Part shown: piece after piece, positions 1-49,711 of the stretch
Position numbering within the stretch: position 1 is the first letter of the stretch
How the letters are laid out: every line of letters begins with the position of its first letter
IMG/VR virus record: IMGVR_UViG_3300046373_000072
Span: 1-49,711 of that record
Source of the DNA: a virus
Reading direction: 5' to 3' (one strand)
DNA: 49,711 nt
The notes under the pieces: generated by a model
The model's input: only the letters and a program-made list of their open reading frames with translations
Database searches by the model: none
Told to the model about the DNA's origin: nothing
Translations under genes and position numbers: made by a program

Positions 1-102
1 TATTGGCAAAAAACAATAAAAGAACAACAAGACGAGATAAACAGATTGAGAAGCAAGTTAAACGCAATTAAGAAAATAATGGGTGAAGAAAAATCAAATT
101 AA
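1..102 (+). CDS. 3' end of small coiled-coil protein (cut by window edge)
   Basis: Base 1 opens in frame and encodes 33 residues before the TAA at 100-102. They match the last 33 residues of the 94-aa protein at 46230-46514, with the same heptad-like QQDEINRLRSKL segment. The 5' part is missing because the window starts here. If the map is circular, this is the same gene as 46230-46514. Confidence 0.8.
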   Translation, partial: YWQKTIKEQQDEINRLRSKLNAIKKIMGEEKSN

Positions 103-127
103 CGGAGGCGTTAAAACGTGGAAAAAA
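1..127 (+). repeat. 127-bp exact direct repeat, left copy
   Basis: Bases 1-127 are identical to 46413-46539. The copies part at base 128 (C) versus 46540 (A). The repeat spans the end of a small coiled-coil gene, the AACGGAGG ribosome site and the GTG start of the next gene. The window begins exactly at the repeat edge. That suggests an assembly branch point or circular closure rather than a biological end. Confidence 0.95.
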
Positions 128-1254
128 CATTACGTGATCAGCTAGTGGATGTTGAAAATGCATTAGAGGCAGAAAAGCAAAAAGGTGCGCAAAAAGATCA
201 GGACGAGGTAACGAGATTAGAAACCAAACAAGCCGAGCTATTGACTGCCATTATGGACGAGGAACAAGAAGCTGTTGCCATGGTGAAGATCGAAACGGAC
301 ACGTTAGAGATCACATCATTCTTGGATACCCTCGTTATCGAAGGATTGCCGATGCGCGAGTTAACCGCAGGGGAAAATGAATATCAAATGCTGCGGATTG
401 CTGTAGAAACCAAACTTATTGAGCAATCGGTGAAAGCGGCATCGGAAGTAAAGTTGATCAACCTCCAGCACCAAGAGGATTTGAGAGCGGCCGCCGATCG
501 GGAATTGCAGTTGAAACGCCAGAACGATGAATTGCAAGCCAAAATTGAAGCCGAAATGAAACAGGCCCAAGATGATGCCGTTGAATACTCGAATCTATTG
601 CAACAAATTGCAAAACTGGAATTGGATAAGCAGGATGCAGATTCCAAACGTGATGCAGCCGTACGCGATAAAGAAAGCTTGGAAGAACTCCTAGCCGAGA
701 AGCAGAATCACATTGAAACCCTGCGGGCAGAAATTGCCGTTGGCGCTGTGAGAGCAACACAAGTAATCGATCAATCCGCACAACTTAAAGAGATTGCCGA
801 CAAGATCAAAGCCAGCCGCATCCACGTTTATGACGTAGTGCCGGACAATGAATACGCGCCTAAGAACTTCACAGCTAAACGCACAGATAACGGTAAAGAG
901 GTATCGTACAACTGGACCCAAGCGCGGAACTACATTGTGGTCACGGATGAAGAAGAGGTGTCCCGATTTCGAACCGAACACGCTACGCAAAGTGTTGTAT
1001 CAGATTCAGCATTGGACGAAACGGCTGTTAACCTAGAAGAACCCGAAGCTTTGCAAATGGTGGAAGAGGCAACCACTCCCTTATCGGAGGAAACCTTTCG
1101 TCCCGAAGAAGTACAAACCGTACCAGATCCAATGGATAGAGACTCCGTTGTATCAGAAAGCTATGCAGAAACGGTTAGCCGCCAAGAATTCGAAACACTC
1201 AAAGGTAAAGTAGAACACCTATACCGTGTTGCTAATATTTCAGAGGTGGCGTAG
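118..1254 (+). CDS. Coiled-coil phage protein, paralogue or allele of 46530-47534
   Basis: 378 aa with a GTG start after CGGAGG. The first 240 residues are charged and heptad-rich (long coiled coil); an acidic linker follows. The C-terminus LKGKVEHLYRVANISEVA is nearly the same as in the protein at 46530-47534. Both also share KRDAAVRDKE and LLAEKQ.HI.TLR segments, while the middle has diverged. The family was not recognised. It is the first gene of the run that ends in the ArpU-type regulator, so a scaffold or regulatory role is possible but unproven. Confidence 0.85.
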   Translation: MEKTLRDQLVDVENALEAEKQKGAQKDQDEVTRLETKQAELLTAIMDEEQEAVAMVKIETDTLEITSFLDTLVIEGLPMRELTAGENEYQMLRIAVETKLIEQSVKAASEVKLINLQHQEDLRAAADRELQLKRQNDELQAKIEAEMKQAQDDAVEYSNLLQQIAKLELDKQDADSKRDAAVRDKESLEELLAEKQNHIETLRAEIAVGAVRATQVIDQSAQLKEIADKIKASRIHVYDVVPDNEYAPKNFTAKRTDNGKEVSYNWTQARNYIVVTDEEEVSRFRTEHATQSVVSDSALDETAVNLEEPEALQMVEEATTPLSEETFRPEEVQTVPDPMDRDSVVSESYAETVSRQEFETLKGKVEHLYRVANISEVA

Positions 1255-1479
1255 ATGGAGAAAAGAGTTGTCGCTACGGTCACTAAGGAAGAGGCTGAAC
1301 AATTTGTTGAGTTAAACGCAAGGGAAAAAGCAATTAAAGAATTACAAAAAAACCTTATAGACGAACAAACTGAAGTTGTAAAAATAAAACAAAAAGTATG
1401 GGATGAGATCCAAAAAAAATATGAATTAAGTGGTACTTTGAGTCTTAATTCAGACACTAGAGAAGTGACTGAACTGTAA
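1255..1479 (+). CDS. Small charged hypothetical protein
   Basis: 74 aa. The ATG directly follows the TAG of the upstream gene, so the two are probably translationally coupled; GAGGTGG in that gene's last codons serves as ribosome site. Rich in Lys and Glu, predicted helical, no recognised domain. It occupies the place of the 88-aa gene at 47531-47797 in the right-hand module but the two are not evidently similar. Confidence 0.7.
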   Translation: MEKRVVATVTKEEAEQFVELNAREKAIKELQKNLIDEQTEVVKIKQKVWDEIQKKYELSGTLSLNSDTREVTEL

Positions 1480-1491
1480 TCCAATATAAAG

Positions 1492-1519
1492 AGCCTCCTA
1501 TACCTATAGTGAGGCTTTC
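1492..1519 (+). terminator. Hairpin, possible terminator
   Basis: AGCCTC-CTAT-acct-ATAG-T-GAGGCT forms a 10-bp stem with one bulge, followed by TTTC. The U-tract is short, so termination may be partial. Almost the same hairpin follows the equivalent gene at 47819-47847. Confidence 0.55.
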
Positions 1520-1529
1520 CCAACTCTAT

Positions 1530-1588
1530 ACGGCTACCATTTCATTAAGCGGATTCGGTCGTCACGATGGCACTTCGTGCAAGATCAA
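1530..1588 (+). repeat. Mosaic intergenic repeat, copy A
   Basis: Begins ACGGCTACC, contains TTAAGCGGATTCGGTCG and ends with the leader GGCACTTCGTGCAAGATCAA just before a ribosome site. GCACTTCGTGC is itself a small perfect hairpin. Its closest relative is copy B at 47868. Related copies lie at 3671, 28063, 28321, 28420, 29331, 35281, 35529 and 40194. Confidence 0.8.
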
Positions 1589-1605
1589 AGGAGATGAGAA
1601 GAATA

Positions 1606-1860
1606 ATGGAATTTGACGGAAGCTTTCAAACAGATGAAAACTACAAACCGAGTAAGCCATTTATCCGCGTGGATTACAAAGAGTTTGAGCCCGAAACCTA
1701 CTGGGGCGTAGTTGTTGAAAGAGTGGACGGCACAGAGGATATATTCTTTAGTCAAGATTTTAAACGTGATCTCGGTCATGCGATGAATAAATACCCCGAC
1801 CACTGCATGAAAAGTAGTGTAACCCAATTCATATCTGACGCAAAAATCGAAGCGTGGTAG
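1606..1860 (+). CDS. Hypothetical protein
   Basis: 84 aa. Start ATG 1606 was chosen because AAAGGAGATGA lies 8 bases upstream. An in-frame ATG at 1567 lies inside the repeat leader and would only add residues read from the repeat. Acidic, with several aromatic residues, e.g. EPETYWGVVVERVDG. No recognised family. Confidence 0.75.
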   Translation: MEFDGSFQTDENYKPSKPFIRVDYKEFEPETYWGVVVERVDGTEDIFFSQDFKRDLGHAMNKYPDHCMKSSVTQFISDAKIEAW

Positions 1861-1874
1861 GGGAGAGTAGAGAC

Positions 1875-1931
1875 ATGAACAAATACTTAACCGAGATATT
1901 CTCCAACAAGCCGGTACGCACCGTCATTTAA
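1875..1931 (+). CDS. Possible very small peptide
   Basis: An 18-codon ORF (MNKYLTEIFSNKPVRTVI) with GGGGAGAG 8 bases before the ATG. It fills an otherwise empty gap and points the same way as its neighbours. It may be a leader peptide or the stub of a decayed gene. Confidence 0.3.
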   Translation: MNKYLTEIFSNKPVRTVI

Positions 1932-1996
1932 ACGATTACCGTTATCCAACTCGGCGCATGGGTGGGCATGAAAATTTAAGTGAGGGAGTAAGAGGA

Positions 1997-2182
1997 ATGA
2001 AACCCATAACATTAGCTGATGCCAATGTCCGAAATGTGAATGTAATACAAATGATTGAGGTCATTTTCACGCGTGGAGCAGGAGTGGAAGGTGATCCAGT
2101 ACGAGAAATTATTCAGTATTGGAAAATGGATGGGACACTCTTGGTGGAGAAAGACACTTGGTTAGAATCTAAGACAGAATGA
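1997..2182 (+). CDS. Hypothetical protein before ArpU
   Basis: 61 aa. ATG 1997 is preceded by GGGAG at 8 bases; an upstream in-frame ATG at 1958 has no ribosome site. The sequence alternates hydrophobic and charged residues (IEVIFTRG, EIIQYWKMDG), suggesting a small beta fold. Not recognised. It sits 9 bases before the late regulator. Confidence 0.6.
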   Translation: MKPITLADANVRNVNVIQMIEVIFTRGAGVEGDPVREIIQYWKMDGTLLVEKDTWLESKTE

Positions 2183-2191
2183 GGTGATACT

Positions 2192-2734
2192 GTGACAATA
2201 GACATAAAGAAACTCTTATACGACTACAGAAAGAACGAAGTCAAACTGTCCAACATCCAAACAAGCCTCAGCCGCACCACATACGAGTATCCATCCTGCA
2301 CACCCGGATACAACGATGATATTAAAGGACGCGGAGGACTCCCACAAAGCCAGACAGAACGCTTTGCGCTACATAACGTCATGGAAGTAGGCGACAAGCG
2401 CGATAAGCTCATAAGGGACGCAAAGCACGTAGAGGAAGCGCTGACACTGGTTAGAAACGCCATAAACACACTAAACCAGAAGCAGAGGGACCTCATAGAC
2501 TTCCGCTATTTTCAGGACCGACAACCTGCAGCCGTGGCACCTTTGATCGAGGTAAGTGTTGACCACTACTGGAAGCTCCATAAGATCGCTTATGAGGGAA
2601 TTGAGAAGTGTTTGAACGGCGGAGAGATTGAAGTCGGGAACAATCCATTTATCCCGAAAAAGAAGGAAAAGAGCCGAAACAACCAAAAAATAGCGAAGAA
2701 TACAACCAACCAGAACCACGAAATCGCGGTATAA
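2192..2734 (+). CDS. ArpU-family late transcriptional regulator
   Basis: 180 aa with a GTG start after GAGGTGAT. The middle and C-terminal part (about residues 85-140) holds QKQRDLIDFRYF followed by a helix-turn-helix-like stretch, as in ArpU/sigma-70 region 4-like phage regulators. These families are known to switch on late genes and usually sit just upstream of the terminase genes. The place here, 2.2 kb before the small terminase, fits. The basic tail KKKEKSRNNQKIAKNT is probably unstructured. The family is fairly sure; the target promoter was not identified. Confidence 0.75.
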   Translation: MTIDIKKLLYDYRKNEVKLSNIQTSLSRTTYEYPSCTPGYNDDIKGRGGLPQSQTERFALHNVMEVGDKRDKLIRDAKHVEEALTLVRNAINTLNQKQRDLIDFRYFQDRQPAAVAPLIEVSVDHYWKLHKIAYEGIEKCLNGGEIEVGNNPFIPKKKEKSRNNQKIAKNTTNQNHEIAV

Positions 2735-2785
2735 TGGGAATAAGGATAACTAAATGATTACCCGAAAGAGAGCAAAATGAATCAA

Positions 2786-2967
2786 ACGTGGTGGCGGAAG
2801 ATAGACGCACACATAATGGCGATCCTAGCGGGTCTTGCTGGAAACTCATGAGGAGAGATCCAACAGTGGAGTAGGCCGTAAGGAGCCAGTGAGTTGGAGG
2901 TAACACATATATACTTTCCAGTCATTATGTGAACTGTCATACAAGGGTGGAAGTCCCTTGTCCACGT
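2786..2967 (+). ncRNA. Candidate structured RNA with tRNA-like ends
   Basis: A gene-free stretch with nested perfect pairings: 2786-2791 with 2962-2967 (ACGTGG/CCACGT), 2810-2818 with 2923-2931 (CACATAATG/CATTATGTG), 2843-2848 with 2890-2895 (AACTCA/TGAGTT). Local hairpins lie at 2824-2841 and 2942-2960 (CAAGGG-TGGAAGT-CCCTTG). The 5' end reads TGGCGGAAGATAGACGC, like the D-arm of tRNA-Leu. The 3' hairpin GGGTGGAAGTCCC is two bases from a T-arm and lies beside the outer stem, as in tRNA. The anticodon region is replaced by about 130 bases. The strand is assumed from the neighbours. Confidence 0.5.
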
Positions 2968-2995
2968 AACAGGTAAATCAAAGGGAAGTGACCGC

Positions 2996-3094
2996 ATGGA
3001 TGATCTACTCGATCTGCTATGTAAGTTCGCTCCCCTTTTTCTATTGTGGTATAAGCTTTGGGAACATGTTTATTACAGCGATGAAGACGAATAA
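2996..3094 (+). CDS. Small hydrophobic peptide
   Basis: 32 aa: a Leu-rich, aromatic core (KFAPLFLLWYKLWEHVYY) with acidic ends. AAAGGGAAGTG lies upstream of the ATG. The core is long enough for one membrane segment, but this is not certain. It directly follows the candidate RNA and converges on the minus-strand operon at 3104-3417. Confidence 0.5.
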   Translation: MDDLLDLLCKFAPLFLLWYKLWEHVYYSDEDE

Positions 3095-3119
3095 AAAGAG
3101 CCCTCACTTTGAGGACTCA
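3093..3119 (-). terminator. Terminator of the minus-strand two-gene operon
   Basis: On the minus strand GAGTCCTCA-AAG-TGAGGGCTC pairs over 9 bases (one G-T) and is followed by TTTTTATT, a good intrinsic terminator. The stem includes the stop codon of the gene at 3104-3262. Confidence 0.8.
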
Positions 3120-3262
3120 GGCAAATGTATTAACCAAACACCATCTGCTGTTCTGCGAGATTCTAACTTGCCTTGCTCGCACAGCTTGCGGATGTAACGA
3201 TCAGTAACTTTTCTGATAGCGGCAACCTCTGAGACAGTAAACACTTGATTTAGCGGATTCAT
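3104..3262 (-). CDS. Small helix-turn-helix (excisionase/MerR-like) protein
   Basis: 52 aa. The order FTVSEVAAIRKVTDRYIRKLCEQGKLESRR followed by an aromatic wing (GVWLI) is the pattern of winged helix-turn-helix Xis/MerR-like domains (known family, small DNA-binding proteins). Its ATG overlaps the stop of the upstream gene (ATGA), so the two are probably coupled. Candidate repressor of its own operon through TTCCGATATCGGAA. The integrase is 26 kb away, so calling it an excisionase would be a guess. Confidence 0.6.
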   Translation of the reverse strand: MNPLNQVFTVSEVAAIRKVTDRYIRKLCEQGKLESRRTADGVWLIHLPESSK

Positions 3263-3417
3263 TGATTGTCCAACTCTTCTAACGAGTCACGCCACTCTTG
3301 GATACGATTCTTTAGAGTTTCTACAAGCAAATGTTTGTAATTAAGCTTGACCGATTCGAGAGTCTGCAAATCCTCTGTTGCTTTAGCGATACGATTTTCA
3401 AAATAACCTTTATTCAT
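3259..3417 (-). CDS. Small helical protein, first gene of minus-strand operon
   Basis: 52 aa from an ATG 6 bases downstream of GGAGCT. Mostly charged helix (ENRIAKATEDLQTLE...TLKNRIQEWRDSLEELD), probably coiled coil and possibly a dimerising partner of the HTH protein at 3104-3262. No family recognised. Transcribed from the promoter at 3459-3487. Confidence 0.6.
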   Translation of the reverse strand: MNKGYFENRIAKATEDLQTLESVKLNYKHLLVETLKNRIQEWRDSLEELDNQ

Positions 3418-3433
3418 ACTACCAGCTCCTTTA

Positions 3434-3478
3434 TTCCGATATCGGAATTGATAACTAAATCATATACCGATGTCGGAA
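3434..3478 (-). promoter_or_regulatory. Two palindromic operators
   Basis: TTCCGATATCGGAA at 3434-3447 is a perfect 14-bp palindrome, and 3465-3478 matches it in 12 of 14 positions. The second copy lies between the -35 and -10 boxes and the first downstream of the -10, typical repressor positions. The adjacent small HTH protein is the obvious candidate to bind them. Confidence 0.7.
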
Positions 3479-3487
3479 CAGTGTCAA
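3459..3487 (-). promoter_or_regulatory. Sigma-A-type promoter for minus-strand operon
   Basis: On the minus strand the -35 is TTGACA (3487-3482), the spacer is 17 bases and the -10 is TATGAT (3464-3459). This is one of the best promoters in the window and it overlaps the two palindromes. Confidence 0.8.
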
Positions 3488-3518
3488 CCACTATTTTATT
3501 ACCGAGAGGATGATGAGG

Positions 3519-3686
3519 ATGAAGATACTTCATGAGTGTCCGAGGAACATACCGGGAATGGATATGCCTGTATATACCAACGATAAGGGAAGAGATAAAA
3601 CATGGTACATAAATGCACACATCGTATTCTACTGCCCATATTGTGGGATTGACTTAAAAGACATCGTAACGACCGAATCAACCTAA
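3519..3686 (+). CDS. Small zinc-ribbon-like protein
   Basis: 55 aa. A CPYCG motif near residues 39-43 and an early Cys at 7 suggest a small metal-binding fold. In-frame ATGs at 3510 and 3513 also exist; 3519 was chosen for AGAGG at 9 bases. The last residues (TTEST) and stop are encoded by mosaic repeat copy G. The gene at 35335-35544 ends in the same way (TTESA). Confidence 0.55.
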   Translation: MKILHECPRNIPGMDMPVYTNDKGRDKTWYINAHIVFYCPYCGIDLKDIVTTEST

Positions 3687-3709
3687 TGAGCGAAGCGATT
3701 GGGGGCCGT
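3671..3709 (-). repeat. Mosaic intergenic repeat, copy G (inverted)
   Basis: Reads GACCGAATCAACCTAATGAG...GGGGGCCGT on the plus strand, which is the reverse of the ACGGC..CGGTC core. It overlaps the end of the upstream gene and lies just before the next one. Confidence 0.7.
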
Positions 3710-3714
3710 AAAGA

Positions 3715-3903
3715 ATGTTTAATCAAACCGAATGGAAACAAACACAACGTACCATAAACGGCTCCCGAGTCTACGAGAACAAACAAACCGGACTCCCGAA
3801 GCTGCGAAACTCCTTCACCAGGGAGCAACAACACCAGCTAGACGAGCATTTTGACGTGAAAATATGGCAGGCTACCGAGTATAGGAAAGAAGATGCACCT
3901 TGA
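3715..3903 (+). CDS. Hypothetical protein
   Basis: 62 aa, polar and basic N-terminus, then FTREQQHQLDEHFDVKIWQ. No recognised domain and no clear AGGAGG: the repeat's GGGGGCCGTAAAGA precedes the ATG. It lies between repeat copy G and the terminator at 3981-4003. Confidence 0.5.
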   Translation: MFNQTEWKQTQRTINGSRVYENKQTGLPKLRNSFTREQQHQLDEHFDVKIWQATEYRKEDAP

Positions 3904-3980
3904 TTGAGAACAAGAGTGAGGATTTATAGCAGGCATGATAAACTTTATTGAGAACGAACAGAATTAATAATACATTCCAA

Positions 3981-4003
3981 GTCCTCCCCAAGAGGGCTAT
4001 TTT
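3981..4003 (+). terminator. Intrinsic terminator before the protease gene
   Basis: GTCCTC-CCCAA-GAGGGC (one G-T pair) followed by TATTTT. It would insulate the protease gene at 4020 from upstream transcription, or act as an attenuator in its leader. The 3904-3980 stretch is AT-rich and may hold a promoter, but no convincing -35/-10 pair was seen. Confidence 0.65.
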
Positions 4004-4019
4004 GCGTTGGGAGGGGCAT

Positions 4020-4751
4020 ATGAAAAAGATTATTTTAATACTCATACTGTTCCTCACATTCAGCGAAACAGCCCATGCGATAACCATACATAAATCTTAC
4101 TCAGGGACAGGCGAAGAACTTGTTATCCTGGACACAACCAATGGACAGATGGCATTCACCAAAGAGGAAGCCGCTAACATCGAGAAGTTAAAGAAGCACA
4201 CCGTAATCGTGATAGAACTGGACTCGGATGGTCGACAGTATAAAGCTGCAGGAATTGCCATTGATAAGCGGCACATATTAACCGTGGATCACATCATATC
4301 GAACAATAGCAAAAACTATTACGCTGAACAAGAAGGCTCACCCTCGTATTGGGCAACCGTGATCAAACAGGATCCCAAACACGACATCGCTATCTTAGAG
4401 ATAGAGAGCAGCGCACCGGACCTAATAGCCGAGTCATTACCTTTTGCCAAGGACATACAGCGTAAAGAGAGGGTATACACCATTGGTCACCCAAAGAAAA
4501 CCACATACCAGTTAACATCCGGTAAAGTGAATCTACTGATGGAAAAAGGGTACAACGACATAGAAAGTATGCAATTGGATATCTGCATCAAAAACGGCAA
4601 CAGTGGGGGATTCGTGATCAACGGTCAAGGTGAAATCGTAGGAATGATCTATAGCGTAGCCGAGCATATTGGGAATATCGGGTACATGATTGGGACCGAG
4701 GATATACAAAAGTTTTTAAGGAGTGGAAATGATGCAAATATCCATGAGTAA
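4020..4751 (+). CDS. Secreted trypsin-like serine protease (S1/V8-like)
   Basis: 243 aa. ATG 4020 follows GGGAGGGG. Residues 1-20 are a clear signal peptide (MKKIILILILFLTF...AHA). The catalytic triad of chymotrypsin-fold proteases is visible and intact: His in LTVDHI (about 91), Asp in KHDIAILEI (about 122), Ser in GNSGGFV (about 195). The product is probably exported and cleaves extracellular or surface proteins. Morphogenesis proteases are not normally secreted, so a moron (host-benefit or host-surface) role is more likely than capsid maturation. It sits directly before the packaging genes and overlaps the next gene by 20 bases. Confidence 0.85.
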   Translation: MKKIILILILFLTFSETAHAITIHKSYSGTGEELVILDTTNGQMAFTKEEAANIEKLKKHTVIVIELDSDGRQYKAAGIAIDKRHILTVDHIISNNSKNYYAEQEGSPSYWATVIKQDPKHDIAILEIESSAPDLIAESLPFAKDIQRKERVYTIGHPKKTTYQLTSGKVNLLMEKGYNDIESMQLDICIKNGNSGGFVINGQGEIVGMIYSVAEHIGNIGYMIGTEDIQKFLRSGNDANIHE

Positions 4752-4950
4752 AGAAGTGATAGCCACAACCGGTAACCCATACGCAGCATTAGAAGCGATG
4801 AGAGCCGATTTAAAAGCGCTGATTGAGGAACAGGGACACAAATACGAATGGTACATCACCACAGCGACAAACACAGAAGATGGCGGCTTAACGTTAACGG
4901 CTGAATATAGCGAGGAACGAAAGAAACACTTTGACGCAAATCCATTATAA
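4732..4950 (+). CDS. Hypothetical protein before terminase
   Basis: 72 aa from ATG 4732 (AAGGAG 8 bases upstream; ATG 4729 is an alternative). Contains an Ala-rich helix (PYAALEAMRADLKALIEE) and a beta-like end. Its start is inside the protease gene, so the protease is in the same transcript. Function unknown. Confidence 0.65.
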   Translation: MQISMSKEVIATTGNPYAALEAMRADLKALIEEQGHKYEWYITTATNTEDGGLTLTAEYSEERKKHFDANPL

Positions 4951-4964
4951 AGGAGTTGAGCTGT

Positions 4965-5405
4965 ATGGCTTTGAATGCTAAACATATATTGTTCGTAAAT
5001 GATTACATGATAAGCCAGAACGCAACGACATCTTATCAAAAAGTTTATGGATGCTCAGAAGAGGCAGCGCGCAAAGCTGGTTCCAGATTGTTGACAAATG
5101 TAGACATTAAGTCCGAAATTGTGCGGAGACAAGAAGAAGTCAATAAAAAGGTAGAAGCAGAGACCGGAGTTAGCATTACATGGGTTCTAGACAACTTTAA
5201 ATGGGTCGCAGAACGATGTATGGCTCCTGAACCAATGTACGATAAAGAGGGAAATATAGTTGAGTGGCGCTTTGATTCGAGTGGAGCTAATAAGGCGTTA
5301 GAAAACATCGGTAAGTACCTGGGCATGTTTAAAGATAAGGGTGAAAACAGTGTTAATGTAACGTTAACCATTGAAGAACAGCTTAGAGAGCTTATCAAGT
5401 CATGA
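4965..5405 (+). CDS. terS: Terminase small subunit
   Basis: 146 aa. ATG 4965 was chosen for AAAGGAG upstream. The N-terminal half (FVNDYMISQNATTSYQKVYG...AARKAGSRLL) is the helix-turn-helix of the Terminase_2-type small subunits. Those proteins recognise the packaging site and hand DNA to the large subunit. The C-terminal half is acidic helix for oligomerisation. The stop overlaps the start of the large subunit gene (ATGA), the usual arrangement. Confidence 0.85.
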   Translation: MALNAKHILFVNDYMISQNATTSYQKVYGCSEEAARKAGSRLLTNVDIKSEIVRRQEEVNKKVEAETGVSITWVLDNFKWVAERCMAPEPMYDKEGNIVEWRFDSSGANKALENIGKYLGMFKDKGENSVNVTLTIEEQLRELIKS

Positions 5406-7117
5406 ACGAACTTAAACGACTCATTGATGACAACAAACTATACTTTTACAAATGCCTAAAGATACGCGACAAAGGGAGCAACATCGTAGCATTCACTACA
5501 AACGATTCACAAGATAAGCTATTGAAGATCATCGAGGATCACGAAGCCAAGTACCCCGATGAAGTTACAAGACCGACATTATATATTATCATCCTTAAAG
5601 CCCGTCAGTTAGGTTTCTCAACCGCGACTGAGGGCATTTTCTTTAAAAAACTTAACTTTGGTTTTAATAAGGTCGCTATGATTGTTAGTTTTGACGAGGA
5701 TTCAGCCGTTACGATTAGCGACATGGCAGACCGTTTCTATAAATACTTACCGCAAGTCATTAAACCAAAGCGCAGACCATCGAGGGGAAAAGGAATCTTA
5801 TTTGAGAATCCAAGGTTCGATGATTCAATTCCGATTAGTAAAGACAACGATCCTGGACTGCAAAACAAATTCTTGGTTGAGACAGCTAAGAATCTGAACG
5901 CAGGATCATCGTACACAATCAATTATCTGCACATATCGGAGTTAGCTAAGTGGGACAAGCCTGAGGACACAATGACATCTATAATGCAATCTGTGCCGGA
6001 CTTTGGAGCAATCGTCATTGTAGAGTCCACAGCCAAGGGTATGAATTACTTTCAAGAGCTATGGGATAACAGTGAGCGAGGATTAAATAATTTTGTGCCG
6101 CTATTCGTAGCGTGGTTTGAGAATGACAAATACCGTTCACCTTACACCGGATTTGATTTAACTGAGTATGAGCAAGAGATCAAGAACACATATAAGCTTG
6201 ACAATGACCAATTGCAATGGCGCAGAAACACCATCAAGGATAAGCTCAACGGTGACGCTAATGTATTCAAGCAGGAGTACCCTTGCTGCCCGGAAGAAGC
6301 ATTCCTGACAACGGGTACACCGGTGTTTGATAATGAGATTGTCATTAAACGTATTAGGAAGCTGGAAGAACGTCCTAAAGGCGTGAGAGGGCATCTAAAG
6401 TACATTGGAGAAGTAAAGGAACTAACCTTCATCCAAGATGATAACGGCTATCTCACAGTGTACCAGCATCCGCAGAAGGATCACTTTTATGTAAGTGGTA
6501 ATGACGTTGCCAAGGGTGTGGAAGGTGGAGACTTTGACGCTGCTCCTGTATTGGATGCTCACAGTCTAGAACAGGTCGCATCATTCCACGGCCATATGAA
6601 TGTTGATATTTACGCAGATGAGCTTTATAAGCTTGGCATGTACTACAACAAAGCTTTATTAGGTCCTGAAGTTAACTTTAATCCCGGTCTTGTACTCAAC
6701 CTAGAAAAGCTCAACTATCCTAATATCTACATGCAACAGCAGATGAACACCATTAGCAAGGATATTAGAATGTCCTTTGGCTGGACAACCGGCATGACAA
6801 ACCGCAACGCGATTATAAGCGAGTTGGTGGAGTATGTGAGAGAGCATTCACACTTAATCCATGACATTATGTTTCTGAGAGAGTGCTTGACGTTCATCCA
6901 CGACAAGCAAGGTAAGCCCATAGCGATGAATGGCAAGAAAGATGATCGAGTGCTTGCTTATGCTATTACATTGGCTATACGAGGTCAACAGTCCACTAGA
7001 GCACCTAAGACAGAGTTTAACATCAGCAACCTAGCACCAGATGTACAAAGCGATTACAGACGCGCCAGTGAGGAAATGAAAGCACTCATGAGGCAGAAAT
7101 GGGGAATGACGGGATGA
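5402..7117 (+). CDS. terL: Terminase large subunit
   Basis: 571 aa. The ATPase that drives DNA into the prohead, with a nuclease that cuts concatemers. Visible motifs: Walker A-like KARQLGFST (about residues 66-74), Walker B-like strand YLHISEL, coupling motif IVIVESTAKG. RuvC-type nuclease acids lie in GNDVAKGVEGGDFD and DDRVLAYAI. Length is usual for headful-type large terminases. Overlaps both neighbours by 4 bases. Confidence 0.93.
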   Translation: MNELKRLIDDNKLYFYKCLKIRDKGSNIVAFTTNDSQDKLLKIIEDHEAKYPDEVTRPTLYIIILKARQLGFSTATEGIFFKKLNFGFNKVAMIVSFDEDSAVTISDMADRFYKYLPQVIKPKRRPSRGKGILFENPRFDDSIPISKDNDPGLQNKFLVETAKNLNAGSSYTINYLHISELAKWDKPEDTMTSIMQSVPDFGAIVIVESTAKGMNYFQELWDNSERGLNNFVPLFVAWFENDKYRSPYTGFDLTEYEQEIKNTYKLDNDQLQWRRNTIKDKLNGDANVFKQEYPCCPEEAFLTTGTPVFDNEIVIKRIRKLEERPKGVRGHLKYIGEVKELTFIQDDNGYLTVYQHPQKDHFYVSGNDVAKGVEGGDFDAAPVLDAHSLEQVASFHGHMNVDIYADELYKLGMYYNKALLGPEVNFNPGLVLNLEKLNYPNIYMQQQMNTISKDIRMSFGWTTGMTNRNAIISELVEYVREHSHLIHDIMFLRECLTFIHDKQGKPIAMNGKKDDRVLAYAITLAIRGQQSTRAPKTEFNISNLAPDVQSDYRRASEEMKALMRQKWGMTG

Positions 7118-7296
7118 TTAATAACGAAATCGAAAGTCAACTCAATAACATCAGAGAACTAAAAGCCAATACGCTCAAAATAGTAGTAAACGACTTAGGG
7201 AATGATTGGCGCAAACTATCAATCGATTTAGCTTATACAAATCTAGTTCTTGCAGAGTCTAACTTACTGCTTGCGCTTAGTAATCTCAAAAAGTAG
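7114..7296 (+). CDS. Small helical protein between terminase and portal
   Basis: 60 aa from ATG 7114, overlapping the TerL stop; an upstream in-frame ATG at 7099 lacks a ribosome site. Rich in Leu and Asn (LAYTNLVLAESNLLLALSNL), probably helical. Not recognised. Its place suggests a packaging accessory but nothing proves it. Confidence 0.55.
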   Translation: MINNEIESQLNNIRELKANTLKIVVNDLGNDWRKLSIDLAYTNLVLAESNLLLALSNLKK

Positions 7297-7303
7297 GTGA
7301 CCC

Positions 7304-9382
7304 ATGGGAATGAAGGATGTGGTGAAGCGAGTGAAAAAGGCAATGAAAGCATATGCAGCACCGCCGAGGTCAGAAGAGCTGATAAAGTGGCAGAAGCGAC
7401 TAGAAACCGCTAAAGCTGGTCAAGACTTAGGGCTTATGGATAAGCGTGAGTTTCTCTACATGGGTGATCGCAGGGTTGATAAGAACATAAACGACACCAC
7501 GAACCCATCCAAGATGGCGAACAACATCTGGAACATCGTGTATGAGTTCATCGAGAGCCAAGTGAGTTCACAGATACCCATGCCACAGGTGAAGAGTAAG
7601 CGTGAAGAATTCGAGCTGCAGGCCCAAATGATCGCGGAGTCCATTGCCAACGACTTGAAAGAGTCCACCATTGACGAAATCAACGATATGAACGAACGGA
7701 TAACCCCATTGCAGGGGTTTTCTTTAGTTGAGGTAGCATGGAACCCTGACTTTAAACATCACCTATACCGTGGCGAGATCGAGTTACACGGTAGGCACCC
7801 GAAACAGTTTGTGGGGCAGCCTAAAGTGTACAACTTGCAGAAGATGGATTACTTCTTCATCCTCTCCGATGTGAGCCAAGAATACGTCATGAGGCGCTAT
7901 AAGAAGAACCTCACAGGTGAAGAGGAACAATACCCCGAGAATACCAGGCTATTTGACGATGGGCTACTTTCAACCAATGGAGTTACACAGCGTTCAGGTG
8001 GCGAAGAAGATGAAGAACCACTAACCGAGATTGTGTGCTGGTACAAGGACGAAGAAGGCGACTATGGCAAGTTTGTATGGATCAACGATATTGAACTTGA
8101 AAACCTTCCACAATACTTCTACCGCAGAATTAACGGCAAGATTCAAACTGAGGAAACCTTGCAAGAGGACGTAATTAGCGTCATTGATGGTTCAGTAATT
8201 GCTTCCGCTGGAGAAGTCGTGCCTTACTTTGTGCCGCAACGGTATCCAGTGAGTGTAAGGATCAACGTGCCTCGTAACTTTGCCTTTGGCGGTCAATCCG
8301 ATTTAGATGTGATTAGAGATCAACAGGACAGCATTAAGCGTGTCGTTCACAAAATGGAGGAAAAGCTAGTCAAGGGTGGATCCATCATCAAAGCGCTGGA
8401 CACTCACAATACCTTTGTCATTGACGAAACGATTAATCAGATCATCCGAGGTAGTCAGCAAGAGTTAGCCGCTATTGGTGTGGAGAACCTTGTTGCAGAC
8501 ATCTCAGCAGACATTGAGTACGTCCGAGAACAGTATCGCATGGCTCAGAGTATGTTAGGCATCACCAACTCATTCCAAGGCAAGGAAGACACTACAGCGC
8601 AGTCAGGCAAGGCAAAGCAAATACAAGTACAGCAAGCTTCCGGACGCATGCAGTCGAAGCAGTTTAACAAATACGTGCATTACAAGGAGATATTCGAGAT
8701 CATCTTCGAGTTTAAATTGGCTCTGTACGATGAAATCAGACCTTACCTAGCCCAAGACGCCAATGGTCAAGACACCTTTGGACAGTTTGACAAGTATCAG
8801 TTCTTACAAAGGGATAAAACAGGCAAGTTGTACTACAATACGGACTTTATCTTTGGTTCAGATGGCTCAATGGGACTGCCGAAAGACCCGATGTTCCTCT
8901 ATAACCAAGCTTTAGCGCTCTTCCAAGCGCAGGCGATGGATGCACAAGCCTTATGGACATTGTTAGAGTCACTAGACTTCCCTCAAGCGGCGAAGATTAA
9001 GAAGCAAGTCATGGATAAGATACAACAGCAAGCACAGCAAGCAGATTTACAACAGCAGATTCCACAGATGCAACAGCAATATGAAGAGAAGATTCAGCAG
9101 GACCAGCAAGAGATTGAAGTGTTAAATGAAATGGTCAAAATGCTCCATGAAGCCGTACAAGAGGCGCAGCAGGGAGATATGCAGGCGATGAATGAAACGC
9201 TCAAGCAACTGGAAGAAGTCCAAGCTAAGGAACATCAGCAAGGCTTAGAGATGCAGAAACAGCAAATGGCGCAAGAACAGCAGGCGCATGGGCAGGAAAT
9301 GGATAGGCAGAAGTTGGAGATTGAAGCACAGAAGGTGCAAACAATGGGACAACGCCAGGCAGTGGGGAGTGGACAGGAGTGA
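7304..9382 (+). CDS. Portal protein
   Basis: 692 aa. Large portal of the podovirus (P22/T7-like) size class, forming the dodecameric DNA channel at the head vertex. Support: place right after TerL, the central portal-like region (SVRINVPRNFAFGGQSDLD, then IRDQQDSIKRVVHKMEEK), and the long Gln/Met-rich C-terminal helix (about residues 560-690), like the barrel extension of P22-type portals. AGGTGA precedes the ATG. The family is inferred from features and context, not from an alignment. Confidence 0.85.
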   Translation: MGMKDVVKRVKKAMKAYAAPPRSEELIKWQKRLETAKAGQDLGLMDKREFLYMGDRRVDKNINDTTNPSKMANNIWNIVYEFIESQVSSQIPMPQVKSKREEFELQAQMIAESIANDLKESTIDEINDMNERITPLQGFSLVEVAWNPDFKHHLYRGEIELHGRHPKQFVGQPKVYNLQKMDYFFILSDVSQEYVMRRYKKNLTGEEEQYPENTRLFDDGLLSTNGVTQRSGGEEDEEPLTEIVCWYKDEEGDYGKFVWINDIELENLPQYFYRRINGKIQTEETLQEDVISVIDGSVIASAGEVVPYFVPQRYPVSVRINVPRNFAFGGQSDLDVIRDQQDSIKRVVHKMEEKLVKGGSIIKALDTHNTFVIDETINQIIRGSQQELAAIGVENLVADISADIEYVREQYRMAQSMLGITNSFQGKEDTTAQSGKAKQIQVQQASGRMQSKQFNKYVHYKEIFEIIFEFKLALYDEIRPYLAQDANGQDTFGQFDKYQFLQRDKTGKLYYNTDFIFGSDGSMGLPKDPMFLYNQALALFQAQAMDAQALWTLLESLDFPQAAKIKKQVMDKIQQQAQQADLQQQIPQMQQQYEEKIQQDQQEIEVLNEMVKMLHEAVQEAQQGDMQAMNETLKQLEEVQAKEHQQGLEMQKQQMAQEQQAHGQEMDRQKLEIEAQKVQTMGQRQAVGSGQE

Positions 9383-9534
9383 ACTGGGGAGTATATGAAT
9401 TTCCATGGGGAACAGCAGTAAGAAATGAAGCTACCGGCGAGTGGACAACAGTCATTAAATCGCCCGATGGCGAAATAATCAACGTTGATGGGTTGGACGT
9501 ACAAGTCACTGACGAGGGAGTTGTATTCGATTGA
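9379..9534 (+). CDS. Small hypothetical protein
   Basis: 51 aa with a GTG start overlapping the portal stop (GTGA) and ACAGGA upstream. Sequence WGVYEFPWGTAVRN...VTDEGVVFD, acidic and beta-like. Overlaps the next gene by 4 bases. Unknown role in the head gene cluster. Confidence 0.6.
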   Translation: MNWGVYEFPWGTAVRNEATGEWTTVIKSPDGEIINVDGLDVQVTDEGVVFD

Positions 9535-9767
9535 GCCAAGAAACGGCCTTAGAAGAAACTAACGGTAGGATTCAGGAACTTCATGAACTGTCATTCCTCA
9601 TGCTTGAAGAAAAGAACAAAGGCGCGGAGACAGTTCCCATGCAGGAATACGAAGAATTGTTAGACCATTACATTAAATACATCCAAGACATGAGAGATGG
9701 AATTTTGGAGTATGGAGACAAAGTATATTGCAGTAAGTGTGCAGAAGAAATGAAAGGTGGCGATTAA
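9531..9767 (+). CDS. Small helical protein with CxxC
   Basis: 78 aa. TTG start overlapping the upstream stop (TTGA), with GAGGGAG 13-19 bases before. Acidic helices followed by YCSKCAEEM, a single CxxC that could bind metal as a dimer. Function unknown. Confidence 0.6.
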   Translation: MSQETALEETNGRIQELHELSFLMLEEKNKGAETVPMQEYEELLDHYIKYIQDMRDGILEYGDKVYCSKCAEEMKGGD

Positions 9768-9884
9768 ATGAAATCGACCCGAGCAAAGCCAACTGGAATG
9801 GATAAGAAACTACAACAGGCAATGGGCGTACCGGCTCCAAGCATGATAAAGGGTAATACGGGTAAGAAGAAACCAAAAAAATAA
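9768..9884 (+). CDS. Small basic protein
   Basis: 38 aa, starting right after the upstream TAA, with AGGTGG upstream. Lys-rich (MKSTRAKPTGMDKK...GKKKPKK) with a PSMIKG segment that resembles QGMIKAP in the 46-aa protein at 10248. Both could be small capsid-associated peptides; this is a guess. Confidence 0.5.
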   Translation: MKSTRAKPTGMDKKLQQAMGVPAPSMIKGNTGKKKPKK

Positions 9885-9897
9885 GGTGGTGATTTAT

Positions 9898-10170
9898 ATG
9901 GAAAATTTAGAAGTTTACGCACATATCCACAACGGCGGCGTATCATTTGAGGTAACGAATGAACGAGGACCGACAATTGAAATTAAAGCCAGTCATTTTG
10001 GAAATCAAACCAATCACATTAAACTGCATGTTGACGTAGATGTGTTGAAAAATTTAGCAGACATGTTCTATAAAGCTTCGACTGCTGAGTATTCAGAAGA
10101 ATATGTATGCGCCGCTAAAGTTCCTGATAAAAGCATTGGCGATTCACAAGGTGCAATAGAAAAAACATAG
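9898..10170 (+). CDS. Hypothetical protein
   Basis: 90 aa from ATG 9898 (AAGGTGGTGAT upstream). Alternating beta pattern (VYAHIHNGGVSFEV, IKLHVDVDVLKNLADM). Not recognised. Followed at once by a strong terminator, so it ends the first packaging transcript. Confidence 0.65.
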   Translation: MENLEVYAHIHNGGVSFEVTNERGPTIEIKASHFGNQTNHIKLHVDVDVLKNLADMFYKASTAEYSEEYVCAAKVPDKSIGDSQGAIEKT

Positions 10171-10179
10171 CTTCAAATC

Positions 10180-10210
10180 AGGACATTCCAAGTCGTTGGG
10201 TGTCCTTTTT
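10180..10210 (+). terminator. Intrinsic terminator
   Basis: Stem AGGACA/TGTCCT with an inner CCAA-GTCG-TTGG stem, followed by TTTTT. Well formed. It may lower expression of the scaffold/coat genes from the upstream promoter, or act as an attenuator. Confidence 0.85.
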
Positions 10211-10247
10211 CTATGCCAATTTGGGCAACTCGAAAGGTGGTGAGAAC

Positions 10248-10388
10248 ATGGCTAAAGACGATAGCAACGGCGGTGGAGGATACAAAGTACCATCCACAAG
10301 TCAAGGGATGATCAAAGCACCTAATACCATCATTAAGAACCAAACTACGCCTAAGAAAACTACAGGTGGCGATTTAAGAAGCAAGTAA
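10248..10388 (+). CDS. Small Gly/Lys-rich protein
   Basis: 46 aa after AAAGGTGGTGAG. Low complexity (DSNGGGGYKVP, TTPKKTTGGDLRSK), probably disordered and basic. It lies just before the scaffold gene. Possible minor capsid or scaffold-associated peptide; unproven. Confidence 0.5.
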   Translation: MAKDDSNGGGGYKVPSTSQGMIKAPNTIIKNQTTPKKTTGGDLRSK

Positions 10389-10430
10389 AATTCGCGTGGG
10401 ATCGTAGTAAAAACCCAAAGGAGACTATAT

Positions 10431-11408
10431 ATGGACCAAATAAGCCGCAAAACGGGAAATGTCGCTGCCTTCCCATTGAAATTAGATCTACAACTTTTCG
10501 CAGATGATGGAGAAACGATTCCTGACCTTGAAAGCACACCGGAGTACATAGAGGATTCGAAAGAATTCACTCAATATGAGACGAAGGTGGCTAAGGCTAC
10601 GGCTGAGTTAAAAGCCAAGGAAACGCCAGTGACTGTGGAAAAACCCGTTGAAAAAGAGCCTGACAAGGTGGAAGAAGCCGTAAAACAGGAAGTCGCGACC
10701 CCTGAGAAACCGAAGCAGGATAAAGAAACAAACGATGCATTCCAAGAGCAACGCAAAGCTCGTGAAGCAGCCGAAGCCAAGGCATCTGCTTTAGAAGAGA
10801 AGGCTAAGAAAGCTGACGAGTTAATCTCTAAGCAATGGGGGCATTTAGGTGTCCACACGGTTGAACAGTATGAACAGCGCTTACAGCAAGAACAAGTCGA
10901 AGAAGATAACGAACGTTACACAAAGGCAGGACTTACGCCGCAAGAGATTGAAAAGCTGCGTAAATTCGATGAACTAGCCGAAGCGACCGAAACAATTACA
11001 AAGGTGCAACAGCAAGAAGCATATTTGTCGAGTTGGAAACAGCTTTACAATTCCTACCCTGACATTGAAGCGTCGGCGCAAGTATTCAACGAGGGAAAAG
11101 AACCTGAGTGGTATAACGCTGAGATGAAAGCAGAGATTGCCAAAGGCGCGAGTCCTTTAGCGGCCTATCGCAATGCTCACTTTGAAACCATTATCGCCAA
11201 TGCCACAAAGGGAACGAAGGAAGCAGCCAAGCAAGAAGCGCTCAACCAATTGAACAGCAAGGACCATATCAAGGCTAATGCTACGATTGGCGGCAATGTG
11301 GACCACGTAGAGATTAGTGCTGAACAAATGATGGCCTACCGTAAATTAACTGGGCAAAGTGATGCCGAAATAAGGAAGTTCCATAAAAAACAATTAGCAG
11401 GAGGTTAA
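10431..11408 (+). CDS. Probable capsid scaffolding protein
   Basis: 325 aa. The N-terminus has PLKLDLQLFADDGE, a segment often found at the start of Firmicutes phage scaffold or coat proteins. Then a Glu/Lys/Ala-rich coiled coil (about 45-160) and a basic C-terminal helix (AEIRKFHKKQLAGG) that could bind coat. Order scaffold, decoration, coat is the usual one. AAAGGAGA lies upstream of the ATG. No protease domain is visible. Confidence 0.75.
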   Translation: MDQISRKTGNVAAFPLKLDLQLFADDGETIPDLESTPEYIEDSKEFTQYETKVAKATAELKAKETPVTVEKPVEKEPDKVEEAVKQEVATPEKPKQDKETNDAFQEQRKAREAAEAKASALEEKAKKADELISKQWGHLGVHTVEQYEQRLQQEQVEEDNERYTKAGLTPQEIEKLRKFDELAEATETITKVQQQEAYLSSWKQLYNSYPDIEASAQVFNEGKEPEWYNAEMKAEIAKGASPLAAYRNAHFETIIANATKGTKEAAKQEALNQLNSKDHIKANATIGGNVDHVEISAEQMMAYRKLTGQSDAEIRKFHKKQLAGG

Positions 11409-11411
11409 ACC

Positions 11412-11819
11412 ATGGCAAATGCAGCAGGATTTAGACCCGTATCGCGTCCAGGTATGGGTGAATTACCGTTTGAGTATCGCCAATTGACTGATGGCGAAGC
11501 TTCTTCACTAGGTGAAGGATTGGTAGAAACATCGGGAAGACTCACCAAAACAGGAGCAACCACAAAGCCACAATTTGTAGCCGTAGCTTCTGCAGCTGCC
11601 GCAACACCAGGTGCAATGATCCCTGTTTGGCGTGTAGATGCCCTACAAGAGTGGACAACACAGTCTACAGCAACTGTGGCAGCAACGTTAAAGGGTGCAA
11701 AGGTAACCATTCACACAGATGGCTTAAAAGTAACGGCAACTACAACATCCGGTGTATTTGAAATCGGACAAACTGACGCAGCAACCACTAACAGCAATGT
11801 TACTGGACGCTTTGTATAA
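11412..11819 (+). CDS. Probable head decoration/stabilisation protein
   Basis: 135 aa, Thr/Ala/Val-rich and likely all beta, with GMGELPFEYRQLTDGEA near the N-terminus. Small Ala/Thr-rich proteins directly before the major coat protein are commonly decoration or cement proteins. AGGAGG lies upstream. The call rests on composition and place. Confidence 0.55.
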   Translation: MANAAGFRPVSRPGMGELPFEYRQLTDGEASSLGEGLVETSGRLTKTGATTKPQFVAVASAAAATPGAMIPVWRVDALQEWTTQSTATVAATLKGAKVTIHTDGLKVTATTTSGVFEIGQTDAATTNSNVTGRFV

Positions 11820-11831
11820 GGGGGAATTTAG

Positions 11832-12842
11832 ATGATCTTTTCAGAAGCAGCAGGACTCAATAACAGTATCTATGGTAACTCTCAATACCCAATCAAGATG
11901 ATGCTCACTCACCAATCCGAGGCATTTGAAACAGAATCCGTGCTGCCTAAAATCTTCTGCATGGATGAAACAGGTAACTTTGCTGAGAAATATACCTACG
12001 AAACATCCCTCGGAAACTTCCAAGCCGTAGGTGAGCAGGGTATCTATCCTGAGTCCTCGTTCCAAGAAGGCTACGGTTCGGTGATTCAGCCGGACGAATG
12101 GAAACTTCAATTCTCGGTTACGCAAACGATGATTGAGGATGCCAAGTTCGGTAAGGTAAAACAGAAAGCCTATGGCTTCATGAAGTCGCATTACCGGACC
12201 CGTGAGCAGTTTGGCTTGGGTATCCTGAACAACGGACAAGCAACAACCATGACATTCGGCGCTAATGCGAAGTCGTTTAACATTGCATGTGCCGATGGTT
12301 TGGCATTGTTCTCCGGCGCTCATACGTCCATCACAGGCGGCACAGGTCCACAGTCGAACTACTTCTCCAACCCATTCTCCTATGACGCGCTATGCCTCGG
12401 TGAAGAGCGTATGCGTTACTTGACCGACGATGACGGCAATATCTTGGACATCAGTCCTGACACGATCATCATCCCTCCTAAAGCCAAGACACTGAAACTG
12501 GTGTTGGATGCAATCGGAGCTAGCGAAGGTATGCCGAATACAACCAACAACTCCTTCAACTTCCAGTATGGTCGTTGGAACGTCATCATGAGCCCTTACT
12601 TGACCAACACTAGCGGTATTACAGCCGGTACGGATACATGGTACTTGGCTGATAGTAAGTGGAATGAAATGTATGAAGGGTTGATCATGCTGGATCGCAT
12701 TCCATTGACAGTGAAGTCTTATGTCGATGAAAAAACCGATGCCAATATCATCAAGGGTCGTGCGCGTTACATCGCTAAACCTAACCGCTGGAATGGAATC
12801 GCTAAGTTTGATCCAGGCGTTGGCACAACTTTACTATCCTAA
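11832..12842 (+). CDS. Major capsid protein
   Basis: 336 aa. Size, position after the scaffold and decoration genes, strong ribosome site (AAGGGGGAATTT) and high use of common codons all fit the major coat protein. Sequence landmarks: SIYGNSQYPIKMM, DETGNFAEKYTYETSLGNFQ, and GRARYIAKPNRWNGI near the C-terminus. Probably HK97-fold. The gene is followed by a stable hairpin without a U-tract, which may protect its mRNA. Confidence 0.8.
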   Translation: MIFSEAAGLNNSIYGNSQYPIKMMLTHQSEAFETESVLPKIFCMDETGNFAEKYTYETSLGNFQAVGEQGIYPESSFQEGYGSVIQPDEWKLQFSVTQTMIEDAKFGKVKQKAYGFMKSHYRTREQFGLGILNNGQATTMTFGANAKSFNIACADGLALFSGAHTSITGGTGPQSNYFSNPFSYDALCLGEERMRYLTDDDGNILDISPDTIIIPPKAKTLKLVLDAIGASEGMPNTTNNSFNFQYGRWNVIMSPYLTNTSGITAGTDTWYLADSKWNEMYEGLIMLDRIPLTVKSYVDEKTDANIIKGRARYIAKPNRWNGIAKFDPGVGTTLLS

Positions 12843-12847
12843 TTAGC

Positions 12848-12865
12848 GGCTTCCTTCGGGAAGCC
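12848..12865 (+). terminator. Stable hairpin after the coat gene
   Basis: GGCTTCC-TTCG-GGAAGCC, a 7-bp stem with a TTCG tetraloop. No U-tract follows, so it is more likely an mRNA 3'-end stabiliser or processing site than a terminator. Confidence 0.6.
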
Positions 12866-12891
12866 TACTTCCTTTTGAAAGGAGTAATCAT

Positions 12892-13254
12892 ATGGCAGTA
12901 GTACCACTACCTACACAATCGATCACGGGTTATTCAAACCTAAACGTAGCAGGTTCACAGAGTCAACAAACAGAAGTTCTCACCGCTCAGACACTTGCAG
13001 CAGGTGACGTTATGCTCACAGCTGCACAAGGCGCGACAATCGGTTTGATTGAAGTTTCCGTAGGACATGCAACCAATGCGTTTATCGTGCCGAACACATT
13101 AGGAAAGTTATATTGGATCGTCAACAATGACGCAACACTCGCAGCTAATATCAAAGTAGCATCGACAACAGCCGTTGTTGTAGCAGCTACAAAAAACGCT
13201 TTAGTTTATATCAACTCGGCCGGATCTTGTGAAAGACTGACAGCAGACGTATAA
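12892..13254 (+). CDS. Small virion protein (beta-rich)
   Basis: 120 aa after AAAGGAG. Ala/Thr/Val-rich with VMLTAAQGATIGLIEVSV and a C-terminal VYINSAGSCERLTADV. Resembles in composition the proteins at 13572 and 13880: all look like small beta-sandwich head or neck components. Exact role unknown. Confidence 0.55.
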   Translation: MAVVPLPTQSITGYSNLNVAGSQSQQTEVLTAQTLAAGDVMLTAAQGATIGLIEVSVGHATNAFIVPNTLGKLYWIVNNDATLAANIKVASTTAVVVAATKNALVYINSAGSCERLTADV

Positions 13255-13261
13255 CAGCACG

Positions 13262-13292
13262 GAGGGCATTTCCTTGCCCTCTTATTTTATTT
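13262..13292 (+). terminator. Intrinsic terminator
   Basis: GAGGGC-atttcctt-GCCCTC followed by TTATTTTATTT. Located between two head genes, it may adjust coat to connector ratios. Confidence 0.75.
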
Positions 13293-13305
13293 AGGAGGGT
13301 CAATT

Positions 13306-13572
13306 ATGGTTATGTCATTGGACGAACTATCATCAAACTTAAGCAAGCCTGAAACGGCACTACTGTATCACTTGGTACTTGAACAACGGGAAACAAACCG
13401 CTTACTGACTCAACTATTTGATGGTAAACCAGCAAAAGAAGCGGAAGCGGTTGATATAGATGAGTTAAAACGTCCTGAATTAATGAAAAGGATAAGCAAA
13501 ACCAAAGCGCCGCAAGGCTGGCAAAAGTGGAGCAACGACAAATTGATCGCATATTTGAAGGGGGAGTCTTAA
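13306..13572 (+). CDS. Small helical protein
   Basis: 88 aa after AGGAGGG. Residues 1-40 form a helix (LALLYHLVLEQRETNRLL-like). The end (ELMKRISKTKAPQGWQKWSNDKLIAYLKG) resembles a SAP/HeH-type helix-extended-loop-helix, often DNA-binding. Role in the head cluster unknown. Confidence 0.55.
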   Translation: MVMSLDELSSNLSKPETALLYHLVLEQRETNRLLTQLFDGKPAKEAEAVDIDELKRPELMKRISKTKAPQGWQKWSNDKLIAYLKGES

Positions 13573-13877
13573 TGTCAGGAACAATCGCAGCAAATTATAA
13601 TGCACCTGTTCACTCGGTTGTGAGTGTATTAGCTACTTCAACCTCTGTTTTGCCATCTAATCAAGTTAGAAAGTACGCTCTAATCATTAATGATTCAGAC
13701 ACAACGGTGTACCTTAACATCGCAGGTGCAGCGGCACAGTTAAATTACGGAGTCCGTCTTAACGCGAACGGTGGAAGTTATGAAATGGCAATGGGGAACG
13801 GCAACATTTGTCAAAGTGCAATTACAGCGATTTCTTCCGTGGCAGGGAAAGCACTCTTAGTAACGGAAGGGTGGTAA
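13572..13877 (+). CDS. Small beta-rich virion protein
   Basis: 101 aa from ATG 13572 (GGGGGAG upstream; it shares base 13572 with the previous stop). Contains LIINDSDTTVYLNIAG and GKALLVTEGW, typical of small phage capsid or neck proteins. No named family. Confidence 0.6.
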   Translation: MSGTIAANYNAPVHSVVSVLATSTSVLPSNQVRKYALIINDSDTTVYLNIAGAAAQLNYGVRLNANGGSYEMAMGNGNICQSAITAISSVAGKALLVTEGW

Positions 13878-13879
13878 GC

Positions 13880-14326
13880 ATGGCACTGCGCAACGAAACC
13901 TTACCTTCATTTCTGACGGGAGTTTCGATGGATAGTTCAGGAAATACCATAAAGAACATCGTTCTAAATTACACAGGCACAATAACATTAGCGGAGTTAA
14001 ACGCAGGTAAGATCCTAGTAAACCCTGTGGTGGGGCGAACGTTAATGGTTCTGAGATACTACCTAAGGAGCAATGGAACGTTTCTGCTAGGCACAGGAAT
14101 CACGTTACAGGACACCAACAATACGCCTGTTGTCGTAGCGATGATGGCAGTTGCGGTCTTAGTAACAGGCGCAGAAATCACAAGTGAAGTAGCAATTGCG
14201 AACGTAACCAAGGGCGCAGGATTTAAAACACCCTTGACCCCTGATAAAGGCATTGCAGTCAAGCAAGATTCCGCGATCACAGCGGGCACGTCCGTATTAA
14301 TTTCCTTTGACTATATGATTGTGTAG
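13880..14326 (+). CDS. Small beta-rich virion protein
   Basis: 148 aa. ATG 13880 (GGGTGG upstream) was chosen over an upstream in-frame start at 13808 that overlaps the previous gene. Thr/Val-rich, probably a head-tail joining or decoration component. Not assigned to a family. Confidence 0.6.
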   Translation: MALRNETLPSFLTGVSMDSSGNTIKNIVLNYTGTITLAELNAGKILVNPVVGRTLMVLRYYLRSNGTFLLGTGITLQDTNNTPVVVAMMAVAVLVTGAEITSEVAIANVTKGAGFKTPLTPDKGIAVKQDSAITAGTSVLISFDYMIV

Positions 14327-14334
14327 GTGATGAC

Positions 14335-14937
14335 ATGACCGTATCCTTATCTGATATTCGTTTTGATTGTGAGCAAGTTTTGCCTGAAAATGTGCTAACA
14401 AATGAGAAAGTCATCAAATTGTGCAATGAAGCGCAGATTGATTTCATGTTGCAAATATTCGTACCAGGATCCACAACACTTGCGATTAACACTACTTCCT
14501 TGAGTTACACATTAAGTCCTACAACGATCAGAGAGATACGCAGAATACGGTTGCAGAGTGACATAACCAACCTGATAAACCGTCCCTATAACCCTGTGTA
14601 TACGTTCTACAACGGCGTGTTCGAAGTGCCTGCACCCTTTCAACAGGTTGATACGCTATTGATTGATTACTACAAAACATTAAAAACGTTCACGGATATG
14701 ACAGACACCATTGATTTAGATGATCGTTTTAAGCCGCTGTATACGTCATACATCGAAGCGCAGTACTATATCAGTCCCGAAGCGGTGTCAGCAATGCCAG
14801 GTCATTCTTCACGCTATGTGCCATGGTTGATCGCACATCAACAATACACGACAATGTATCAATCCATGCGGAAACAAATCACGGATTACTATAATATTGC
14901 GATTGGTATTCAGAAGCCTAACAAGAGTGGGTGGTAA
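14335..14937 (+). CDS. Head-tail adaptor/connector (probable)
   Basis: 200 aa after AGGTGATG. The start DIRFDCEQVLPENVLTNEKVIKLCNEAQIDFM is the helical opening of gp4/gp6-like adaptor proteins that stack under the portal. Next comes a beta section, then a C-terminal helix (YTTMYQSMRKQITDYYN). Position between the coat and tail hub genes fits. Confidence 0.65.
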   Translation: MTVSLSDIRFDCEQVLPENVLTNEKVIKLCNEAQIDFMLQIFVPGSTTLAINTTSLSYTLSPTTIREIRRIRLQSDITNLINRPYNPVYTFYNGVFEVPAPFQQVDTLLIDYYKTLKTFTDMTDTIDLDDRFKPLYTSYIEAQYYISPEAVSAMPGHSSRYVPWLIAHQQYTTMYQSMRKQITDYYNIAIGIQKPNKSGW

Positions 14938-14938
14938 T

Positions 14939-15538
14939 ATGGGAGACTATGATTTCACTGTTGGAGAACTAAATGCACAAATCAAGCGTGAATCCAAAAT
15001 GAATCTTGCACAATTGGGCAGCACAGATGCTTCCCAAAACGCTTTTATATGGCCGTATATGACGGAGGCTTTATGGGAGCTGGCGGGGGAAATAAAGAAG
15101 AAAAGAACATCTGATCCTTTGGTGGTTACATCAAATGGATATGTTACGTTTCAAGTATCTGGTGCAGATATTGAGGATTTATATGCGCCGCTGCGTATAC
15201 TTACACCAAATGAAGTTACTGGAACTCAATTTCAAAATAGGACATCTTTTGATGCTCCATTAGGGTGGTATAGAGAAACCGCGAATGATAAAATTCATAT
15301 CAAGGGAGCAGGTACGTATGTCATGCAGTACATAGCGTACCATCCGAAAATAACTTCCGATAGTCAAGCACTTGAAATTCCACAAACCTCTTACGGAATA
15401 GTAAAGGATAGAGTGATTGCAAAGATAAAGGAAAGTTCAGAGGATTTAGCAGGAGTAAAACAAAGCTTAGAAGTTGCGGATAGTAAAATTAAAAACCTTG
15501 TAGACGCTAATAAAAACGCTATGAGAATGATGAATTAA
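14939..15538 (+). CDS. Second connector/neck protein (probable)
   Basis: 199 aa from ATG 14939, overlapping the previous stop region (GGGTGG upstream). Like its neighbour, it has an N-terminal helix, a beta centre (VTSNGYVTFQVSG...YAPLRILTPNEV) and a C-terminal coiled coil. Codon use is more AT-rich than in its neighbours. The endonuclease gene follows. Confidence 0.6.
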   Translation: MGDYDFTVGELNAQIKRESKMNLAQLGSTDASQNAFIWPYMTEALWELAGEIKKKRTSDPLVVTSNGYVTFQVSGADIEDLYAPLRILTPNEVTGTQFQNRTSFDAPLGWYRETANDKIHIKGAGTYVMQYIAYHPKITSDSQALEIPQTSYGIVKDRVIAKIKESSEDLAGVKQSLEVADSKIKNLVDANKNAMRMMN

Positions 15539-15564
15539 AGTGTAATCAAACTTTTTATAAATGG

Positions 15565-15570
15565 TATAAT
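15565..15570 (+). promoter_or_regulatory. Extended -10 promoter for the endonuclease gene
   Basis: TGGTATAAT is an extended -10; no good -35 is seen. The leader that follows can fold: GCATAGT-TTCCG-ACTATGC sits inside an outer TGGGA/TCCCA pair, and the ribosome site lies in CAC..GGAGGTG. Translation may be controlled. Confidence 0.6.
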
Positions 15571-15658
15571 AGAGAGGTGGGATAGGGTAGCTCCTGAATG
15601 CATAGTTTCCGACTATGCTTCCCATAAAATAATCGGAAAACACTACGGAGGTGTTTGT

Positions 15659-16399
15659 TTGAAACGATACAATCTTATTGAAGCAAGGATTAAAATGGAC
15701 TTAACGCAAGATGCAGTTGGCGAGTTACTTTCTATAAAAAAGTCGGGGTATCAACTAATTGAGTCAGGAAGAAATTCAGTAAAATTAGAGTATCAAGAAA
15801 TTCTTGAAAAACACTTCAATATACCGAAAGAAAAACTATTTCTTTTGATAGATTCTCCTGAGAATAGAATGAAAAACAACTATGAAATACGCGGAGAAAT
15901 AACTGTAATATTCATTCGGAGAAAAGATGGAAGTGTGATTGAAACAATTATTGACACTGAGGACTTGGAGTTAGCCAAAAACATATTTGGTAGATGGTCT
16001 GCTTCAAGAGGGAAGACCGAAAGAAGTTCATTATATGTGGCATGTAACTCACTTGTAAAAGGGGTTCAAAAACCTATATCCCTGCACCGATTAATAATGG
16101 GAGATCCTCAAGGGATGTTGATAGATCACATAAATCACGACACACTAGACAACAGAAAAGCTAATTTAAGAATTGCAACCTACGGTGAAAACAGACAGAA
16201 TTTAAAACAGACACACTCAGCATCAGGGATTCGAGGAGTGTATTGGAGCAAGTTGTTAAAAAAGTGGCAGGCCAAAATGAGATTGAATAAAAAAGTATAT
16301 GTAATAGGATATTACGATGATATAAAGGATGCTGAAATTGCAGTAAAATCTGCAAGAGCCAAATCAATGCCATATTCACAAGAAGCACTCGCTAACTAG
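15659..16399 (+). CDS. XRE-HNH-AP2 homing-type endonuclease
   Basis: 246 aa with a TTG start after GGAGGTG. Three parts are visible: an N-terminal XRE helix-turn-helix (MDLTQDAVGELLSIKKSGYQ), an HNH_3 nuclease (SLHRLIMG, IDHINHDTLDNRKANLR), and a C-terminal AP2-like DNA-binding domain (GIRGVYWSKLLKKWQAKM, YDDIKDAEIAV). HNH-AP2 proteins are known selfish homing nucleases; the added XRE domain is less common. It has its own promoter and terminator inside the connector/tail operon and is more AT-rich than its flanks, as expected for an invader. Confidence 0.88.
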   Translation: MKRYNLIEARIKMDLTQDAVGELLSIKKSGYQLIESGRNSVKLEYQEILEKHFNIPKEKLFLLIDSPENRMKNNYEIRGEITVIFIRRKDGSVIETIIDTEDLELAKNIFGRWSASRGKTERSSLYVACNSLVKGVQKPISLHRLIMGDPQGMLIDHINHDTLDNRKANLRIATYGENRQNLKQTHSASGIRGVYWSKLLKKWQAKMRLNKKVYVIGYYDDIKDAEIAVKSARAKSMPYSQEALAN

Positions 16400-16415
16400 C
16401 GGGTGTTTTTATTTT
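16386..16415 (+). terminator. Terminator of the endonuclease gene
   Basis: CACTCGCT-AACT-AGCGGGTG (one G-T) followed by TTTTTATTTT. The left arm overlaps the last codons of the endonuclease gene. Confidence 0.85.
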
Positions 16416-16434
16416 ACGGAAAGGCGGTAGTTGA

Positions 16435-18024
16435 ATGGCATATACTCAGCGCGCAGAGCTAGAAACACCTTCTTACGGCGGGACCAATACGGCTGAACAG
16501 TTTTCAGTGATCTCAAAAAACGGTAAAAACCAATCACCAAGACAGCAAAACGCCTATCAAGATGAAGATGGAGATATTTCAAAGAGACCAGGCACGATTC
16601 CCATTACCACATCAGCATTAGCGGCAGATATCAAGTATTTAACCGCATACAAAGTATCTCCTTCGGCAACTTCCGGTGATGATATTTACGCATCCAGCGG
16701 GACAACGCTTTATAAGTTTAATGGGGTCAACGCCTTAACAGCGCAAACCATGACAAACGCGCTTGTAACTTCGGACATTCACACCATAGGGTTTACCAAC
16801 TCGGCAATTGTTTCAAGACTTCTCATTGCTGATACAGGGAGTTTAAAGCAGTCTAACGGTACAGCGGTTACAGCGGTTACACCTGCCGCTGATGATGCCG
16901 CACCTGCACCTGCTAATGGACTTGCCACGATTAATATTTTAGGCAATAAGTTTATTTGGAACTTCACGGGTCATGTTTTTGTGAGTCCTGGGAGTGACAC
17001 CATCTATTATTCAAAATCCTTTATCTTCGACTACTTCCCTGTTACTTATTACTTCCAACTGGAAATAGATAATGACTTCGTGAACGGTGACGGTGTTGAG
17101 TTTGATTCCGTGTGTTTAGTACCGATGCGCAGACATTGGGCGATCATCACAGGTACAAATTTTACCAATTACGATGCAAGTTCATTTTTAAACACCGAAT
17201 ATGGAGTCATAGCGCCGCGTTCTATCGCAAAGATCACTTATCCAGATGGTACACAGTCAGTTCCTTATTTATCTGACAACGGGGTTCATGAAATATTCAT
17301 TGTATCTTCTATCGGCGGGAGCAGACAGTATTCAACGCGTAACTTGATGCAGGGTAAAATCGATTTCGTAGCATTGGGACTGACGGATGCAGAGAAAGCG
17401 GCGGCTGTGGGTGTTTTTCACCCTGAACAGTTTTTATACTTGCTCTCCTTCCAAAAAGCAGGAGTCGATTACACATATGCCTATGACACACGCAACCGAG
17501 AATGGTACACCGATTGGCTCACCTTTAACTCAAAATCCTATCTATCGTTAAACGGTACACTGTACTTTGCAGGAACGGCCAAACACTTGCAAAAGTTTGA
17601 TAATACCTTGTATACAGATTGGAACGAGTCTACGAAAACCACAGGAACCGCCGTATATTTCAAGAGATACAGCGCGGCAAATTACTTTGAATTCAGCGGA
17701 TTTTCTTCGATGTGGGATGCTTATTTGGTGGAAATGAAGCAGTGGCGTGTTCCGTCAAGTTTGGATATAACCATCATATTCTCGGACATTATTGACGTTA
17801 TGCCTAGTGCGATCCTGAACGAAATTTTTGTTGAAGGCGTGAGCCGGTGGAAGTATGCAAGATATGCCAATAACGCCTATACCGATTTAGTCCAAGAACC
17901 CAATGAGTTGCTTTTTGATTTTTCTCGTTTGTCCAAATATACCCAAACTCTGTGGGGAAACAACCGCGATGAGCCAGTTAAGATATTTAAAAACAAATGG
18001 AAGGGCCGCATTTCTGGCAAGTAA
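16435..18024 (+). CDS. Tail hub / DNA stabilisation protein (P22 gp10-like)
   Basis: 529 aa. After an N-terminal segment that repeatedly mentions SPRQQNAYQDEDGDISKRPG, the protein is Thr/Tyr/Asp-rich and propeller-like. It includes YDTRNREWYTDW, typical of large podovirus tail-hub proteins that plug the portal after packaging. Position after the adaptor genes and before the fibres supports this. Family assignment is inferred. Confidence 0.65.
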   Translation: MAYTQRAELETPSYGGTNTAEQFSVISKNGKNQSPRQQNAYQDEDGDISKRPGTIPITTSALAADIKYLTAYKVSPSATSGDDIYASSGTTLYKFNGVNALTAQTMTNALVTSDIHTIGFTNSAIVSRLLIADTGSLKQSNGTAVTAVTPAADDAAPAPANGLATINILGNKFIWNFTGHVFVSPGSDTIYYSKSFIFDYFPVTYYFQLEIDNDFVNGDGVEFDSVCLVPMRRHWAIITGTNFTNYDASSFLNTEYGVIAPRSIAKITYPDGTQSVPYLSDNGVHEIFIVSSIGGSRQYSTRNLMQGKIDFVALGLTDAEKAAAVGVFHPEQFLYLLSFQKAGVDYTYAYDTRNREWYTDWLTFNSKSYLSLNGTLYFAGTAKHLQKFDNTLYTDWNESTKTTGTAVYFKRYSAANYFEFSGFSSMWDAYLVEMKQWRVPSSLDITIIFSDIIDVMPSAILNEIFVEGVSRWKYARYANNAYTDLVQEPNELLFDFSRLSKYTQTLWGNNRDEPVKIFKNKWKGRISGK

Positions 18025-18048
18025 AATTTTAAAGAGGAGGTTGAGCCA

Positions 18049-19263
18049 ATGACAGCACCGATTCCGAATGTAGATAATACAACTCTAAATAATCTAATCC
18101 CGAATCTTGACATTGGGGATGTGGCTGACCCTGCTCTGCGTCTAGCGGCGTTTCAGTATATTTACACCGAAGTGCAAACGATTATAACGGCTTATAATGC
18201 GTTTGTAGCGAACGGAGGCATAGCAACCTCCAACCTGGCAGACTTGTCCGTTACGACCGCTAAACTCGCTTTATTAAGCGTTACAGCTGCGCAGATTGCG
18301 AATGCTACCATAACTGCTGCACAAATCGCAAACGGTACTATTACCTCTACGCAGATCGGGCTATTGGGCGTAGCAAATGCAAATCTTGCAACAGGTATAG
18401 ATCCGACAAAACTAGCGGATGGTTCAGTTAACGCTACTGAATTCCAGTACATCAACAGCTTGACGAGCAATGCTCAAAATCAATTAGACGCGAAGATTCC
18501 ATTAACACAAAGAGCGGCAGCAAACGGTGTGGCCACATTGGACTCAGGTGCTAAAATTCCTATTTCCCAACTACCCGATTCCATTGTGGGTCAATTAGAA
18601 TATCAAGGAACATGGAACGCCTCAACAAACACCCCAACACTTGCTGCACCTTCGACAGTAAAAGGTTATTACTATGTGGTCAGCGTGGCAGGAACGTATT
18701 TGTCTATCCCTTACGCAGTAGGAGATTGGATCGTATCCAATGGAACAACTTGGGATAAAGTAGACAACACTGATGCTGTGACAACGGTATTCGGCAGATT
18801 GGGGGCAATTGTCCCAAATGCAAACGATTATACTTGGGCGCAAATTGATAAAACAGTAAGCAGCTTTGCAGACATTACCACCAGATCAGCAAGCGACATA
18901 AACACAGGAACGCTTCCTGTGTCGCAAATTCCCACGGGTATTCCTGCATCCTCCATTGGAAGCGGTAGCGTGGACAATCCACACTATGCTTACTTGGCAA
19001 GTTTAACAAGCGATCCACAAGTTCAACTGAACAATAAGGCTCCCTTATCTCACGTTGGCGCAGGAGGATCTTCACAGCATCCGGACGCTACACCTTCGCA
19101 GTCAGGATTCATTAGCGCGGCGGACTTAATCGCATTCAGGGCTTTAACGCCAACAGGTTTAGGTACTTACGCCATTCCAGTAGGGCAAATTCTTAGCTTT
19201 TGGGGCAGATATTCCATAGAGCAAGATGCGACAACTGGCGAGATGGTCATATATGAGATATAG
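18049..19263 (+). CDS. Tail fibre protein
   Basis: 404 aa after AGAGGAGG. The middle (about 65-140) has imperfect repeats (TTAKLALLSVTAAQIAN, ATITAAQIAN, GTITSTQIG), a pattern of trimeric fibre shafts. Next come DAKIPLTQRAAANGVATLDSG and the phage-fibre motif WAQIDKTVSSFADITTRSA. Likely receptor-binding, at the tail tip. Confidence 0.8.
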   Translation: MTAPIPNVDNTTLNNLIPNLDIGDVADPALRLAAFQYIYTEVQTIITAYNAFVANGGIATSNLADLSVTTAKLALLSVTAAQIANATITAAQIANGTITSTQIGLLGVANANLATGIDPTKLADGSVNATEFQYINSLTSNAQNQLDAKIPLTQRAAANGVATLDSGAKIPISQLPDSIVGQLEYQGTWNASTNTPTLAAPSTVKGYYYVVSVAGTYLSIPYAVGDWIVSNGTTWDKVDNTDAVTTVFGRLGAIVPNANDYTWAQIDKTVSSFADITTRSASDINTGTLPVSQIPTGIPASSIGSGSVDNPHYAYLASLTSDPQVQLNNKAPLSHVGAGGSSQHPDATPSQSGFISAADLIAFRALTPTGLGTYAIPVGQILSFWGRYSIEQDATTGEMVIYEI

Positions 19264-19274
19264 GACGGTGACGT

Positions 19275-20342
19275 ATGGCAGATCGCTTTTGGGTAGGCAA
19301 TGGTGGAAACATCAATGATACTGCACATTGGAGCACAACATCGGGGGGTGCAGGCGGGGCAAGCGCTCCTACAAGCGCGGACAATGCTTACTTTGATGCA
19401 TTGTCCTTTACTTCAACAGGACAAACGGTAACACTTAATGTAGCATCTAGTTGCCTTGATATGAATTGGACAGGTGCTACAAATAGTCCAACTTTGGCAA
19501 TGACATCTGCTTTTAACATCTACGGTTCACTTACTTTTATAGCGGGAATGTCCGTTTCGGGAGCAGGCAATGTTAATTTTGCTGCAACGACAACAGCAAG
19601 GAACGTTATAACGGCAGGAAAAATAATTGGTGGAAATATCGACTTTTTAGGTGTAGGTGGAGGTTGGGTAGTTCAAGATAGTCTTACTACGCTAAAAACT
19701 ATTTACCTGTCTAATGGTGCTCTTGACACTAATGGAAAAACCGTGTCTTGTTTGGATTTTAACTTATCAAATGCAAATGTACGTACACTTACATTAGGTG
19801 CGTCTGTTATTTCATTAAGTGGAAATTGGACTGCAACTACCGTAACAAACCTGACCTTCAATAAAGGGACTTCAACCATTAACCTTAGTACCGTAGGTGC
19901 TGCAAGCTTTACAGGTGGTGGGTTGACTTACTACAACGTTAATCTTCTGACTTCACCTATTACGATCAATGGCAGCAATGGATACAATATCTTAACACTC
20001 ACAGCGGGGAAAACGATCAATATAGCAGCAGGGACAACACAAACCCCTGCCACACTCATTTGTAACGGCACTGTGGCAAATCCAATCACGTTACAGACAA
20101 ACACCGCAGGAAGCGCAGCGACAATTGCTTTACCTGCAGGAAGATACTTTGTTCGTCATACCTCTATCAAAGATATCACTGTTACAGGCGCAACCTCATT
20201 AACAAGTATTGCAGGCACAAACGTAAGCGGCAATACAGGAATTACCTTTGTCACCAAGTTTGAAATGGGACGCATTAAAAATGATGGTTCATTCAACTGG
20301 TATAACACATCTACAGGCGTAGTAACGAAAATAAGCGGATAG
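19275..20342 (+). CDS. Tail fibre or spike protein
   Basis: 355 aa. Starts MADRFWVGNGGNINDTAHWST..., then asparagine/threonine-rich beta strands (beta-helix-like) up to the C-terminus. GACGGTGACG precedes the ATG weakly. Second receptor-binding or adhesion component; no enzymatic residues identified. Confidence 0.7.
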   Translation: MADRFWVGNGGNINDTAHWSTTSGGAGGASAPTSADNAYFDALSFTSTGQTVTLNVASSCLDMNWTGATNSPTLAMTSAFNIYGSLTFIAGMSVSGAGNVNFAATTTARNVITAGKIIGGNIDFLGVGGGWVVQDSLTTLKTIYLSNGALDTNGKTVSCLDFNLSNANVRTLTLGASVISLSGNWTATTVTNLTFNKGTSTINLSTVGAASFTGGGLTYYNVNLLTSPITINGSNGYNILTLTAGKTINIAAGTTQTPATLICNGTVANPITLQTNTAGSAATIALPAGRYFVRHTSIKDITVTGATSLTSIAGTNVSGNTGITFVTKFEMGRIKNDGSFNWYNTSTGVVTKISG

Positions 20343-20352
20343 GAGGTCAAAC

Positions 20353-22608
20353 ATGCCAACAATTGATGAATGGCTACAGGCACGAAGAAATGACAAGTCC
20401 ATACCTGGTGGCATGACGGACGCGCAAAAGGGAATAACTGTGCCGACGAATCCAACATTAACGCCCAATTACACGCAACCTAAAACAGCGACTCCTTCAA
20501 GTGGGGGGTACGCACCTACACCAATAGGAGCACCATTAAATCCGGCTTATATGCAAACTGTAGCACCAAAGACAGCCGCGCCTGTGATGGGAAGTACAAC
20601 TGCATCCGTTGCCCCTAAACCTCCTGTTTCGACACCTGCGCCATCAAGCCAAAGCTCAAACGGTCAGCTGACACCCGAACAATTGCAGGTGTTCCTCTCT
20701 CTGCCTGAGTCTGCAAAGGCTTCTTATGTGACCGGTCTGATGAGTTCCGGTGGCATGAAAATGACACCAAATGGAGGAACTTCACCAAGTACAGGCAATG
20801 TCGCTCCGGTTCCTCCTGTTCCTTATGTGAAAAATCCGGAAATCGATAAATTAAGCAGGGACCAGCAATTAGCTTATTACGCCGCCAATCCGACAGAAGC
20901 AAAAAATGAGATTGCACGTGCTAAGGATGTGTGGAATAGCACCACAGACCCAACAAGAAGGCAAGGAGCCAACGAATGGGCAGATGCATTACGTCAAGCA
21001 GCTGGAATCAACATGGATGATGCCAACTATGGCAACGGGCAGAGTTCAACCTCAACCGGTGTTTATGCGCCACAGAACCCAACGCTAAATAGCGCTACAG
21101 GACAAACAAGCGGAAATCCCATTGGTCAACCTACTGGTCAGACAGGAGGTCAAACAGGAGGTCAGCCAACAGGTCAAACAGGCGCAACGCAGGGTAATGG
21201 TCTGTATAAAGACCCATATGCTAGAAACGATTCAGACATTGCAGCACTCGCCAAAGCTAGAATCGATAAAATCCTACAGGCTGGTCGTACAAGCGCGCAA
21301 GGAAGCCTTGCAAGCGCCAGAAATGCATTTGATTACACAAAACAAATCACAAACGATAATAGGACCTTGCAAACGGGATTATTTAACGAAACAAATAACC
21401 CATTCAGTGGGAAAACCACCTATGACAAAGCTATGATGGAGCGTAACCGTTCAATAGAGGATACGGCAACGAATAAAGATTACAACGCCAATGTAGCTCA
21501 GATTCAGCAAAAACTAGCGGATCTAGAGTCTGCGGCGCCGGGTGATGAACAACAAATCATTGATGACCTCCGGCAAATGGAACGACAATTTGGAATCAGT
21601 GTTGCACAGTTACAGGAACAGCAAAAGAATAACCAATTCAACCAAATGGACGCTAATCGTAAATTTGATTATGGTGTTGGTCAAGATCAAATTAGAAATG
21701 ATATCGCTAAAGCTGGATTAACAGGTAATTACCAAGATTCTGCACAGGTAAATACAGTGAAAAAACAAATGGCAGCAAATAGCGCTGCGTATGCTTCGGC
21801 TACTCCAGCGGAACAAAAGCGGCTACATGACGAAAATGTAAGACTTGCCGAATCTATTGGAGGTATGGATACAACAGGAAGTGGGGATTACAAGTTTGGC
21901 CAAGGTCAACGTACATTAGCTGGGCAAACTTTAGACTTAAACAACGCTAAAGATAACCGTGATTTCCAATATCAAACTGTACAAGATGCAATTAAAAATG
22001 GCATGTCTCAACAACAAATTGATAACTCAGCTAAACAATTCGCGCAACAAATGGGTTATAACTATGACAATATGAACGCGAATGATAAGCAAGCATGGGC
22101 GCAAATTGCAATTAGTCAGCAAAATGCGAATACATCATCAGATAATGCAAATTGGTCTAAAGACCCAACTAACCCGGACAACATCTATAAAAATGCGCAG
22201 ATTCAATCTCTAACAACTAAAGGAGATCAGAAGCTCCAAGATGAGTCTAAAGGGCTAGTCGAAGCGTTACGCGGAGGTAAAATGACACCTGGTGCAGCCG
22301 TACAACAAATTGATGAGGATATGAATCTTGGTTTCTACACGAAAGAAGAAGCGGCACATTTAAAGAGTATCATCACTACGATAACTCCTAATCTACCCGT
22401 TTCCGCGAATCAGCAACAATTAACACCGGAACAACAAGCCGCGATACCTTCTAATGCTGAATTGGACAAACTATATAAGACAGAAGGAAACGGCGCACCT
22501 TTCTTAGATTGGAAATCGTGGTATAAGGATCCTAAAGGGAAATCGGCCGGAGTCAACTTTGCAACTTGGAAACAGTTGTATGGTCCAACTCTAAGCGCGG
22601 GAAAGTGA
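20353..22608 (+). CDS. Large virion protein with a disordered N-terminus; frameshift donor
   Basis: 751 aa. Residues 1-110 and 200-275 are Pro/Thr/Gly/Gln-rich, including short repeats of the GQTGGQPTGQ type; the rest is Gln/Asn-rich helix. No catalytic motif. It ends GCG GGA AAG TGA. The heptamer G GGA AAG is a canonical -1 slippery site in the right phase and is followed by a hairpin, so part of the product is probably extended into the peptidase ORF at 22605-22925. Probably a tail-tip or ejected protein. Confidence 0.8.
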   Translation: MPTIDEWLQARRNDKSIPGGMTDAQKGITVPTNPTLTPNYTQPKTATPSSGGYAPTPIGAPLNPAYMQTVAPKTAAPVMGSTTASVAPKPPVSTPAPSSQSSNGQLTPEQLQVFLSLPESAKASYVTGLMSSGGMKMTPNGGTSPSTGNVAPVPPVPYVKNPEIDKLSRDQQLAYYAANPTEAKNEIARAKDVWNSTTDPTRRQGANEWADALRQAAGINMDDANYGNGQSSTSTGVYAPQNPTLNSATGQTSGNPIGQPTGQTGGQTGGQPTGQTGATQGNGLYKDPYARNDSDIAALAKARIDKILQAGRTSAQGSLASARNAFDYTKQITNDNRTLQTGLFNETNNPFSGKTTYDKAMMERNRSIEDTATNKDYNANVAQIQQKLADLESAAPGDEQQIIDDLRQMERQFGISVAQLQEQQKNNQFNQMDANRKFDYGVGQDQIRNDIAKAGLTGNYQDSAQVNTVKKQMAANSAAYASATPAEQKRLHDENVRLAESIGGMDTTGSGDYKFGQGQRTLAGQTLDLNNAKDNRDFQYQTVQDAIKNGMSQQQIDNSAKQFAQQMGYNYDNMNANDKQAWAQIAISQQNANTSSDNANWSKDPTNPDNIYKNAQIQSLTTKGDQKLQDESKGLVEALRGGKMTPGAAVQQIDEDMNLGFYTKEEAAHLKSIITTITPNLPVSANQQQLTPEQQAAIPSNAELDKLYKTEGNGAPFLDWKSWYKDPKGKSAGVNFATWKQLYGPTLSAGK

Positions 22609-22628
22609 CGGGCCCTTCAGGACAGGGC
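22599..22628 (+). promoter_or_regulatory. Probable programmed -1 frameshift signal
   Basis: Slippery GGGAAAG at 22599-22605 in zero-frame phase, the stop TGA at 22606-22608, a 6-base spacer, then a GCCCT/AGGGC stem (22612-22616 with 22624-22628, 7-base loop). The downstream ORF is open in the -1 frame. GGGAAAG is the heptamer used at the lambda G-GT frameshift. Product would be 857 aa. Confidence 0.75.
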
Positions 22629-22925
22629 ACAAGAAAACCTGGCTCCGATTCTTTCCTAGAAGATATGGCTAAAAAGATGGGACTAACTCCAACAAGTGGA
22701 TTACGGACGGATGCAGATGTTAAAAAAGGTATTGGCTATTCAGGCGATGATCATCACAAAGGAATTGCGGAAGACTTCGCTGGATCAGTCAAAGATATGG
22801 ATGCATTCGCTCAAGCTGCTTTAAAGAGCGGTAAATACAATAAAGTGATTTACAAAGGTAAAAACCTGGTTACAGGCAATCCGGTAGACGGTCACTATGA
22901 CCATGTACATGTAAGTTGGGGGTGA
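22605..22925 (+). CDS. M15-like peptidase domain (virion-associated lysin)
   Basis: 106 aa from GTG 22605; in frame with the upstream protein only by a -1 shift. An open TTG at 22566 also exists but neither start has a good ribosome site, which favours frameshifting. Motifs: PTSGLRT, DDHHKGIAEDF and HYDHVHVSWG, the metal-binding His/Asp pattern of M15/VanY-like peptidoglycan peptidases. Role: local cell-wall cutting at the tail tip during entry. The next gene begins 5 bases after the stop. Confidence 0.75.
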   Translation: MTGPSGQGTRKPGSDSFLEDMAKKMGLTPTSGLRTDADVKKGIGYSGDDHHKGIAEDFAGSVKDMDAFAQAALKSGKYNKVIYKGKNLVTGNPVDGHYDHVHVSWG

Positions 22926-22929
22926 GTAA

Positions 22930-25752
22930 ATGCCATTCGCACAATATAAAAACGGTGGGACCTCCAATAGTAAATGGGGGTCCTCTTCTTCTGTTAATAC
23001 AGATCCATATTCCGTGGATAAATTAACGCAACAGATTGATAACGCGAATGTTCGTATCAAGGATGCAGGATTTGCTCCACAAAACACGGATAAACGGAAT
23101 GGATTTGAAAAATTTCTGAACCTTCCTCAAAATCAGAATTGGTTTTTCGATACCTTGGAAGTCCTCGGAAGACCTGGGAATGCCGTAAAAAATGTGCTGG
23201 ATAAAGCAGTCGGTACTGGTGCAAAGGAAAGCATAGGAGAAGCTGCCTTAAAAGGGATCTCAGGTAGAGAAAAAGTATCCGGTGCACAGATGGTCAAAGA
23301 TCACTTAGGCATAGAAAACGGATTCAGCAAGTTTCTACTCGGTACCGCTTTAGATATCGGGACCGACCCTTTAACCTTTGTCCCTGGCGGTGTACTTGCT
23401 AAAGGTGTAACTGCACCAGCCAAGTTAGCCGGTAAAGCCGTTAAGGGTGTCTACAATGCCACAGAATCCCTTGTACCGGGACTTAAGACATTACGTGAGA
23501 CTAAAATAGAACCAGCCTTACAGAGCGCTAAAGACGGTCTGGGCTATGCCTTCAATCCGAACTATAAGATTGACGAAACCTTAAACGGTGGAAAGAGCAC
23601 AGCCTTACAGGACCTTTCCCAATCTACAGATAACAGCCGGGCGTTTATGCAAGAGGAAGCGATGAAGAACCTTGCGAATACGGCTAAGAGTGCCGGAGGA
23701 ATAGATACAGGGGTTAATGTTGGCCGCGTTATGGAAGCACCTTTAAAACAGTTTGACAGTCAATACAATTTATTGGATGGTTCAGTCACCGACAATGCGG
23801 ATGAATTGAATCGCCTGATTCAAGATCGTTATGCGGCCATCAGAACAAATCCTGTTCCCGAAGTGGTGACAAAATTAAGGAGCGAGATTGATCAACTAAA
23901 ATCAAATATTCAAAATCCGATCCAAACGGAACTTCCTCGTCCCGTTCGGGATATGCCAACTGATCCTAAAATTCAACAGGCCGCTAAAACGTTAGTGGAA
24001 AGTAACAATACAATTCGAGAGTTTGCAGTCGATAATGGGATTGATATACCTGCTATGGAAGGCTACATGACACACGTATGGAGTCAAGCTGAAAGGGACG
24101 CAAGGAAAATCAATAAACCAGTTAAAATTGATGCAGGCGCTTTTGGTCAAGGGAATCCGAACAAAAACATTTTGAAACAGCGTGAATTAATGGGTAGCGT
24201 CGAAGATATCAACGATAAAATAGGCAAACCGAAGTTCGAACCGAATGCTTACTTCGCATCGGGAATTGGTCAGAAAAGGTTAATTGATTATGTACATGCT
24301 GTGAAATTGCGAAAAGAAGTATTACAGAATCCTGATTTTTCTGTTCCGTTTATAAAAGGGATGGACGTACCTAAAAACGCAGAGGTAATTGACTCCAATA
24401 ATTACACGTTCCTCAAAGAAAGCGGAGATGCATTGGATGGTATTGTCCCAACGGAGAAAATAGGAGGTCAGTACATCGTCACCAAACAAGCTAAGATGGC
24501 GCTGGACCGTTATCAAAAGCTGAACACAGATGAAGGTACTAAAGCTTTCTTAAAGGCATTTGATGGCATACAGAGCCTCTGGAAGAAGGGTGCTCTATTT
24601 TCACTTGGATACCATTTCCGCAACCAAGCAGGCGCCACATTCAACAACTATGTAGCTGGTATGAACACCTTAGATTTAGCCAGGTACACACCGGAAGCTT
24701 TCAAAGAGGTTTCCAAGTCCATAAGCGGTAAAGAGTCAGCTTTATTTACGGAATACCGCAAGCAAGGTTTAGGATCGAACACCTTATCTCAAGTGGAATT
24801 TGCCAAAGTGGGTCAAGAACCGGAGCAGGCGATTCAAAAAACAGTTGATAACATGAGTAAGGATACGAAGGGGCAGATTAAACAGCGGTTGAATCCGCTC
24901 AATGCGTTCCAAACTTCGCAGGAAGTCGGTAATTTCTTCGACCAAGCCAATCGTTTTGCGCTATACAAATGGGCGAAAGATAAAGGGATGACACCCGAAC
25001 AAGCTGCCGCCAAGGTGCGCGAAGTTCAATTTGACTACTCTAAGACTACTCCATTTGAAAAGAATATCGCTACTAGGGTGTTCCCTTTTTATAGATGGAT
25101 GCGGAATAACATTCCCTTTCAAATTAAAACATTCATCAACGATCCACGGAAGTATGAGTACCTGAATAAAGCCCGCTTAAATGCGCAGGAAGCCGTAGGA
25201 CTCAACGAAAACAACATTCCGGATTATATGAAGGAACAGTTTGCAATACCTCTGTACGGTCAAAATGGGAAGGGTAAAATGTTAGGCCTGAACTTACCTT
25301 TGACGGACCTGACCAAACTATCCAAGCCAGGTAAAACACTGGTCGATGCGGTAACACCGTTAGTGAAAACACCAGCGGAGTTAGCTCTGAACTACAATAC
25401 TTTCTTTGGCAAAAAGATTCAGAAATTTGATGGTGAGCAAAAACAATATCAAATTCCTTATACGGATATCGCTTTTGGGGTACCGGTTAAAGGAGCGTAT
25501 GCATTTGAACAAGCAACGGGGCAGATTGGTAGGGGTTTTAGTGGATTCTTGCAGAAGCCAGATACCAAAGATCAAGACATTGTAAACCGTCTACCTTCAC
25601 TAGGTATATCTTCACTGACTAAGCCTTTTGACGCAGAGAAATATGCTTATTATGAGAAGTTAGATCAACTCAAACAGTTGCAGGATTTGATGCTATTTAT
25701 TCAGCAACAGACTGGGGAAAAACCGAGGACGTTGAATCAAATTAAGCGTTAA
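22930..25752 (+). CDS. Large internal virion / ejection protein (probable)
   Basis: 940 aa, the largest protein in the window. Helical and basic, with hydrophobic patches (GFSKFLLGTALDIGTDPLTFVPGGV; ALFSLGYHFRNQAGATFNNYV; RVFPFYRWMRNNIPFQI) that could act in the membrane. Proteins of this size and type after the tail genes of podoviruses are usually packed in the head and ejected with the DNA. No lytic transglycosylase motif was seen. The stop overlaps the minus-strand ORF at 25749. Confidence 0.6.
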   Translation: MPFAQYKNGGTSNSKWGSSSSVNTDPYSVDKLTQQIDNANVRIKDAGFAPQNTDKRNGFEKFLNLPQNQNWFFDTLEVLGRPGNAVKNVLDKAVGTGAKESIGEAALKGISGREKVSGAQMVKDHLGIENGFSKFLLGTALDIGTDPLTFVPGGVLAKGVTAPAKLAGKAVKGVYNATESLVPGLKTLRETKIEPALQSAKDGLGYAFNPNYKIDETLNGGKSTALQDLSQSTDNSRAFMQEEAMKNLANTAKSAGGIDTGVNVGRVMEAPLKQFDSQYNLLDGSVTDNADELNRLIQDRYAAIRTNPVPEVVTKLRSEIDQLKSNIQNPIQTELPRPVRDMPTDPKIQQAAKTLVESNNTIREFAVDNGIDIPAMEGYMTHVWSQAERDARKINKPVKIDAGAFGQGNPNKNILKQRELMGSVEDINDKIGKPKFEPNAYFASGIGQKRLIDYVHAVKLRKEVLQNPDFSVPFIKGMDVPKNAEVIDSNNYTFLKESGDALDGIVPTEKIGGQYIVTKQAKMALDRYQKLNTDEGTKAFLKAFDGIQSLWKKGALFSLGYHFRNQAGATFNNYVAGMNTLDLARYTPEAFKEVSKSISGKESALFTEYRKQGLGSNTLSQVEFAKVGQEPEQAIQKTVDNMSKDTKGQIKQRLNPLNAFQTSQEVGNFFDQANRFALYKWAKDKGMTPEQAAAKVREVQFDYSKTTPFEKNIATRVFPFYRWMRNNIPFQIKTFINDPRKYEYLNKARLNAQEAVGLNENNIPDYMKEQFAIPLYGQNGKGKMLGLNLPLTDLTKLSKPGKTLVDAVTPLVKTPAELALNYNTFFGKKIQKFDGEQKQYQIPYTDIAFGVPVKGAYAFEQATGQIGRGFSGFLQKPDTKDQDIVNRLPSLGISSLTKPFDAEKYAYYEKLDQLKQLQDLMLFIQQQTGEKPRTLNQIKR

Positions 25753-25889
25753 TCTTTCTTCTTAAAAAACCAATCACCAATACGGCCAACTTCACCTATC
25801 AGCGCGGCACAAAAGAGCATGAATACACCTAAGAAAAGGTTGAACCAACCGTTCAATTCATCTTTGATCATGTCTAGCCAATGCATCAT
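25749..25889 (-). CDS. Small single-pass membrane protein, antisense to the virion operon
   Basis: 46 aa (MMHWLDMIKDELNG...KKKD). One hydrophobic segment of about 16 residues (WFNLFLGVFMLFCAALIG) and a basic tail, so probably N-out or N-in with the tail inside. GAGGTGAT lies right before the ATG, and an extended -10 lies 15 bases upstream. It is the only minus-strand gene between the structural and lysis genes, so it may be expressed in the lysogen (exclusion or conversion) or be a lysis regulator. Confidence 0.6.
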   Translation of the reverse strand: MMHWLDMIKDELNGWFNLFLGVFMLFCAALIGEVGRIGDWFFKKKD

Positions 25890-25903
25890 ATCACCTCAAT
25901 ACT

Positions 25904-25912
25904 ATTATACCA
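25904..25912 (-). promoter_or_regulatory. Extended -10 promoter of the small membrane protein
   Basis: TGGTATAAT on the minus strand (TATAAT 25909-25904). The leader would be only a few bases, with the ribosome site at its very 5' end. No clear -35. Confidence 0.55.
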
Positions 25913-25958
25913 TGCCGTCCACTAGGGCGGCTTATTCTATTAAGGAGCGTGATGCCAT

Positions 25959-26120
25959 TTGATTGAATTTGACCCATGCGAATATTCACAATCTGCCTGC
26001 ACCGACGATGAGCTGCGTGACATTCTCATGCTATGCGGACCCAAGGTAAAGGATTTACTGCTCCTGTGCGTGGAGGTGCAACATGACCCTATTCTCACTC
26101 CTGCTACAAAGCTGGGATGA
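25959..26120 (+). CDS. Small Cys/Leu-containing hypothetical protein
   Basis: 53 aa with a TTG start 11 bases after AAGGAG; the ATG at 25952 gives only four codons. Sequence begins with DPCEYSQSACTDDELRDILM. It overlaps the next gene by 38 bases and lies at the head of the lysis cassette. No family recognised. Confidence 0.5.
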   Translation: MIEFDPCEYSQSACTDDELRDILMLCGPKVKDLLLLCVEVQHDPILTPATKLG

Positions 26121-26670
26121 AATCCTAAGGTTCGCCAGCGACCTACATAATACCGGAGTCAGCTGGGGAGCCGTAATAACCGCGATTATCTTCTGGGGTA
26201 AGCTTAACCGCAATAAAAAGTATCACGAGCGCGATAAGCGCATTGAAGAAAGAACAACTCGGACGGAAGCAAAAATTGATGCCATTATGGAGAAAGTGGG
26301 TGTAGAGTGTGCAAACTTGAAAGTTACCGACACTTTAGCAGGGAATACCAAAATGTCCTCTACATCGCACTCGGTGGGCATATCAGTTGTCCGTATTGCA
26401 AAACGATTCACAAATTACCTTATTGGGGGGAAAACGATTATGGAGAAGTTGAAATCACGGAAGTTATGGATGGCGCTATTAGCGGCGGTGTTACCTATCA
26501 TTAATACTGAATTTGCTCTAGGATTGGACACCAACTCCGTCTTAGCGGTCATAGGCGTTATTGCTACCTACATCTTAGGACAAGCTCACGTTGACGCGAA
26601 GAAAGAGCAGAATGGGGGTATAGTCGATGAGCTTGCGAAACCTACAGATACCTCAATCAGCACTAAATAG
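26083..26670 (+). CDS. Membrane protein with holin-like C-terminal half
   Basis: 195 aa after GGAGGTG. Residues 20-40 have a hydrophobic stretch (VSWGAVITAIIFWGKL) followed by a charged helix. The C-terminal half begins MEKLKSRKLWMALLAAVL (ATG 26440, with GGGGGG 9 bases before) and has two hydrophobic segments, like small holins of Bacillales phages. So either one long protein or two proteins from an internal start. The junction around 100-118 looks unlike either part. An overlapping ORF (26307-26504, with a CPYC motif) shares this region. Confidence 0.6.
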   Translation: MTLFSLLLQSWDEILRFASDLHNTGVSWGAVITAIIFWGKLNRNKKYHERDKRIEERTTRTEAKIDAIMEKVGVECANLKVTDTLAGNTKMSSTSHSVGISVVRIAKRFTNYLIGGKTIMEKLKSRKLWMALLAAVLPIINTEFALGLDTNSVLAVIGVIATYILGQAHVDAKKEQNGGIVDELAKPTDTSISTK

Positions 26671-27379
26671 TCTGGGTTGTAAACAGATCATTGATGTTGT
26701 GGACCAGCTGCCGGTTAATCCTAATTACACATGGGAGCAACTTGCCGGCCGCCGCGATATCAACGATTTAACAACCATTGGTCTGCATCATGACGATTAT
26801 CCAAAAGCGAGTAGGGCAAAGTGGAGCGACATTGATTTTATGGTGGATGTGGCCAAAGATCATATCAAATTGAAAAAGAATGAAAAGCTCGGTGATGCAG
26901 GATTCCCTTATCACTTTTGGATCAGGAACGGTCAAGCCTACCAAACGAATAATGTCCTAGACCGCACCTATGGTATCGGCAGCAATAACGGGTACATCGT
27001 TCACATTTGCGTATCAGGCCGGTATACAGTGGATAATTTAACCGATGAAGACCGTAATGCGCTGCTAGGTGTGATGTATGCCCTCACAGTGGAGTTACCG
27101 GCTTATAAAGAGGTAAAAGGGCATTGTGAGCTTAATCCGACTGCATGCCCAGTTTATAACTATGTAGGGATTCGTGAGGATTTAAAGAAGTTTCAACTTG
27201 AAATGAAAGCCGCCGCAGACCCTTCCCAAATCAAAGTGAACGCCTACAAAGCTACCGAACAACACCGATACCTGTACAATCAATATATCGCGGATCCGGT
27301 AGCCAATAAGTGGCTTGAGCCGTATTTGCTTAAGATGGATGAAGTCACAAGGGATATGGGTATGTACTTCGGTCAATAA
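26627..27379 (+). CDS. N-acetylmuramoyl-L-alanine amidase endolysin
   Basis: 250 aa after GGGGGT. Amidase_2 family: zinc ligands in IGLHHDD (first His), and GHCELNPTACP (second His and the acid/Cys pair) are visible. Role: cuts the peptidoglycan amide bond to lyse the host. The C-terminal 60 residues lack a recognised cell-wall binding repeat. It overlaps the holin-like gene by 44 bases, the standard lysis order, and is followed by a strong bidirectional terminator. Confidence 0.88.
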   Translation: MSLRNLQIPQSALNSLGCKQIIDVVDQLPVNPNYTWEQLAGRRDINDLTTIGLHHDDYPKASRAKWSDIDFMVDVAKDHIKLKKNEKLGDAGFPYHFWIRNGQAYQTNNVLDRTYGIGSNNGYIVHICVSGRYTVDNLTDEDRNALLGVMYALTVELPAYKEVKGHCELNPTACPVYNYVGIREDLKKFQLEMKAAADPSQIKVNAYKATEQHRYLYNQYIADPVANKWLEPYLLKMDEVTRDMGMYFGQ

Positions 27380-27416
27380 ATAAAAGCCCTCACATTAATC
27401 TGTGGGGGCTTCATTC
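27380..27416. terminator. Bidirectional terminator between lysis and accessory operons
   Basis: AAGCCCTCACA-TTAATC-TGTGGGGGCTT, an 11-bp stem with one G-T. T-rich on both sides (TTCATTCATT on plus, TTTTATTT on minus). It ends two converging transcripts. Confidence 0.85.
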
Positions 27417-27617
27417 ATTATTATGCTTATACCTCTCATGGTAAACTTCAAGTAATCCATCCTCATGCATAAATATATGATATACCTTAATCCCAATTGT
27501 TAACGTATAACAGAGTTTCTCAGGGTTCCGTCCTTCTGTGCCGAAGAATTTCAACTCGCCACGTTTCATCATATAGGATTTGGCTTCTTCTAATGAAGGG
27601 AATTGTTTCGACTTCAT
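27411..27617 (-). CDS. Small hypothetical protein (accessory operon)
   Basis: 68 aa on the minus strand, last gene of the accessory operon. AAAGGAGTAACC lies before the ATG. Begins MKSKQFPSLEEAKSYMMKRGEL, then a beta section. No family recognised. Confidence 0.6.
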   Translation of the reverse strand: MKSKQFPSLEEAKSYMMKRGELKFFGTEGRNPEKLCYTLTIGIKVYHIFMHEDGLLEVYHERYKHNNE

Positions 27618-27619
27618 GG

Positions 27620-27847
27620 TTACTCCTTTAGTTGATCTAAAGCTTTACGTGCTACCGCTCCTGACATATGATTGGGTAATGCAATTATATTGTCTAAAGC
27701 CTTCTGTGCTATCTCTAGGCGTTGTAGGAGGTATTCCACATCTTCTTCTGGTCCGTTGTCATGATATGGTGTTCCATGCGCGGACTCATGAACTACAATA
27801 TAATGTCCTTTTTCCAACCGTTCCTTAATACTCTCTAATCTACTCAT
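27620..27847 (-). CDS. Small hypothetical protein (accessory operon)
   Basis: 75 aa on the minus strand after TAGGAGG. Helical at both ends (LESIKERLEKGHYI, EYLLQRLEIAQKALDNI). Two bases separate it from the next gene, so the two form a transcription unit. Resembles in style the 88-aa protein at 48994-49260 but no firm family. Confidence 0.6.
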   Translation of the reverse strand: MSRLESIKERLEKGHYIVVHESAHGTPYHDNGPEEDVEYLLQRLEIAQKALDNIIALPNHMSGAVARKALDQLKE

Positions 27848-28028
27848 GGGAACCTCCTAAAATCTCAACAATTTGTGATTCACCATGTTTTATTATTCGA
27901 TCCATCATCACCTTTGAATCCTCAGGTGGATCTTCTTGGAACAACTTTCGATAGTGTTCACGGTAAAATTCATCCATCGGCTTAACATAGTGTTCTTTAA
28001 AGACATCATTAAATTTACTTAAATCCAT
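27840..28028 (-). CDS. Small hypothetical protein (accessory operon)
   Basis: 62 aa. Start ATG 28028 was chosen for its better spacing to GGAGG (7 bases); ATG 28034 is too close. Aromatic and charged (FNDVFKEHYVKPMDEFYREHYRKLF). Repeat copy C lies just upstream. Confidence 0.6.
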   Translation of the reverse strand: MDLSKFNDVFKEHYVKPMDEFYREHYRKLFQEDPPEDSKVMMDRIIKHGESQIVEILGGSHE

Positions 28029-28062
28029 TTTCATTCCTCCATTACTATATAGACCCTCTTTT

Positions 28063-28120
28063 ACGGCTGTCGCTTCGCTAGGCTTATGCTGTCGGACGGT
28101 GCCCTTCGGTCAAGCAAGTT
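28063..28120 (+). repeat. Mosaic intergenic repeat, copy C
   Basis: ACGGCTGTCGCTTCGCTAGG...GTCGGACGGTGCCCTTCGGTCAAG. On the minus strand it is followed by GTCTATATAGTAA, a segment also found beside copy D. It separates two small accessory genes. Confidence 0.75.
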
Positions 28121-28300
28121 CTAAACAAAGTCAATCTGTCCATCATCAGCCTTTGTGTGTTCTACTTCATCTGCCGAAATCCATTTATCACTTTTCCACC
28201 ATAAAGGTGAAACCACAAGATAATCTTTGCCATCGTTGTGAACTTCTAATACCTTGTGCCACATATCATGAACAAATACTAACGAACCAACTTTATTCAT
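28121..28300 (-). CDS. Small hypothetical protein flanked by repeats
   Basis: 59 aa from ATG 28300 (AAGGAGG 10 bases upstream; ATG 28306 is too close). Sequence MNKVGSLVFVHDMWHKVLEV...WWKSDKWISADEVE looks like a small beta barrel. It lies between repeat copies C and J, like a cassette. Unknown function. Confidence 0.6.
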   Translation of the reverse strand: MNKVGSLVFVHDMWHKVLEVHNDGKDYLVVSPLWWKSDKWISADEVEHTKADDGQIDFV

Positions 28301-28320
28301 CCTCATAACCTCCTTCTGTT

Positions 28321-28372
28321 TTGATCTTGCGCGAAGCGTCCCCCGATTCGACCGAATAGGCCCGAGCCGAAT
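28321..28372 (-). repeat. Mosaic intergenic repeat, copy J
   Basis: On the minus strand it reads CGGCTCGGGCC...TTCGGTCGAATCGGG and ends CTTCGCGCAAGATCAA just before the ribosome site of the 59-aa gene. This is the same leader tail as copies A and B. Confidence 0.7.
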
Positions 28373-28419
28373 GAAAATATTTAATCTTTTATTTACTATA
28401 TAGACTAAAACCTTCTTTT

Positions 28420-28455
28420 ACGGCCTCCACTTCGTTAAGCGGATGCTGTCGGGCG
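28420..28455 (+). repeat. Mosaic intergenic repeat, copy D
   Basis: ACGGCCTCCACTTCGTTAAG followed by CGGATGCTGTCGGGCG. It contains the same 26-base core as copy F at 35529, in reverse orientation to it. Located after the YopX gene. Confidence 0.8.
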
Positions 28456-28460
28456 TAGGA

Positions 28461-28832
28461 TTACTTTAAAAGATCGGGACTCTCGTAGATGTTTCCGATG
28501 ACTTCAACAGCACATTTACCATCTACGGCATATTGCCATACAGGAAACCTGAGTTCTTTTGAAAGCACGTTTTCTGTCTTTAGAACTTTGAAAAAGTATT
28601 GTGCATGACTTTGCAACCAATCTACCCGATAGATTGTGTGCGCACCGGAACTTACCAAATCTCCTTCGTAAATGTCCCGACCGTCGCAGTCCTCTAGTCC
28701 AATGAACTGCATTATGGGTACGTCATACACGCCGTGGTAGATTGTTACGTACCGTCCAACTAAATCAGAGAAGTCAAAATACTTCATCCCGCCTAATTTG
28801 TCCCAACCACGGAACTTAAACTCCCTGTCCAT
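28461..28832 (-). CDS. YopX-family phage protein
   Basis: 123 aa. Start ATG 28832 (AGAGG upstream) was preferred to 28856, which would add KKRGDP residues. The pattern MDREFKFRGWD.LGGMKYFDF...IMQFIGLEDCDGRDIYEGDLV is typical of the YopX family, common in temperate phages of Firmicutes; the function is not known. Overlaps the next gene by 17 bases. Confidence 0.88.
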   Translation of the reverse strand: MDREFKFRGWDKLGGMKYFDFSDLVGRYVTIYHGVYDVPIMQFIGLEDCDGRDIYEGDLVSSGAHTIYRVDWLQSHAQYFFKVLKTENVLSKELRFPVWQYAVDGKCAVEVIGNIYESPDLLK

Positions 28833-28998
28833 TGGATCGCCTCTCTTTTTGCTCACGTTTGAAATATCTGTTCGGGTTGTTTTCTATCATTTCTTCCCAT
28901 AGGTACACTCTTAGCACCTTCTGTGGTTTCTTCCATTCGTTATCCCACAAGGTCATTCCGCTGTATATGTCACTGAATTTTAATGGTTCATCCTTCAC
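28816..28998 (-). CDS. Small hypothetical protein (accessory operon)
   Basis: 60 aa on the minus strand, with AGGGAGGAAT upstream. Begins MKDEPLKFSDIYSGMTLWDNEW and ends basic (KREQKERRSNGQGV). Coupled to the YopX gene by overlap. No family recognised. Confidence 0.6.
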   Translation of the reverse strand: MKDEPLKFSDIYSGMTLWDNEWKKPQKVLRVYLWEEMIENNPNRYFKREQKERRSNGQGV

Positions 28999-29000
28999 AG

Positions 29001-29210
29001 TTATTCCTCCCTAAACATACTTTCTAAACTCCATCCCGTAGCTTTCTGTATCCGCATGACATAACCTATATTGGGTATCGGACCGTTAGGCTGACACCAC
29101 GCATTCATTTGCTGTTTGGTCGCTCCGATCTGTTTAGCTAACCAAGCCTGCGAACGTCCTTCACTTTCCAATAATTCACCTATGTAGCATCTGACTTTTA
29201 ACTTTGTCAC
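29001..29210 (-). CDS. XRE-type helix-turn-helix regulator
   Basis: 69 aa from GTG 29210 (GGGAGGA upstream); starts at 29225 or earlier are also possible. Helix-turn-helix SQAWLAKQIGATKQQMNAWCQ is of the Cro/CI (XRE) type. It is the first gene of the accessory operon and lies downstream of the inverted repeat at 29283-29310, so self-regulation is plausible. Confidence 0.75.
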   Translation of the reverse strand: MTKLKVRCYIGELLESEGRSQAWLAKQIGATKQQMNAWCQPNGPIPNIGYVMRIQKATGWSLESMFREE

Positions 29211-29258
29211 GGCTGATCCTCCCACGTAAGTACCTCCTTTCATTATGATTGTAATTCT

Positions 29259-29267
29259 ATTATAACA
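29259..29267 (-). promoter_or_regulatory. Extended -10 promoter for the accessory operon
   Basis: TGTTATAAT on the minus strand (TATAAT 29264-29259). The -35 region is AT-rich and poorly matched, and overlaps the inverted repeat operator. Confidence 0.55.
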
Positions 29268-29282
29268 CAAACATAACAAAAT

Positions 29283-29310
29283 AACATTATTAAAGTAATA
29301 AAATAATGTT
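29283..29310. promoter_or_regulatory. Inverted-repeat operator
   Basis: AACATTATT and AATAATGTT, a perfect 9-base inverted repeat with a 10-base centre, at the -35 region of the accessory operon. Half-site spacing of about 19 bases suits a dimeric XRE repressor. Confidence 0.6.
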
Positions 29311-29330
29311 ACTAAAAGATAAGTTTTAGA

Positions 29331-29382
29331 TTGACCGAAGGGCATCAAGACGACTGAACCGCACAGCGTAGCGGAAGCCGTA
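29331..29382 (-). repeat. Mosaic intergenic repeat, copy H
   Basis: On the minus strand: ACGGCTTCCGCTACGCTGTG...CAGTCGTCTTGATGCCCTTCGGTCA. Located between the accessory operon promoter and the tRNA gene. From 29383 to 29485 no gene is seen; the stretch is AT-rich. Confidence 0.65.
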
Positions 29383-29485
29383 GAGGGTTTAGGAATAGAT
29401 ATTATGGGGATCATGGATAATGGGGGAGTTTATTTCGTACTTATATATGTAATAGCTCGGTAAGGCATATGAAACCCTGATATAA

Positions 29486-29559
29486 CGGGTAGTGGCTCAG
29501 CTTGGTAGAGCGCACGGCTGGGGGTCGTGAGGTCGCAGGTTCGATTCCTGTCTACCCGA
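29486..29559 (+). tRNA. tRNA-Pro (anticodon GGG)
   Basis: 74 bases forming a full cloverleaf: acceptor CGGGTAG/CTACCCG, D-stem GCTC/GAGC, anticodon stem CACGG/TCGTG with loop CTGGGGG (anticodon GGG, Pro), T-arm GCAGG-TTCGATT-CCTGT, discriminator A. CCA is not encoded. It lies 20 bases from the 3' end of the integrase gene. It may be a phage-carried tRNA or a tRNA used and restored as an attachment site. Confidence 0.9.
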
Positions 29560-29560
29560 T

Positions 29561-29598
29561 AAAAAGAAGTGGATCCTGCTTATGTGGGGTCCACTTCT
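29561..29598 (-). terminator. Terminator of the integrase gene
   Basis: On the minus strand AGAAGTGGA and TCCACTTCT pair perfectly over 9 bases, followed by TTTTTATC. The left arm overlaps the last codons of the integrase. Confidence 0.8.
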
Positions 29599-31007
29599 AA
29601 TATGCTCCATGTCATTTCCTTCTTGATCACGATTCGCTTGAAAAATGACTGGACCACAAATTTTCGATCTTGGTTGTTCATATGCTCCCAGTCTGTTTTT
29701 AATCGTCTTACAAAATCAATGATTTCATCCGGTGAGTGAGTGACCGCCACTTCCTGAGGTTCGAGTATATTCATCTCCTCACGCAGCTTAGAAAGGTTCT
29801 GATTGATCTTTTCTACACTTTCCTTATATTCCTCTCTTGTGATAACTCTGTCGCCTAGATCGTCCAGCAAGTTGTTCTTACGCTTATCCAGTTTATTTAC
29901 TTCACGAGTGATCCTGGATTTCTCTTTTTCGAATGATCTAATTTCATCCGGTGTAGGTTCAGGTATATAATTTGTCCCATATATTTCTTCCTTGTCAAAG
30001 TAATCAAAAAATAATTTTTCTAATTTTAACTCAGCTATATCCGAAGCTTTGCATATTCCGGCTTTACGGTTCGCACAACGGTAATTCGTATATGCCTTTG
30101 CATCGCTTCTTCGTCTGACTTTGTTATAGGCGTTGTAGGAGCCCCCACAAGCCCCACATTTGATTATCGTGCTGAAAGGGTAGTTGTAACTGCTTCTGGA
30201 CATTTCGCCGCTACACCGCCGTTTCAATTGCGTCTGAGCCAACAAAAATAATTCTTCCGTTATGATTCCAACATGTTCGCCGTCGTTGATTACCGCTTGA
30301 CCATTTCTGGGTGTCCATGAGTTCTTGCCGATATAGGTTATGTTTTTTAATATCCCCTTGATCGTGACCGGCTGCCATGATGTTTTTTTAGCCGGAATGG
30401 ATTCTGAGTTAAGAGCGGCCGCAATTCGTCCGTAACCCCAGCCTTTGAACACGTAGTATTCGAAGATCCGATGTACAATTGGAGATTCATTTTCATTCGG
30501 TTCCAATTTACCATTAACCTTATCGTATCCGTATATAGCCCCCAGACTCACTCTAAACCCTTTCTGAGCTTTCTTCTCCTGACCGAAGGTTACACGTTCC
30601 CCAATCAATTCACGCTCGTTCTGGGCGTTTGCAAGGCTTACTGTGAACATCCATCTCCCTTGAGCTGTGGTGAGGTCATGGCGCTCTGTAATCGTGGCAA
30701 AGGACACCCCATATTTGTTGAATATCTCATCGACCATTTCTAAACCGTCCCTGGCTTTGCGTGTTAGCCGGTCTAGTCTCCAAAGCACAATAATTTCTAT
30801 CCGCTTATTCCGGATATCGTCGAGCATATCTTGAAGGGCGGGTCTATTCATGTTTTTAGCTGAGTATCCATCGTCGATATACACTTTGAATAGCTCGTGG
30901 TTAAAACTTTTGATGTAGCTCATGCAGGATTCTTGTTGTGCTTCTAGGGAAAAACCATGCTTGGCTTGTTCGTCGGTGCTAACTCTAACGTAAATTGCTG
31001 CCTTCAT
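29580..31007 (-). CDS. int: Large serine integrase
   Basis: 475 aa after AGGAGG. Resolvase domain with the active Ser in YVRVSTDEQ (about residue 10), LWRLDRLTRKARDG and SLANAQNERELIGERV. Then the recombinase domain (YGYDKVNGKLEPN, WGYGRIAAALNSE), a zinc ribbon (CGACGG...CANRKAGIC) and a C-terminal coiled coil. These enzymes join attP and attB without needing a tRNA end. Expected to insert the phage into the host chromosome. Transcribed toward the tRNA gene and away from the lysogeny region. Confidence 0.93.
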   Translation of the reverse strand: MKAAIYVRVSTDEQAKHGFSLEAQQESCMSYIKSFNHELFKVYIDDGYSAKNMNRPALQDMLDDIRNKRIEIIVLWRLDRLTRKARDGLEMVDEIFNKYGVSFATITERHDLTTAQGRWMFTVSLANAQNERELIGERVTFGQEKKAQKGFRVSLGAIYGYDKVNGKLEPNENESPIVHRIFEYYVFKGWGYGRIAAALNSESIPAKKTSWQPVTIKGILKNITYIGKNSWTPRNGQAVINDGEHVGIITEELFLLAQTQLKRRCSGEMSRSSYNYPFSTIIKCGACGGSYNAYNKVRRRSDAKAYTNYRCANRKAGICKASDIAELKLEKLFFDYFDKEEIYGTNYIPEPTPDEIRSFEKEKSRITREVNKLDKRKNNLLDDLGDRVITREEYKESVEKINQNLSKLREEMNILEPQEVAVTHSPDEIIDFVRRLKTDWEHMNNQDRKFVVQSFFKRIVIKKEMTWSILEVDPT

Positions 31008-31021
31008 AGATCCTCCTATAG

Positions 31022-31046
31022 AAAAAAGGCCCCGAAGGGCTTTAAA
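31022..31046 (-). terminator. Terminator after the secreted protein gene
   Basis: On the minus strand AAAGCCC-TTCG-GGGCCTTT (one mismatch, TTCG loop) followed by TTTTTC. The integrase ribosome site follows at once, so integrase expression may depend on readthrough. Confidence 0.7.
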
Positions 31047-31049
31047 GTA

Positions 31050-31790
31050 TTATTTCAACGAGTCTGCTATTGAATTATTATAACTCACCTTTAATCCATC
31101 CATTAACGTTAAGGCTTTGTTGTGACTGTCTTGGTTCTTTTTAGCATAATCTGCATATGATTGATTATAAATATCAGGTCCGTAATTGTATTCGTATTTT
31201 GCCATTTTCCAAGCCGTTAAATCGATATAAGCATCTTTTAGTCCTGCGAAAATAACTTCCAAGGATTTTATGCCATTATAAGCTACATAACTATCACTTA
31301 TACTTACTTTCAGTCGAATATCATTATATTTGTTGTTTGATTCATCTAGTTTTGCTTGTGTCTTGTTGTATTCTTGCTCCAATATCGAATAATCATTTGC
31401 GCTGAATCCTTTTTCGTTCTGAGTACGATAATAATTATCCATAATTGAGCCGAATGTGCTTATGTATCTAGTGGCATCTTGAAGATAAACAAAATAATCG
31501 GAAGCAATAATATATTGCCTTACATCTGTTTTTTCATTCGGAAGGGAAACTTGCACCGAATAATCGTTTTGGTCCCATGTTACGTTTAAACCTATTTTTT
31601 TTAGCATATAAATTGGAACCATGGTGCGATCCTCATAAACAATGGCTGGTGTATCCTCTACAGCAAGAACTTGACCGTTAGATTTAAGTTTTACAATCGG
31701 ATTCCCTTTGTAATCCCCATTAATACTTGACGCGCTGACCACTCCTGCAAATAACAAAAACATAACTGTTACCAATAGAATCTTCTTCAT
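31050..31790 (-). CDS. Secreted protein with copper amine oxidase N-like domain
   Basis: 246 aa after AGGTGA. Signal peptide MKKILLVTVMFLLFAGVVSA. Residues 30-95 match the copper amine oxidase N-terminal (stalk) repeat pattern (VKLKSNGQVLAVEDTPAIVYEDRTMVPI, then VTWDQNDYSVQV), very common in secreted Paenibacillaceae proteins. The rest is a helical region without known motif. It lies in the lysogeny region with its own promoter and terminator, so it is probably a lysogenic conversion gene. Confidence 0.75.
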   Translation of the reverse strand: MKKILLVTVMFLLFAGVVSASSINGDYKGNPIVKLKSNGQVLAVEDTPAIVYEDRTMVPIYMLKKIGLNVTWDQNDYSVQVSLPNEKTDVRQYIIASDYFVYLQDATRYISTFGSIMDNYYRTQNEKGFSANDYSILEQEYNKTQAKLDESNNKYNDIRLKVSISDSYVAYNGIKSLEVIFAGLKDAYIDLTAWKMAKYEYNYGPDIYNQSYADYAKKNQDSHNKALTLMDGLKVSYNNSIADSLK

Positions 31791-31847
31791 AGTTCACCTG
31801 TGTTTGTTCTCCATCGGTTGGAGGATTGGCTGTAATTCTGTATGTAA

Positions 31848-31853
31848 ATTATA
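31848..31853 (-). promoter_or_regulatory. Possible -10 of the secreted protein gene
   Basis: TATAAT on the minus strand, about 60 bases before the start. No good -35 was found. Confidence 0.4.
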
Positions 31854-31998
31854 TCGTCGAATCCTGTAAAGAAATACAGTGAAATTTTATATCCGACTAA
31901 AGTCCCGATATTGATTACATATATTAGTTTATAAATGAAATCGTTTGCAATTTTAGTAGTCGCTTAGATTCATTTGTGTTTTTTATACGACGAGAGTA

Positions 31999-32026
31999 TT
32001 GATATATTCAAACGATTTGGTATACT
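31999..32026 (+). promoter_or_regulatory. Promoter of the c-di-GMP riboswitch transcript
   Basis: -35 TTGATA (31999-32004), 16-base spacer, -10 TATACT (32021-32026) with a TG extension. Transcription would start near 32034, about 50 bases before the aptamer. This is the only strong feature of the gene-free 31860-32080 stretch. Confidence 0.7.
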
Positions 32027-32084
32027 CAATCCAATAGTCTCCATACCCACAAATAAGTATTTTGAAACACGAATGCTGTAAATG

Positions 32085-32168
32085 AATATTGGCAACCCTT
32101 TCGAAAGATTGGAAACGCAAAGCTGTAGGACCTAAAGCGTAATGCTATGGTAGCCAGTTGTAACCGGA
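32085..32168 (+). ncRNA. Cyclic di-GMP-I (GEMM) riboswitch aptamer
   Basis: The conserved blocks of the GEMM-I aptamer occur in order: GGCAACCC, TTTCGAAAGATT (P2-type stem with the GAAA tetraloop), GGAAACGCAAAGC, GGACCTAA (tetraloop-receptor region), ATGGTAGCC and GTTGTAACC. An intrinsic terminator follows after 4 bases, giving the standard expression platform. Known function of the family: binding of c-di-GMP alters transcription termination. No plus-strand gene follows for over 400 bases, see the finding. Confidence 0.9.
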
Positions 32169-32172
32169 CGAG

Positions 32173-32199
32173 CTGCTTGATTATCCAGGCAGTTTTTTT
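32173..32199 (+). terminator. Riboswitch terminator
   Basis: CTGCTTG-ATTATC-CAGGCAG (one G-T) followed by seven T. Expression platform of the riboswitch. Confidence 0.9.
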
Positions 32200-32228
32200 G
32201 TCTCCAAATATGGGTATACATCAAGATC

Positions 32229-32257
32229 GGCAACCTAGAGAAGGGAACAGGTTGCAA
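32229..32257. terminator. Second hairpin downstream of the riboswitch
   Basis: GCAACCT..AGGTTGC, a perfect 7-bp stem with a 13-base loop, followed by AAATTTT on the plus strand. May back up the riboswitch terminator or end the minus-strand HTH transcript. A palindrome GAGTAAAATTACTC (32306-32319) lies at the stop of that gene. Confidence 0.45.
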
Positions 32258-32311
32258 ATTTTGACAACTAGGTTTACACAAGCGTAAAGATTTATCCGAG
32301 GGAGAGTAAAA

Positions 32312-32527
32312 TTACTCATCCTTCTGCCACTCGTATAAATCATCAATAGGTATGCTTAAAGCTTCAGCGATGATCTTAGCGTTTTCCAACGACATTATAC
32401 GGCGTTTAGTTACGTAATGGGAAATTGTCGATTCAGACATTCCAACCATTAATGCAAAATCTATCTGTGACAATCTCGCTTCATTAAGTAAATCTGACAG
32501 AAGGCATCTCCCTATTCGGAGAGCCAA
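32312..32527 (-). CDS. Small XRE helix-turn-helix protein
   Basis: 71 aa from TTG 32527 (AAAGGAG 7 bases upstream); a longer start at 32560 would place the start inside the SOS box. XRE pattern: LSQIDFALMVGMSESTISHYVTKRRIM, then NAKIIAEALSIPIDDLYEW. Probable second repressor or immunity regulator. The riboswitch readthrough transcript would be antisense to the whole gene. Confidence 0.75.
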   Translation of the reverse strand: MALRIGRCLLSDLLNEARLSQIDFALMVGMSESTISHYVTKRRIMSLENAKIIAEALSIPIDDLYEWQKDE

Positions 32528-32553
32528 CGAATCACTCCTTTTATTAAAATAAA

Positions 32554-32584
32554 CGAACACACGTTCTATAAAATATGCTATTAT
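32554..32584 (+). promoter_or_regulatory. SOS (LexA) box overlapping a divergent promoter
   Basis: CGAACACACGTTCT (32554-32567) matches the Bacillus LexA box CGAACRNRYGTTYG at 13 of 14 positions. TGCTATTAT (32576-32584) is an extended -10 on the plus strand for the 53-aa gene. The box covers the -35 region, a repressing position; the minus-strand HTH gene starts on the other side. Confidence 0.7.
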
Positions 32585-32614
32585 GATTCTACTACATGTG
32601 ATCGGTGGTGCTTT

Positions 32615-32776
32615 ATGGAAAAAGACGTGTTGGAGTTAACGAGAGAAAATCTTGAAAGATTGGGTCTTGATGTTAATTACTTAATATCTCGAATCGATAG
32701 TTGTGAATTTCAATATTTGAGTCCTGATATTATTAATGCTTATCTTTACCTGAAAGAGACTGTTCTTTCTTCATAG
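32615..32776 (+). CDS. Small protein behind an SOS-type promoter
   Basis: 53 aa after GGTGGTG. Helical and acidic (DVLELTRENLERLGLDVNYL, LSPDIINAYLYLKETVL). No recognised family. Its 3' end overlaps the converging CI-like repressor gene by 44 bases. A small protein under LexA control next to the repressor could be an SOS-induced antirepressor; unproven. Confidence 0.65.
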   Translation: MEKDVLELTRENLERLGLDVNYLISRIDSCEFQYLSPDIINAYLYLKETVLSS

Positions 32777-33155
32777 CTCTTTCCGCGCGAATGAAAGCAA
32801 TGAATCTTCTCGTGTCGTCTCTAGATAGTTCCTTTCCATCGATTACCATAGTTATACGATCCATAATTTCATCGTCAGTCAAATTGAGTTCCAGGTATTC
32901 TTTCATTTTGTCTACTGCATCTTTTGGTTTTTCATCATTGTTTTCTAAATGACCGGCAAACTCCATTAATTCTTCGTAAGGAAACTTCAACGCTTCTGCT
33001 ATTTTTTTAATATTTTCTGGCTTTGGTGGATTTCTTTCTCCAGACTCATACCTTGAAATAGAAGCTGAACTTATTCCCGAATACATTGCAAGTTGATTAA
33101 TTGTCATTCCCCTTGATTCTCTAATCCTTTTCAAACTTTCACCGAAAGATTTCAC
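32733..33155 (-). CDS. CI-like XRE repressor
   Basis: 140 aa from GTG 33155 (AAGGAGG 6 bases upstream). XRE domain at residues 3-60: LKRIRESRGMTINQLAMYSGISSASISRYESGERNPPKPENIKKIAEAL. The C-terminal half is charged helix without the LexA-type peptidase. So it is probably not cleaved by RecA and needs an antirepressor for induction. Divergent from the Cro-like gene, with repeated operators between. Confidence 0.85.
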   Translation of the reverse strand: MKSFGESLKRIRESRGMTINQLAMYSGISSASISRYESGERNPPKPENIKKIAEALKFPYEELMEFAGHLENNDEKPKDAVDKMKEYLELNLTDDEIMDRITMVIDGKELSRDDTRRFIAFIRAERAMKKEQSLSGKDKH

Positions 33156-33192
33156 GTTGCACACCTCCTTCATTCATATTTAATCACTAGTA

Positions 33193-33293
33193 TTGACAAT
33201 AGACAATAAAAGACGAATTTTTGTTGACAAAAAGTGTTGACAAAAGGTTTTTATGTATGTTAGTCTATTGACATAAGGTAATGACAAAAGGTA
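33193..33293. promoter_or_regulatory. Operator cluster of the CI/Cro switch
   Basis: TTGACAAAAGGT-like direct repeats start at about 33193, 33224, 33237, 33268 and 33281 (variants TTGACAATAGAC, TTGACAAAAAGT, TTGACATAAGGT, ATGACAAAAGGT). Another copy lies at 33522, near the end of the Cro-like gene. They include natural -35 sequences, so repressor binding would block transcription. The exact -10 boxes are uncertain. Confidence 0.65.
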
Positions 33294-33307
33294 ACGGAGG
33301 TGATGAT

Positions 33308-33556
33308 ATGAAGCCAAAAGTAGATATCGATTTCATCAGGAGTTTTATGAGAGTAAAGGGATTGGGAGAAAGCGAGTTTGCTCACAAAATCGGTATCTCT
33401 CATAGTATGCTCAATAGAGTTCTAAACGGTAAGCGATATGCAGGTAACAAAGTAATTTTCGGTATGCTTGCCGCATTTAGTGATTTGAAAGTTGATCAGT
33501 TTTGTTCCTATGACAACATATTGACAAAAGGTAACAAAAAACAAAAAACAGCATGA
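33308..33556 (+). CDS. Cro-like helix-turn-helix protein
   Basis: 82 aa from ATG 33308 (GGAGGTGAT upstream). An upstream in-frame start at 33281 lies in an operator repeat and was rejected. Helix-turn-helix GESEFAHKIGISHSMLNRVLNGKR. First gene of the rightward early operon. Its own 3' end carries an operator copy. Confidence 0.8.
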   Translation: MKPKVDIDFIRSFMRVKGLGESEFAHKIGISHSMLNRVLNGKRYAGNKVIFGMLAAFSDLKVDQFCSYDNILTKGNKKQKTA

Positions 33557-33570
33557 AAGGATGATAACCA

Positions 33571-34320
33571 TTGAAACTCGTATTCATCGAAAATAGTCGC
33601 CTTGTAACAGACAGCGTGACGGTATCTGAAACATTTGGCAAACGTCACGCAGATGTATTAAGAAGCATTGAAAACCTTGAATGTAGCCAAGAATTCATTG
33701 AACGCAATTTTGCGTTGAATGAGTATCAGGATTCTATTGGCAGAAAACTACCAAAATACCTCATCACACAAGACGGCTTCTCATTCCTGGTAATGGGATA
33801 CACCGGCAAGGAAGCAGCTCGCTTCAAAGAAATGTACATCGGTGAATTTAACCGGATGCGTGAAGAACTCAACAAACCTCAATTTCAATTGCCTCAAACA
33901 TGGGCTGAAACACTTCGGTTGCTCGCTGATGAAATGGAATCCAATGCAATCATGGCAGCCGAGAAAGAAAAGCTTGCTATCGAAACTGCTGAACAAAAAC
34001 AAAAACTCAAAGAACAAGAGGCTCCAGTAGCCATTTACAACTTAGCCATATCTGCTCACAACTCAATGTCCATGCAAGAAGTCGCTAAGTCACTCGGAAC
34101 AGGCCGCACACGATTGTTTAACATCCTCAGGGAAGAAAAGGTCTTGATGAGAGGTTCTACAATGCCTTATCAACGCTTCCTGGATGCCGGCTACTTCAAA
34201 GTAACTGAACGCCCAAGGGCAAGCGGAGACACTATCATCAACGATCCAGCAACAAGGGTTACTGCAAAAGGCTTTGATTATATCGCAAGGATCATGCAAA
34301 AACGCGGTGTAACAGCATGA
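33571..34320 (+). CDS. Rha/KilAC-type antirepressor
   Basis: 249 aa with a TTG start after AAAGGATGAT. N-terminal Rha-type domain (VSETFGKRHADVLRSIENLE, YLITQDGFSFLVMGYTGKEAARFKEMYI), then a coiled linker. The C-terminal KilAC/ANT domain (NSMSMQEVAKSLGTGRTRLFNILREEKVLMR) follows. Such proteins in temperate phages antagonise the repressor or alter early gene control. Directly follows cro, the usual place. Confidence 0.88.
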   Translation: MKLVFIENSRLVTDSVTVSETFGKRHADVLRSIENLECSQEFIERNFALNEYQDSIGRKLPKYLITQDGFSFLVMGYTGKEAARFKEMYIGEFNRMREELNKPQFQLPQTWAETLRLLADEMESNAIMAAEKEKLAIETAEQKQKLKEQEAPVAIYNLAISAHNSMSMQEVAKSLGTGRTRLFNILREEKVLMRGSTMPYQRFLDAGYFKVTERPRASGDTIINDPATRVTAKGFDYIARIMQKRGVTA

Positions 34321-34493
34321 TTTACTCGGATATCCCATGTAAATGGTGTGAAAAAATTGACTGGACAGTAAAAATAACCGTGATCCAGCACACAGAAACC
34401 GAACAGCATGTATGTATACCCTGTTTATTCGAAGCTCATCAGGATTGTAAAGATCAAGAAACCATATTTCCAACTTTATACCTTGTGAAATGA
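34317..34493 (+). CDS. Small zinc-ribbon-like protein
   Basis: 58 aa, start overlapping the antirepressor stop (ATGA). Two CxxC pairs (CKWC and CIPC) spaced 24 residues apart fit a zinc ribbon. Translationally coupled. No family name. Confidence 0.65.
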   Translation: MIYSDIPCKWCEKIDWTVKITVIQHTETEQHVCIPCLFEAHQDCKDQETIFPTLYLVK

Positions 34494-34507
34494 AAGGAGA
34501 AAAAACC

Positions 34508-34633
34508 ATGGCTATTGACATCACAAAAGTATGCAAGGCTAACCATCACCAACTATCCGCAATTATGAATAGAGTCGAGAAAGCCAAGGCTGAGAAATTA
34601 GCGCAGCAGAATCCACCTAAGAAGCCAGCTTAA
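34508..34633 (+). CDS. Small basic helical protein
   Basis: 41 aa after AAAGGAGA. MAIDITKVCKANHHQLSAIM followed by a Lys/Ala-rich helix. Unknown function. Confidence 0.5.
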   Translation: MAIDITKVCKANHHQLSAIMNRVEKAKAEKLAQQNPPKKPA

Positions 34634-34634
34634 C

Positions 34635-34652
34635 TTATCCACACTATCCACA
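34635..34652 (+). promoter_or_regulatory. Two abutting DnaA boxes
   Basis: TTATCCACA (34635-34643) is a perfect DnaA box, followed without a gap by CTATCCACA (8 of 9). They sit in a 56-base gap in the early operon. Candidate DnaA-dependent element for replication or transcription control. Confidence 0.6.
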
Positions 34653-34689
34653 GTCTAGCATAACATTATACAAGCATAAAGGAGAACCT

Positions 34690-34866
34690 ATGGTAGACAT
34701 ACTGAACTTATTCAAACGCATCAAAAAGTTGAAGAGAAGCAAACGATGGTTGGAAGCAGAGAACACACGCTTAAGCGAAGAAAACGACTTTCTAATCAAA
34801 GACAATGTGTATTTATCGTTGAGACTAAAAAAGTCAATGGAGGGACAAGCCCATGACACCAACTGA
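34690..34866 (+). CDS. Small coiled-coil protein
   Basis: 58 aa after AAAGGAGAA. Leu heptads (FKRIKKLKRSKRWLEAENTR and after) suggest a leucine-zipper-like coiled coil with a basic start. Overlaps the next gene by 14 bases. Confidence 0.55.
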   Translation: MVDILNLFKRIKKLKRSKRWLEAENTRLSEENDFLIKDNVYLSLRLKKSMEGQAHDTN

Positions 34867-35050
34867 ACGCTTGCTCCACGAAATAGACGAGATCAAAGAA
34901 GCTCAGAAGTCATCTACAGCCATGGAAGAGTATATAAGCGACTTTGACGCACAGTACATGAAAGAAGTCCTGCAGATGGCTTATAAGGAGATCCAAAGTT
35001 TGAGGAAGGAGGTAGTGAAGAGTGGAGTCCCTATCGCAAGAACGGCGTAG
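34853..35050 (+). CDS. Small coiled-coil protein
   Basis: 65 aa after TGGAGGG. Begins MTPTERLLHEIDEIKEAQ and is helical throughout. Not recognised. Overlaps its neighbours, so part of one early transcript. Confidence 0.55.
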   Translation: MTPTERLLHEIDEIKEAQKSSTAMEEYISDFDAQYMKEVLQMAYKEIQSLRKEVVKSGVPIARTA

Positions 35051-35279
35051 TACGGACGCTGAACGCCTCGGACTCTACACATTACTTGCCAACTTAGAAG
35101 CCGAATGGGCCGCATGGAGCAAGAACATTTTACTTTACCCCGTTGTGATCGGTGATGCGCTGTGCATAGCCAAAGCCAAAGTAAGAGAGCAGATTAGCAC
35201 ATTTGAAAAGAATGAAGTCGCTATGAAGGAAGTCTATCCAGTATATCCAGTAGGAGTAGAACAGAATAAAGCTTCTTAA
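35022..35279 (+). CDS. Small hypothetical protein
   Basis: 85 aa from GTG 35022 (GAAGGAGG upstream), overlapping the previous gene by 29 bases. Contains LANLEAEWAAWSKNI and a later helix. Repeat copy E begins right after its stop. Confidence 0.55.
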   Translation: MESLSQERRSTDAERLGLYTLLANLEAEWAAWSKNILLYPVVIGDALCIAKAKVREQISTFEKNEVAMKEVYPVYPVGVEQNKAS

Positions 35280-35280
35280 T

Positions 35281-35318
35281 CGGCCCCCACTTCGTTGGGT
35301 AATGCGGTCGAATCGAAG
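35281..35318 (+). repeat. Mosaic intergenic repeat, copy E
   Basis: CGGCCCCCACTTCGTTGGGT followed by AATGCGGTCGAATCGAAG. It is inverted relative to copy F, which flanks the other side of the next gene. Confidence 0.75.
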
Positions 35319-35334
35319 AAAGGGATGAAGAACA

Positions 35335-35544
35335 ATGAAACTAAAATATGAATGCCCTAAGTGCGAAGTAAAATCTTACTCGAAATACTGGAATGCTGAA
35401 ACTCGAGTTAGGTATGGAGCGCACGGAGATATTTGTGAGATTCAAGAAGGTGAAAGCAATTCATATCACATATGTCCAGAATGCAAGCAAGAGTCTGAAA
35501 TGTTTAAAGGTAATTTAATCATCGGAACGACCGAATCCGCTTAA
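35335..35544 (+). CDS. Zinc-ribbon protein flanked by inverted repeats
   Basis: 69 aa. Two CxxC-type pairs, CPKC near the N-terminus and CPEC near residue 51, form a probable zinc ribbon. No full AGGAGG: AAAGGGATGAAG lies upstream. The last residues TTESA and the stop are encoded by repeat copy F. With copy E in front, gene and repeats look like a movable cassette. Confidence 0.65.
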   Translation: MKLKYECPKCEVKSYSKYWNAETRVRYGAHGDICEIQEGESNSYHICPECKQESEMFKGNLIIGTTESA

Positions 35545-35560
35545 CGAAGTGGAGGCCGTA
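35529..35560 (-). repeat. Mosaic intergenic repeat, copy F (inverted)
   Basis: GACCGAATCCGCTTAACGAA then GTGGAGGCCGT. It is the inverse of copy D (28420) over a 26-base core. Overlaps the 3' end of the zinc-ribbon gene. Confidence 0.8.
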
Positions 35561-35593
35561 TAAGATTTATTTTCCCTATAAGGAGGAACCTAC

Positions 35594-35794
35594 ATGATAG
35601 GTAAAGCAAGTGAATTGAAGATACACACAGTAAGTTGGTACGCAGGATTCGAAATAGGCAGACCATCATTACAAGAATTGATGGAAAAGTGGTTGAAGGC
35701 TAATCCAAACCTGAATATTTTACAAATTAATTATGATCTACATCCAACTAACAAACAAGCAATCATCATCTACAAAGAAGGTGAATCCTCATGA
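35594..35794 (+). CDS. Small hypothetical protein
   Basis: 66 aa after AAGGAGG. Sequence has LKIHTVSWYAGFEIGRPSLQ and NILQINYDLHPTNKQAIIIY, an alpha/beta pattern typical of small sporulation-like or DNA-modulating proteins, but not identified. Overlaps the next gene by 4 bases. Confidence 0.55.
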   Translation: MIGKASELKIHTVSWYAGFEIGRPSLQELMEKWLKANPNLNILQINYDLHPTNKQAIIIYKEGESS

Positions 35795-35973
35795 ACCTAG
35801 ATGACCATTGGCTCAAGGAACACTTCAAAAATGAATCCACGGAGTCGCTAGAAGGAGAACTACTGCACCTTGAAATATTCGGAATCATCGCAGGACCCAT
35901 CGCCATGGTTAAAGCGGAGTTATCACGGAGAGAGAGGGAAACACATGAAAAAGAAACTATGGAAAGAGATTGA
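35791..35973 (+). CDS. Small hypothetical protein
   Basis: 60 aa, start overlapping the previous stop (ATGA). Leu-rich middle (ESLEGELLHLEIFGIIAGPI) and charged end. Unknown. Confidence 0.5.
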   Translation: MNLDDHWLKEHFKNESTESLEGELLHLEIFGIIAGPIAMVKAELSRRERETHEKETMERD

Positions 35974-36148
35974 TTCCCTTAACAAAAAAATGAATCAAAT
36001 AAACCAAACTGCTGAAACCGCCAAACAAAACGGAGATATTGAAACCTTAAAAAATGTGATACGAAATCAACAGCAGATTAATAAACGCTATTTGGAAGTA
36101 TTGCCTTTACTAGATGTACTGGAGGTCACCAATGAAACCAATGGATGA
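35945..36148 (+). CDS. Small coiled-coil protein
   Basis: 67 aa from ATG 35945 (GGAGAGAG upstream). An earlier in-frame ATG at 35870 lies within the other gene and lacks a ribosome site. Asn/Gln/Lys-rich coiled coil (EIDSLNKKMNQINQTAETAK). Unknown role. Confidence 0.55.
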   Translation: MKKKLWKEIDSLNKKMNQINQTAETAKQNGDIETLKNVIRNQQQINKRYLEVLPLLDVLEVTNETNG

Positions 36149-36281
36149 AGACGAACGCGAATCCTACCGCCAAGAAGCCAACGAAGAAGCCTACAACCGC
36201 AAAGAGCAGCTAAGAATCAGCCGTAACGCATCCAAGCATGTACTAGACCCTGATCGAGTGAATGAGGAGGAAGAAGAATGA
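36132..36281 (+). CDS. Small highly charged protein
   Basis: 49 aa after GGAGGTC. Mostly Glu/Arg/Lys with QEANEEAYNRKEQLRISRN and an acidic end (NEEEEE). Overlaps both neighbours by a few bases. Confidence 0.5.
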   Translation: MKPMDEDERESYRQEANEEAYNRKEQLRISRNASKHVLDPDRVNEEEEE

Positions 36282-36586
36282 ACATCACACAGTTTGATAG
36301 ATTCCGCATCAATTCAGAATCTGACATTTGCAATAACTTGTTTATGGATGTACGCAAAATCAGCAATAGTTGCAGCGAAGGTTTCATGGCTGTAGCTTAC
36401 GAGATCCCTAGCATGCCAAAAGATAAATACAGCAAACACAAAGTGGAAGTACGTAGGAAAGAAAGGCAAATTGCTTTAATCGCCTATAAATATTCTGACA
36501 CTGAGATTGATGAATATTGGAGAGACGCAGAAGTTTTATATTCGTGGGAGCAAGAGTCGAAGCAAAGAGAAGGTGAAGAAGAATGA
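36278..36586 (+). CDS. Hypothetical protein
   Basis: 102 aa after GGAGGAAG, start overlapping the previous stop. Mixed alpha/beta: YEIPSMPKDKYSKHKVEVRR, then YSDTEIDEYWRDAEVLYSW. No family recognised. Confidence 0.6.
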   Translation: MNITQFDRFRINSESDICNNLFMDVRKISNSCSEGFMAVAYEIPSMPKDKYSKHKVEVRRKERQIALIAYKYSDTEIDEYWRDAEVLYSWEQESKQREGEEE

Positions 36587-36921
36587 TTGAGCAGATTAAG
36601 CAAGACCTTGTGGAATGGGATGAATTGGTTGTAAAGCGCCCTGATCTTAAAGGTAGATGTGGAAAATGGCCGGAGTGGGTACGTAGTCTCATCGGTGAAG
36701 TGGAACGGTTGGAAGAAACAAATAAGCAGATTATCAAAACGGCTGATGTGATTGATGCAAGGAATCAGGAGTTAATCGGGCAAGTCGAGGAACTACAGAA
36801 GGCATTGAAACAGTGGGAAGACTTCGCTAATCACCTAAACAACATCACATTATGCGGTATGACCAAGAACGAGATACGCCAAGCGCTAAACACTTTTGCA
36901 GAAAGGAGTGAAACCAAATGA
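36583..36921 (+). CDS. Coiled-coil hypothetical protein
   Basis: 112 aa, coupled to the previous gene (ATGA). Start MIEQIKQDLVEWDELVVKRP; the later part (ERLEETNKQIIKTADVI.. ELIGQVEELQKALKQW) is coiled coil. Common type in phage early operons; function unknown. Confidence 0.6.
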   Translation: MIEQIKQDLVEWDELVVKRPDLKGRCGKWPEWVRSLIGEVERLEETNKQIIKTADVIDARNQELIGQVEELQKALKQWEDFANHLNNITLCGMTKNEIRQALNTFAERSETK

Positions 36922-37070
36922 GCTATAAAGAATTCGTAAACAAATTTGCATTCACCGTTAAACACCTGATGGAAGCTCCAGTTGGCAGTCCTGAACGTGA
37001 TGAGTGGATCAGGATCAAGAGAGAGTTAGAAGGCATGAAAAAAGCCACTGCATCAACAGTGACTAGGTAA
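36918..37070 (+). CDS. Small basic protein
   Basis: 50 aa after AAAGGAGTG. MSYKEFVNKFAFTVKHLMEA, then a basic end. A CACTG/CAGTG hairpin lies at its 3' end and may modulate readthrough. Unknown function. Confidence 0.55.
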   Translation: MSYKEFVNKFAFTVKHLMEAPVGSPERDEWIRIKRELEGMKKATASTVTR

Positions 37071-37113
37071 ATCATCCACGTTAATTATATCACAACTCTA
37101 AGGAGTGAACTAT

Positions 37114-37380
37114 ATGCATAGCAAAATCCGCGTGGTCATCGCGCACAAAGAATATGCAGGCTCCTTTATCAACCGCAGAAGTGACGGACTCACCACAGAA
37201 CTGGATAAAGCCATGCATTTCAATGATATGGGAGAAGCAAGTGAATTTTTCCTAAACAACATGTACGCACCCTTGGATAAAGAAAGCTACACATACAAGC
37301 AAATCAAAATAACCACTGAGCTAATGGAGGATGAAGAATATGCAAATACGCAAAGCGGAACGGAAGAAAGCGAAGCTTAG
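37114..37380 (+). CDS. Hypothetical protein before the ATPase
   Basis: 88 aa. ATG 37114 was chosen over GTG 37105, which overlaps the AAGGAG ribosome site. Contains GSFINRRSDGLTTELDKAMH and an acidic C-terminus. Overlaps the ATPase gene by 41 bases. Possibly a recombination accessory. Confidence 0.6.
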   Translation: MHSKIRVVIAHKEYAGSFINRRSDGLTTELDKAMHFNDMGEASEFFLNNMYAPLDKESYTYKQIKITTELMEDEEYANTQSGTEESEA

Positions 37381-38296
37381 ACTTGGAATCAGCGCGCCCA
37401 GCGGAGCAGGCAAGACATACAGTTCTCTACTCATTGCATACGGCATTACAGGCGATTGGAGCAAGGTGGGGCTGATAGATACGGAAAACGGAAGCGGCGA
37501 CTTATACGCTCACCTAGGCGACTACAGCGTTATCCCTATTGAAGCGCCTTACTCACCTGATAAATATATCCAAGCTATAACACTATTTGAGAATAACGGA
37601 TTTGAAGTAATAATTGTGGATTCATTAACTCACGCGTGGGCTGGTGAAGGTGGAATCTTGGACATTCAATCCGCAGTAACGGCAGCATCCAAAAGTGGTA
37701 ACAGTTACACCGCATGGAGAGAAGTTACACCAAAGCATAACGCTCTAGTGAATGCGATTTTAAAAAGCAAATGTCACATGATTGCCACCATGAGAGCCAA
37801 AACTGACTATGTTCAGGAGAAAAATGAGAAAGGTTTCACGGAAATTAAAAAAGTTGGACTCGCACCTATTCAGCGAGACGGAATGGAATATGAATTTACG
37901 GTCATGATGGACGTTTCAATTACACATGTTGCATCTGCATCCAAAGATCGAACAAGCCTGTTTGACGGACAGTTTTTCAAATTAGGCATAGAAACAGGAA
38001 AACAATTATCCGAGTGGCTAGAAACGGGTACAGAGTTTGCTACAGAGGAATCTATAAGCGAGATCCACGGTTACTGGTCACAACTTGGCTATAAAGAGGA
38101 ATTATTGAACGCTCAATGCAAAAAGAAATTCGGCACAGAGCTAATAGGGATTACTGAACCGCAGGCTTTGGAGTTTATCGAATCCATGAAGGAAATGGCG
38201 ATTAAACAAGCTGCTGAAAAAGCAGAGAAAGAAAAAACCGAGTTGGAAAAATTAGAGAAAGAAAAATTAGAGAAATTGGAGGAAAAAATCGCATGA
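37340..38296 (+). CDS. Sak4-like AAA/RecA-type ATPase
   Basis: 318 aa from ATG 37340 (GGAGG 9 bases upstream; ATG 37331 is too close). Walker A SAPSGAGKTYSS near residue 17, Walker B FEVIIVDSLTHAW, sensor ATMRAKTDYV: the AAA_24/Sak4-type fold found next to phage SSB genes. The family is known for single-strand annealing or recombination help. A C-terminal Lys/Glu coiled coil is extra. Start codon of SSB overlaps its stop. Confidence 0.85.
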   Translation: MQIRKAERKKAKLRLGISAPSGAGKTYSSLLIAYGITGDWSKVGLIDTENGSGDLYAHLGDYSVIPIEAPYSPDKYIQAITLFENNGFEVIIVDSLTHAWAGEGGILDIQSAVTAASKSGNSYTAWREVTPKHNALVNAILKSKCHMIATMRAKTDYVQEKNEKGFTEIKKVGLAPIQRDGMEYEFTVMMDVSITHVASASKDRTSLFDGQFFKLGIETGKQLSEWLETGTEFATEESISEIHGYWSQLGYKEELLNAQCKKKFGTELIGITEPQALEFIESMKEMAIKQAAEKAEKEKTELEKLEKEKLEKLEEKIA

Positions 38297-38685
38297 ACAG
38301 AGTGATTCTATCCGGACGGTGGACGAAAGACATTGATTTCAAAGTGTTCGAAAGCGGCAAAAACGTGGCTAAGTCCACGTTGGCCGTTGACGATGGATAC
38401 GGCGACAAGAAGAAGACATACTTCATATTCGTTGAAGTGTGGGGAAAACTCGGTGAATCGGTCGCCAACCATAGCGGAAAAGGCAGGAAAGTGTTGGTTG
38501 ACGGCAGAATGGTCGTGGATACCTGGGGCGAAGGAGAGGACAGAAAGTCCATCACTAAGGTAGTCGCTGAATCAATCGAATTCCTTGATTACAAAGAACG
38601 CGAAGGTGGATCCGCTCAACCGAGTGACAACAATTTACCGCCTGAACCACCGATCGACATATCAGATGACGATCTTCCATTTTGA
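38293..38685 (+). CDS. ssb: Single-stranded DNA-binding protein
   Basis: 130 aa. OB-fold pattern (MNRVILSGRW...STLAVDDGYGDKKKTYFI.VEVWGKLGESVA, GRKVLVDGRM) and the acidic tip ISDDDLPF, through which SSBs recruit partners. Sits between the Sak4-like ATPase and an HNH protein: a recombination/replication block. Confidence 0.95.
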   Translation: MNRVILSGRWTKDIDFKVFESGKNVAKSTLAVDDGYGDKKKTYFIFVEVWGKLGESVANHSGKGRKVLVDGRMVVDTWGEGEDRKSITKVVAESIEFLDYKEREGGSAQPSDNNLPPEPPIDISDDDLPF

Positions 38686-38696
38686 GGTGACATAAT

Positions 38697-39017
38697 ATGA
38701 CCTCATTCCCTCTAAGAAGCTCACCTAAGCCATCATATAAGCGCATAAAGCCCACAGCGGCACAACGTGGACTAGTCAATCAATCTACCCGTAATAAGCT
38801 CCTACAGCGCTCACAAGGCTTGTGCGAACGCTGCGGAAAGGGTGGACAGCCGTTAGAAGCTGCTCACCTGATCAGGCGCTGGAGAATCGAGGGGAAGACC
38901 ACTATCAACGAGCTCGCACATTTATGCCAGCCCTGCCACTTTCATTGTGATAATACGGCGAATGGTCGGCAATGGTTGACTCAATTCAGACTAAAACTAT
39001 TGGAGGAAGCGAAATGA
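38697..39017 (+). CDS. Small HNH-type nuclease
   Basis: 106 aa after TTGAGGTGAC. Metal and nuclease motif: CERCGKGG, AAHLIRR, ELAHLCQPCHFHCD. This is a compact HNH with a zinc-like CxxC...CxxC frame. Such proteins next to terminase often aid packaging; here it lies in the replication block, so a recombination or repair role is possible. Confidence 0.75.
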   Translation: MTSFPLRSSPKPSYKRIKPTAAQRGLVNQSTRNKLLQRSQGLCERCGKGGQPLEAAHLIRRWRIEGKTTINELAHLCQPCHFHCDNTANGRQWLTQFRLKLLEEAK

Positions 39018-39184
39018 GCAATTTTGATATGAATAATATCAATCAACAGATGATAATCGCAGGTATGGCTGGTCTGATCGATGAGGGATTAACCTTTCAT
39101 GAAATGATGGAAGTGGTTGAAGACATCAAGCGGCAGACCTTTCCTGCAATGATGGAAATAAGCAGAGAGAATGCTAGGGCGTAA
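39014..39184 (+). CDS. Small Met-rich protein
   Basis: 56 aa from ATG 39014 overlapping the HNH stop (GGAGGAAGCG upstream). Met/Asn-rich start (DMNNINQQMIIAGMAGLIDE), helical. Unknown. Confidence 0.55.
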   Translation: MSNFDMNNINQQMIIAGMAGLIDEGLTFHEMMEVVEDIKRQTFPAMMEISRENARA

Positions 39185-39241
39185 GTGGTTAAAGGAATTT
39201 CAATCTAAATTATAGGTAAATGAATAGGTGGTGCACATGGT

Positions 39242-39457
39242 ATGTATTACACATGTCCGAAATGCAAGGAAGAAATTTCCGTCGGCTTTAGTTCCGTGAC
39301 ACCCGAATGTAAGTGCACAAGCAGTAAAGCACAAGCTGACGAAATTAAACGACTTCGGGAAGCGCTTGAGGAAATTAAAGCTAAGGAATGGGAGTTAGCC
39401 GGGGAACAAACACCGTCCTATCTAATCGCTCATTTCGTGCTCGAAGAAACAAAATGA
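39242..39457 (+). CDS. Small zinc-finger-like coiled-coil protein
   Basis: 71 aa after GGTGGTG. CPKC and CKC motifs at the N-terminus, then a coiled coil (ADEIKRLREALEEIKAKEWE). Likely small DNA- or protein-binding factor. No family name. Confidence 0.55.
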   Translation: MYYTCPKCKEEISVGFSSVTPECKCTSSKAQADEIKRLREALEEIKAKEWELAGEQTPSYLIAHFVLEETK

Positions 39458-39472
39458 ATAGAGGTGTTCATA

Positions 39473-39613
39473 GTGAATATCAAAATCGAATTGACACCAA
39501 AAGAAGCTGAAATTCTAAAATTGATTCCGCGATTCATGGAGCCTGATGACAAGGATCGTAAGCATTTAAAATCAGTTGTTCGGAAGATTGAGAAGGCTCA
39601 AGTATCAAAATGA
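39473..39613 (+). CDS. Small hypothetical protein
   Basis: 46 aa with GTG start after GAGGTG. Charged, helix-rich (ELTPKEAEILKLIPRFMEPD). The end overlaps the next gene's leader. Unknown function. Confidence 0.5.
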   Translation: MNIKIELTPKEAEILKLIPRFMEPDDKDRKHLKSVVRKIEKAQVSK

Positions 39614-39640
39614 ATATTGAAGATCATAAGGAGGCGCTGT

Positions 39641-39985
39641 ATGAAAGGTTTGATAATAAAACCGAAATGGGCAGACCTGATTTTATCCGGGGCAAAGACC
39701 TGGGAGATACGAGGAAGCCAAACGCACCAGCGCGGACGGATAGGCATTATCAAGAGCGGTACCGGAAAAATATTCGGATCAGTTCAGTTGGTGGATTGCA
39801 TTCCGCTGCATGGTCCGGATGATGTTGACATGATCATAGGCAACCAAGATAAGCATCATGTTCCATTAGGGGGGATTTCGTACCTGAAGCCTTACGCATG
39901 GGTTCTAGAACACCCCTTAGTTTATCCGCAACCGGTAGGATATCAGCATCCGCAAGGTGCGGTGATATGGGTGAACATATCTTGA
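39641..39985 (+). CDS. ASCH-domain protein
   Basis: 114 aa from ATG 39641 (AAGGAGG upstream). The pattern MKGLIIKPKWADLILSGAKTWEIRG...GRIGIIKSGTGKIFGSVQLVD...YAWVLE is that of ASCH domains (PUA-like RNA or nucleoside binding). In phages the target is unknown; an RNA-binding regulator or modified-nucleoside reader is possible. Confidence 0.85.
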   Translation: MKGLIIKPKWADLILSGAKTWEIRGSQTHQRGRIGIIKSGTGKIFGSVQLVDCIPLHGPDDVDMIIGNQDKHHVPLGGISYLKPYAWVLEHPLVYPQPVGYQHPQGAVIWVNIS

Positions 39986-40020
39986 ATATTAAGTTACATC
40001 CCAATAAAGGAGACTCCTAT

Positions 40021-40125
40021 ATGACACATACATGTATCTTCTGCAACGGAAAAGAGAAATTCCAACACATCAACGGTAAGTGGTATCAATGCTATTGCAT
40101 ATCCGTGAAAAGAGTGAATCCATGA
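40021..40125 (+). CDS. Very small zinc-binding protein
   Basis: 34 aa after AAAGGAGAC. CIFCNG and CYC motifs (MTHTCIFCNGKEKFQHINGK) suggest one small zinc knuckle. The stop overlaps the next start (ATGA). Confidence 0.5.
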   Translation: MTHTCIFCNGKEKFQHINGKWYQCYCISVKRVNP

Positions 40126-40217
40126 AACTCCTAGATCAACTCTATTACTTACCTATGGCTACTAGATATTGGATATGGCACTACAAACATCATACGGCTG
40201 CCGCTGACGCTGGGTGA
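40122..40217 (+). CDS. Possible small peptide running into repeat I
   Basis: 31 aa, start overlapping the previous stop. MKLLDQLYYLPMATRYWIWH, then residues encoded by repeat copy I. May be an incidental reading frame. Confidence 0.35.
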   Translation: MKLLDQLYYLPMATRYWIWHYKHHTAAADAG

Positions 40218-40245
40218 TTCAGTCGTTTTGGAGGCCTTCGGCAAA
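40194..40245 (+). repeat. Mosaic intergenic repeat, copy I
   Basis: ACGGCTGCCGCTGACGCTGG...CAGTCGTTTTGGAGGCCTTCGGCA. A diverged copy located between the plus-strand early genes and the minus-strand RHH gene. Confidence 0.55.
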
Positions 40246-40256
40246 AAGAGAAGGAG

Positions 40257-40412
40257 TTACTTTTTCTCCTTCTCAATCATTACTTCCTTAAGCAGAACAT
40301 TAATCATGGAACTTAGAGAACGAGAATCCTTGTTGGCTAGATTGCTCACATATTCAAAAACATCTAAGTCCAACGTAATGGACAATTTTTCTTTATTAGT
40401 TTGTTTTACCAC
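40257..40412 (-). CDS. Ribbon-helix-helix (CopG/Arc-like) regulator
   Basis: 51 aa with GTG start after GAGGTGAT. The pattern KLSITLDLDVFEYVSNLANKDSRSLSSMINVLLKEVM is a ribbon-helix-helix DNA-binding fold (strand, two helices), functional as a dimer. It is the only minus-strand gene in the early operon and is divergent from 40531. Probably represses itself and its neighbour through the repeats at 40474-40495. Confidence 0.8.
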   Translation of the reverse strand: MVKQTNKEKLSITLDLDVFEYVSNLANKDSRSLSSMINVLLKEVMIEKEKK

Positions 40413-40432
40413 TTAAATCACCTCAATAAAAA

Positions 40433-40441
40433 AGTATAGCA
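40433..40441 (-). promoter_or_regulatory. Extended -10 promoter of the RHH gene
   Basis: TGCTATACT on the minus strand. Leader of about 15 bases. No strong -35. Confidence 0.55.
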
Positions 40442-40468
40442 TAAACGATTATTAATCATTCATTTATC

Positions 40469-40497
40469 TTGCTAAGTAGGATAAAGTAGGATAAAAT
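40469..40497 (+). promoter_or_regulatory. Promoter with direct repeats
   Basis: -35 TTGCTA, 17-base spacer, -10 TAAAAT. The spacer holds two tandem copies of AAGTAGGATA (40474-40495), a typical layout for RHH binding. Would drive 40531 and the replication genes. Confidence 0.6.
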
Positions 40498-40530
40498 AGA
40501 TTTATGAGATTAATTAGGAGGTATTGGAAA

Positions 40531-40791
40531 ATGGAAAAGAAAAAATACAAAGTATCTTATGAATCTGGCGCAACCGGTTATGGATGGGATGAAAGTTTTG
40601 ATACCATCCGGCAAGTTGAGTTGTGCATAACGGATTTAAAGAGTACCTACACCGCGAATGTTACTGTTTTTGATTATGAATTAGGAGATTTCATTTTTTA
40701 TAAAAAAGCACTTACTTTTAATTTTGACATTGATTTCATTTTCAAAAACAGAAAAAGGGACCTGAGAACTAAAACAAGACTAATAAGCTAA
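40531..40791 (+). CDS. Hypothetical protein
   Basis: 86 aa from ATG 40531 (TAGGAGG upstream). Aromatic, beta-like (YKVSYESGATGYGWDESFDT; TVFDYELGDFIFYKKALTFN). Basic end. Divergent from the RHH regulator, so probably its main target. No family recognised. Confidence 0.6.
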   Translation: MEKKKYKVSYESGATGYGWDESFDTIRQVELCITDLKSTYTANVTVFDYELGDFIFYKKALTFNFDIDFIFKNRKRDLRTKTRLIS

Positions 40792-40803
40792 AGGAGGGAT
40801 CAT

Positions 40804-41001
40804 ATGACAAAGTTTTATTACCACAACTGGACACACGATGAGGACAAGCTATTAACGGAGATCATGACCACTGGTGAACGTGACCGTAAGAAGGTGCTGG
40901 CCTTGTTTAGAGAAGCAGCGGACAAACTACAGCGTACCGCTAAATCCTGTCAGAACCGTTGGTATGAGATCCGCGAACAACATAGCAACAAGGCGGTGTA
41001 A
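40804..41001 (+). CDS. SANT/Myb-like (RsfA-type) DNA-binding protein
   Basis: 65 aa after AAGGAGG. NWTHDEDKLLTEIMTTGERDRKKVLALFREAADKLQRTAKSCQNRWYEIRE is a Myb/SANT helix-turn-helix with the spaced Trp/aromatic residues. It resembles the N-terminal domain of RsfA, a sporulation regulator in Bacillus. Possibly controls replication genes; located just before the initiator gene. Confidence 0.75.
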   Translation: MTKFYYHNWTHDEDKLLTEIMTTGERDRKKVLALFREAADKLQRTAKSCQNRWYEIREQHSNKAV

Positions 41002-41003
41002 AT

Positions 41004-41834
41004 ATGGCATGGATTGAAAGTCACCAAGGTTTAGCCAAACATCCTAAGACAAAAAAGCTGATTAGAAGGCTTAATACTACCGGTCCTATAATTGTCGGTC
41101 ATTTACATTACTTTTGGTGGTGGGCGCTGGACTTTGCTCAGGATGGGGAAATCACACAGTATGACGTTTTTGATATTGCGGACGCTTGCGAATGGCAAGG
41201 AAATGCCGAGGAACTTTTTTCAGCACTTATAGATTCGGGGTTTATAGATAAAACGAATGATCGGTATTTTATTCACGATTGGCACGACTATGCAGGGAAA
41301 TTAATTGAAATCCGAAAGAAAGACGCAGAAAGAAAGCGGAAGTCTAGAGGAAAAAAGGAAGAGTCCGAAGGAAATCCACCGGACATCCAATGGACATCGG
41401 AAGGACGGCGGTCGGAGTCCATACGTGACCTTGACCTTAACCAAGACCTTAAAGAAACTACTACTAATGCGCAGGCTTATGAAACAGTCGGAGATATTCA
41501 TACCAAAGTATTTAAAACATTCAGCATGACCGGAATAATGTCGGATTACATCATGGGTTTGAAAAAGAAGGGGTATCAAGACTCCTTTATAACCGAACTC
41601 ATGTTAGAAACCGGAGAGTCCGGAACCAATCCAAGCCTAAGGCTCATGCAGACGATTGGCGAGCGCTGGATAAAGGATGGCATTTACACAAGAGCCGAGT
41701 CGAAACGTAGGCATGATGAATCCAAACAAAAGGGATTCAGTCAACTTCCCAACCAAGCACCTAAAGAACATACCCCCGACCTTGAAATATTGGAGGAAAT
41801 GCGGGAACTAGAACGGCTAAGAAAGGCGAACTGA
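41004..41834 (+). CDS. Phage replication initiator / helicase loader-like
   Basis: 276 aa. N-terminal winged helix-type region (ESHQGLAKHPKTKKLIRRLN...DVFDIADACEWQGNAEELFSALIDSGFID) of the replisome organiser type, then a basic linker and a DnaD-like C-terminal part. In phages of this type it binds the origin, often inside its own gene, and loads the DnaB helicase. The gene for DnaB follows after 1 base. Confidence 0.75.
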   Translation: MAWIESHQGLAKHPKTKKLIRRLNTTGPIIVGHLHYFWWWALDFAQDGEITQYDVFDIADACEWQGNAEELFSALIDSGFIDKTNDRYFIHDWHDYAGKLIEIRKKDAERKRKSRGKKEESEGNPPDIQWTSEGRRSESIRDLDLNQDLKETTTNAQAYETVGDIHTKVFKTFSMTGIMSDYIMGLKKKGYQDSFITELMLETGESGTNPSLRLMQTIGERWIKDGIYTRAESKRRHDESKQKGFSQLPNQAPKEHTPDLEILEEMRELERLRKAN

Positions 41835-41835
41835 T

Positions 41836-43122
41836 ATGATCAACAGCGAAATTTTAGAAGCCAATATCATCGGTGCAATCTTCTGGGAACCGGAAATTTT
41901 CCCCCACTATCGGGATGTGTTGTCCAAAGATACATTCAGGCAGCCGCACCACAAAAACATTTACGGCATGATGGTCAAACTTGATCAAATGGGGCATGAC
42001 ATCAACATCGTGAACGTAGTCACCCATTTCGAAAAATATTTAGAAACCGTGGGCGGTCTGGAATACCTCTCAAACATCGGCAATTCGGTGTGTAGCTCCT
42101 ACAACATTGGGAAATACATTGAACAGCTATTCGAGATGAACGCACGGAGCAAACTCATTTCTCTTTTGGAAGAAACGAAGCAGATCCTTTCCGACCCAAC
42201 AGCAGGAGAGTTTGAACAACTGCTTGATGTATTCGAGCAAAAGGCACTTGAGATTAAACCGAAGTCGTTGGAAAAGTCGAGCCGAGTGGATGGAATCATT
42301 GATTGGTATGAAGAACTCATGTTGAAAATGGCAGACCGCACAATAGCGTATGGCATGAAAACTGGATATGAGGGATTGGATTTATTAACCCTTGGATTCC
42401 AGCGTTCAGACTTCTTCGCACTTGGAGCGAGGACAAGCATGGGAAAGTCAGCTTTTGCAAATGAGCTAGCAAATCGAGTATCCGAAAGAGGATACAAAGT
42501 CGCCATGTTCAGCCTGGAGATGAATAAGTCTCAAATTTACAACCGGTTCACAGCAAGCATTGCCCGTATCCCCTTGCAGGATTTACGCATAGGTAAGATA
42601 CCGCCAGACAAACTGGACGCAATCAACGGAGTTATAGAGCGAGTGAGGACCATTCACATTGACGATACACGTGGAGTCACAGCCGAATACATAACCGGCG
42701 AAATGCGGCGATTGAAACGGCAAGAAGGACTAGACTTTGTGATCATCGACTATTTACAAGAGCTGGTGGAAAAATCGGAAAAGAACGATCACACTGGATC
42801 CGCTTTACACCGTGTCTGTCAAAAGATCAGAACGGCCGCAAAAGAATGTGATTGCTTTGTGCTTGGACTCTCCCAACTGAAACAGGAGATTGACGTAAGG
42901 CAGAACAAACGTCCGATGATATCCGACCTCTCAGGCAGCGCGGCGATAGCAGCCGTAGCCGATGGAATTATCCTTTTGTACCGTGACGAATACTACAACC
43001 CCGACACGAAAGATCAAGGAATCCTAGAGGTCAACCTAGCCAAGCAGCGTAACGGTCCGACCGGATTAGTGAAACTCAAGTACGACAAGATCTATCAAAA
43101 TATCACAACTTCATATTTCTAG
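41836..43122 (+). CDS. dnaB: Replicative DNA helicase (DnaB-like)
   Basis: 428 aa. N-terminal helical domain (SEILEANIIGAIFWEPEIF) and the RecA-like motor: Walker A GARTSMGKSAFANELA, Walker B DFVIIDYLQELVE, then LSGSAAIAAVADGIILLYR and the AKQRNGPTGLVKL tail. The hexameric helicase opens the fork for phage replication. Length is usual for the phage DnaB family. Confidence 0.93.
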   Translation: MINSEILEANIIGAIFWEPEIFPHYRDVLSKDTFRQPHHKNIYGMMVKLDQMGHDINIVNVVTHFEKYLETVGGLEYLSNIGNSVCSSYNIGKYIEQLFEMNARSKLISLLEETKQILSDPTAGEFEQLLDVFEQKALEIKPKSLEKSSRVDGIIDWYEELMLKMADRTIAYGMKTGYEGLDLLTLGFQRSDFFALGARTSMGKSAFANELANRVSERGYKVAMFSLEMNKSQIYNRFTASIARIPLQDLRIGKIPPDKLDAINGVIERVRTIHIDDTRGVTAEYITGEMRRLKRQEGLDFVIIDYLQELVEKSEKNDHTGSALHRVCQKIRTAAKECDCFVLGLSQLKQEIDVRQNKRPMISDLSGSAAIAAVADGIILLYRDEYYNPDTKDQGILEVNLAKQRNGPTGLVKLKYDKIYQNITTSYF

Positions 43123-43132
43123 GAGGGAACCT

Positions 43133-43267
43133 ATGGAATCCTACATTCTCAAAATTCAGAAGATTGAAAAATTGTTGCTGGAAGAAACAGACCCAGCCAA
43201 GCGCAGACTCTACAGAAAAATCATCAAGGAAACCATAGCCAAACTCGAACAACTCAAATCGGCATAG
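43133..43267 (+). CDS. Small helical protein
   Basis: 44 aa after AGGAGGG. Lys/Glu/Leu coiled coil (LKIQKIEKLLLEETDPAKRR). Unknown function in the replication block. Confidence 0.55.
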   Translation: MESYILKIQKIEKLLLEETDPAKRRLYRKIIKETIAKLEQLKSA

Positions 43268-43278
43268 GAGGAATGGGG

Positions 43279-43356
43279 ATGGACGAAAAGTTACAAGCCA
43301 AAGAATTTGACGAAGATTGGAGAAGCTTCCGCTGGCTACTGAAAATGGATTTGTAA
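43279..43356 (+). CDS. Very small acidic peptide
   Basis: 25 aa after GGAGGAATGGGG. MDEKLQAKEFDEDWRSFRWL then LKMDL. Position and ribosome site suggest it is real, but size makes it uncertain. Confidence 0.4.
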   Translation: MDEKLQAKEFDEDWRSFRWLLKMDL

Positions 43357-43365
43357 AGAGGCGAC

Positions 43366-43518
43366 ATGGACTCCTTAAATCACCGGATCAAGATCATGAA
43401 AACCTCGATGAAGATAATCGGTGTGAGAAAGGACTATATCCAGCTACATTTACCGGAACGATTAGCCGCTTTAGAAGCAGAAGTAAAGCGAGAGCAGCGG
43501 TTAAGGATGAATGCATAG
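43366..43518 (+). CDS. Small basic helical protein
   Basis: 50 aa after AGAGGCGAC. Lys/Ile-rich start (NHRIKIMKTSMKIIGVRKDY) then an acidic-basic helix. No family recognised. Confidence 0.5.
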   Translation: MDSLNHRIKIMKTSMKIIGVRKDYIQLHLPERLAALEAEVKREQRLRMNA

Positions 43519-43531
43519 GAGGGATGAAAGG

Positions 43532-43840
43532 ATGTGGTTTGACATCGAAGTTGGCAAGAACATTCGCATAAGAAATAGCTACGGTCAGGAGTTAGACCGC
43601 AGAATAGTGAGCATTGAAGAAAAGACAATCACCTATCAACGGCACGAAATTGAAGAAGGCAAAGTCAGCGTGATCAACAAAAAGCAATTCATGAAAATAT
43701 ACGAAAAAATGGGTGTTCCTTATGTCGAAGGGCAGTATGGTGACCGAAATGCGGCATTCTGGGAACCGGATATTGAATTCGATGAGGAAGAAGGACAATT
43801 AACACTTTTTAGCGAGGTGGCAATCAATGACCAAACCTGA
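43532..43840 (+). CDS. Hypothetical protein
   Basis: 102 aa from ATG 43532 (GGAGGGATGAAAGG upstream). Beta-type N-terminus (FDIEVGKNIRIRNSYGQELD), acidic C-terminus (DIEFDEEEGQLTLF). Overlaps the next gene by 14 bases. Confidence 0.6.
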   Translation: MWFDIEVGKNIRIRNSYGQELDRRIVSIEEKTITYQRHEIEEGKVSVINKKQFMKIYEKMGVPYVEGQYGDRNAAFWEPDIEFDEEEGQLTLFSEVAINDQT

Positions 43841-44042
43841 CCGCATCAAATACGGACGCAAGATAAACCCAGAAGTCGAATCCTTCCTACGCAACACGGG
43901 CCCGCAGCTCATGAAGGGATTCCTTCAACGCTATCTCAACGCTCACAACTCACGCCGAGGCAATCATTACGATACACAGCCTGATCACAGCTTCCATAGC
44001 GCCGAGCAGCGCACATTACACGATAGGACGGTGGAATCATGA
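43827..44042 (+). CDS. Small basic protein
   Basis: 71 aa, with GCGAGGTGG upstream. Polar and His/Arg-rich (KYGRKINPEVESFLRNTGPQ; NAHNSRRGNHYDTQPD). Unknown function. Confidence 0.55.
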   Translation: MTKPDRIKYGRKINPEVESFLRNTGPQLMKGFLQRYLNAHNSRRGNHYDTQPDHSFHSAEQRTLHDRTVES

Positions 44043-44401
44043 CACGCGAGGACATATTGGCAATGCCAGCAGGTAGAGAGTTAGATGCACTTGTAGCTGA
44101 GAAAGTTTTGGACTTCGCTCTTATGCACGAAGTAGTGCAACCGGAAGGTGAAAACTGGTTCACATACCATCACAATATGGGTTACTATCGATACTCCTCA
44201 AACATATCCGCCGCATGGGAAGTGGTGGAGAAATTTAGCACATACCGGATGCAGAAGTTGCGTGATAACGATCATCGGCTTGTTGATGGGAAAGCACACC
44301 AATGCTTCCTAAACAAAAACGGAAATTGTGCATATGGGCATACAGCCACCGAAGCCATCTGCAAAGCCGCATTAATCGCAAAGATGGAGGATCCACTATG
44401 A
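44039..44401 (+). CDS. Phage ABA-sandwich-type protein
   Basis: 120 aa, coupled to the previous gene (ATGA). Sequence MTREDILAMPAGRELDALVA...NAWVEKF-like order (GYYRYSSNISAAWEVVEKFS, ATEAICKAALIAKM) matches small phage ABA-sandwich proteins (Phage_ABA_S) found in many prophages. Function unknown. Confidence 0.75.
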   Translation: MTREDILAMPAGRELDALVAEKVLDFALMHEVVQPEGENWFTYHHNMGYYRYSSNISAAWEVVEKFSTYRMQKLRDNDHRLVDGKAHQCFLNKNGNCAYGHTATEAICKAALIAKMEDPL

Positions 44402-44610
44402 AACCCAGTAAAATCGAATTCAGCCGCACCCAAGACCGCCAAAAGCAACACAGCCTCGAAGACAGCATAAGGGACTATCGCAAAGTGTACCCCGAGCTGA
44501 CGGATCAGCAGTTAGCCAATCGGTATCAGATGCGATTCGGAATCAGCGCCAAACGTGTGTTAAGCACCATGGCGAGTATGAATCAGCCAACGGGTGGAGG
44601 GGTAGCATGA
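44398..44610 (+). CDS. Small basic DNA-binding-like protein
   Basis: 70 aa after GATGGAGGATC. LTDQQLANRYQMRFGISAKRVL looks like a helix-turn-helix. Overlaps the next gene by 4 bases. Confidence 0.55.
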   Translation: MKPSKIEFSRTQDRQKQHSLEDSIRDYRKVYPELTDQQLANRYQMRFGISAKRVLSTMASMNQPTGGGVA

Positions 44611-45110
44611 GTGACTTGCAGAAAGAGATCAAGGAAGCGTTAATAGCTATTAACGGAGATCACTTCTATAGGCGAACACATTACGGTCAAGAAGCGCGAA
44701 GGAATGCATTAAAATGGCTATCACACCAACAGGAACTCATAGAGCAGTTACAGGAGCGAGAGTTTAACCATTACCCAATCGTTATTCATGATTTAGAATC
44801 TCGTATATTTGCTCAACAGGATTTGCTAGAGCAGAAGGATGCAGAGATAGCACAACTGAGGGAAGTCCTGAACATTCGCCCCGAGGTATTGTGGTTCGCT
44901 GTACAAATGGAATTGAAACTGCGAGAAAACGATCATAAGGGCGGATGGAGCGAAGAACATGAGAGTTGGTTGCTTGATGAACTGTACCGGAATGCTGGGA
45001 AGATCCGTGAAGACAGAGGAATCGTCCGCGCTGTGAATACCGCCAACTTCGCCATGATGATAGCGGACAATACTCGAAACGAAAATGAACAGAAAGGAGC
45101 AAGCACATGA
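44607..45110 (+). CDS. Coiled-coil hypothetical protein
   Basis: 167 aa after GGTGGAGGGG. Helical with an EQLQEREFNHYPIVIHDLES section and a Gln/Glu coiled coil (ALQQDLLEQKDAEIAQL-like). The C-terminal part has MELKLRENDHKGGW. Type often met in phage early regions; unknown function. Confidence 0.6.
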   Translation: MSDLQKEIKEALIAINGDHFYRRTHYGQEARRNALKWLSHQQELIEQLQEREFNHYPIVIHDLESRIFAQQDLLEQKDAEIAQLREVLNIRPEVLWFAVQMELKLRENDHKGGWSEEHESWLLDELYRNAGKIREDRGIVRAVNTANFAMMIADNTRNENEQKGAST

Positions 45111-45241
45111 AGAAAGCCTACATACTCCTAGACGGAAAACGTGACCACACCGAACCATGGGATTACGAGGATTGTGTCATCAAGGTGTTTAGATTAGATC
45201 CGGAAGGTAAGCGGTTGAGAGTTGAGGTGGTTCCGGAATGA
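45107..45241 (+). CDS. Small hypothetical protein
   Basis: 44 aa after AAAGGAGC. MKKAYILLDGKRDHTEPWDY with a beta-type end (KVFRLDPEGKRLRVEVV). Overlaps the next start (ATGA). Confidence 0.5.
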   Translation: MKKAYILLDGKRDHTEPWDYEDCVIKVFRLDPEGKRLRVEVVPE

Positions 45242-45426
45242 TACCAATTAGCGAGATTCGACGAGTGATAGAAGAATTAAAAGTTAAACATGATGTGAAT
45301 ATTGACTTTCGCGATTACAACACAGCAAATGCATACGAAACCGCAATGATCATGTTAGAGGAGTTGATACCAAGTGAGCCAAACAATACGAGTGAACGAG
45401 TTTCCTCCGACACTGAACGAACTTAA
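45238..45426 (+). CDS. Small hypothetical protein
   Basis: 62 aa, coupled to the previous gene. EIRRVIEELKVKHDVNIDFR then AYETAMIMLEELIPSEPN. Overlaps the RusA gene by 53 bases, so its C-terminus is read from RusA coding DNA in another frame. Confidence 0.55.
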   Translation: MIPISEIRRVIEELKVKHDVNIDFRDYNTANAYETAMIMLEELIPSEPNNTSERVSSDTERT

Positions 45427-45733
45427 CAATATGCACTTCATGAAACGAGCAAAGCTTAAGGAAGTATGGGAATCCATCGTAAGCAAAGCCTGTTATGAAC
45501 ACGGAGCCCAGCCGATGGGAAAAGTTTCACTCACGTTGGAATTTTTCTTTCCTGATAAGCGTAGGCGCGACCCTGATAACTATGGATTCAGCGCTAAATT
45601 TCTTTTGGATGGATTAGTGAAAGCTGGAGTGCTGACAGATGATAGTTTCGATGAAGTGGTAGAGTTGCGTATCGTAAAAGGTGGGATTGGGAAGCCAAAG
45701 CACATTCTGATGCATTTACGTGAGGTGAGCTAA
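45374..45733 (+). CDS. rusA: RusA-type Holliday junction resolvase
   Basis: 119 aa with GTG start. Pattern FFFPDKRRRDPDNYGFSAKFLLDGLVKAGVLTDDSFDEVVELRI is the RusA active core; the Asp pair in DPDN and the TDDS Asp pair are the metal-binding acids. It resolves branched DNA before packaging. Typical last gene of the early recombination block. Confidence 0.92.
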   Translation: MSQTIRVNEFPPTLNELNNMHFMKRAKLKEVWESIVSKACYEHGAQPMGKVSLTLEFFFPDKRRRDPDNYGFSAKFLLDGLVKAGVLTDDSFDEVVELRIVKGGIGKPKHILMHLREVS

Positions 45734-45900
45734 TGGACATCATCACTAAATTAGAGCAGATGGTGGCAGAGGGTAAAAAGGTGGTCAGCATCGACTTTAT
45801 GATTAAGGAACTCAGAGGCATACCTCCAGCGCGTCAGCAGACGGTCAAGGTTAGCCCAAGGATCGATTTTATTACTGATGACGAGTTAAGAGTAGTATAA
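45733..45900 (+). CDS. Small hypothetical protein
   Basis: 55 aa, start overlapping the RusA stop (GAGGTGAG upstream). MDIITKLEQMVAEGKKVVSI then DFITDDELRVV. Not recognised. Confidence 0.55.
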   Translation: MDIITKLEQMVAEGKKVVSIDFMIKELRGIPPARQQTVKVSPRIDFITDDELRVV

Positions 45901-45940
45901 GAATTAAAACGTCTGTATGAGCTTATAGGGAGGTTGTGGA

Positions 45941-46117
45941 ATGAATCTATCAGATATTTTAAAAGAAGAGAACCCAACTGTTAGGCATATGCTGTATGAA
46001 AATTGGAAACAGGATCAGGAATGGAAGGCTAAATTGGAACTACAAAATAAGCATCCGAGTATACGTGTTAAAGCCGGTGAAAAGATGCTGGAAACAGCGT
46101 TTAAGAAAGTGACGTAA
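45941..46117 (+). CDS. Small hypothetical protein
   Basis: 58 aa after GGGAGGT. Charged, with Trp/Gln-rich section (YENWKQDQEWKAKLELQNK). Ends the early run; a promoter follows. Confidence 0.55.
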   Translation: MNLSDILKEENPTVRHMLYENWKQDQEWKAKLELQNKHPSIRVKAGEKMLETAFKKVT

Positions 46118-46183
46118 ATATAAGAAAAATGGAGAAAAACGTTGATTTTGTTGGGAAAATGACTGTTTTTAATTTGTTAAATA

Positions 46184-46192
46184 TGCTATAAT
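46184..46192 (+). promoter_or_regulatory. Extended -10 promoter of the coiled-coil module
   Basis: TGCTATAAT (TATAAT 46187-46192), 38 bases before the start codon. T-rich upstream, no clear -35. Would drive the small coiled-coil gene and the module that follows it (either the left or the right version). Confidence 0.65.
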
Positions 46193-46229
46193 TAAAGGTA
46201 ATAAATACTAATTTTCGGAGGTCGAAAAT

Positions 46230-46514
46230 GTGAGCGCGCAAAGCTCAACAACGAAACGCGAAGATGTCGGTATCATCTTTCATAACCTTTTAAATTCATG
46301 GGATTATGACAATAACTGCGAAGTGTTGTTATATTGCCAAAACGGAGAATGGATTGTGACAGTGGATCGGCAGTTTTACAGTTTGGGGTTGAAAAAGGAT
46401 GACCCTGAAACTTATTGGCAAAAAACAATAAAAGAACAACAAGACGAGATAAACAGATTGAGAAGCAAGTTAAACGCAATTAAGAAAATAATGGGTGAAG
46501 AAAAATCAAATTAA
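46230..46514 (+). CDS. Small coiled-coil protein
   Basis: 94 aa with GTG start after GGAGGT. N-terminus VGIIFHNLLNSWDYDNNCEV, then aromatic beta section, then the coiled coil QQDEINRLRSKLNAIKK. The last third is identical to the fragment at the left window edge. Unknown function. Confidence 0.7.
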   Translation: MSAQSSTTKREDVGIIFHNLLNSWDYDNNCEVLLYCQNGEWIVTVDRQFYSLGLKKDDPETYWQKTIKEQQDEINRLRSKLNAIKKIMGEEKSN

Positions 46515-46539
46515 CGGAGGCGTTAAAACGTGGAAAAAA
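46413..46539 (+). repeat. 127-bp exact direct repeat, right copy
   Basis: Identical to bases 1-127. After it, the sequence continues with a diverged version of the coiled-coil gene. See the left copy. Confidence 0.95.
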
Positions 46540-47534
46540 ACATTGAAAACATGACTTTGGAAGAGCTGAAAGTGTACGAAGAAGAGTTAAAAGGACAGGT
46601 GCCAAGTGACGTCGTAGAACTCAACCGTGTACGTGATCAAATTGCACAACTGGAAGCAAAGCAAGTAAGGATCCAGGAACAAGAGGTAAAGGTAGCGTCG
46701 ATCACATTACCACACAACTTTAACGAAGTGTTTGATGATCCGAGAGCAAATGACATTATCATCGAGGTAATCAAAGATTTCCAGCGTCAAGCAATTGCCG
46801 AGCACAACGCAGAGGTTGAATCATTGATTGCACAACACCGAGAAGAGATCCGAACATCCAGCGAACATGAATTACAGTTGAAACGGAAGAATGAAGAATT
46901 GCAACAAGAAAACAATTTGATTGCAGCTGACAGAGATCAATCCAAAGAGAGATTACAACAACTGTCCATAGAATTAACTGACGCTTTATCTAAGCGTGAT
47001 GCAGCTGTACGCGACAAAGAAGCTTCCGAGTCACTACTTGCCGAGAAACAAACACACATTGATACACTTCGCAACGAAATTGCCATCGGCGCAAGTAAAG
47101 CTATTAACGTAACCAATATCAACCCTTCTGACCGTTTGGCTCAACTGATAGAGCAAAGCAAAAGTGCGAAGATTAAATCGGCTGCTGAATTGGCGCTAGA
47201 ATCAGCAACACCTTTCCGCGGTAAAGTATTGGTTGACGGAGTGGTTGCACCGCTTTCAGTGCCAGAGGTGCCGATATTTCAGCCCGAACATATTCAAGCC
47301 GGCGATCATCCTCATACAGAATTGGGCACACAAACGGATGCAACAACTCCAGCGGTGGACGCGGTAGACCATTTTCGTCCCGAAGAAGTACAAGCCGTAC
47401 CAGCTCCAGTGGCTATTGGAACATCAAGCGAGAATGGACAAGGTACAGAAACGGTTACGCGAGCAGAATTTGAAACACTCAAAGGCAAAGTAGACCACCT
47501 ATACCGTCATGCTAATATTTCGGAGGTGGCATGA
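46530..47534 (+). CDS. Coiled-coil phage protein, second version
   Basis: 334 aa with the same GTG start region as 118-1254. Shares the C-terminus LKGKVDHLYRHANISEVA and the segments LQLKRKNEEL, KRDAAVRDKE and LLAEKQTHIDTLRNEIAIGA; the N-terminus (MTLEELKVYEEELKGQVPSD) and the middle differ. Such mosaic identity fits recombination between two phage lineages. Function unknown. Confidence 0.85.
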   Translation: MEKNIENMTLEELKVYEEELKGQVPSDVVELNRVRDQIAQLEAKQVRIQEQEVKVASITLPHNFNEVFDDPRANDIIIEVIKDFQRQAIAEHNAEVESLIAQHREEIRTSSEHELQLKRKNEELQQENNLIAADRDQSKERLQQLSIELTDALSKRDAAVRDKEASESLLAEKQTHIDTLRNEIAIGASKAINVTNINPSDRLAQLIEQSKSAKIKSAAELALESATPFRGKVLVDGVVAPLSVPEVPIFQPEHIQAGDHPHTELGTQTDATTPAVDAVDHFRPEEVQAVPAPVAIGTSSENGQGTETVTRAEFETLKGKVDHLYRHANISEVA

Positions 47535-47797
47535 TGGATATATTAGCGATCATCAATAACATGCCAGTTGTTGAATCATCTGCATCTGGTGGAGAACTGG
47601 AATTTGTTTACGTAGAAGACTCACCTGAAAACGTGCAAACACTTAGACGAATAGGTGTGGTGGGACAAATTGAGGCAGACGATGGTGTAATTGATATATC
47701 GATTTACGCATTCGCTGAAGGTAAGGCAAAATGGTTTGAACCAAGTTTAGGTTTTGTAAACTACGTACCCGACTATGCGCCAGAGTGGGCTAAATAG
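47531..47797 (+). CDS. Hypothetical protein
   Basis: 88 aa, ATG overlapping the previous stop, GAGGTGG upstream. Acidic, beta-type (GGELEFVYVEDSPENVQTLR; DGVIDISIYAFAEGKAKWFE). Not similar to its positional equivalent at 1255-1479. Confidence 0.6.
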   Translation: MMDILAIINNMPVVESSASGGELEFVYVEDSPENVQTLRRIGVVGQIEADDGVIDISIYAFAEGKAKWFEPSLGFVNYVPDYAPEWAK

Positions 47798-47818
47798 TTT
47801 TTGTCGGTCAATAACTAA

Positions 47819-47847
47819 AGAGCCTCCTATACCTATAGTGGGGCTCT
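47819..47847 (+). terminator. Hairpin, same as 1492-1519
   Basis: AGAGCC..GGCTCT enclosing CTAT-ACCT-ATAG. No U-tract follows. It is conserved between the two modules. Confidence 0.5.
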
Positions 47848-47867
47848 AATAAGAATTAAGGATTTAT

Positions 47868-47926
47868 ACGGCTACCGCTTCGCTAGGATAATGCTGTCGG
47901 ACGATGGCACTTCGTGCAAGATCAAA
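47868..47926 (+). repeat. Mosaic intergenic repeat, copy B
   Basis: ACGGCTACCGCTTCGCTAGG...GTCGGACGATGGCACTTCGTGC, ending AAGATCAAA before the ribosome site. Closest to copies A and C. Confidence 0.8.
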
Positions 47927-47945
47927 ATCAAAGGAGAGAGTAAAT

Positions 47946-48362
47946 ATGGCAACTTTAATGAATAGCGCCCAGTTAACAAAAGAAAAGATGGCGCTTGAAA
48001 AAGAAATAATCGATATTGAGTCGGAATTGCAAAAATTGAGAGCAAAGGCAAGAACAACAGGAGTTTACGCAGATGTAGAATGGTTCAATAAAACTGTACA
48101 CTCGCTAAATAAAAAGAAACTGTACTTGAAACAATTAAATATTTCGATCAGTTCAATGCGAGGCGAAGAACAGAAATCGAATATCATTGATGCGATCTCA
48201 AGCGGTACCTTCAAGCGTCATGACGACTTAAAACTCGTGGGCGTATACCTCGAACCTGGCATTGCAGAAAAGCTGGATAAACTCGGAAAACAAATCGGAC
48301 GTGGAGCAAAGTCTTCGATTGCTAACGAAGCATTAAAGGAGTTCTTTGCAAACAAAAAATGA
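47946..48362 (+). CDS. Coiled-coil protein with a ribbon-helix-helix-like end
   Basis: 138 aa from ATG 47946 (AAAGGAGAGAG upstream); an in-frame start in the repeat leader (47904) was rejected. N-terminus is a Lys/Glu coiled coil. The C-terminal 50 residues (KLVGVYLEPGIAEKLDKLGKQIGRGAKSSIANEALKEFF) look like a ribbon-helix-helix domain, so probably DNA-binding. Confidence 0.65.
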   Translation: MATLMNSAQLTKEKMALEKEIIDIESELQKLRAKARTTGVYADVEWFNKTVHSLNKKKLYLKQLNISISSMRGEEQKSNIIDAISSGTFKRHDDLKLVGVYLEPGIAEKLDKLGKQIGRGAKSSIANEALKEFFANKK

Positions 48363-48398
48363 CAGGCGATAAACTTTTTATCACAAGGGGATGGAAAG

Positions 48399-48545
48399 AT
48401 GAGAGATCACTCGGAACAGTTAAAACAGGCAACTGATAATTTGGAACGACTTCGCGAAGAGTTTAAAGATGAACCCGAGTTGCTATCTGTCTATGAACCA
48501 TCTGCCCTATATTTAGTCGAACTTTTGTCACAAGGGAGTAAATAA
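48399..48545 (+). CDS. Small acidic helical protein
   Basis: 48 aa, with GGGGATGG upstream. MRDHSEQLKQATDNLERLRE then a second helix. Unknown. Confidence 0.5.
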   Translation: MRDHSEQLKQATDNLERLREEFKDEPELLSVYEPSALYLVELLSQGSK

Positions 48546-48548
48546 GAC

Positions 48549-48752
48549 ATGGAGAAACAACAATTTTTAGAACACACCAAGCATATGAAACCAGAAACGT
48601 TTGTGGAAGTATATCACCCTATATTTAAGGAAATGGAATTTACTATAAGCAACTTGAGAAGGGAATTGGAAAACCTAAAGCTCCAAAAAGAAGAACAGGA
48701 TAAACACTTCGATAGGCTACTTCAACGTATCAAAACTATAGCCACAGAGTGA
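48549..48752 (+). CDS. Small coiled-coil protein
   Basis: 67 aa after AAGGGAG. Helical with SNLRRELENLKLQKEEQDKH. Common phage type, unknown function. Confidence 0.55.
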   Translation: MEKQQFLEHTKHMKPETFVEVYHPIFKEMEFTISNLRRELENLKLQKEEQDKHFDRLLQRIKTIATE

Positions 48753-48761
48753 GGTGATACC

Positions 48762-48977
48762 ATGAGCAAAGAAGATGATATGAAAATAGAGAAGTTAGAC
48801 CGCGAAACTATTTACGATTTGGCAGATCAAGATGTAACTGTTACAAACATCCATAGATATTACACACAAGACAAACTTACGTATGAGCAAGCCTTGATAC
48901 TCATGATAAAAACACTACGTGAAGAGAAAATGAATTACTTTGATGAATTGATGAAATATAAACGAAAATATGGGTGA
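48762..48977 (+). CDS. Small helical protein
   Basis: 71 aa after GAGGTGAT. KLDRETIYDLADQDVTVTNI then a charged helix. No family recognised. Confidence 0.55.
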   Translation: MSKEDDMKIEKLDRETIYDLADQDVTVTNIHRYYTQDKLTYEQALILMIKTLREEKMNYFDELMKYKRKYG

Positions 48978-48993
48978 GTGAGGTGAAAACAGA

Positions 48994-49260
48994 ATGAGCA
49001 AACGGGAAGATATTAAACAACTTGTTTTGGATTATCACAATTCCACAGATGAGTCATTGAAAAGAATGGTTTCACCACTAATCAGTGACATTGAATACCT
49101 CTTATCTAAACTAGAGATAGCAGACATAGCTTTAGAGGAATTTGTTGGTAAACACTTCCACGGTGGATCAAAGGAAAATAGGGATGATTACGTAGCACTA
49201 GGAATACCAACTGCTGATATTTTTAAGCTAAAGCAAGCTTTAAATCAGATTTTGATATAA
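48994..49260 (+). CDS. Hypothetical protein
   Basis: 88 aa, GAGGTGAAAA upstream. Helical; IEYLLSKLEIADIALEEFV is similar in layout to the 75-aa accessory protein at 27620-27847 (LLQRLEIAQKALDNII). Unknown function. Confidence 0.55.
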   Translation: MSKREDIKQLVLDYHNSTDESLKRMVSPLISDIEYLLSKLEIADIALEEFVGKHFHGGSKENRDDYVALGIPTADIFKLKQALNQILI

Positions 49261-49276
49261 AGAGGTAGGCGATAAC

Positions 49277-49480
49277 ATGAAACGAGAACCAAATTCCTTG
49301 CGTATCGAACGGACAAAAAAAGCCATGTATCGTTATTTATACAATAAGAAACGCGAGTGCAAATATGATATTCAGTCTATAAAAGCCATGCGCGAAGAAG
49401 GTAAGAAATTGCGTGAAATAGGTGAAATTATTGGTGTAAGTACTGCTAGAGTGTGGGAAATAATCAAAAGGTGGGGGTGA
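49277..49480 (+). CDS. Small helix-turn-helix protein
   Basis: 67 aa after AGAGGTAGGCG. The C-terminal REEGKKLREIGEIIGVSTAR then VWEIIKRWG is a sigma-70 region 4-like helix-turn-helix. Likely a DNA-binding regulator in the second late-regulation module. Confidence 0.65.
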   Translation: MKREPNSLRIERTKKAMYRYLYNKKRECKYDIQSIKAMREEGKKLREIGEIIGVSTARVWEIIKRWG

Positions 49481-49486
49481 AACAGA

Positions 49487-49711
49487 ATGAGCAAGGTAGA
49501 AGAGTTATTAAAAAATTACTTAGCGTACAGGCATGCCGTGATTGTATACGAGAGACATAAGCCACATCCTTCTGCCGGAATAGCTAACTATAACGGTATG
49601 CCTAACGGATCAGGAGCACCGGAATTATTCTTCTCCTTGGTCGGTAAGCCTGCTGATATGGGTTATACGACCGACAAGGACTATCAAGACTACCAAAGGT
49701 ACAAGATCGCA
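49487..49711 (+). CDS. Possible second ArpU-like regulator, 5' part
   Basis: 75 codons up to the window end, no stop. MSKVEELLKNYLAYRHAVIV is followed by a Gly/Pro/Asn-rich section (SAGIANYNGMPNGSGAP). The start has the same spacing of LL, Y and YR as the ArpU-type protein at 2192 (LLYDYRKNEVKL). Its place in the module is also the same. The diagnostic C-terminal part is not in the window, so the call is weak. Confidence 0.4.
   Translation, partial: MSKVEELLKNYLAYRHAVIVYERHKPHPSAGIANYNGMPNGSGAPELFFSLVGKPADMGYTTDKDYQDYQRYKIA

Follow-up and report, generated by a model that had tools for sequence, protein, structure and literature searches.

A candidate −1 frameshift site joining wall hydrolases to a putative virion protein in phages of Bacillus/Paenibacillus-type hosts

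How is a peptidase made from an open reading frame that lacks a good start of its own? The question is raised by a 49.7-kb virus record with terminase, portal and capsid genes, the whole of which is called the window below. On its plus strand, the reading frame of an M15-like peptidase lies in the −1 frame at the very end of a long gene, and a preliminary description of this DNA had proposed that a frameshift fuses the two products.

The junction in the window

The 0-frame gene (20353..22608, + strand) encodes a Gln/Asn-rich putative virion protein of 751 aa, the predicted short form. Its 3′ end reads, in frame, CTA AGC GCG GGA AAG TGA, with the TGA stop at 22606-22608. It had been called a tail protein, a label that is unproven: no significant family match was found, and an internal or ejection protein is equally likely. 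The slippery heptamer G_GGA_AAG (22599..22605, + strand) sits exactly in phase and abuts the stop, as had been claimed; GGGAAAG is present four times on the plus strand of the window, and only once directly before a stop. In E. coli, G_GGA_AAG is highly shift-prone (PMC5009743), and GGGAAAG is the site of a capsid frameshift in phage Privateer for which virion mass spectrometry gives support (PMC7881722). The likeness to the lambda G-GT site noticed earlier is also correct, G_GGA_AAG being common to the lambda gpG/gpGT system.

Past the heptamer come a 6-nt spacer that includes the TGA (22606..22611, + strand; mostly 4-7 nt in relatives) and a candidate stimulatory hairpin (22612..22628, + strand) of 5 bp with a loop of 7, in which 22612-22616 (GCCCU) pairs with 22624-22628 (AGGGC). 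The GC-rich hairpin of the preliminary description is thus found where it was placed, 6 nt past the heptamer, but it is weak: a 29-nt fold gives −7.6 kcal/mol with z −1.15, and once 40-101 nt are folded it has no advantage over shuffled sequences.

The −1 frame extension (22605..22925, + strand) is 106 aa long and consists of a linker, VTGPSGQGTRKPGS, followed by the M15-like peptidase (HxxGxAxD ... HYDHVHVSW); it would form the C-terminal part of a fusion with a predicted length of 857 aa (751 + 106). Its translation from 22605 is VTGPSGQGTRKPGSDSFLEDMAKKMGL...HHKGIAEDF...HYDHVHVSWG, ending at 22925, and the next gene begins at 22930. The −1 frame overlaps the 0-frame gene, being open 69 nt upstream of the 0-frame stop. 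For a separate protein, the best starts would be GTG 22605, which overlaps the TGA, and ATG 22665; a clear ribosome site is present at neither, and the absence of a good start for the peptidase stands.

The identity of the extension was then considered. It matches PHROG 8240 (baseplate spike) at 1.1e-12, and the zinc-site motifs HxxGxAxD and HxH can be read in its sequence (HHKGIAED, HVH), but with Pfam Peptidase_M15_3 (PF08291) it scores 13.5 bits, under the 23.2 cut-off. A weak sequence match to PDB 9flh (E 0.03) has the same motifs. A viral scan with the peptidase returned a T4-like baseplate domain (L002) as its sole result, which carries similar motifs. No matches were obtained by tblastn in phages with either the peptidase or the 751-aa protein, nor when the DNA of the region was compared with phage records, and a PDB profile search with a two-sequence alignment gave chance matches only. 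An AlphaFold model of the peptidase was of low quality (pLDDT 53.5), a PDB fold search with it gave no meaningful match, and the model was left out of the evidence. The earlier assignment is kept in the form that motifs and PHROG match allow: by its sequence, the extension appears M15-like, short of a proven M15 member.

The conserved protein encoded next downstream (22930..25752, + strand, 940 aa), which adjoins the 751-aa protein, has a counterpart in L036 that carries LPD38. Further on lies a lysis module with a holin-like protein (26083..26670, + strand, phrog_9987) and an amidase-type endolysin (26627..27379, + strand, phrog_1493 and phrog_35436), distinct from the virion-type hydrolase upstream. 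Elsewhere in the window we observed, before the terminase genes, a trypsin-like serine protease whose start resembles a signal peptide (3948-4751; PF13365, 4.8e-20), an HTH and HNH endonuclease-like gene inside the structural gene cluster (15659-16399; PF13392, 4.8e-7), and a single tRNA-Pro (ggg) gene (29486-29559). In a related phage, L025, an O-antigen ligase (9321-10625, − strand; PF04932, 2.5e-20) is present within the structural module, and a multi-pass membrane protein resembling it is likewise within the structural module of L003 (2867-4072).

Junctions in related phages

Relatives were gathered via the 940-aa gene, which served as anchor, among virus contigs and Paenibacillus-type genomes. 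Most of them have no extension, and the next gene comes immediately after a homologue of the 751-aa protein whose C-terminus is either at the same position or a different one. Same-place endings are found in L004 (...QFGPRM*), L012 (...LYGPRLTQG*) and G415 (...YGPRLGG*); TGA 22606 is therefore where the protein naturally ends, and the peptidase has been added to it. The extension is patchy in this clade, being present in 2 of about 12 relatives. Seven records were searched for SLT domains, and none was found in the window or in six relatives that have no SLT extension.

The locus L024 is a prophage in a genome that belongs to the same taxonomic order, probably Paenibacillales. Its homologous C-terminus is encoded by ...AGC GGG GGA AAG TAA, and the −1 frame carries an SLT transglycosylase domain (33.6 bits with PF01464, above the cut-off of 21.3). 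Heptamer and phase are those of the window, the enzyme differs, and TAA replaces TGA, so the GTG reinitiation codon is gone. Moreover, the −1 frame of L024 is closed 9 nt before the 0-frame stop; a slip can therefore fall only on the heptamer.

Searching virus contigs with the SLT domain of L024 yielded 30 loci. In most of these, the SLT domain starts in the −1 frame at the precise point where an upstream ORF of 450-616 aa ends, with GGA AAC TGA or GGA AAG TAG at the junction, each preceded by G. A second scan took the large downstream protein (PHROG 9854; LPD38-bearing in L036) as its anchor, and hence did not select for hydrolases: of the 17 loci where the upstream ORF could be read, all 17 had a −1 extension. 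The resulting set comprises 35 distinct junctions, isolated Pagevirus phages among them, behind homologous or syntenic carrier genes, and a wall hydrolase is in the −1 frame at all 35.

Conservation of heptamer and phase in related phages had been put forward as a check, and the rule does hold, with varying letters. A canonical X_XXY_YYZ heptamer is found 0-3 codons before the stop at 30 of the 35 junctions (directly before it at 23), compared to 33 of 18,778 in-phase codons (0.18%) in the rest of the same ORFs, where GGGAAAC or GGGAAAG in phase accounts for 2 codons. Six heptamers are in use: GGGAAAC, GGGAAAG, CCCAAAC, GGGTTTT, AAAGGGG and AAATTTT. When the 0-frame proteins were clustered at 50% identity, 10 of 12 clusters had a canonical heptamer, and at 35% identity, 6 of 6. 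Since the junctions are related by descent, these counts are not independent and no single probability is quoted. At the five junctions with no canonical heptamer, L038 and L056 (TTT CAG TAG) and L068, L072 and L074 (TCG GGG GAG TAA), P-site re-pairing would be the only possible shift.

At most junctions a stem begins 4-7 nt past the heptamer, and most fold energies range from −12 to −23 kcal/mol; L040, L057, L058 and the window are exceptions with weak structure. The complementary arms are exchanged between junctions (AGCCCCAC/GUGGGGCU, AGCCCCUC/GAGGGGCU, GCCCCGG/CCGGGGC, AGCUCCGG/CCGGAGCU, CCUCCGC/GCGGAGG, and GCCCU/AGGGC in the window). This covariation was assessed by reading the stem arms by eye rather than by pair counting, because loop length varies.

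Six hydrolase arrangements occupy the same site: M15-like (the window), SLT type A (which also scores as an aggregation-promoting-factor C-terminus), SLT type B (91 bits), glucosaminidase (PF01832, 43.8 bits for a cut-off of 30.2), VgrG3-like muramidase (PF21277, 145 bits), and NlpC/P60 + SLT. The carriers of L075, with the VgrG3-like enzyme, and of L041, fused to an SLT domain, are 65% identical over ~605 aa; the enzyme was thus swapped behind a conserved carrier. At 11 of the 35 junctions, the −1 frame lacks any ATG, GTG or TTG between its upstream stop and a point 150 nt beyond the 0-frame stop, which is already inside the catalytic domain; a separately started protein is therefore impossible there with the common starts.

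The large downstream protein also led to the finished genomes of the Pagevirus phages Page, Pascal and Palmer, whose morphology is that of podoviruses (PMC4319499). The upstream protein, of 417 aa, ends TCG GGT TTT CTG GGG TAG, with the heptamer G_GGT_TTT, and the −1 frame encodes NlpC/P60 and SLT domains. In the annotation this −1 half stands alone as a "lytic tail fiber protein" with late TTG or GTG starts, which lie at 4585 in Page (L083), 4454 in Pascal (L084) and 4486 in Palmer (L085), with 3-nt ribosome sites. In Page, the annotated start (Page_19) falls after the NlpC/P60 cysteine, which is cut off. From these sequences, we re-read the "lytic tail" gene as the putative −1 half of a fusion. 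The genome announcement of Pascal does not mention a frameshift, and keyword searches of those of Palmer, Pavlov and Page found no mention of one.

Probable frameshifting and its alternatives

Taken together, the sequences make it very probable that a programmed −1 ribosomal frameshift operates at the window junction. At GCG-GGA-AAG-TGA, most ribosomes would stop and produce the 751-aa protein, while on G_GGA_AAG a minority would move back by one base, to GGG AAA, and read GTG ACG GGC..., giving the 857-aa form. The slip is probably aided by the hairpin and by the slow stop codon. Both forms would enter the virion, where a small fixed share of the protein would bear the wall-peptidase domain, and the enzyme would open a hole in the peptidoglycan during DNA entry. 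We infer the slipping itself, its rate, the virion location and the role in wall penetration. Virion products, an ejection-type carrier and wall opening at entry are argued from four things: synteny with a large neighbour whose counterpart in relatives bears LPD38, the fact that Pagevirus phages are podoviruses in morphology, the presence further downstream of a lysis module of its own, and what is generally seen with virion hydrolases.

Another way to translate the peptidase would be termination followed by reinitiation, which would give a separate protein from GTG 22605, by a GTGA overlap, or from ATG 22665. Stop-start overlaps are common, and the window has one (GTG/TGA). Yet L024, with AAG-TAA, offers no start codon at this position, and the first one it could use is inside the domain; the 11 junctions without any start codon also speak against it, and a ribosome site needs no X_XXY_YYZ, while this rule is kept as the letters change. 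Reinitiation is already refuted in the relatives and is unlikely in the window. A different objection is that the true gene is continuous, the frame break being an assembly artefact or a mutation in a decayed gene. The window is one metagenomic record and no near-identical second genome was found, which leaves no replicate against a local sequence error and was counted against the frameshift reading; some relatives do have continuous ORFs. Against this, the identical −1 break occurs in 35 distinct sequences, finished phage genomes included, and the 0-frame stop is the natural C-terminus of the relatives devoid of extension. Error or decay is already refuted for the group as a whole, and we give it very little credit at the window.

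The continuous ORFs deserve attention, as relatives of this kind had been named beforehand as evidence that would count against a frameshift. At four loci, L041, L043, L059 and L060, the hydrolase is indeed fused in the same frame, so the joined protein exists as a gene. All four nevertheless keep an in-phase slippery heptamer, with a −1 stop within 3-8 codons of it. In L041 (6958-7000), TCG GGA AAC is kept in front of a 10-bp hairpin of −19 kcal/mol, and ribosomes slipping by −1 would terminate at GGG AAA CTC GAA TAG. L043 (6991-7020) keeps GGA AAC, and a −1 slip would terminate at CTT CAG TAG. L059 and L060 (~6960-7001) have GCG GGA AAA AAG GGG in frame, where three slippery heptamers overlap, and a −1 TGA follows within a short distance. 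With heptamer and early −1 stop retained, these loci do not read as mended errors. The simplest reading of their sequence is that a slip would give the short form, and that both forms are needed.

It may finally be proposed that the hydrolase ORF is a relic of module exchange which is rarely if ever translated, and that the heptamer is inherited and unused. The patchy presence of the extension in the window's clade would fit such a history, but the catalytic domains are open and conserved across six hydrolase arrangements, and the rule persists while heptamer letters and hairpin arms vary; we regard this proposal as scarcely credible. Returning to programmed frameshifting, we lean, for the group as a whole, towards a frameshift "socket" that is conserved where one ejection/tail-module gene ends in podoviruses of Bacillus/Paenibacillus-type hosts, into which unrelated wall hydrolases would be plugged. 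Selection would then act on a fixed short:long ratio rather than on the frame, the slip making the long, enzyme-bearing form in some phages and the short form in the four loci with inverted frames.

Relation to known systems

The lambda gpG/gpGT tail assembly chaperones share with the present junctions the heptamers G_GGA_AAG and G_GGA_AAC and the −1 direction. Here, unlike in lambda, the site is not upstream of a tape measure gene, the carrier is not a chaperone, and an enzyme domain is added instead of a chaperone T domain. The window itself, with a 751-aa gene, a hydrolase extension and a conserved 940-aa protein next, is not organised as a G/GT chaperone locus. The T7 gene 10A/10B pair and the phiEco32-like capsid frameshift of Privateer are closer in that they occur in podoviruses, with a heptamer near the gene end and a minor virion form, but they extend the major capsid protein, without an enzyme.

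C-terminal virion domains added by frameshift are known, as Ig-like domains (T3, Lactobacillus phage A2, Listeria phages) and as T7 10B (PMC5009743). Like the extensions described here, Ig-like extensions of capsid and tail proteins produce a minor, C-terminally extended virion protein by recoding at the gene end, and are patchy, in frame in some cases and frameshifted in others. The difference is that the added part here belongs to several unrelated families of wall hydrolases, and that the carrier is a putative podovirus ejection/tail-module protein. Virion hydrolases encoded in frame (the SLT of T7 gp16, tape-measure SLT domains, the Pagevirus "lytic tail" as annotated) involve the same enzyme families and likely the same local wall opening at DNA entry, but without recoding. 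In E. coli dnaX, the slip yields the short product. From their sequence alone, L041, L043, L059 and L060 would be dnaX-like, the 0-frame giving the long form and the −1 slip the short one.

In the freely available journal papers that the search covered, there was no report of virion hydrolases added by frameshift. As far as we found, hydrolase addition to a virion protein by this means would be a widespread but unreported use of recoding. It would explain hydrolase ORFs without start codons and correct gene starts in finished genomes, for instance that of Page_19. The set of junctions would offer a natural series for studying selection on a ratio rather than on a sequence. If the frameshift reading is true, it is the ribosome that sets the dose of a wall-cutting enzyme in the virion of these phages.

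Follow-up and report, generated by a model that had tools for sequence, protein, structure and literature searches.

The window, that is, the whole stretch of DNA analysed here, comprises the 49711 bases of an IMG/VR virus record. It probably represents a temperate phage with a host of the genus Paenibacillus; its antirepressor DNA is 71% identical to that of Paenibacillus larvae phages. On the left of the region considered are a serine integrase gene (29580-31007, minus strand) and a gene for a secreted Cu_amine_oxidN1-domain protein (31050-31790, minus strand), a protein that adjoins the lysogeny module in three phages (the window, L009 and L364). Next come, all on the plus strand, a promoter-like site recognised by consensus match only (TTGATA-16-TATACT, with TG before the -10; 31999-32026), a c-di-GMP-I (GEMM-I) aptamer identified as a covariance-model match to RF01051 (32081-32165), an intrinsic terminator that would serve as its expression platform (32170-32199), and a second hairpin, GCAACCT..AGGTTGC followed by AAATTTT (32230-32255), which is a possible weaker terminator. 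Facing these elements is the gene for XRE-A (32312-32527, minus strand), a 71-aa Cro/C1-type HTH regulator (HTH_3 match, E=4e-11) with a TTG start and AAGGAG, and a homologue of YopS of SPbeta/phi3T (36% identity). An inverted repeat, GAGTA-N4-TACTC (32304-32317), spans its stop codon; a GAGTA(G)..(C)TACTC repeat is found at the XRE-A stop in many relatives, with a variable loop and without a U-run.

A LexA/SOS-like box, CGAACACACGTTCT (32554-32567), lies between XRE-A and a small gene of 53 aa on the riboswitch strand (32615-32776, plus strand), as the initial annotation had it when it placed this gene behind an SOS box. The small gene overlaps the 3′ end of a CI-like HTH repressor gene of 146 aa (32733-33173, minus strand), and beyond it are a Cro-like HTH gene (33281-33556, plus strand, listed from its first ATG) and a Rha/KilAC antirepressor gene (33571-34320, plus strand). 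That is, the window has the order of a YopS-like module: XRE-A, LexA-like box, small gene overlapping the repressor, and cro. The identification of XRE-A as a SinR-like host biofilm regulator was considered and rejected here, as the gene sits in a virus record, near an integrase, a repressor, cro and an antirepressor.

The riboswitch and its predicted logic

The aptamer scores 48.5 bits against RF01051 (E=1.6e-6; gathering cut-off 35), and 57.2 bits with a covariance model of our own that was built including the window sequence. The terminator is strong (hairpin z = -3.8) and XRE-A is convergent, so the earlier observation of a GEMM-I aptamer and terminator pointing into the 3′ end of an XRE gene holds. 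The description of the aptamer as well-formed, however, is too strong: it passes the Rfam cut-off but departs from the consensus, with GGCAAC for GGCAAA and a U at the ligand-contact position C92. Among the residues contacting c-di-GMP, which we take from the Vc2 structure to be G20, A47 and C92, the first two positions are kept in the alignment and the third is U; a 2-nt shift would put a C there. The C92U change together with another core change may leave ligand binding weaker or altered. Combining G20A with C92U gives an aptamer that binds c-di-AMP (3MUV, PMC7288161). A U at C92 with G20 kept is seen both in the window (32081-32165) and in the phage locus L117 (4354-4438), and the two could be natural variants of ligand specificity. 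The low score (the lowest among the eight phages carrying GEMM-I in this module) and the changed conserved positions would suit a decaying riboswitch, acquired by mosaic exchange, that has lost control by c-di-GMP. Such decay seems improbable to us, given the strong terminator, the intact antiterminator pairing, the retention of the layout over large divergence, and the L117 aptamer, which has the same C92U yet reaches 73.9 bits.

The claim of a promoter before the aptamer fares less well: the site at 31999-32026 is consensus-like, but promoter-like sites are no commoner than in shuffled sequence (4 found versus 5.5 expected), and this one alone is no better than chance. The terminator, on the other hand, is the sole terminator-like site returned by a pattern scan of 31780-33320. 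The hairpin at 32230-32255 lies between it and XRE-A, is kept in the relatives L018 and L009, and could stop readthrough ahead of XRE-A; a case in which the response to c-di-GMP is masked by a second terminator is known from B. thuringiensis Bc1 (PMC11218506). This hairpin also bears on the idea that the product is a c-di-GMP-dependent small RNA (the leader of ~32033-32199, or a transcript ending at ~32265) acting on the XRE-A 3′ UTR or elsewhere. Its presence in close relatives without GEMM-I would agree with such an RNA, but the interval between terminator and hairpin is little conserved in more distant GEMM-I relatives, and we give the idea very little credence. The end of the aptamer is 147 nt from the stop codon of the convergent XRE-A, which corresponds to the position given for antisense-acting riboswitches in PMC9943018 (3′ end of the target, opposite strand, <500 nt). 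Between the GEMM-I terminator and XRE-A (32200-32310), where a short gene would have offered another account of the riboswitch according to the initial annotation, there is no ORF with a ribosome-binding site (RBS).

When the window RNA is folded up to the terminator loop, GGUAGC (the 3′ strand of aptamer P3) pairs with GCUGCU (the 5′ arm of the terminator), forming an antiterminator, and in the fold with the aptamer formed the terminator is left free. Folding predicts a similar mutually exclusive pairing with the aptamer core in L096 and L364, and in L117 and L021 the U-run comes straight after the closing P1 stem, which in L116 is predicted to cover an RBS; no clear antiterminator was found by folding in L370 or L003. 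The expression platforms thus folded look mostly like OFF switches, in which c-di-GMP would halt readthrough, the free-energy differences behind this assignment being small (1.5-7 kcal/mol) and the L021 fold being readable also as ON. In C. difficile, 11 of 12 c-di-GMP-I switches are OFF (PMC3649979).

Conservation of the layout and the place of the small gene

Relatives of XRE-A were sought in 105 genomes, then in 399 genomes of the order and then in viral contigs, with 137 + 38 non-redundant loci having usable flanks. In the scan of XRE-A loci, L021, L096 and L117 proved to have GEMM-I pointing at the 3′ end of XRE-A, and context-blind scans for just the GEMM core in viral contigs added L370 as a fifth identical case. 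The window and these four phages share the order GEMM-I, antisense XRE-A, LexA-like box, small gene, convergent repressor and cro, with XRE-A ~40-50% identical among them where aligned. GEMM-I was seen within 500 nt of XRE-A loci four times versus 0.1 expected, and 4 of the ~19 GEMM-bearing viral contigs from two context-blind pattern scans are in this module. XRE-A searches in additional genomes and viral contigs gave no further GEMM-I case; no close relatives were found with the window repressor as query, and the 421-bp riboswitch region as DNA query had one match, to just the aptamer core of an unrelated GEMM-I. Because exactly the same layout recurs in four divergent phages, it is probably a working means for the phage to sense what state its host is in. 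The shared geometry points to a regulated rightward RNA that would start opposite XRE-A, with antisense orientation relative to XRE-A and sense orientation relative to the small gene. The antisense control of XRE-A that the initial annotation proposed is therefore a serious mechanism, the arrangement being kept in four other divergent (pro)phages, although not every phage with this riboswitch has XRE-A in its path.

Three GEMM-I phages depart from the common order. In L003, XRE-A is absent from the stretch that separates GEMM-I from the LexA-box promoter and the small gene. In L364, XRE-A is replaced by a relative of the Cu_amine_oxidN1 protein, which GEMM-I readthrough would cross in antisense, and the overlap of the small gene is with an EF-hand-like gene, which precedes the repressor. 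L116, whose contig is also that of L361, has XRE-A and the small gene on either side of GEMM-I, the 3′ end of which extends into the small-gene RBS; the LexA box is upstream of XRE-A. The gene crossed in antisense is thus XRE-A in five of the eight phages and a secreted protein gene in one (L364), and there is none in two (L003 and L116). A same-strand small gene is present in 8/8 (its equivalents being found in L021, L096, L117, L370, L116, L003 and L364), with a LexA-like box near or upstream in each; it overlaps its convergent gene in all eight, and this is the repressor in seven. There is no sense gene between GEMM-I and XRE-A, but the weight that the initial annotation put on this is not supported: the constancy of the small gene makes a sense target, which the annotation set aside, at least as likely as antisense control.

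As L003, L116 and L364 show, the gene crossed need not be XRE-A, so the riboswitch may act chiefly on the small gene. In its extreme form, this would mean that the sense small gene, with the rightward operon, is what the riboswitch really controls, the antisense crossing of XRE-A being incidental. The contrast between a constant small gene and an exchangeable or missing antisense-crossed gene points that way, as does L116, where the P1 stem is predicted to cover the RBS of the small gene. In the window, however, ~415 nt and the second hairpin separate the terminator from the small gene, and the latter has a LexA-type promoter region of its own, which also counts against a reading with two joint outputs (below). 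The Spo0A boxes found at the same spot in XRE-A loci suit antisense control just as well, and on balance we think an incidental crossing rather unlikely.

Several other elements were noted in the course of these searches. In L360 and L366, GEMM-I is upstream of a small secreted protein gene, with a cell-wall-amidase-like gene further downstream, and may be a phage lysis-module riboswitch. A 237-kb viral contig carries a tandem pair of GEMM-I aptamers (L362, 2275-2462). Matches to the BsrG type I toxin-antitoxin RNA occur within a few kb of XRE-A loci (L069, 1613-1848; L071, 1277-1509; L091, 10-257), and Psychrobacillus phage PVJ1 (MZ983385.1) has an unannotated XRE-A homologue between repressor and integrase (18214-18405).

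Spo0A-type boxes beyond XRE-A and the proposed input port

Within 250 bp past the XRE-A stop, the most frequent 7-mer is TGTCGAA/TTCGACA. The exact box occurs in 58 of the 137 non-redundant regions (~42%) versus ~2.7% in flanking bins, and the held-out loci repeat this (16/38 versus 0-3 in other bins). Box-bearing loci include L118, L043, L116, and the yopS loci of phi3T (L222; TTCGACA lies 108 nt past the yopS stop) and SPbetaL3; the window has no exact 0A box (TGTCGAA) in these 250 bp, the box being a feature of its relatives. TGTCGAA is known as the Spo0A box. Spo0A boxes have a 10-bp tandem spacing, and 16 of the 47 loci with the box in TTCGACA orientation have another box-like site at a distance of exactly 10 bp. 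On the strand antisense to XRE-A, a -10 hexamer follows 36-41 bp on from the box (18 matches in the 47 loci), with a weaker peak at the same offset on the opposite strand (10 matches). An intrinsic terminator lies between the box and XRE-A in 8 of these loci, the other 39 having none. A role of TGTCGAA as XRE-A operator was considered and rejected, since there is no enrichment near the XRE-A start and the 10-bp tandem spacing fits Spo0A; the motif may still be bound by XRE-A or some other factor. Terminator-like signals within the antisense strand of XRE-A were likewise discarded, as coding constraints suffice to explain them (44 versus 44.5 +/- 5.8 in synonymous shuffles).

The boxes, the second box at 10 bp, the downstream -10 and the scarcity of terminators lend independent support to regulated rightward transcripts starting here. 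Given that Spo0A boxes beyond XRE-A are widespread, antisense transcription at XRE-A is probably not accidental, and the 39/47 loci without a terminator make regulated XRE-A antisense transcription look widespread. This could suggest that the readthrough RNA exists solely to silence XRE-A, as the convergence of GEMM-I with XRE-A in five phages and the precedent of antisense SAM and cobalamin riboswitches (PMC9943018) would also allow; but L003, L364 and L116 carry GEMM-I without XRE-A downstream, and we hold so exclusive a function to be unlikely.

The reading that we prefer, and to which we give about an even chance, is that of an OFF-riboswitch with two joint outputs, gating rightward RNA within the lysogeny-control region. 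At high c-di-GMP, the aptamer would fold and transcription would end at 32199, whereas at low c-di-GMP the P3 strand would pair with the terminator arm and the polymerase would continue. The readthrough RNA would be antisense to XRE-A, lowering XRE-A through RNA pairing or polymerase collision, and could continue into the LexA-controlled 53-aa gene, convergent with the repressor. Both outputs would point in the same direction and act together, such that low c-di-GMP would favour the small-gene side of the switch. This would probably mean induction if, as is assumed here, the small SOS gene opposes the repressor.

The spot beyond XRE-A looks, from its sequence features, like an input port for host-differentiation signals. 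Small LytTR-domain genes were also noticed near XRE-A (L018, 1961-2965; L019, 2003-2326; L020, 939-1322; L021, 745-1113; L370, 2892-3266, the last recognised by eye); they converge on XRE-A in four of the five loci, AgrB adjoins that of L018, and they are possibly a quorum-sensing input at the same spot. More generally, we tentatively propose, at somewhat short of even confidence, that in many temperate phages of spore-forming Bacilli the side facing a YopS-like regulator is a common input port, where an RNA running rightward, antisense for XRE-A but sense for the SOS-controlled small gene, would be switched by Spo0A (tandem 0A boxes, ~40%, including phi3T) or, in a minority, by a c-di-GMP OFF riboswitch. 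If so, the choice between lysis and lysogeny would be wired to the sporulation and biofilm state in spore-forming Bacilli, temperate phages would sense host c-di-GMP inside their lysogeny/lysis control region, and an RNA switch may act on both strands simultaneously. With Spo0A boxes in ~40% of related loci and in phi3T, the prophage response to sporulation and biofilm is testable in Bacillus subtilis by standard genetics.

Comparison with known systems

What appears to be new is that GEMM-I is located in a phage lysogeny module that is conserved and includes an SOS box, that the small gene is constant, and that Spo0A boxes occupy the same port; in the literature searched, mostly without subscription papers, we found no prior report either of such a riboswitch in this kind of module or of Spo0A boxes at this port. 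The layout itself, which the initial annotation had called unusual, is preceded by an antisense c-di-GMP-I/XRE pair in Paenibacillus. The XRE gene P40081_02330 of Paenibacillus sp. FSL P4 was reported in 2023 with a predicted antisense c-di-GMP-I riboswitch that, as here, faces the 3′ end of a gene for a small XRE regulator; in contrast to XRE-A, this gene is taken as a SinR-like host biofilm regulator, and the passage on it mentions no prophage, SOS box or small gene (PMC9943018). According to the same study, c-di-GMP riboswitches are the class most often found in antisense (152 versus 2554, p 4.6e-62). It also describes the SAM riboswitch of the C. acetobutylicum ubiG operon and the cobalamin riboswitch of Listeria pocR, in which, likewise, a terminator under ligand control governs transcription antisense to a convergent gene, the pocR target being a regulator, as XRE-A is; these cases differ in that host genes and no phage are involved, and no sense gene past the antisense target is described (PMC9943018).

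The annotation's remark that c-di-GMP-I aptamers are known in a clostridial phage agrees with the C. difficile prophage riboswitches Cdi1_4 and Cdi1_5 (phiCD119-like), which are phage-borne as in the window but, unlike the window aptamer, belong to the host-lysis module and are attributed to phage genes of that module instead of the repressor region (PMC3649979). In SPbeta, an SOS box lies between yopS and yopT (PMC8270828), and phi3T shares the Spo0A-type box beyond the yopS stop; both differ from the window in having no GEMM-I and in being arbitrium phages with an unrelated repressor, YopR (PMC8270828, PMC8612738). Finally, in phi29 a host differentiation signal, Spo0A, likewise sets the phage lifestyle, but this phage is virulent, Spo0A suspends its lytic development, and neither riboswitch nor lysogeny module is involved (Meijer 2005 via PMC9437464).
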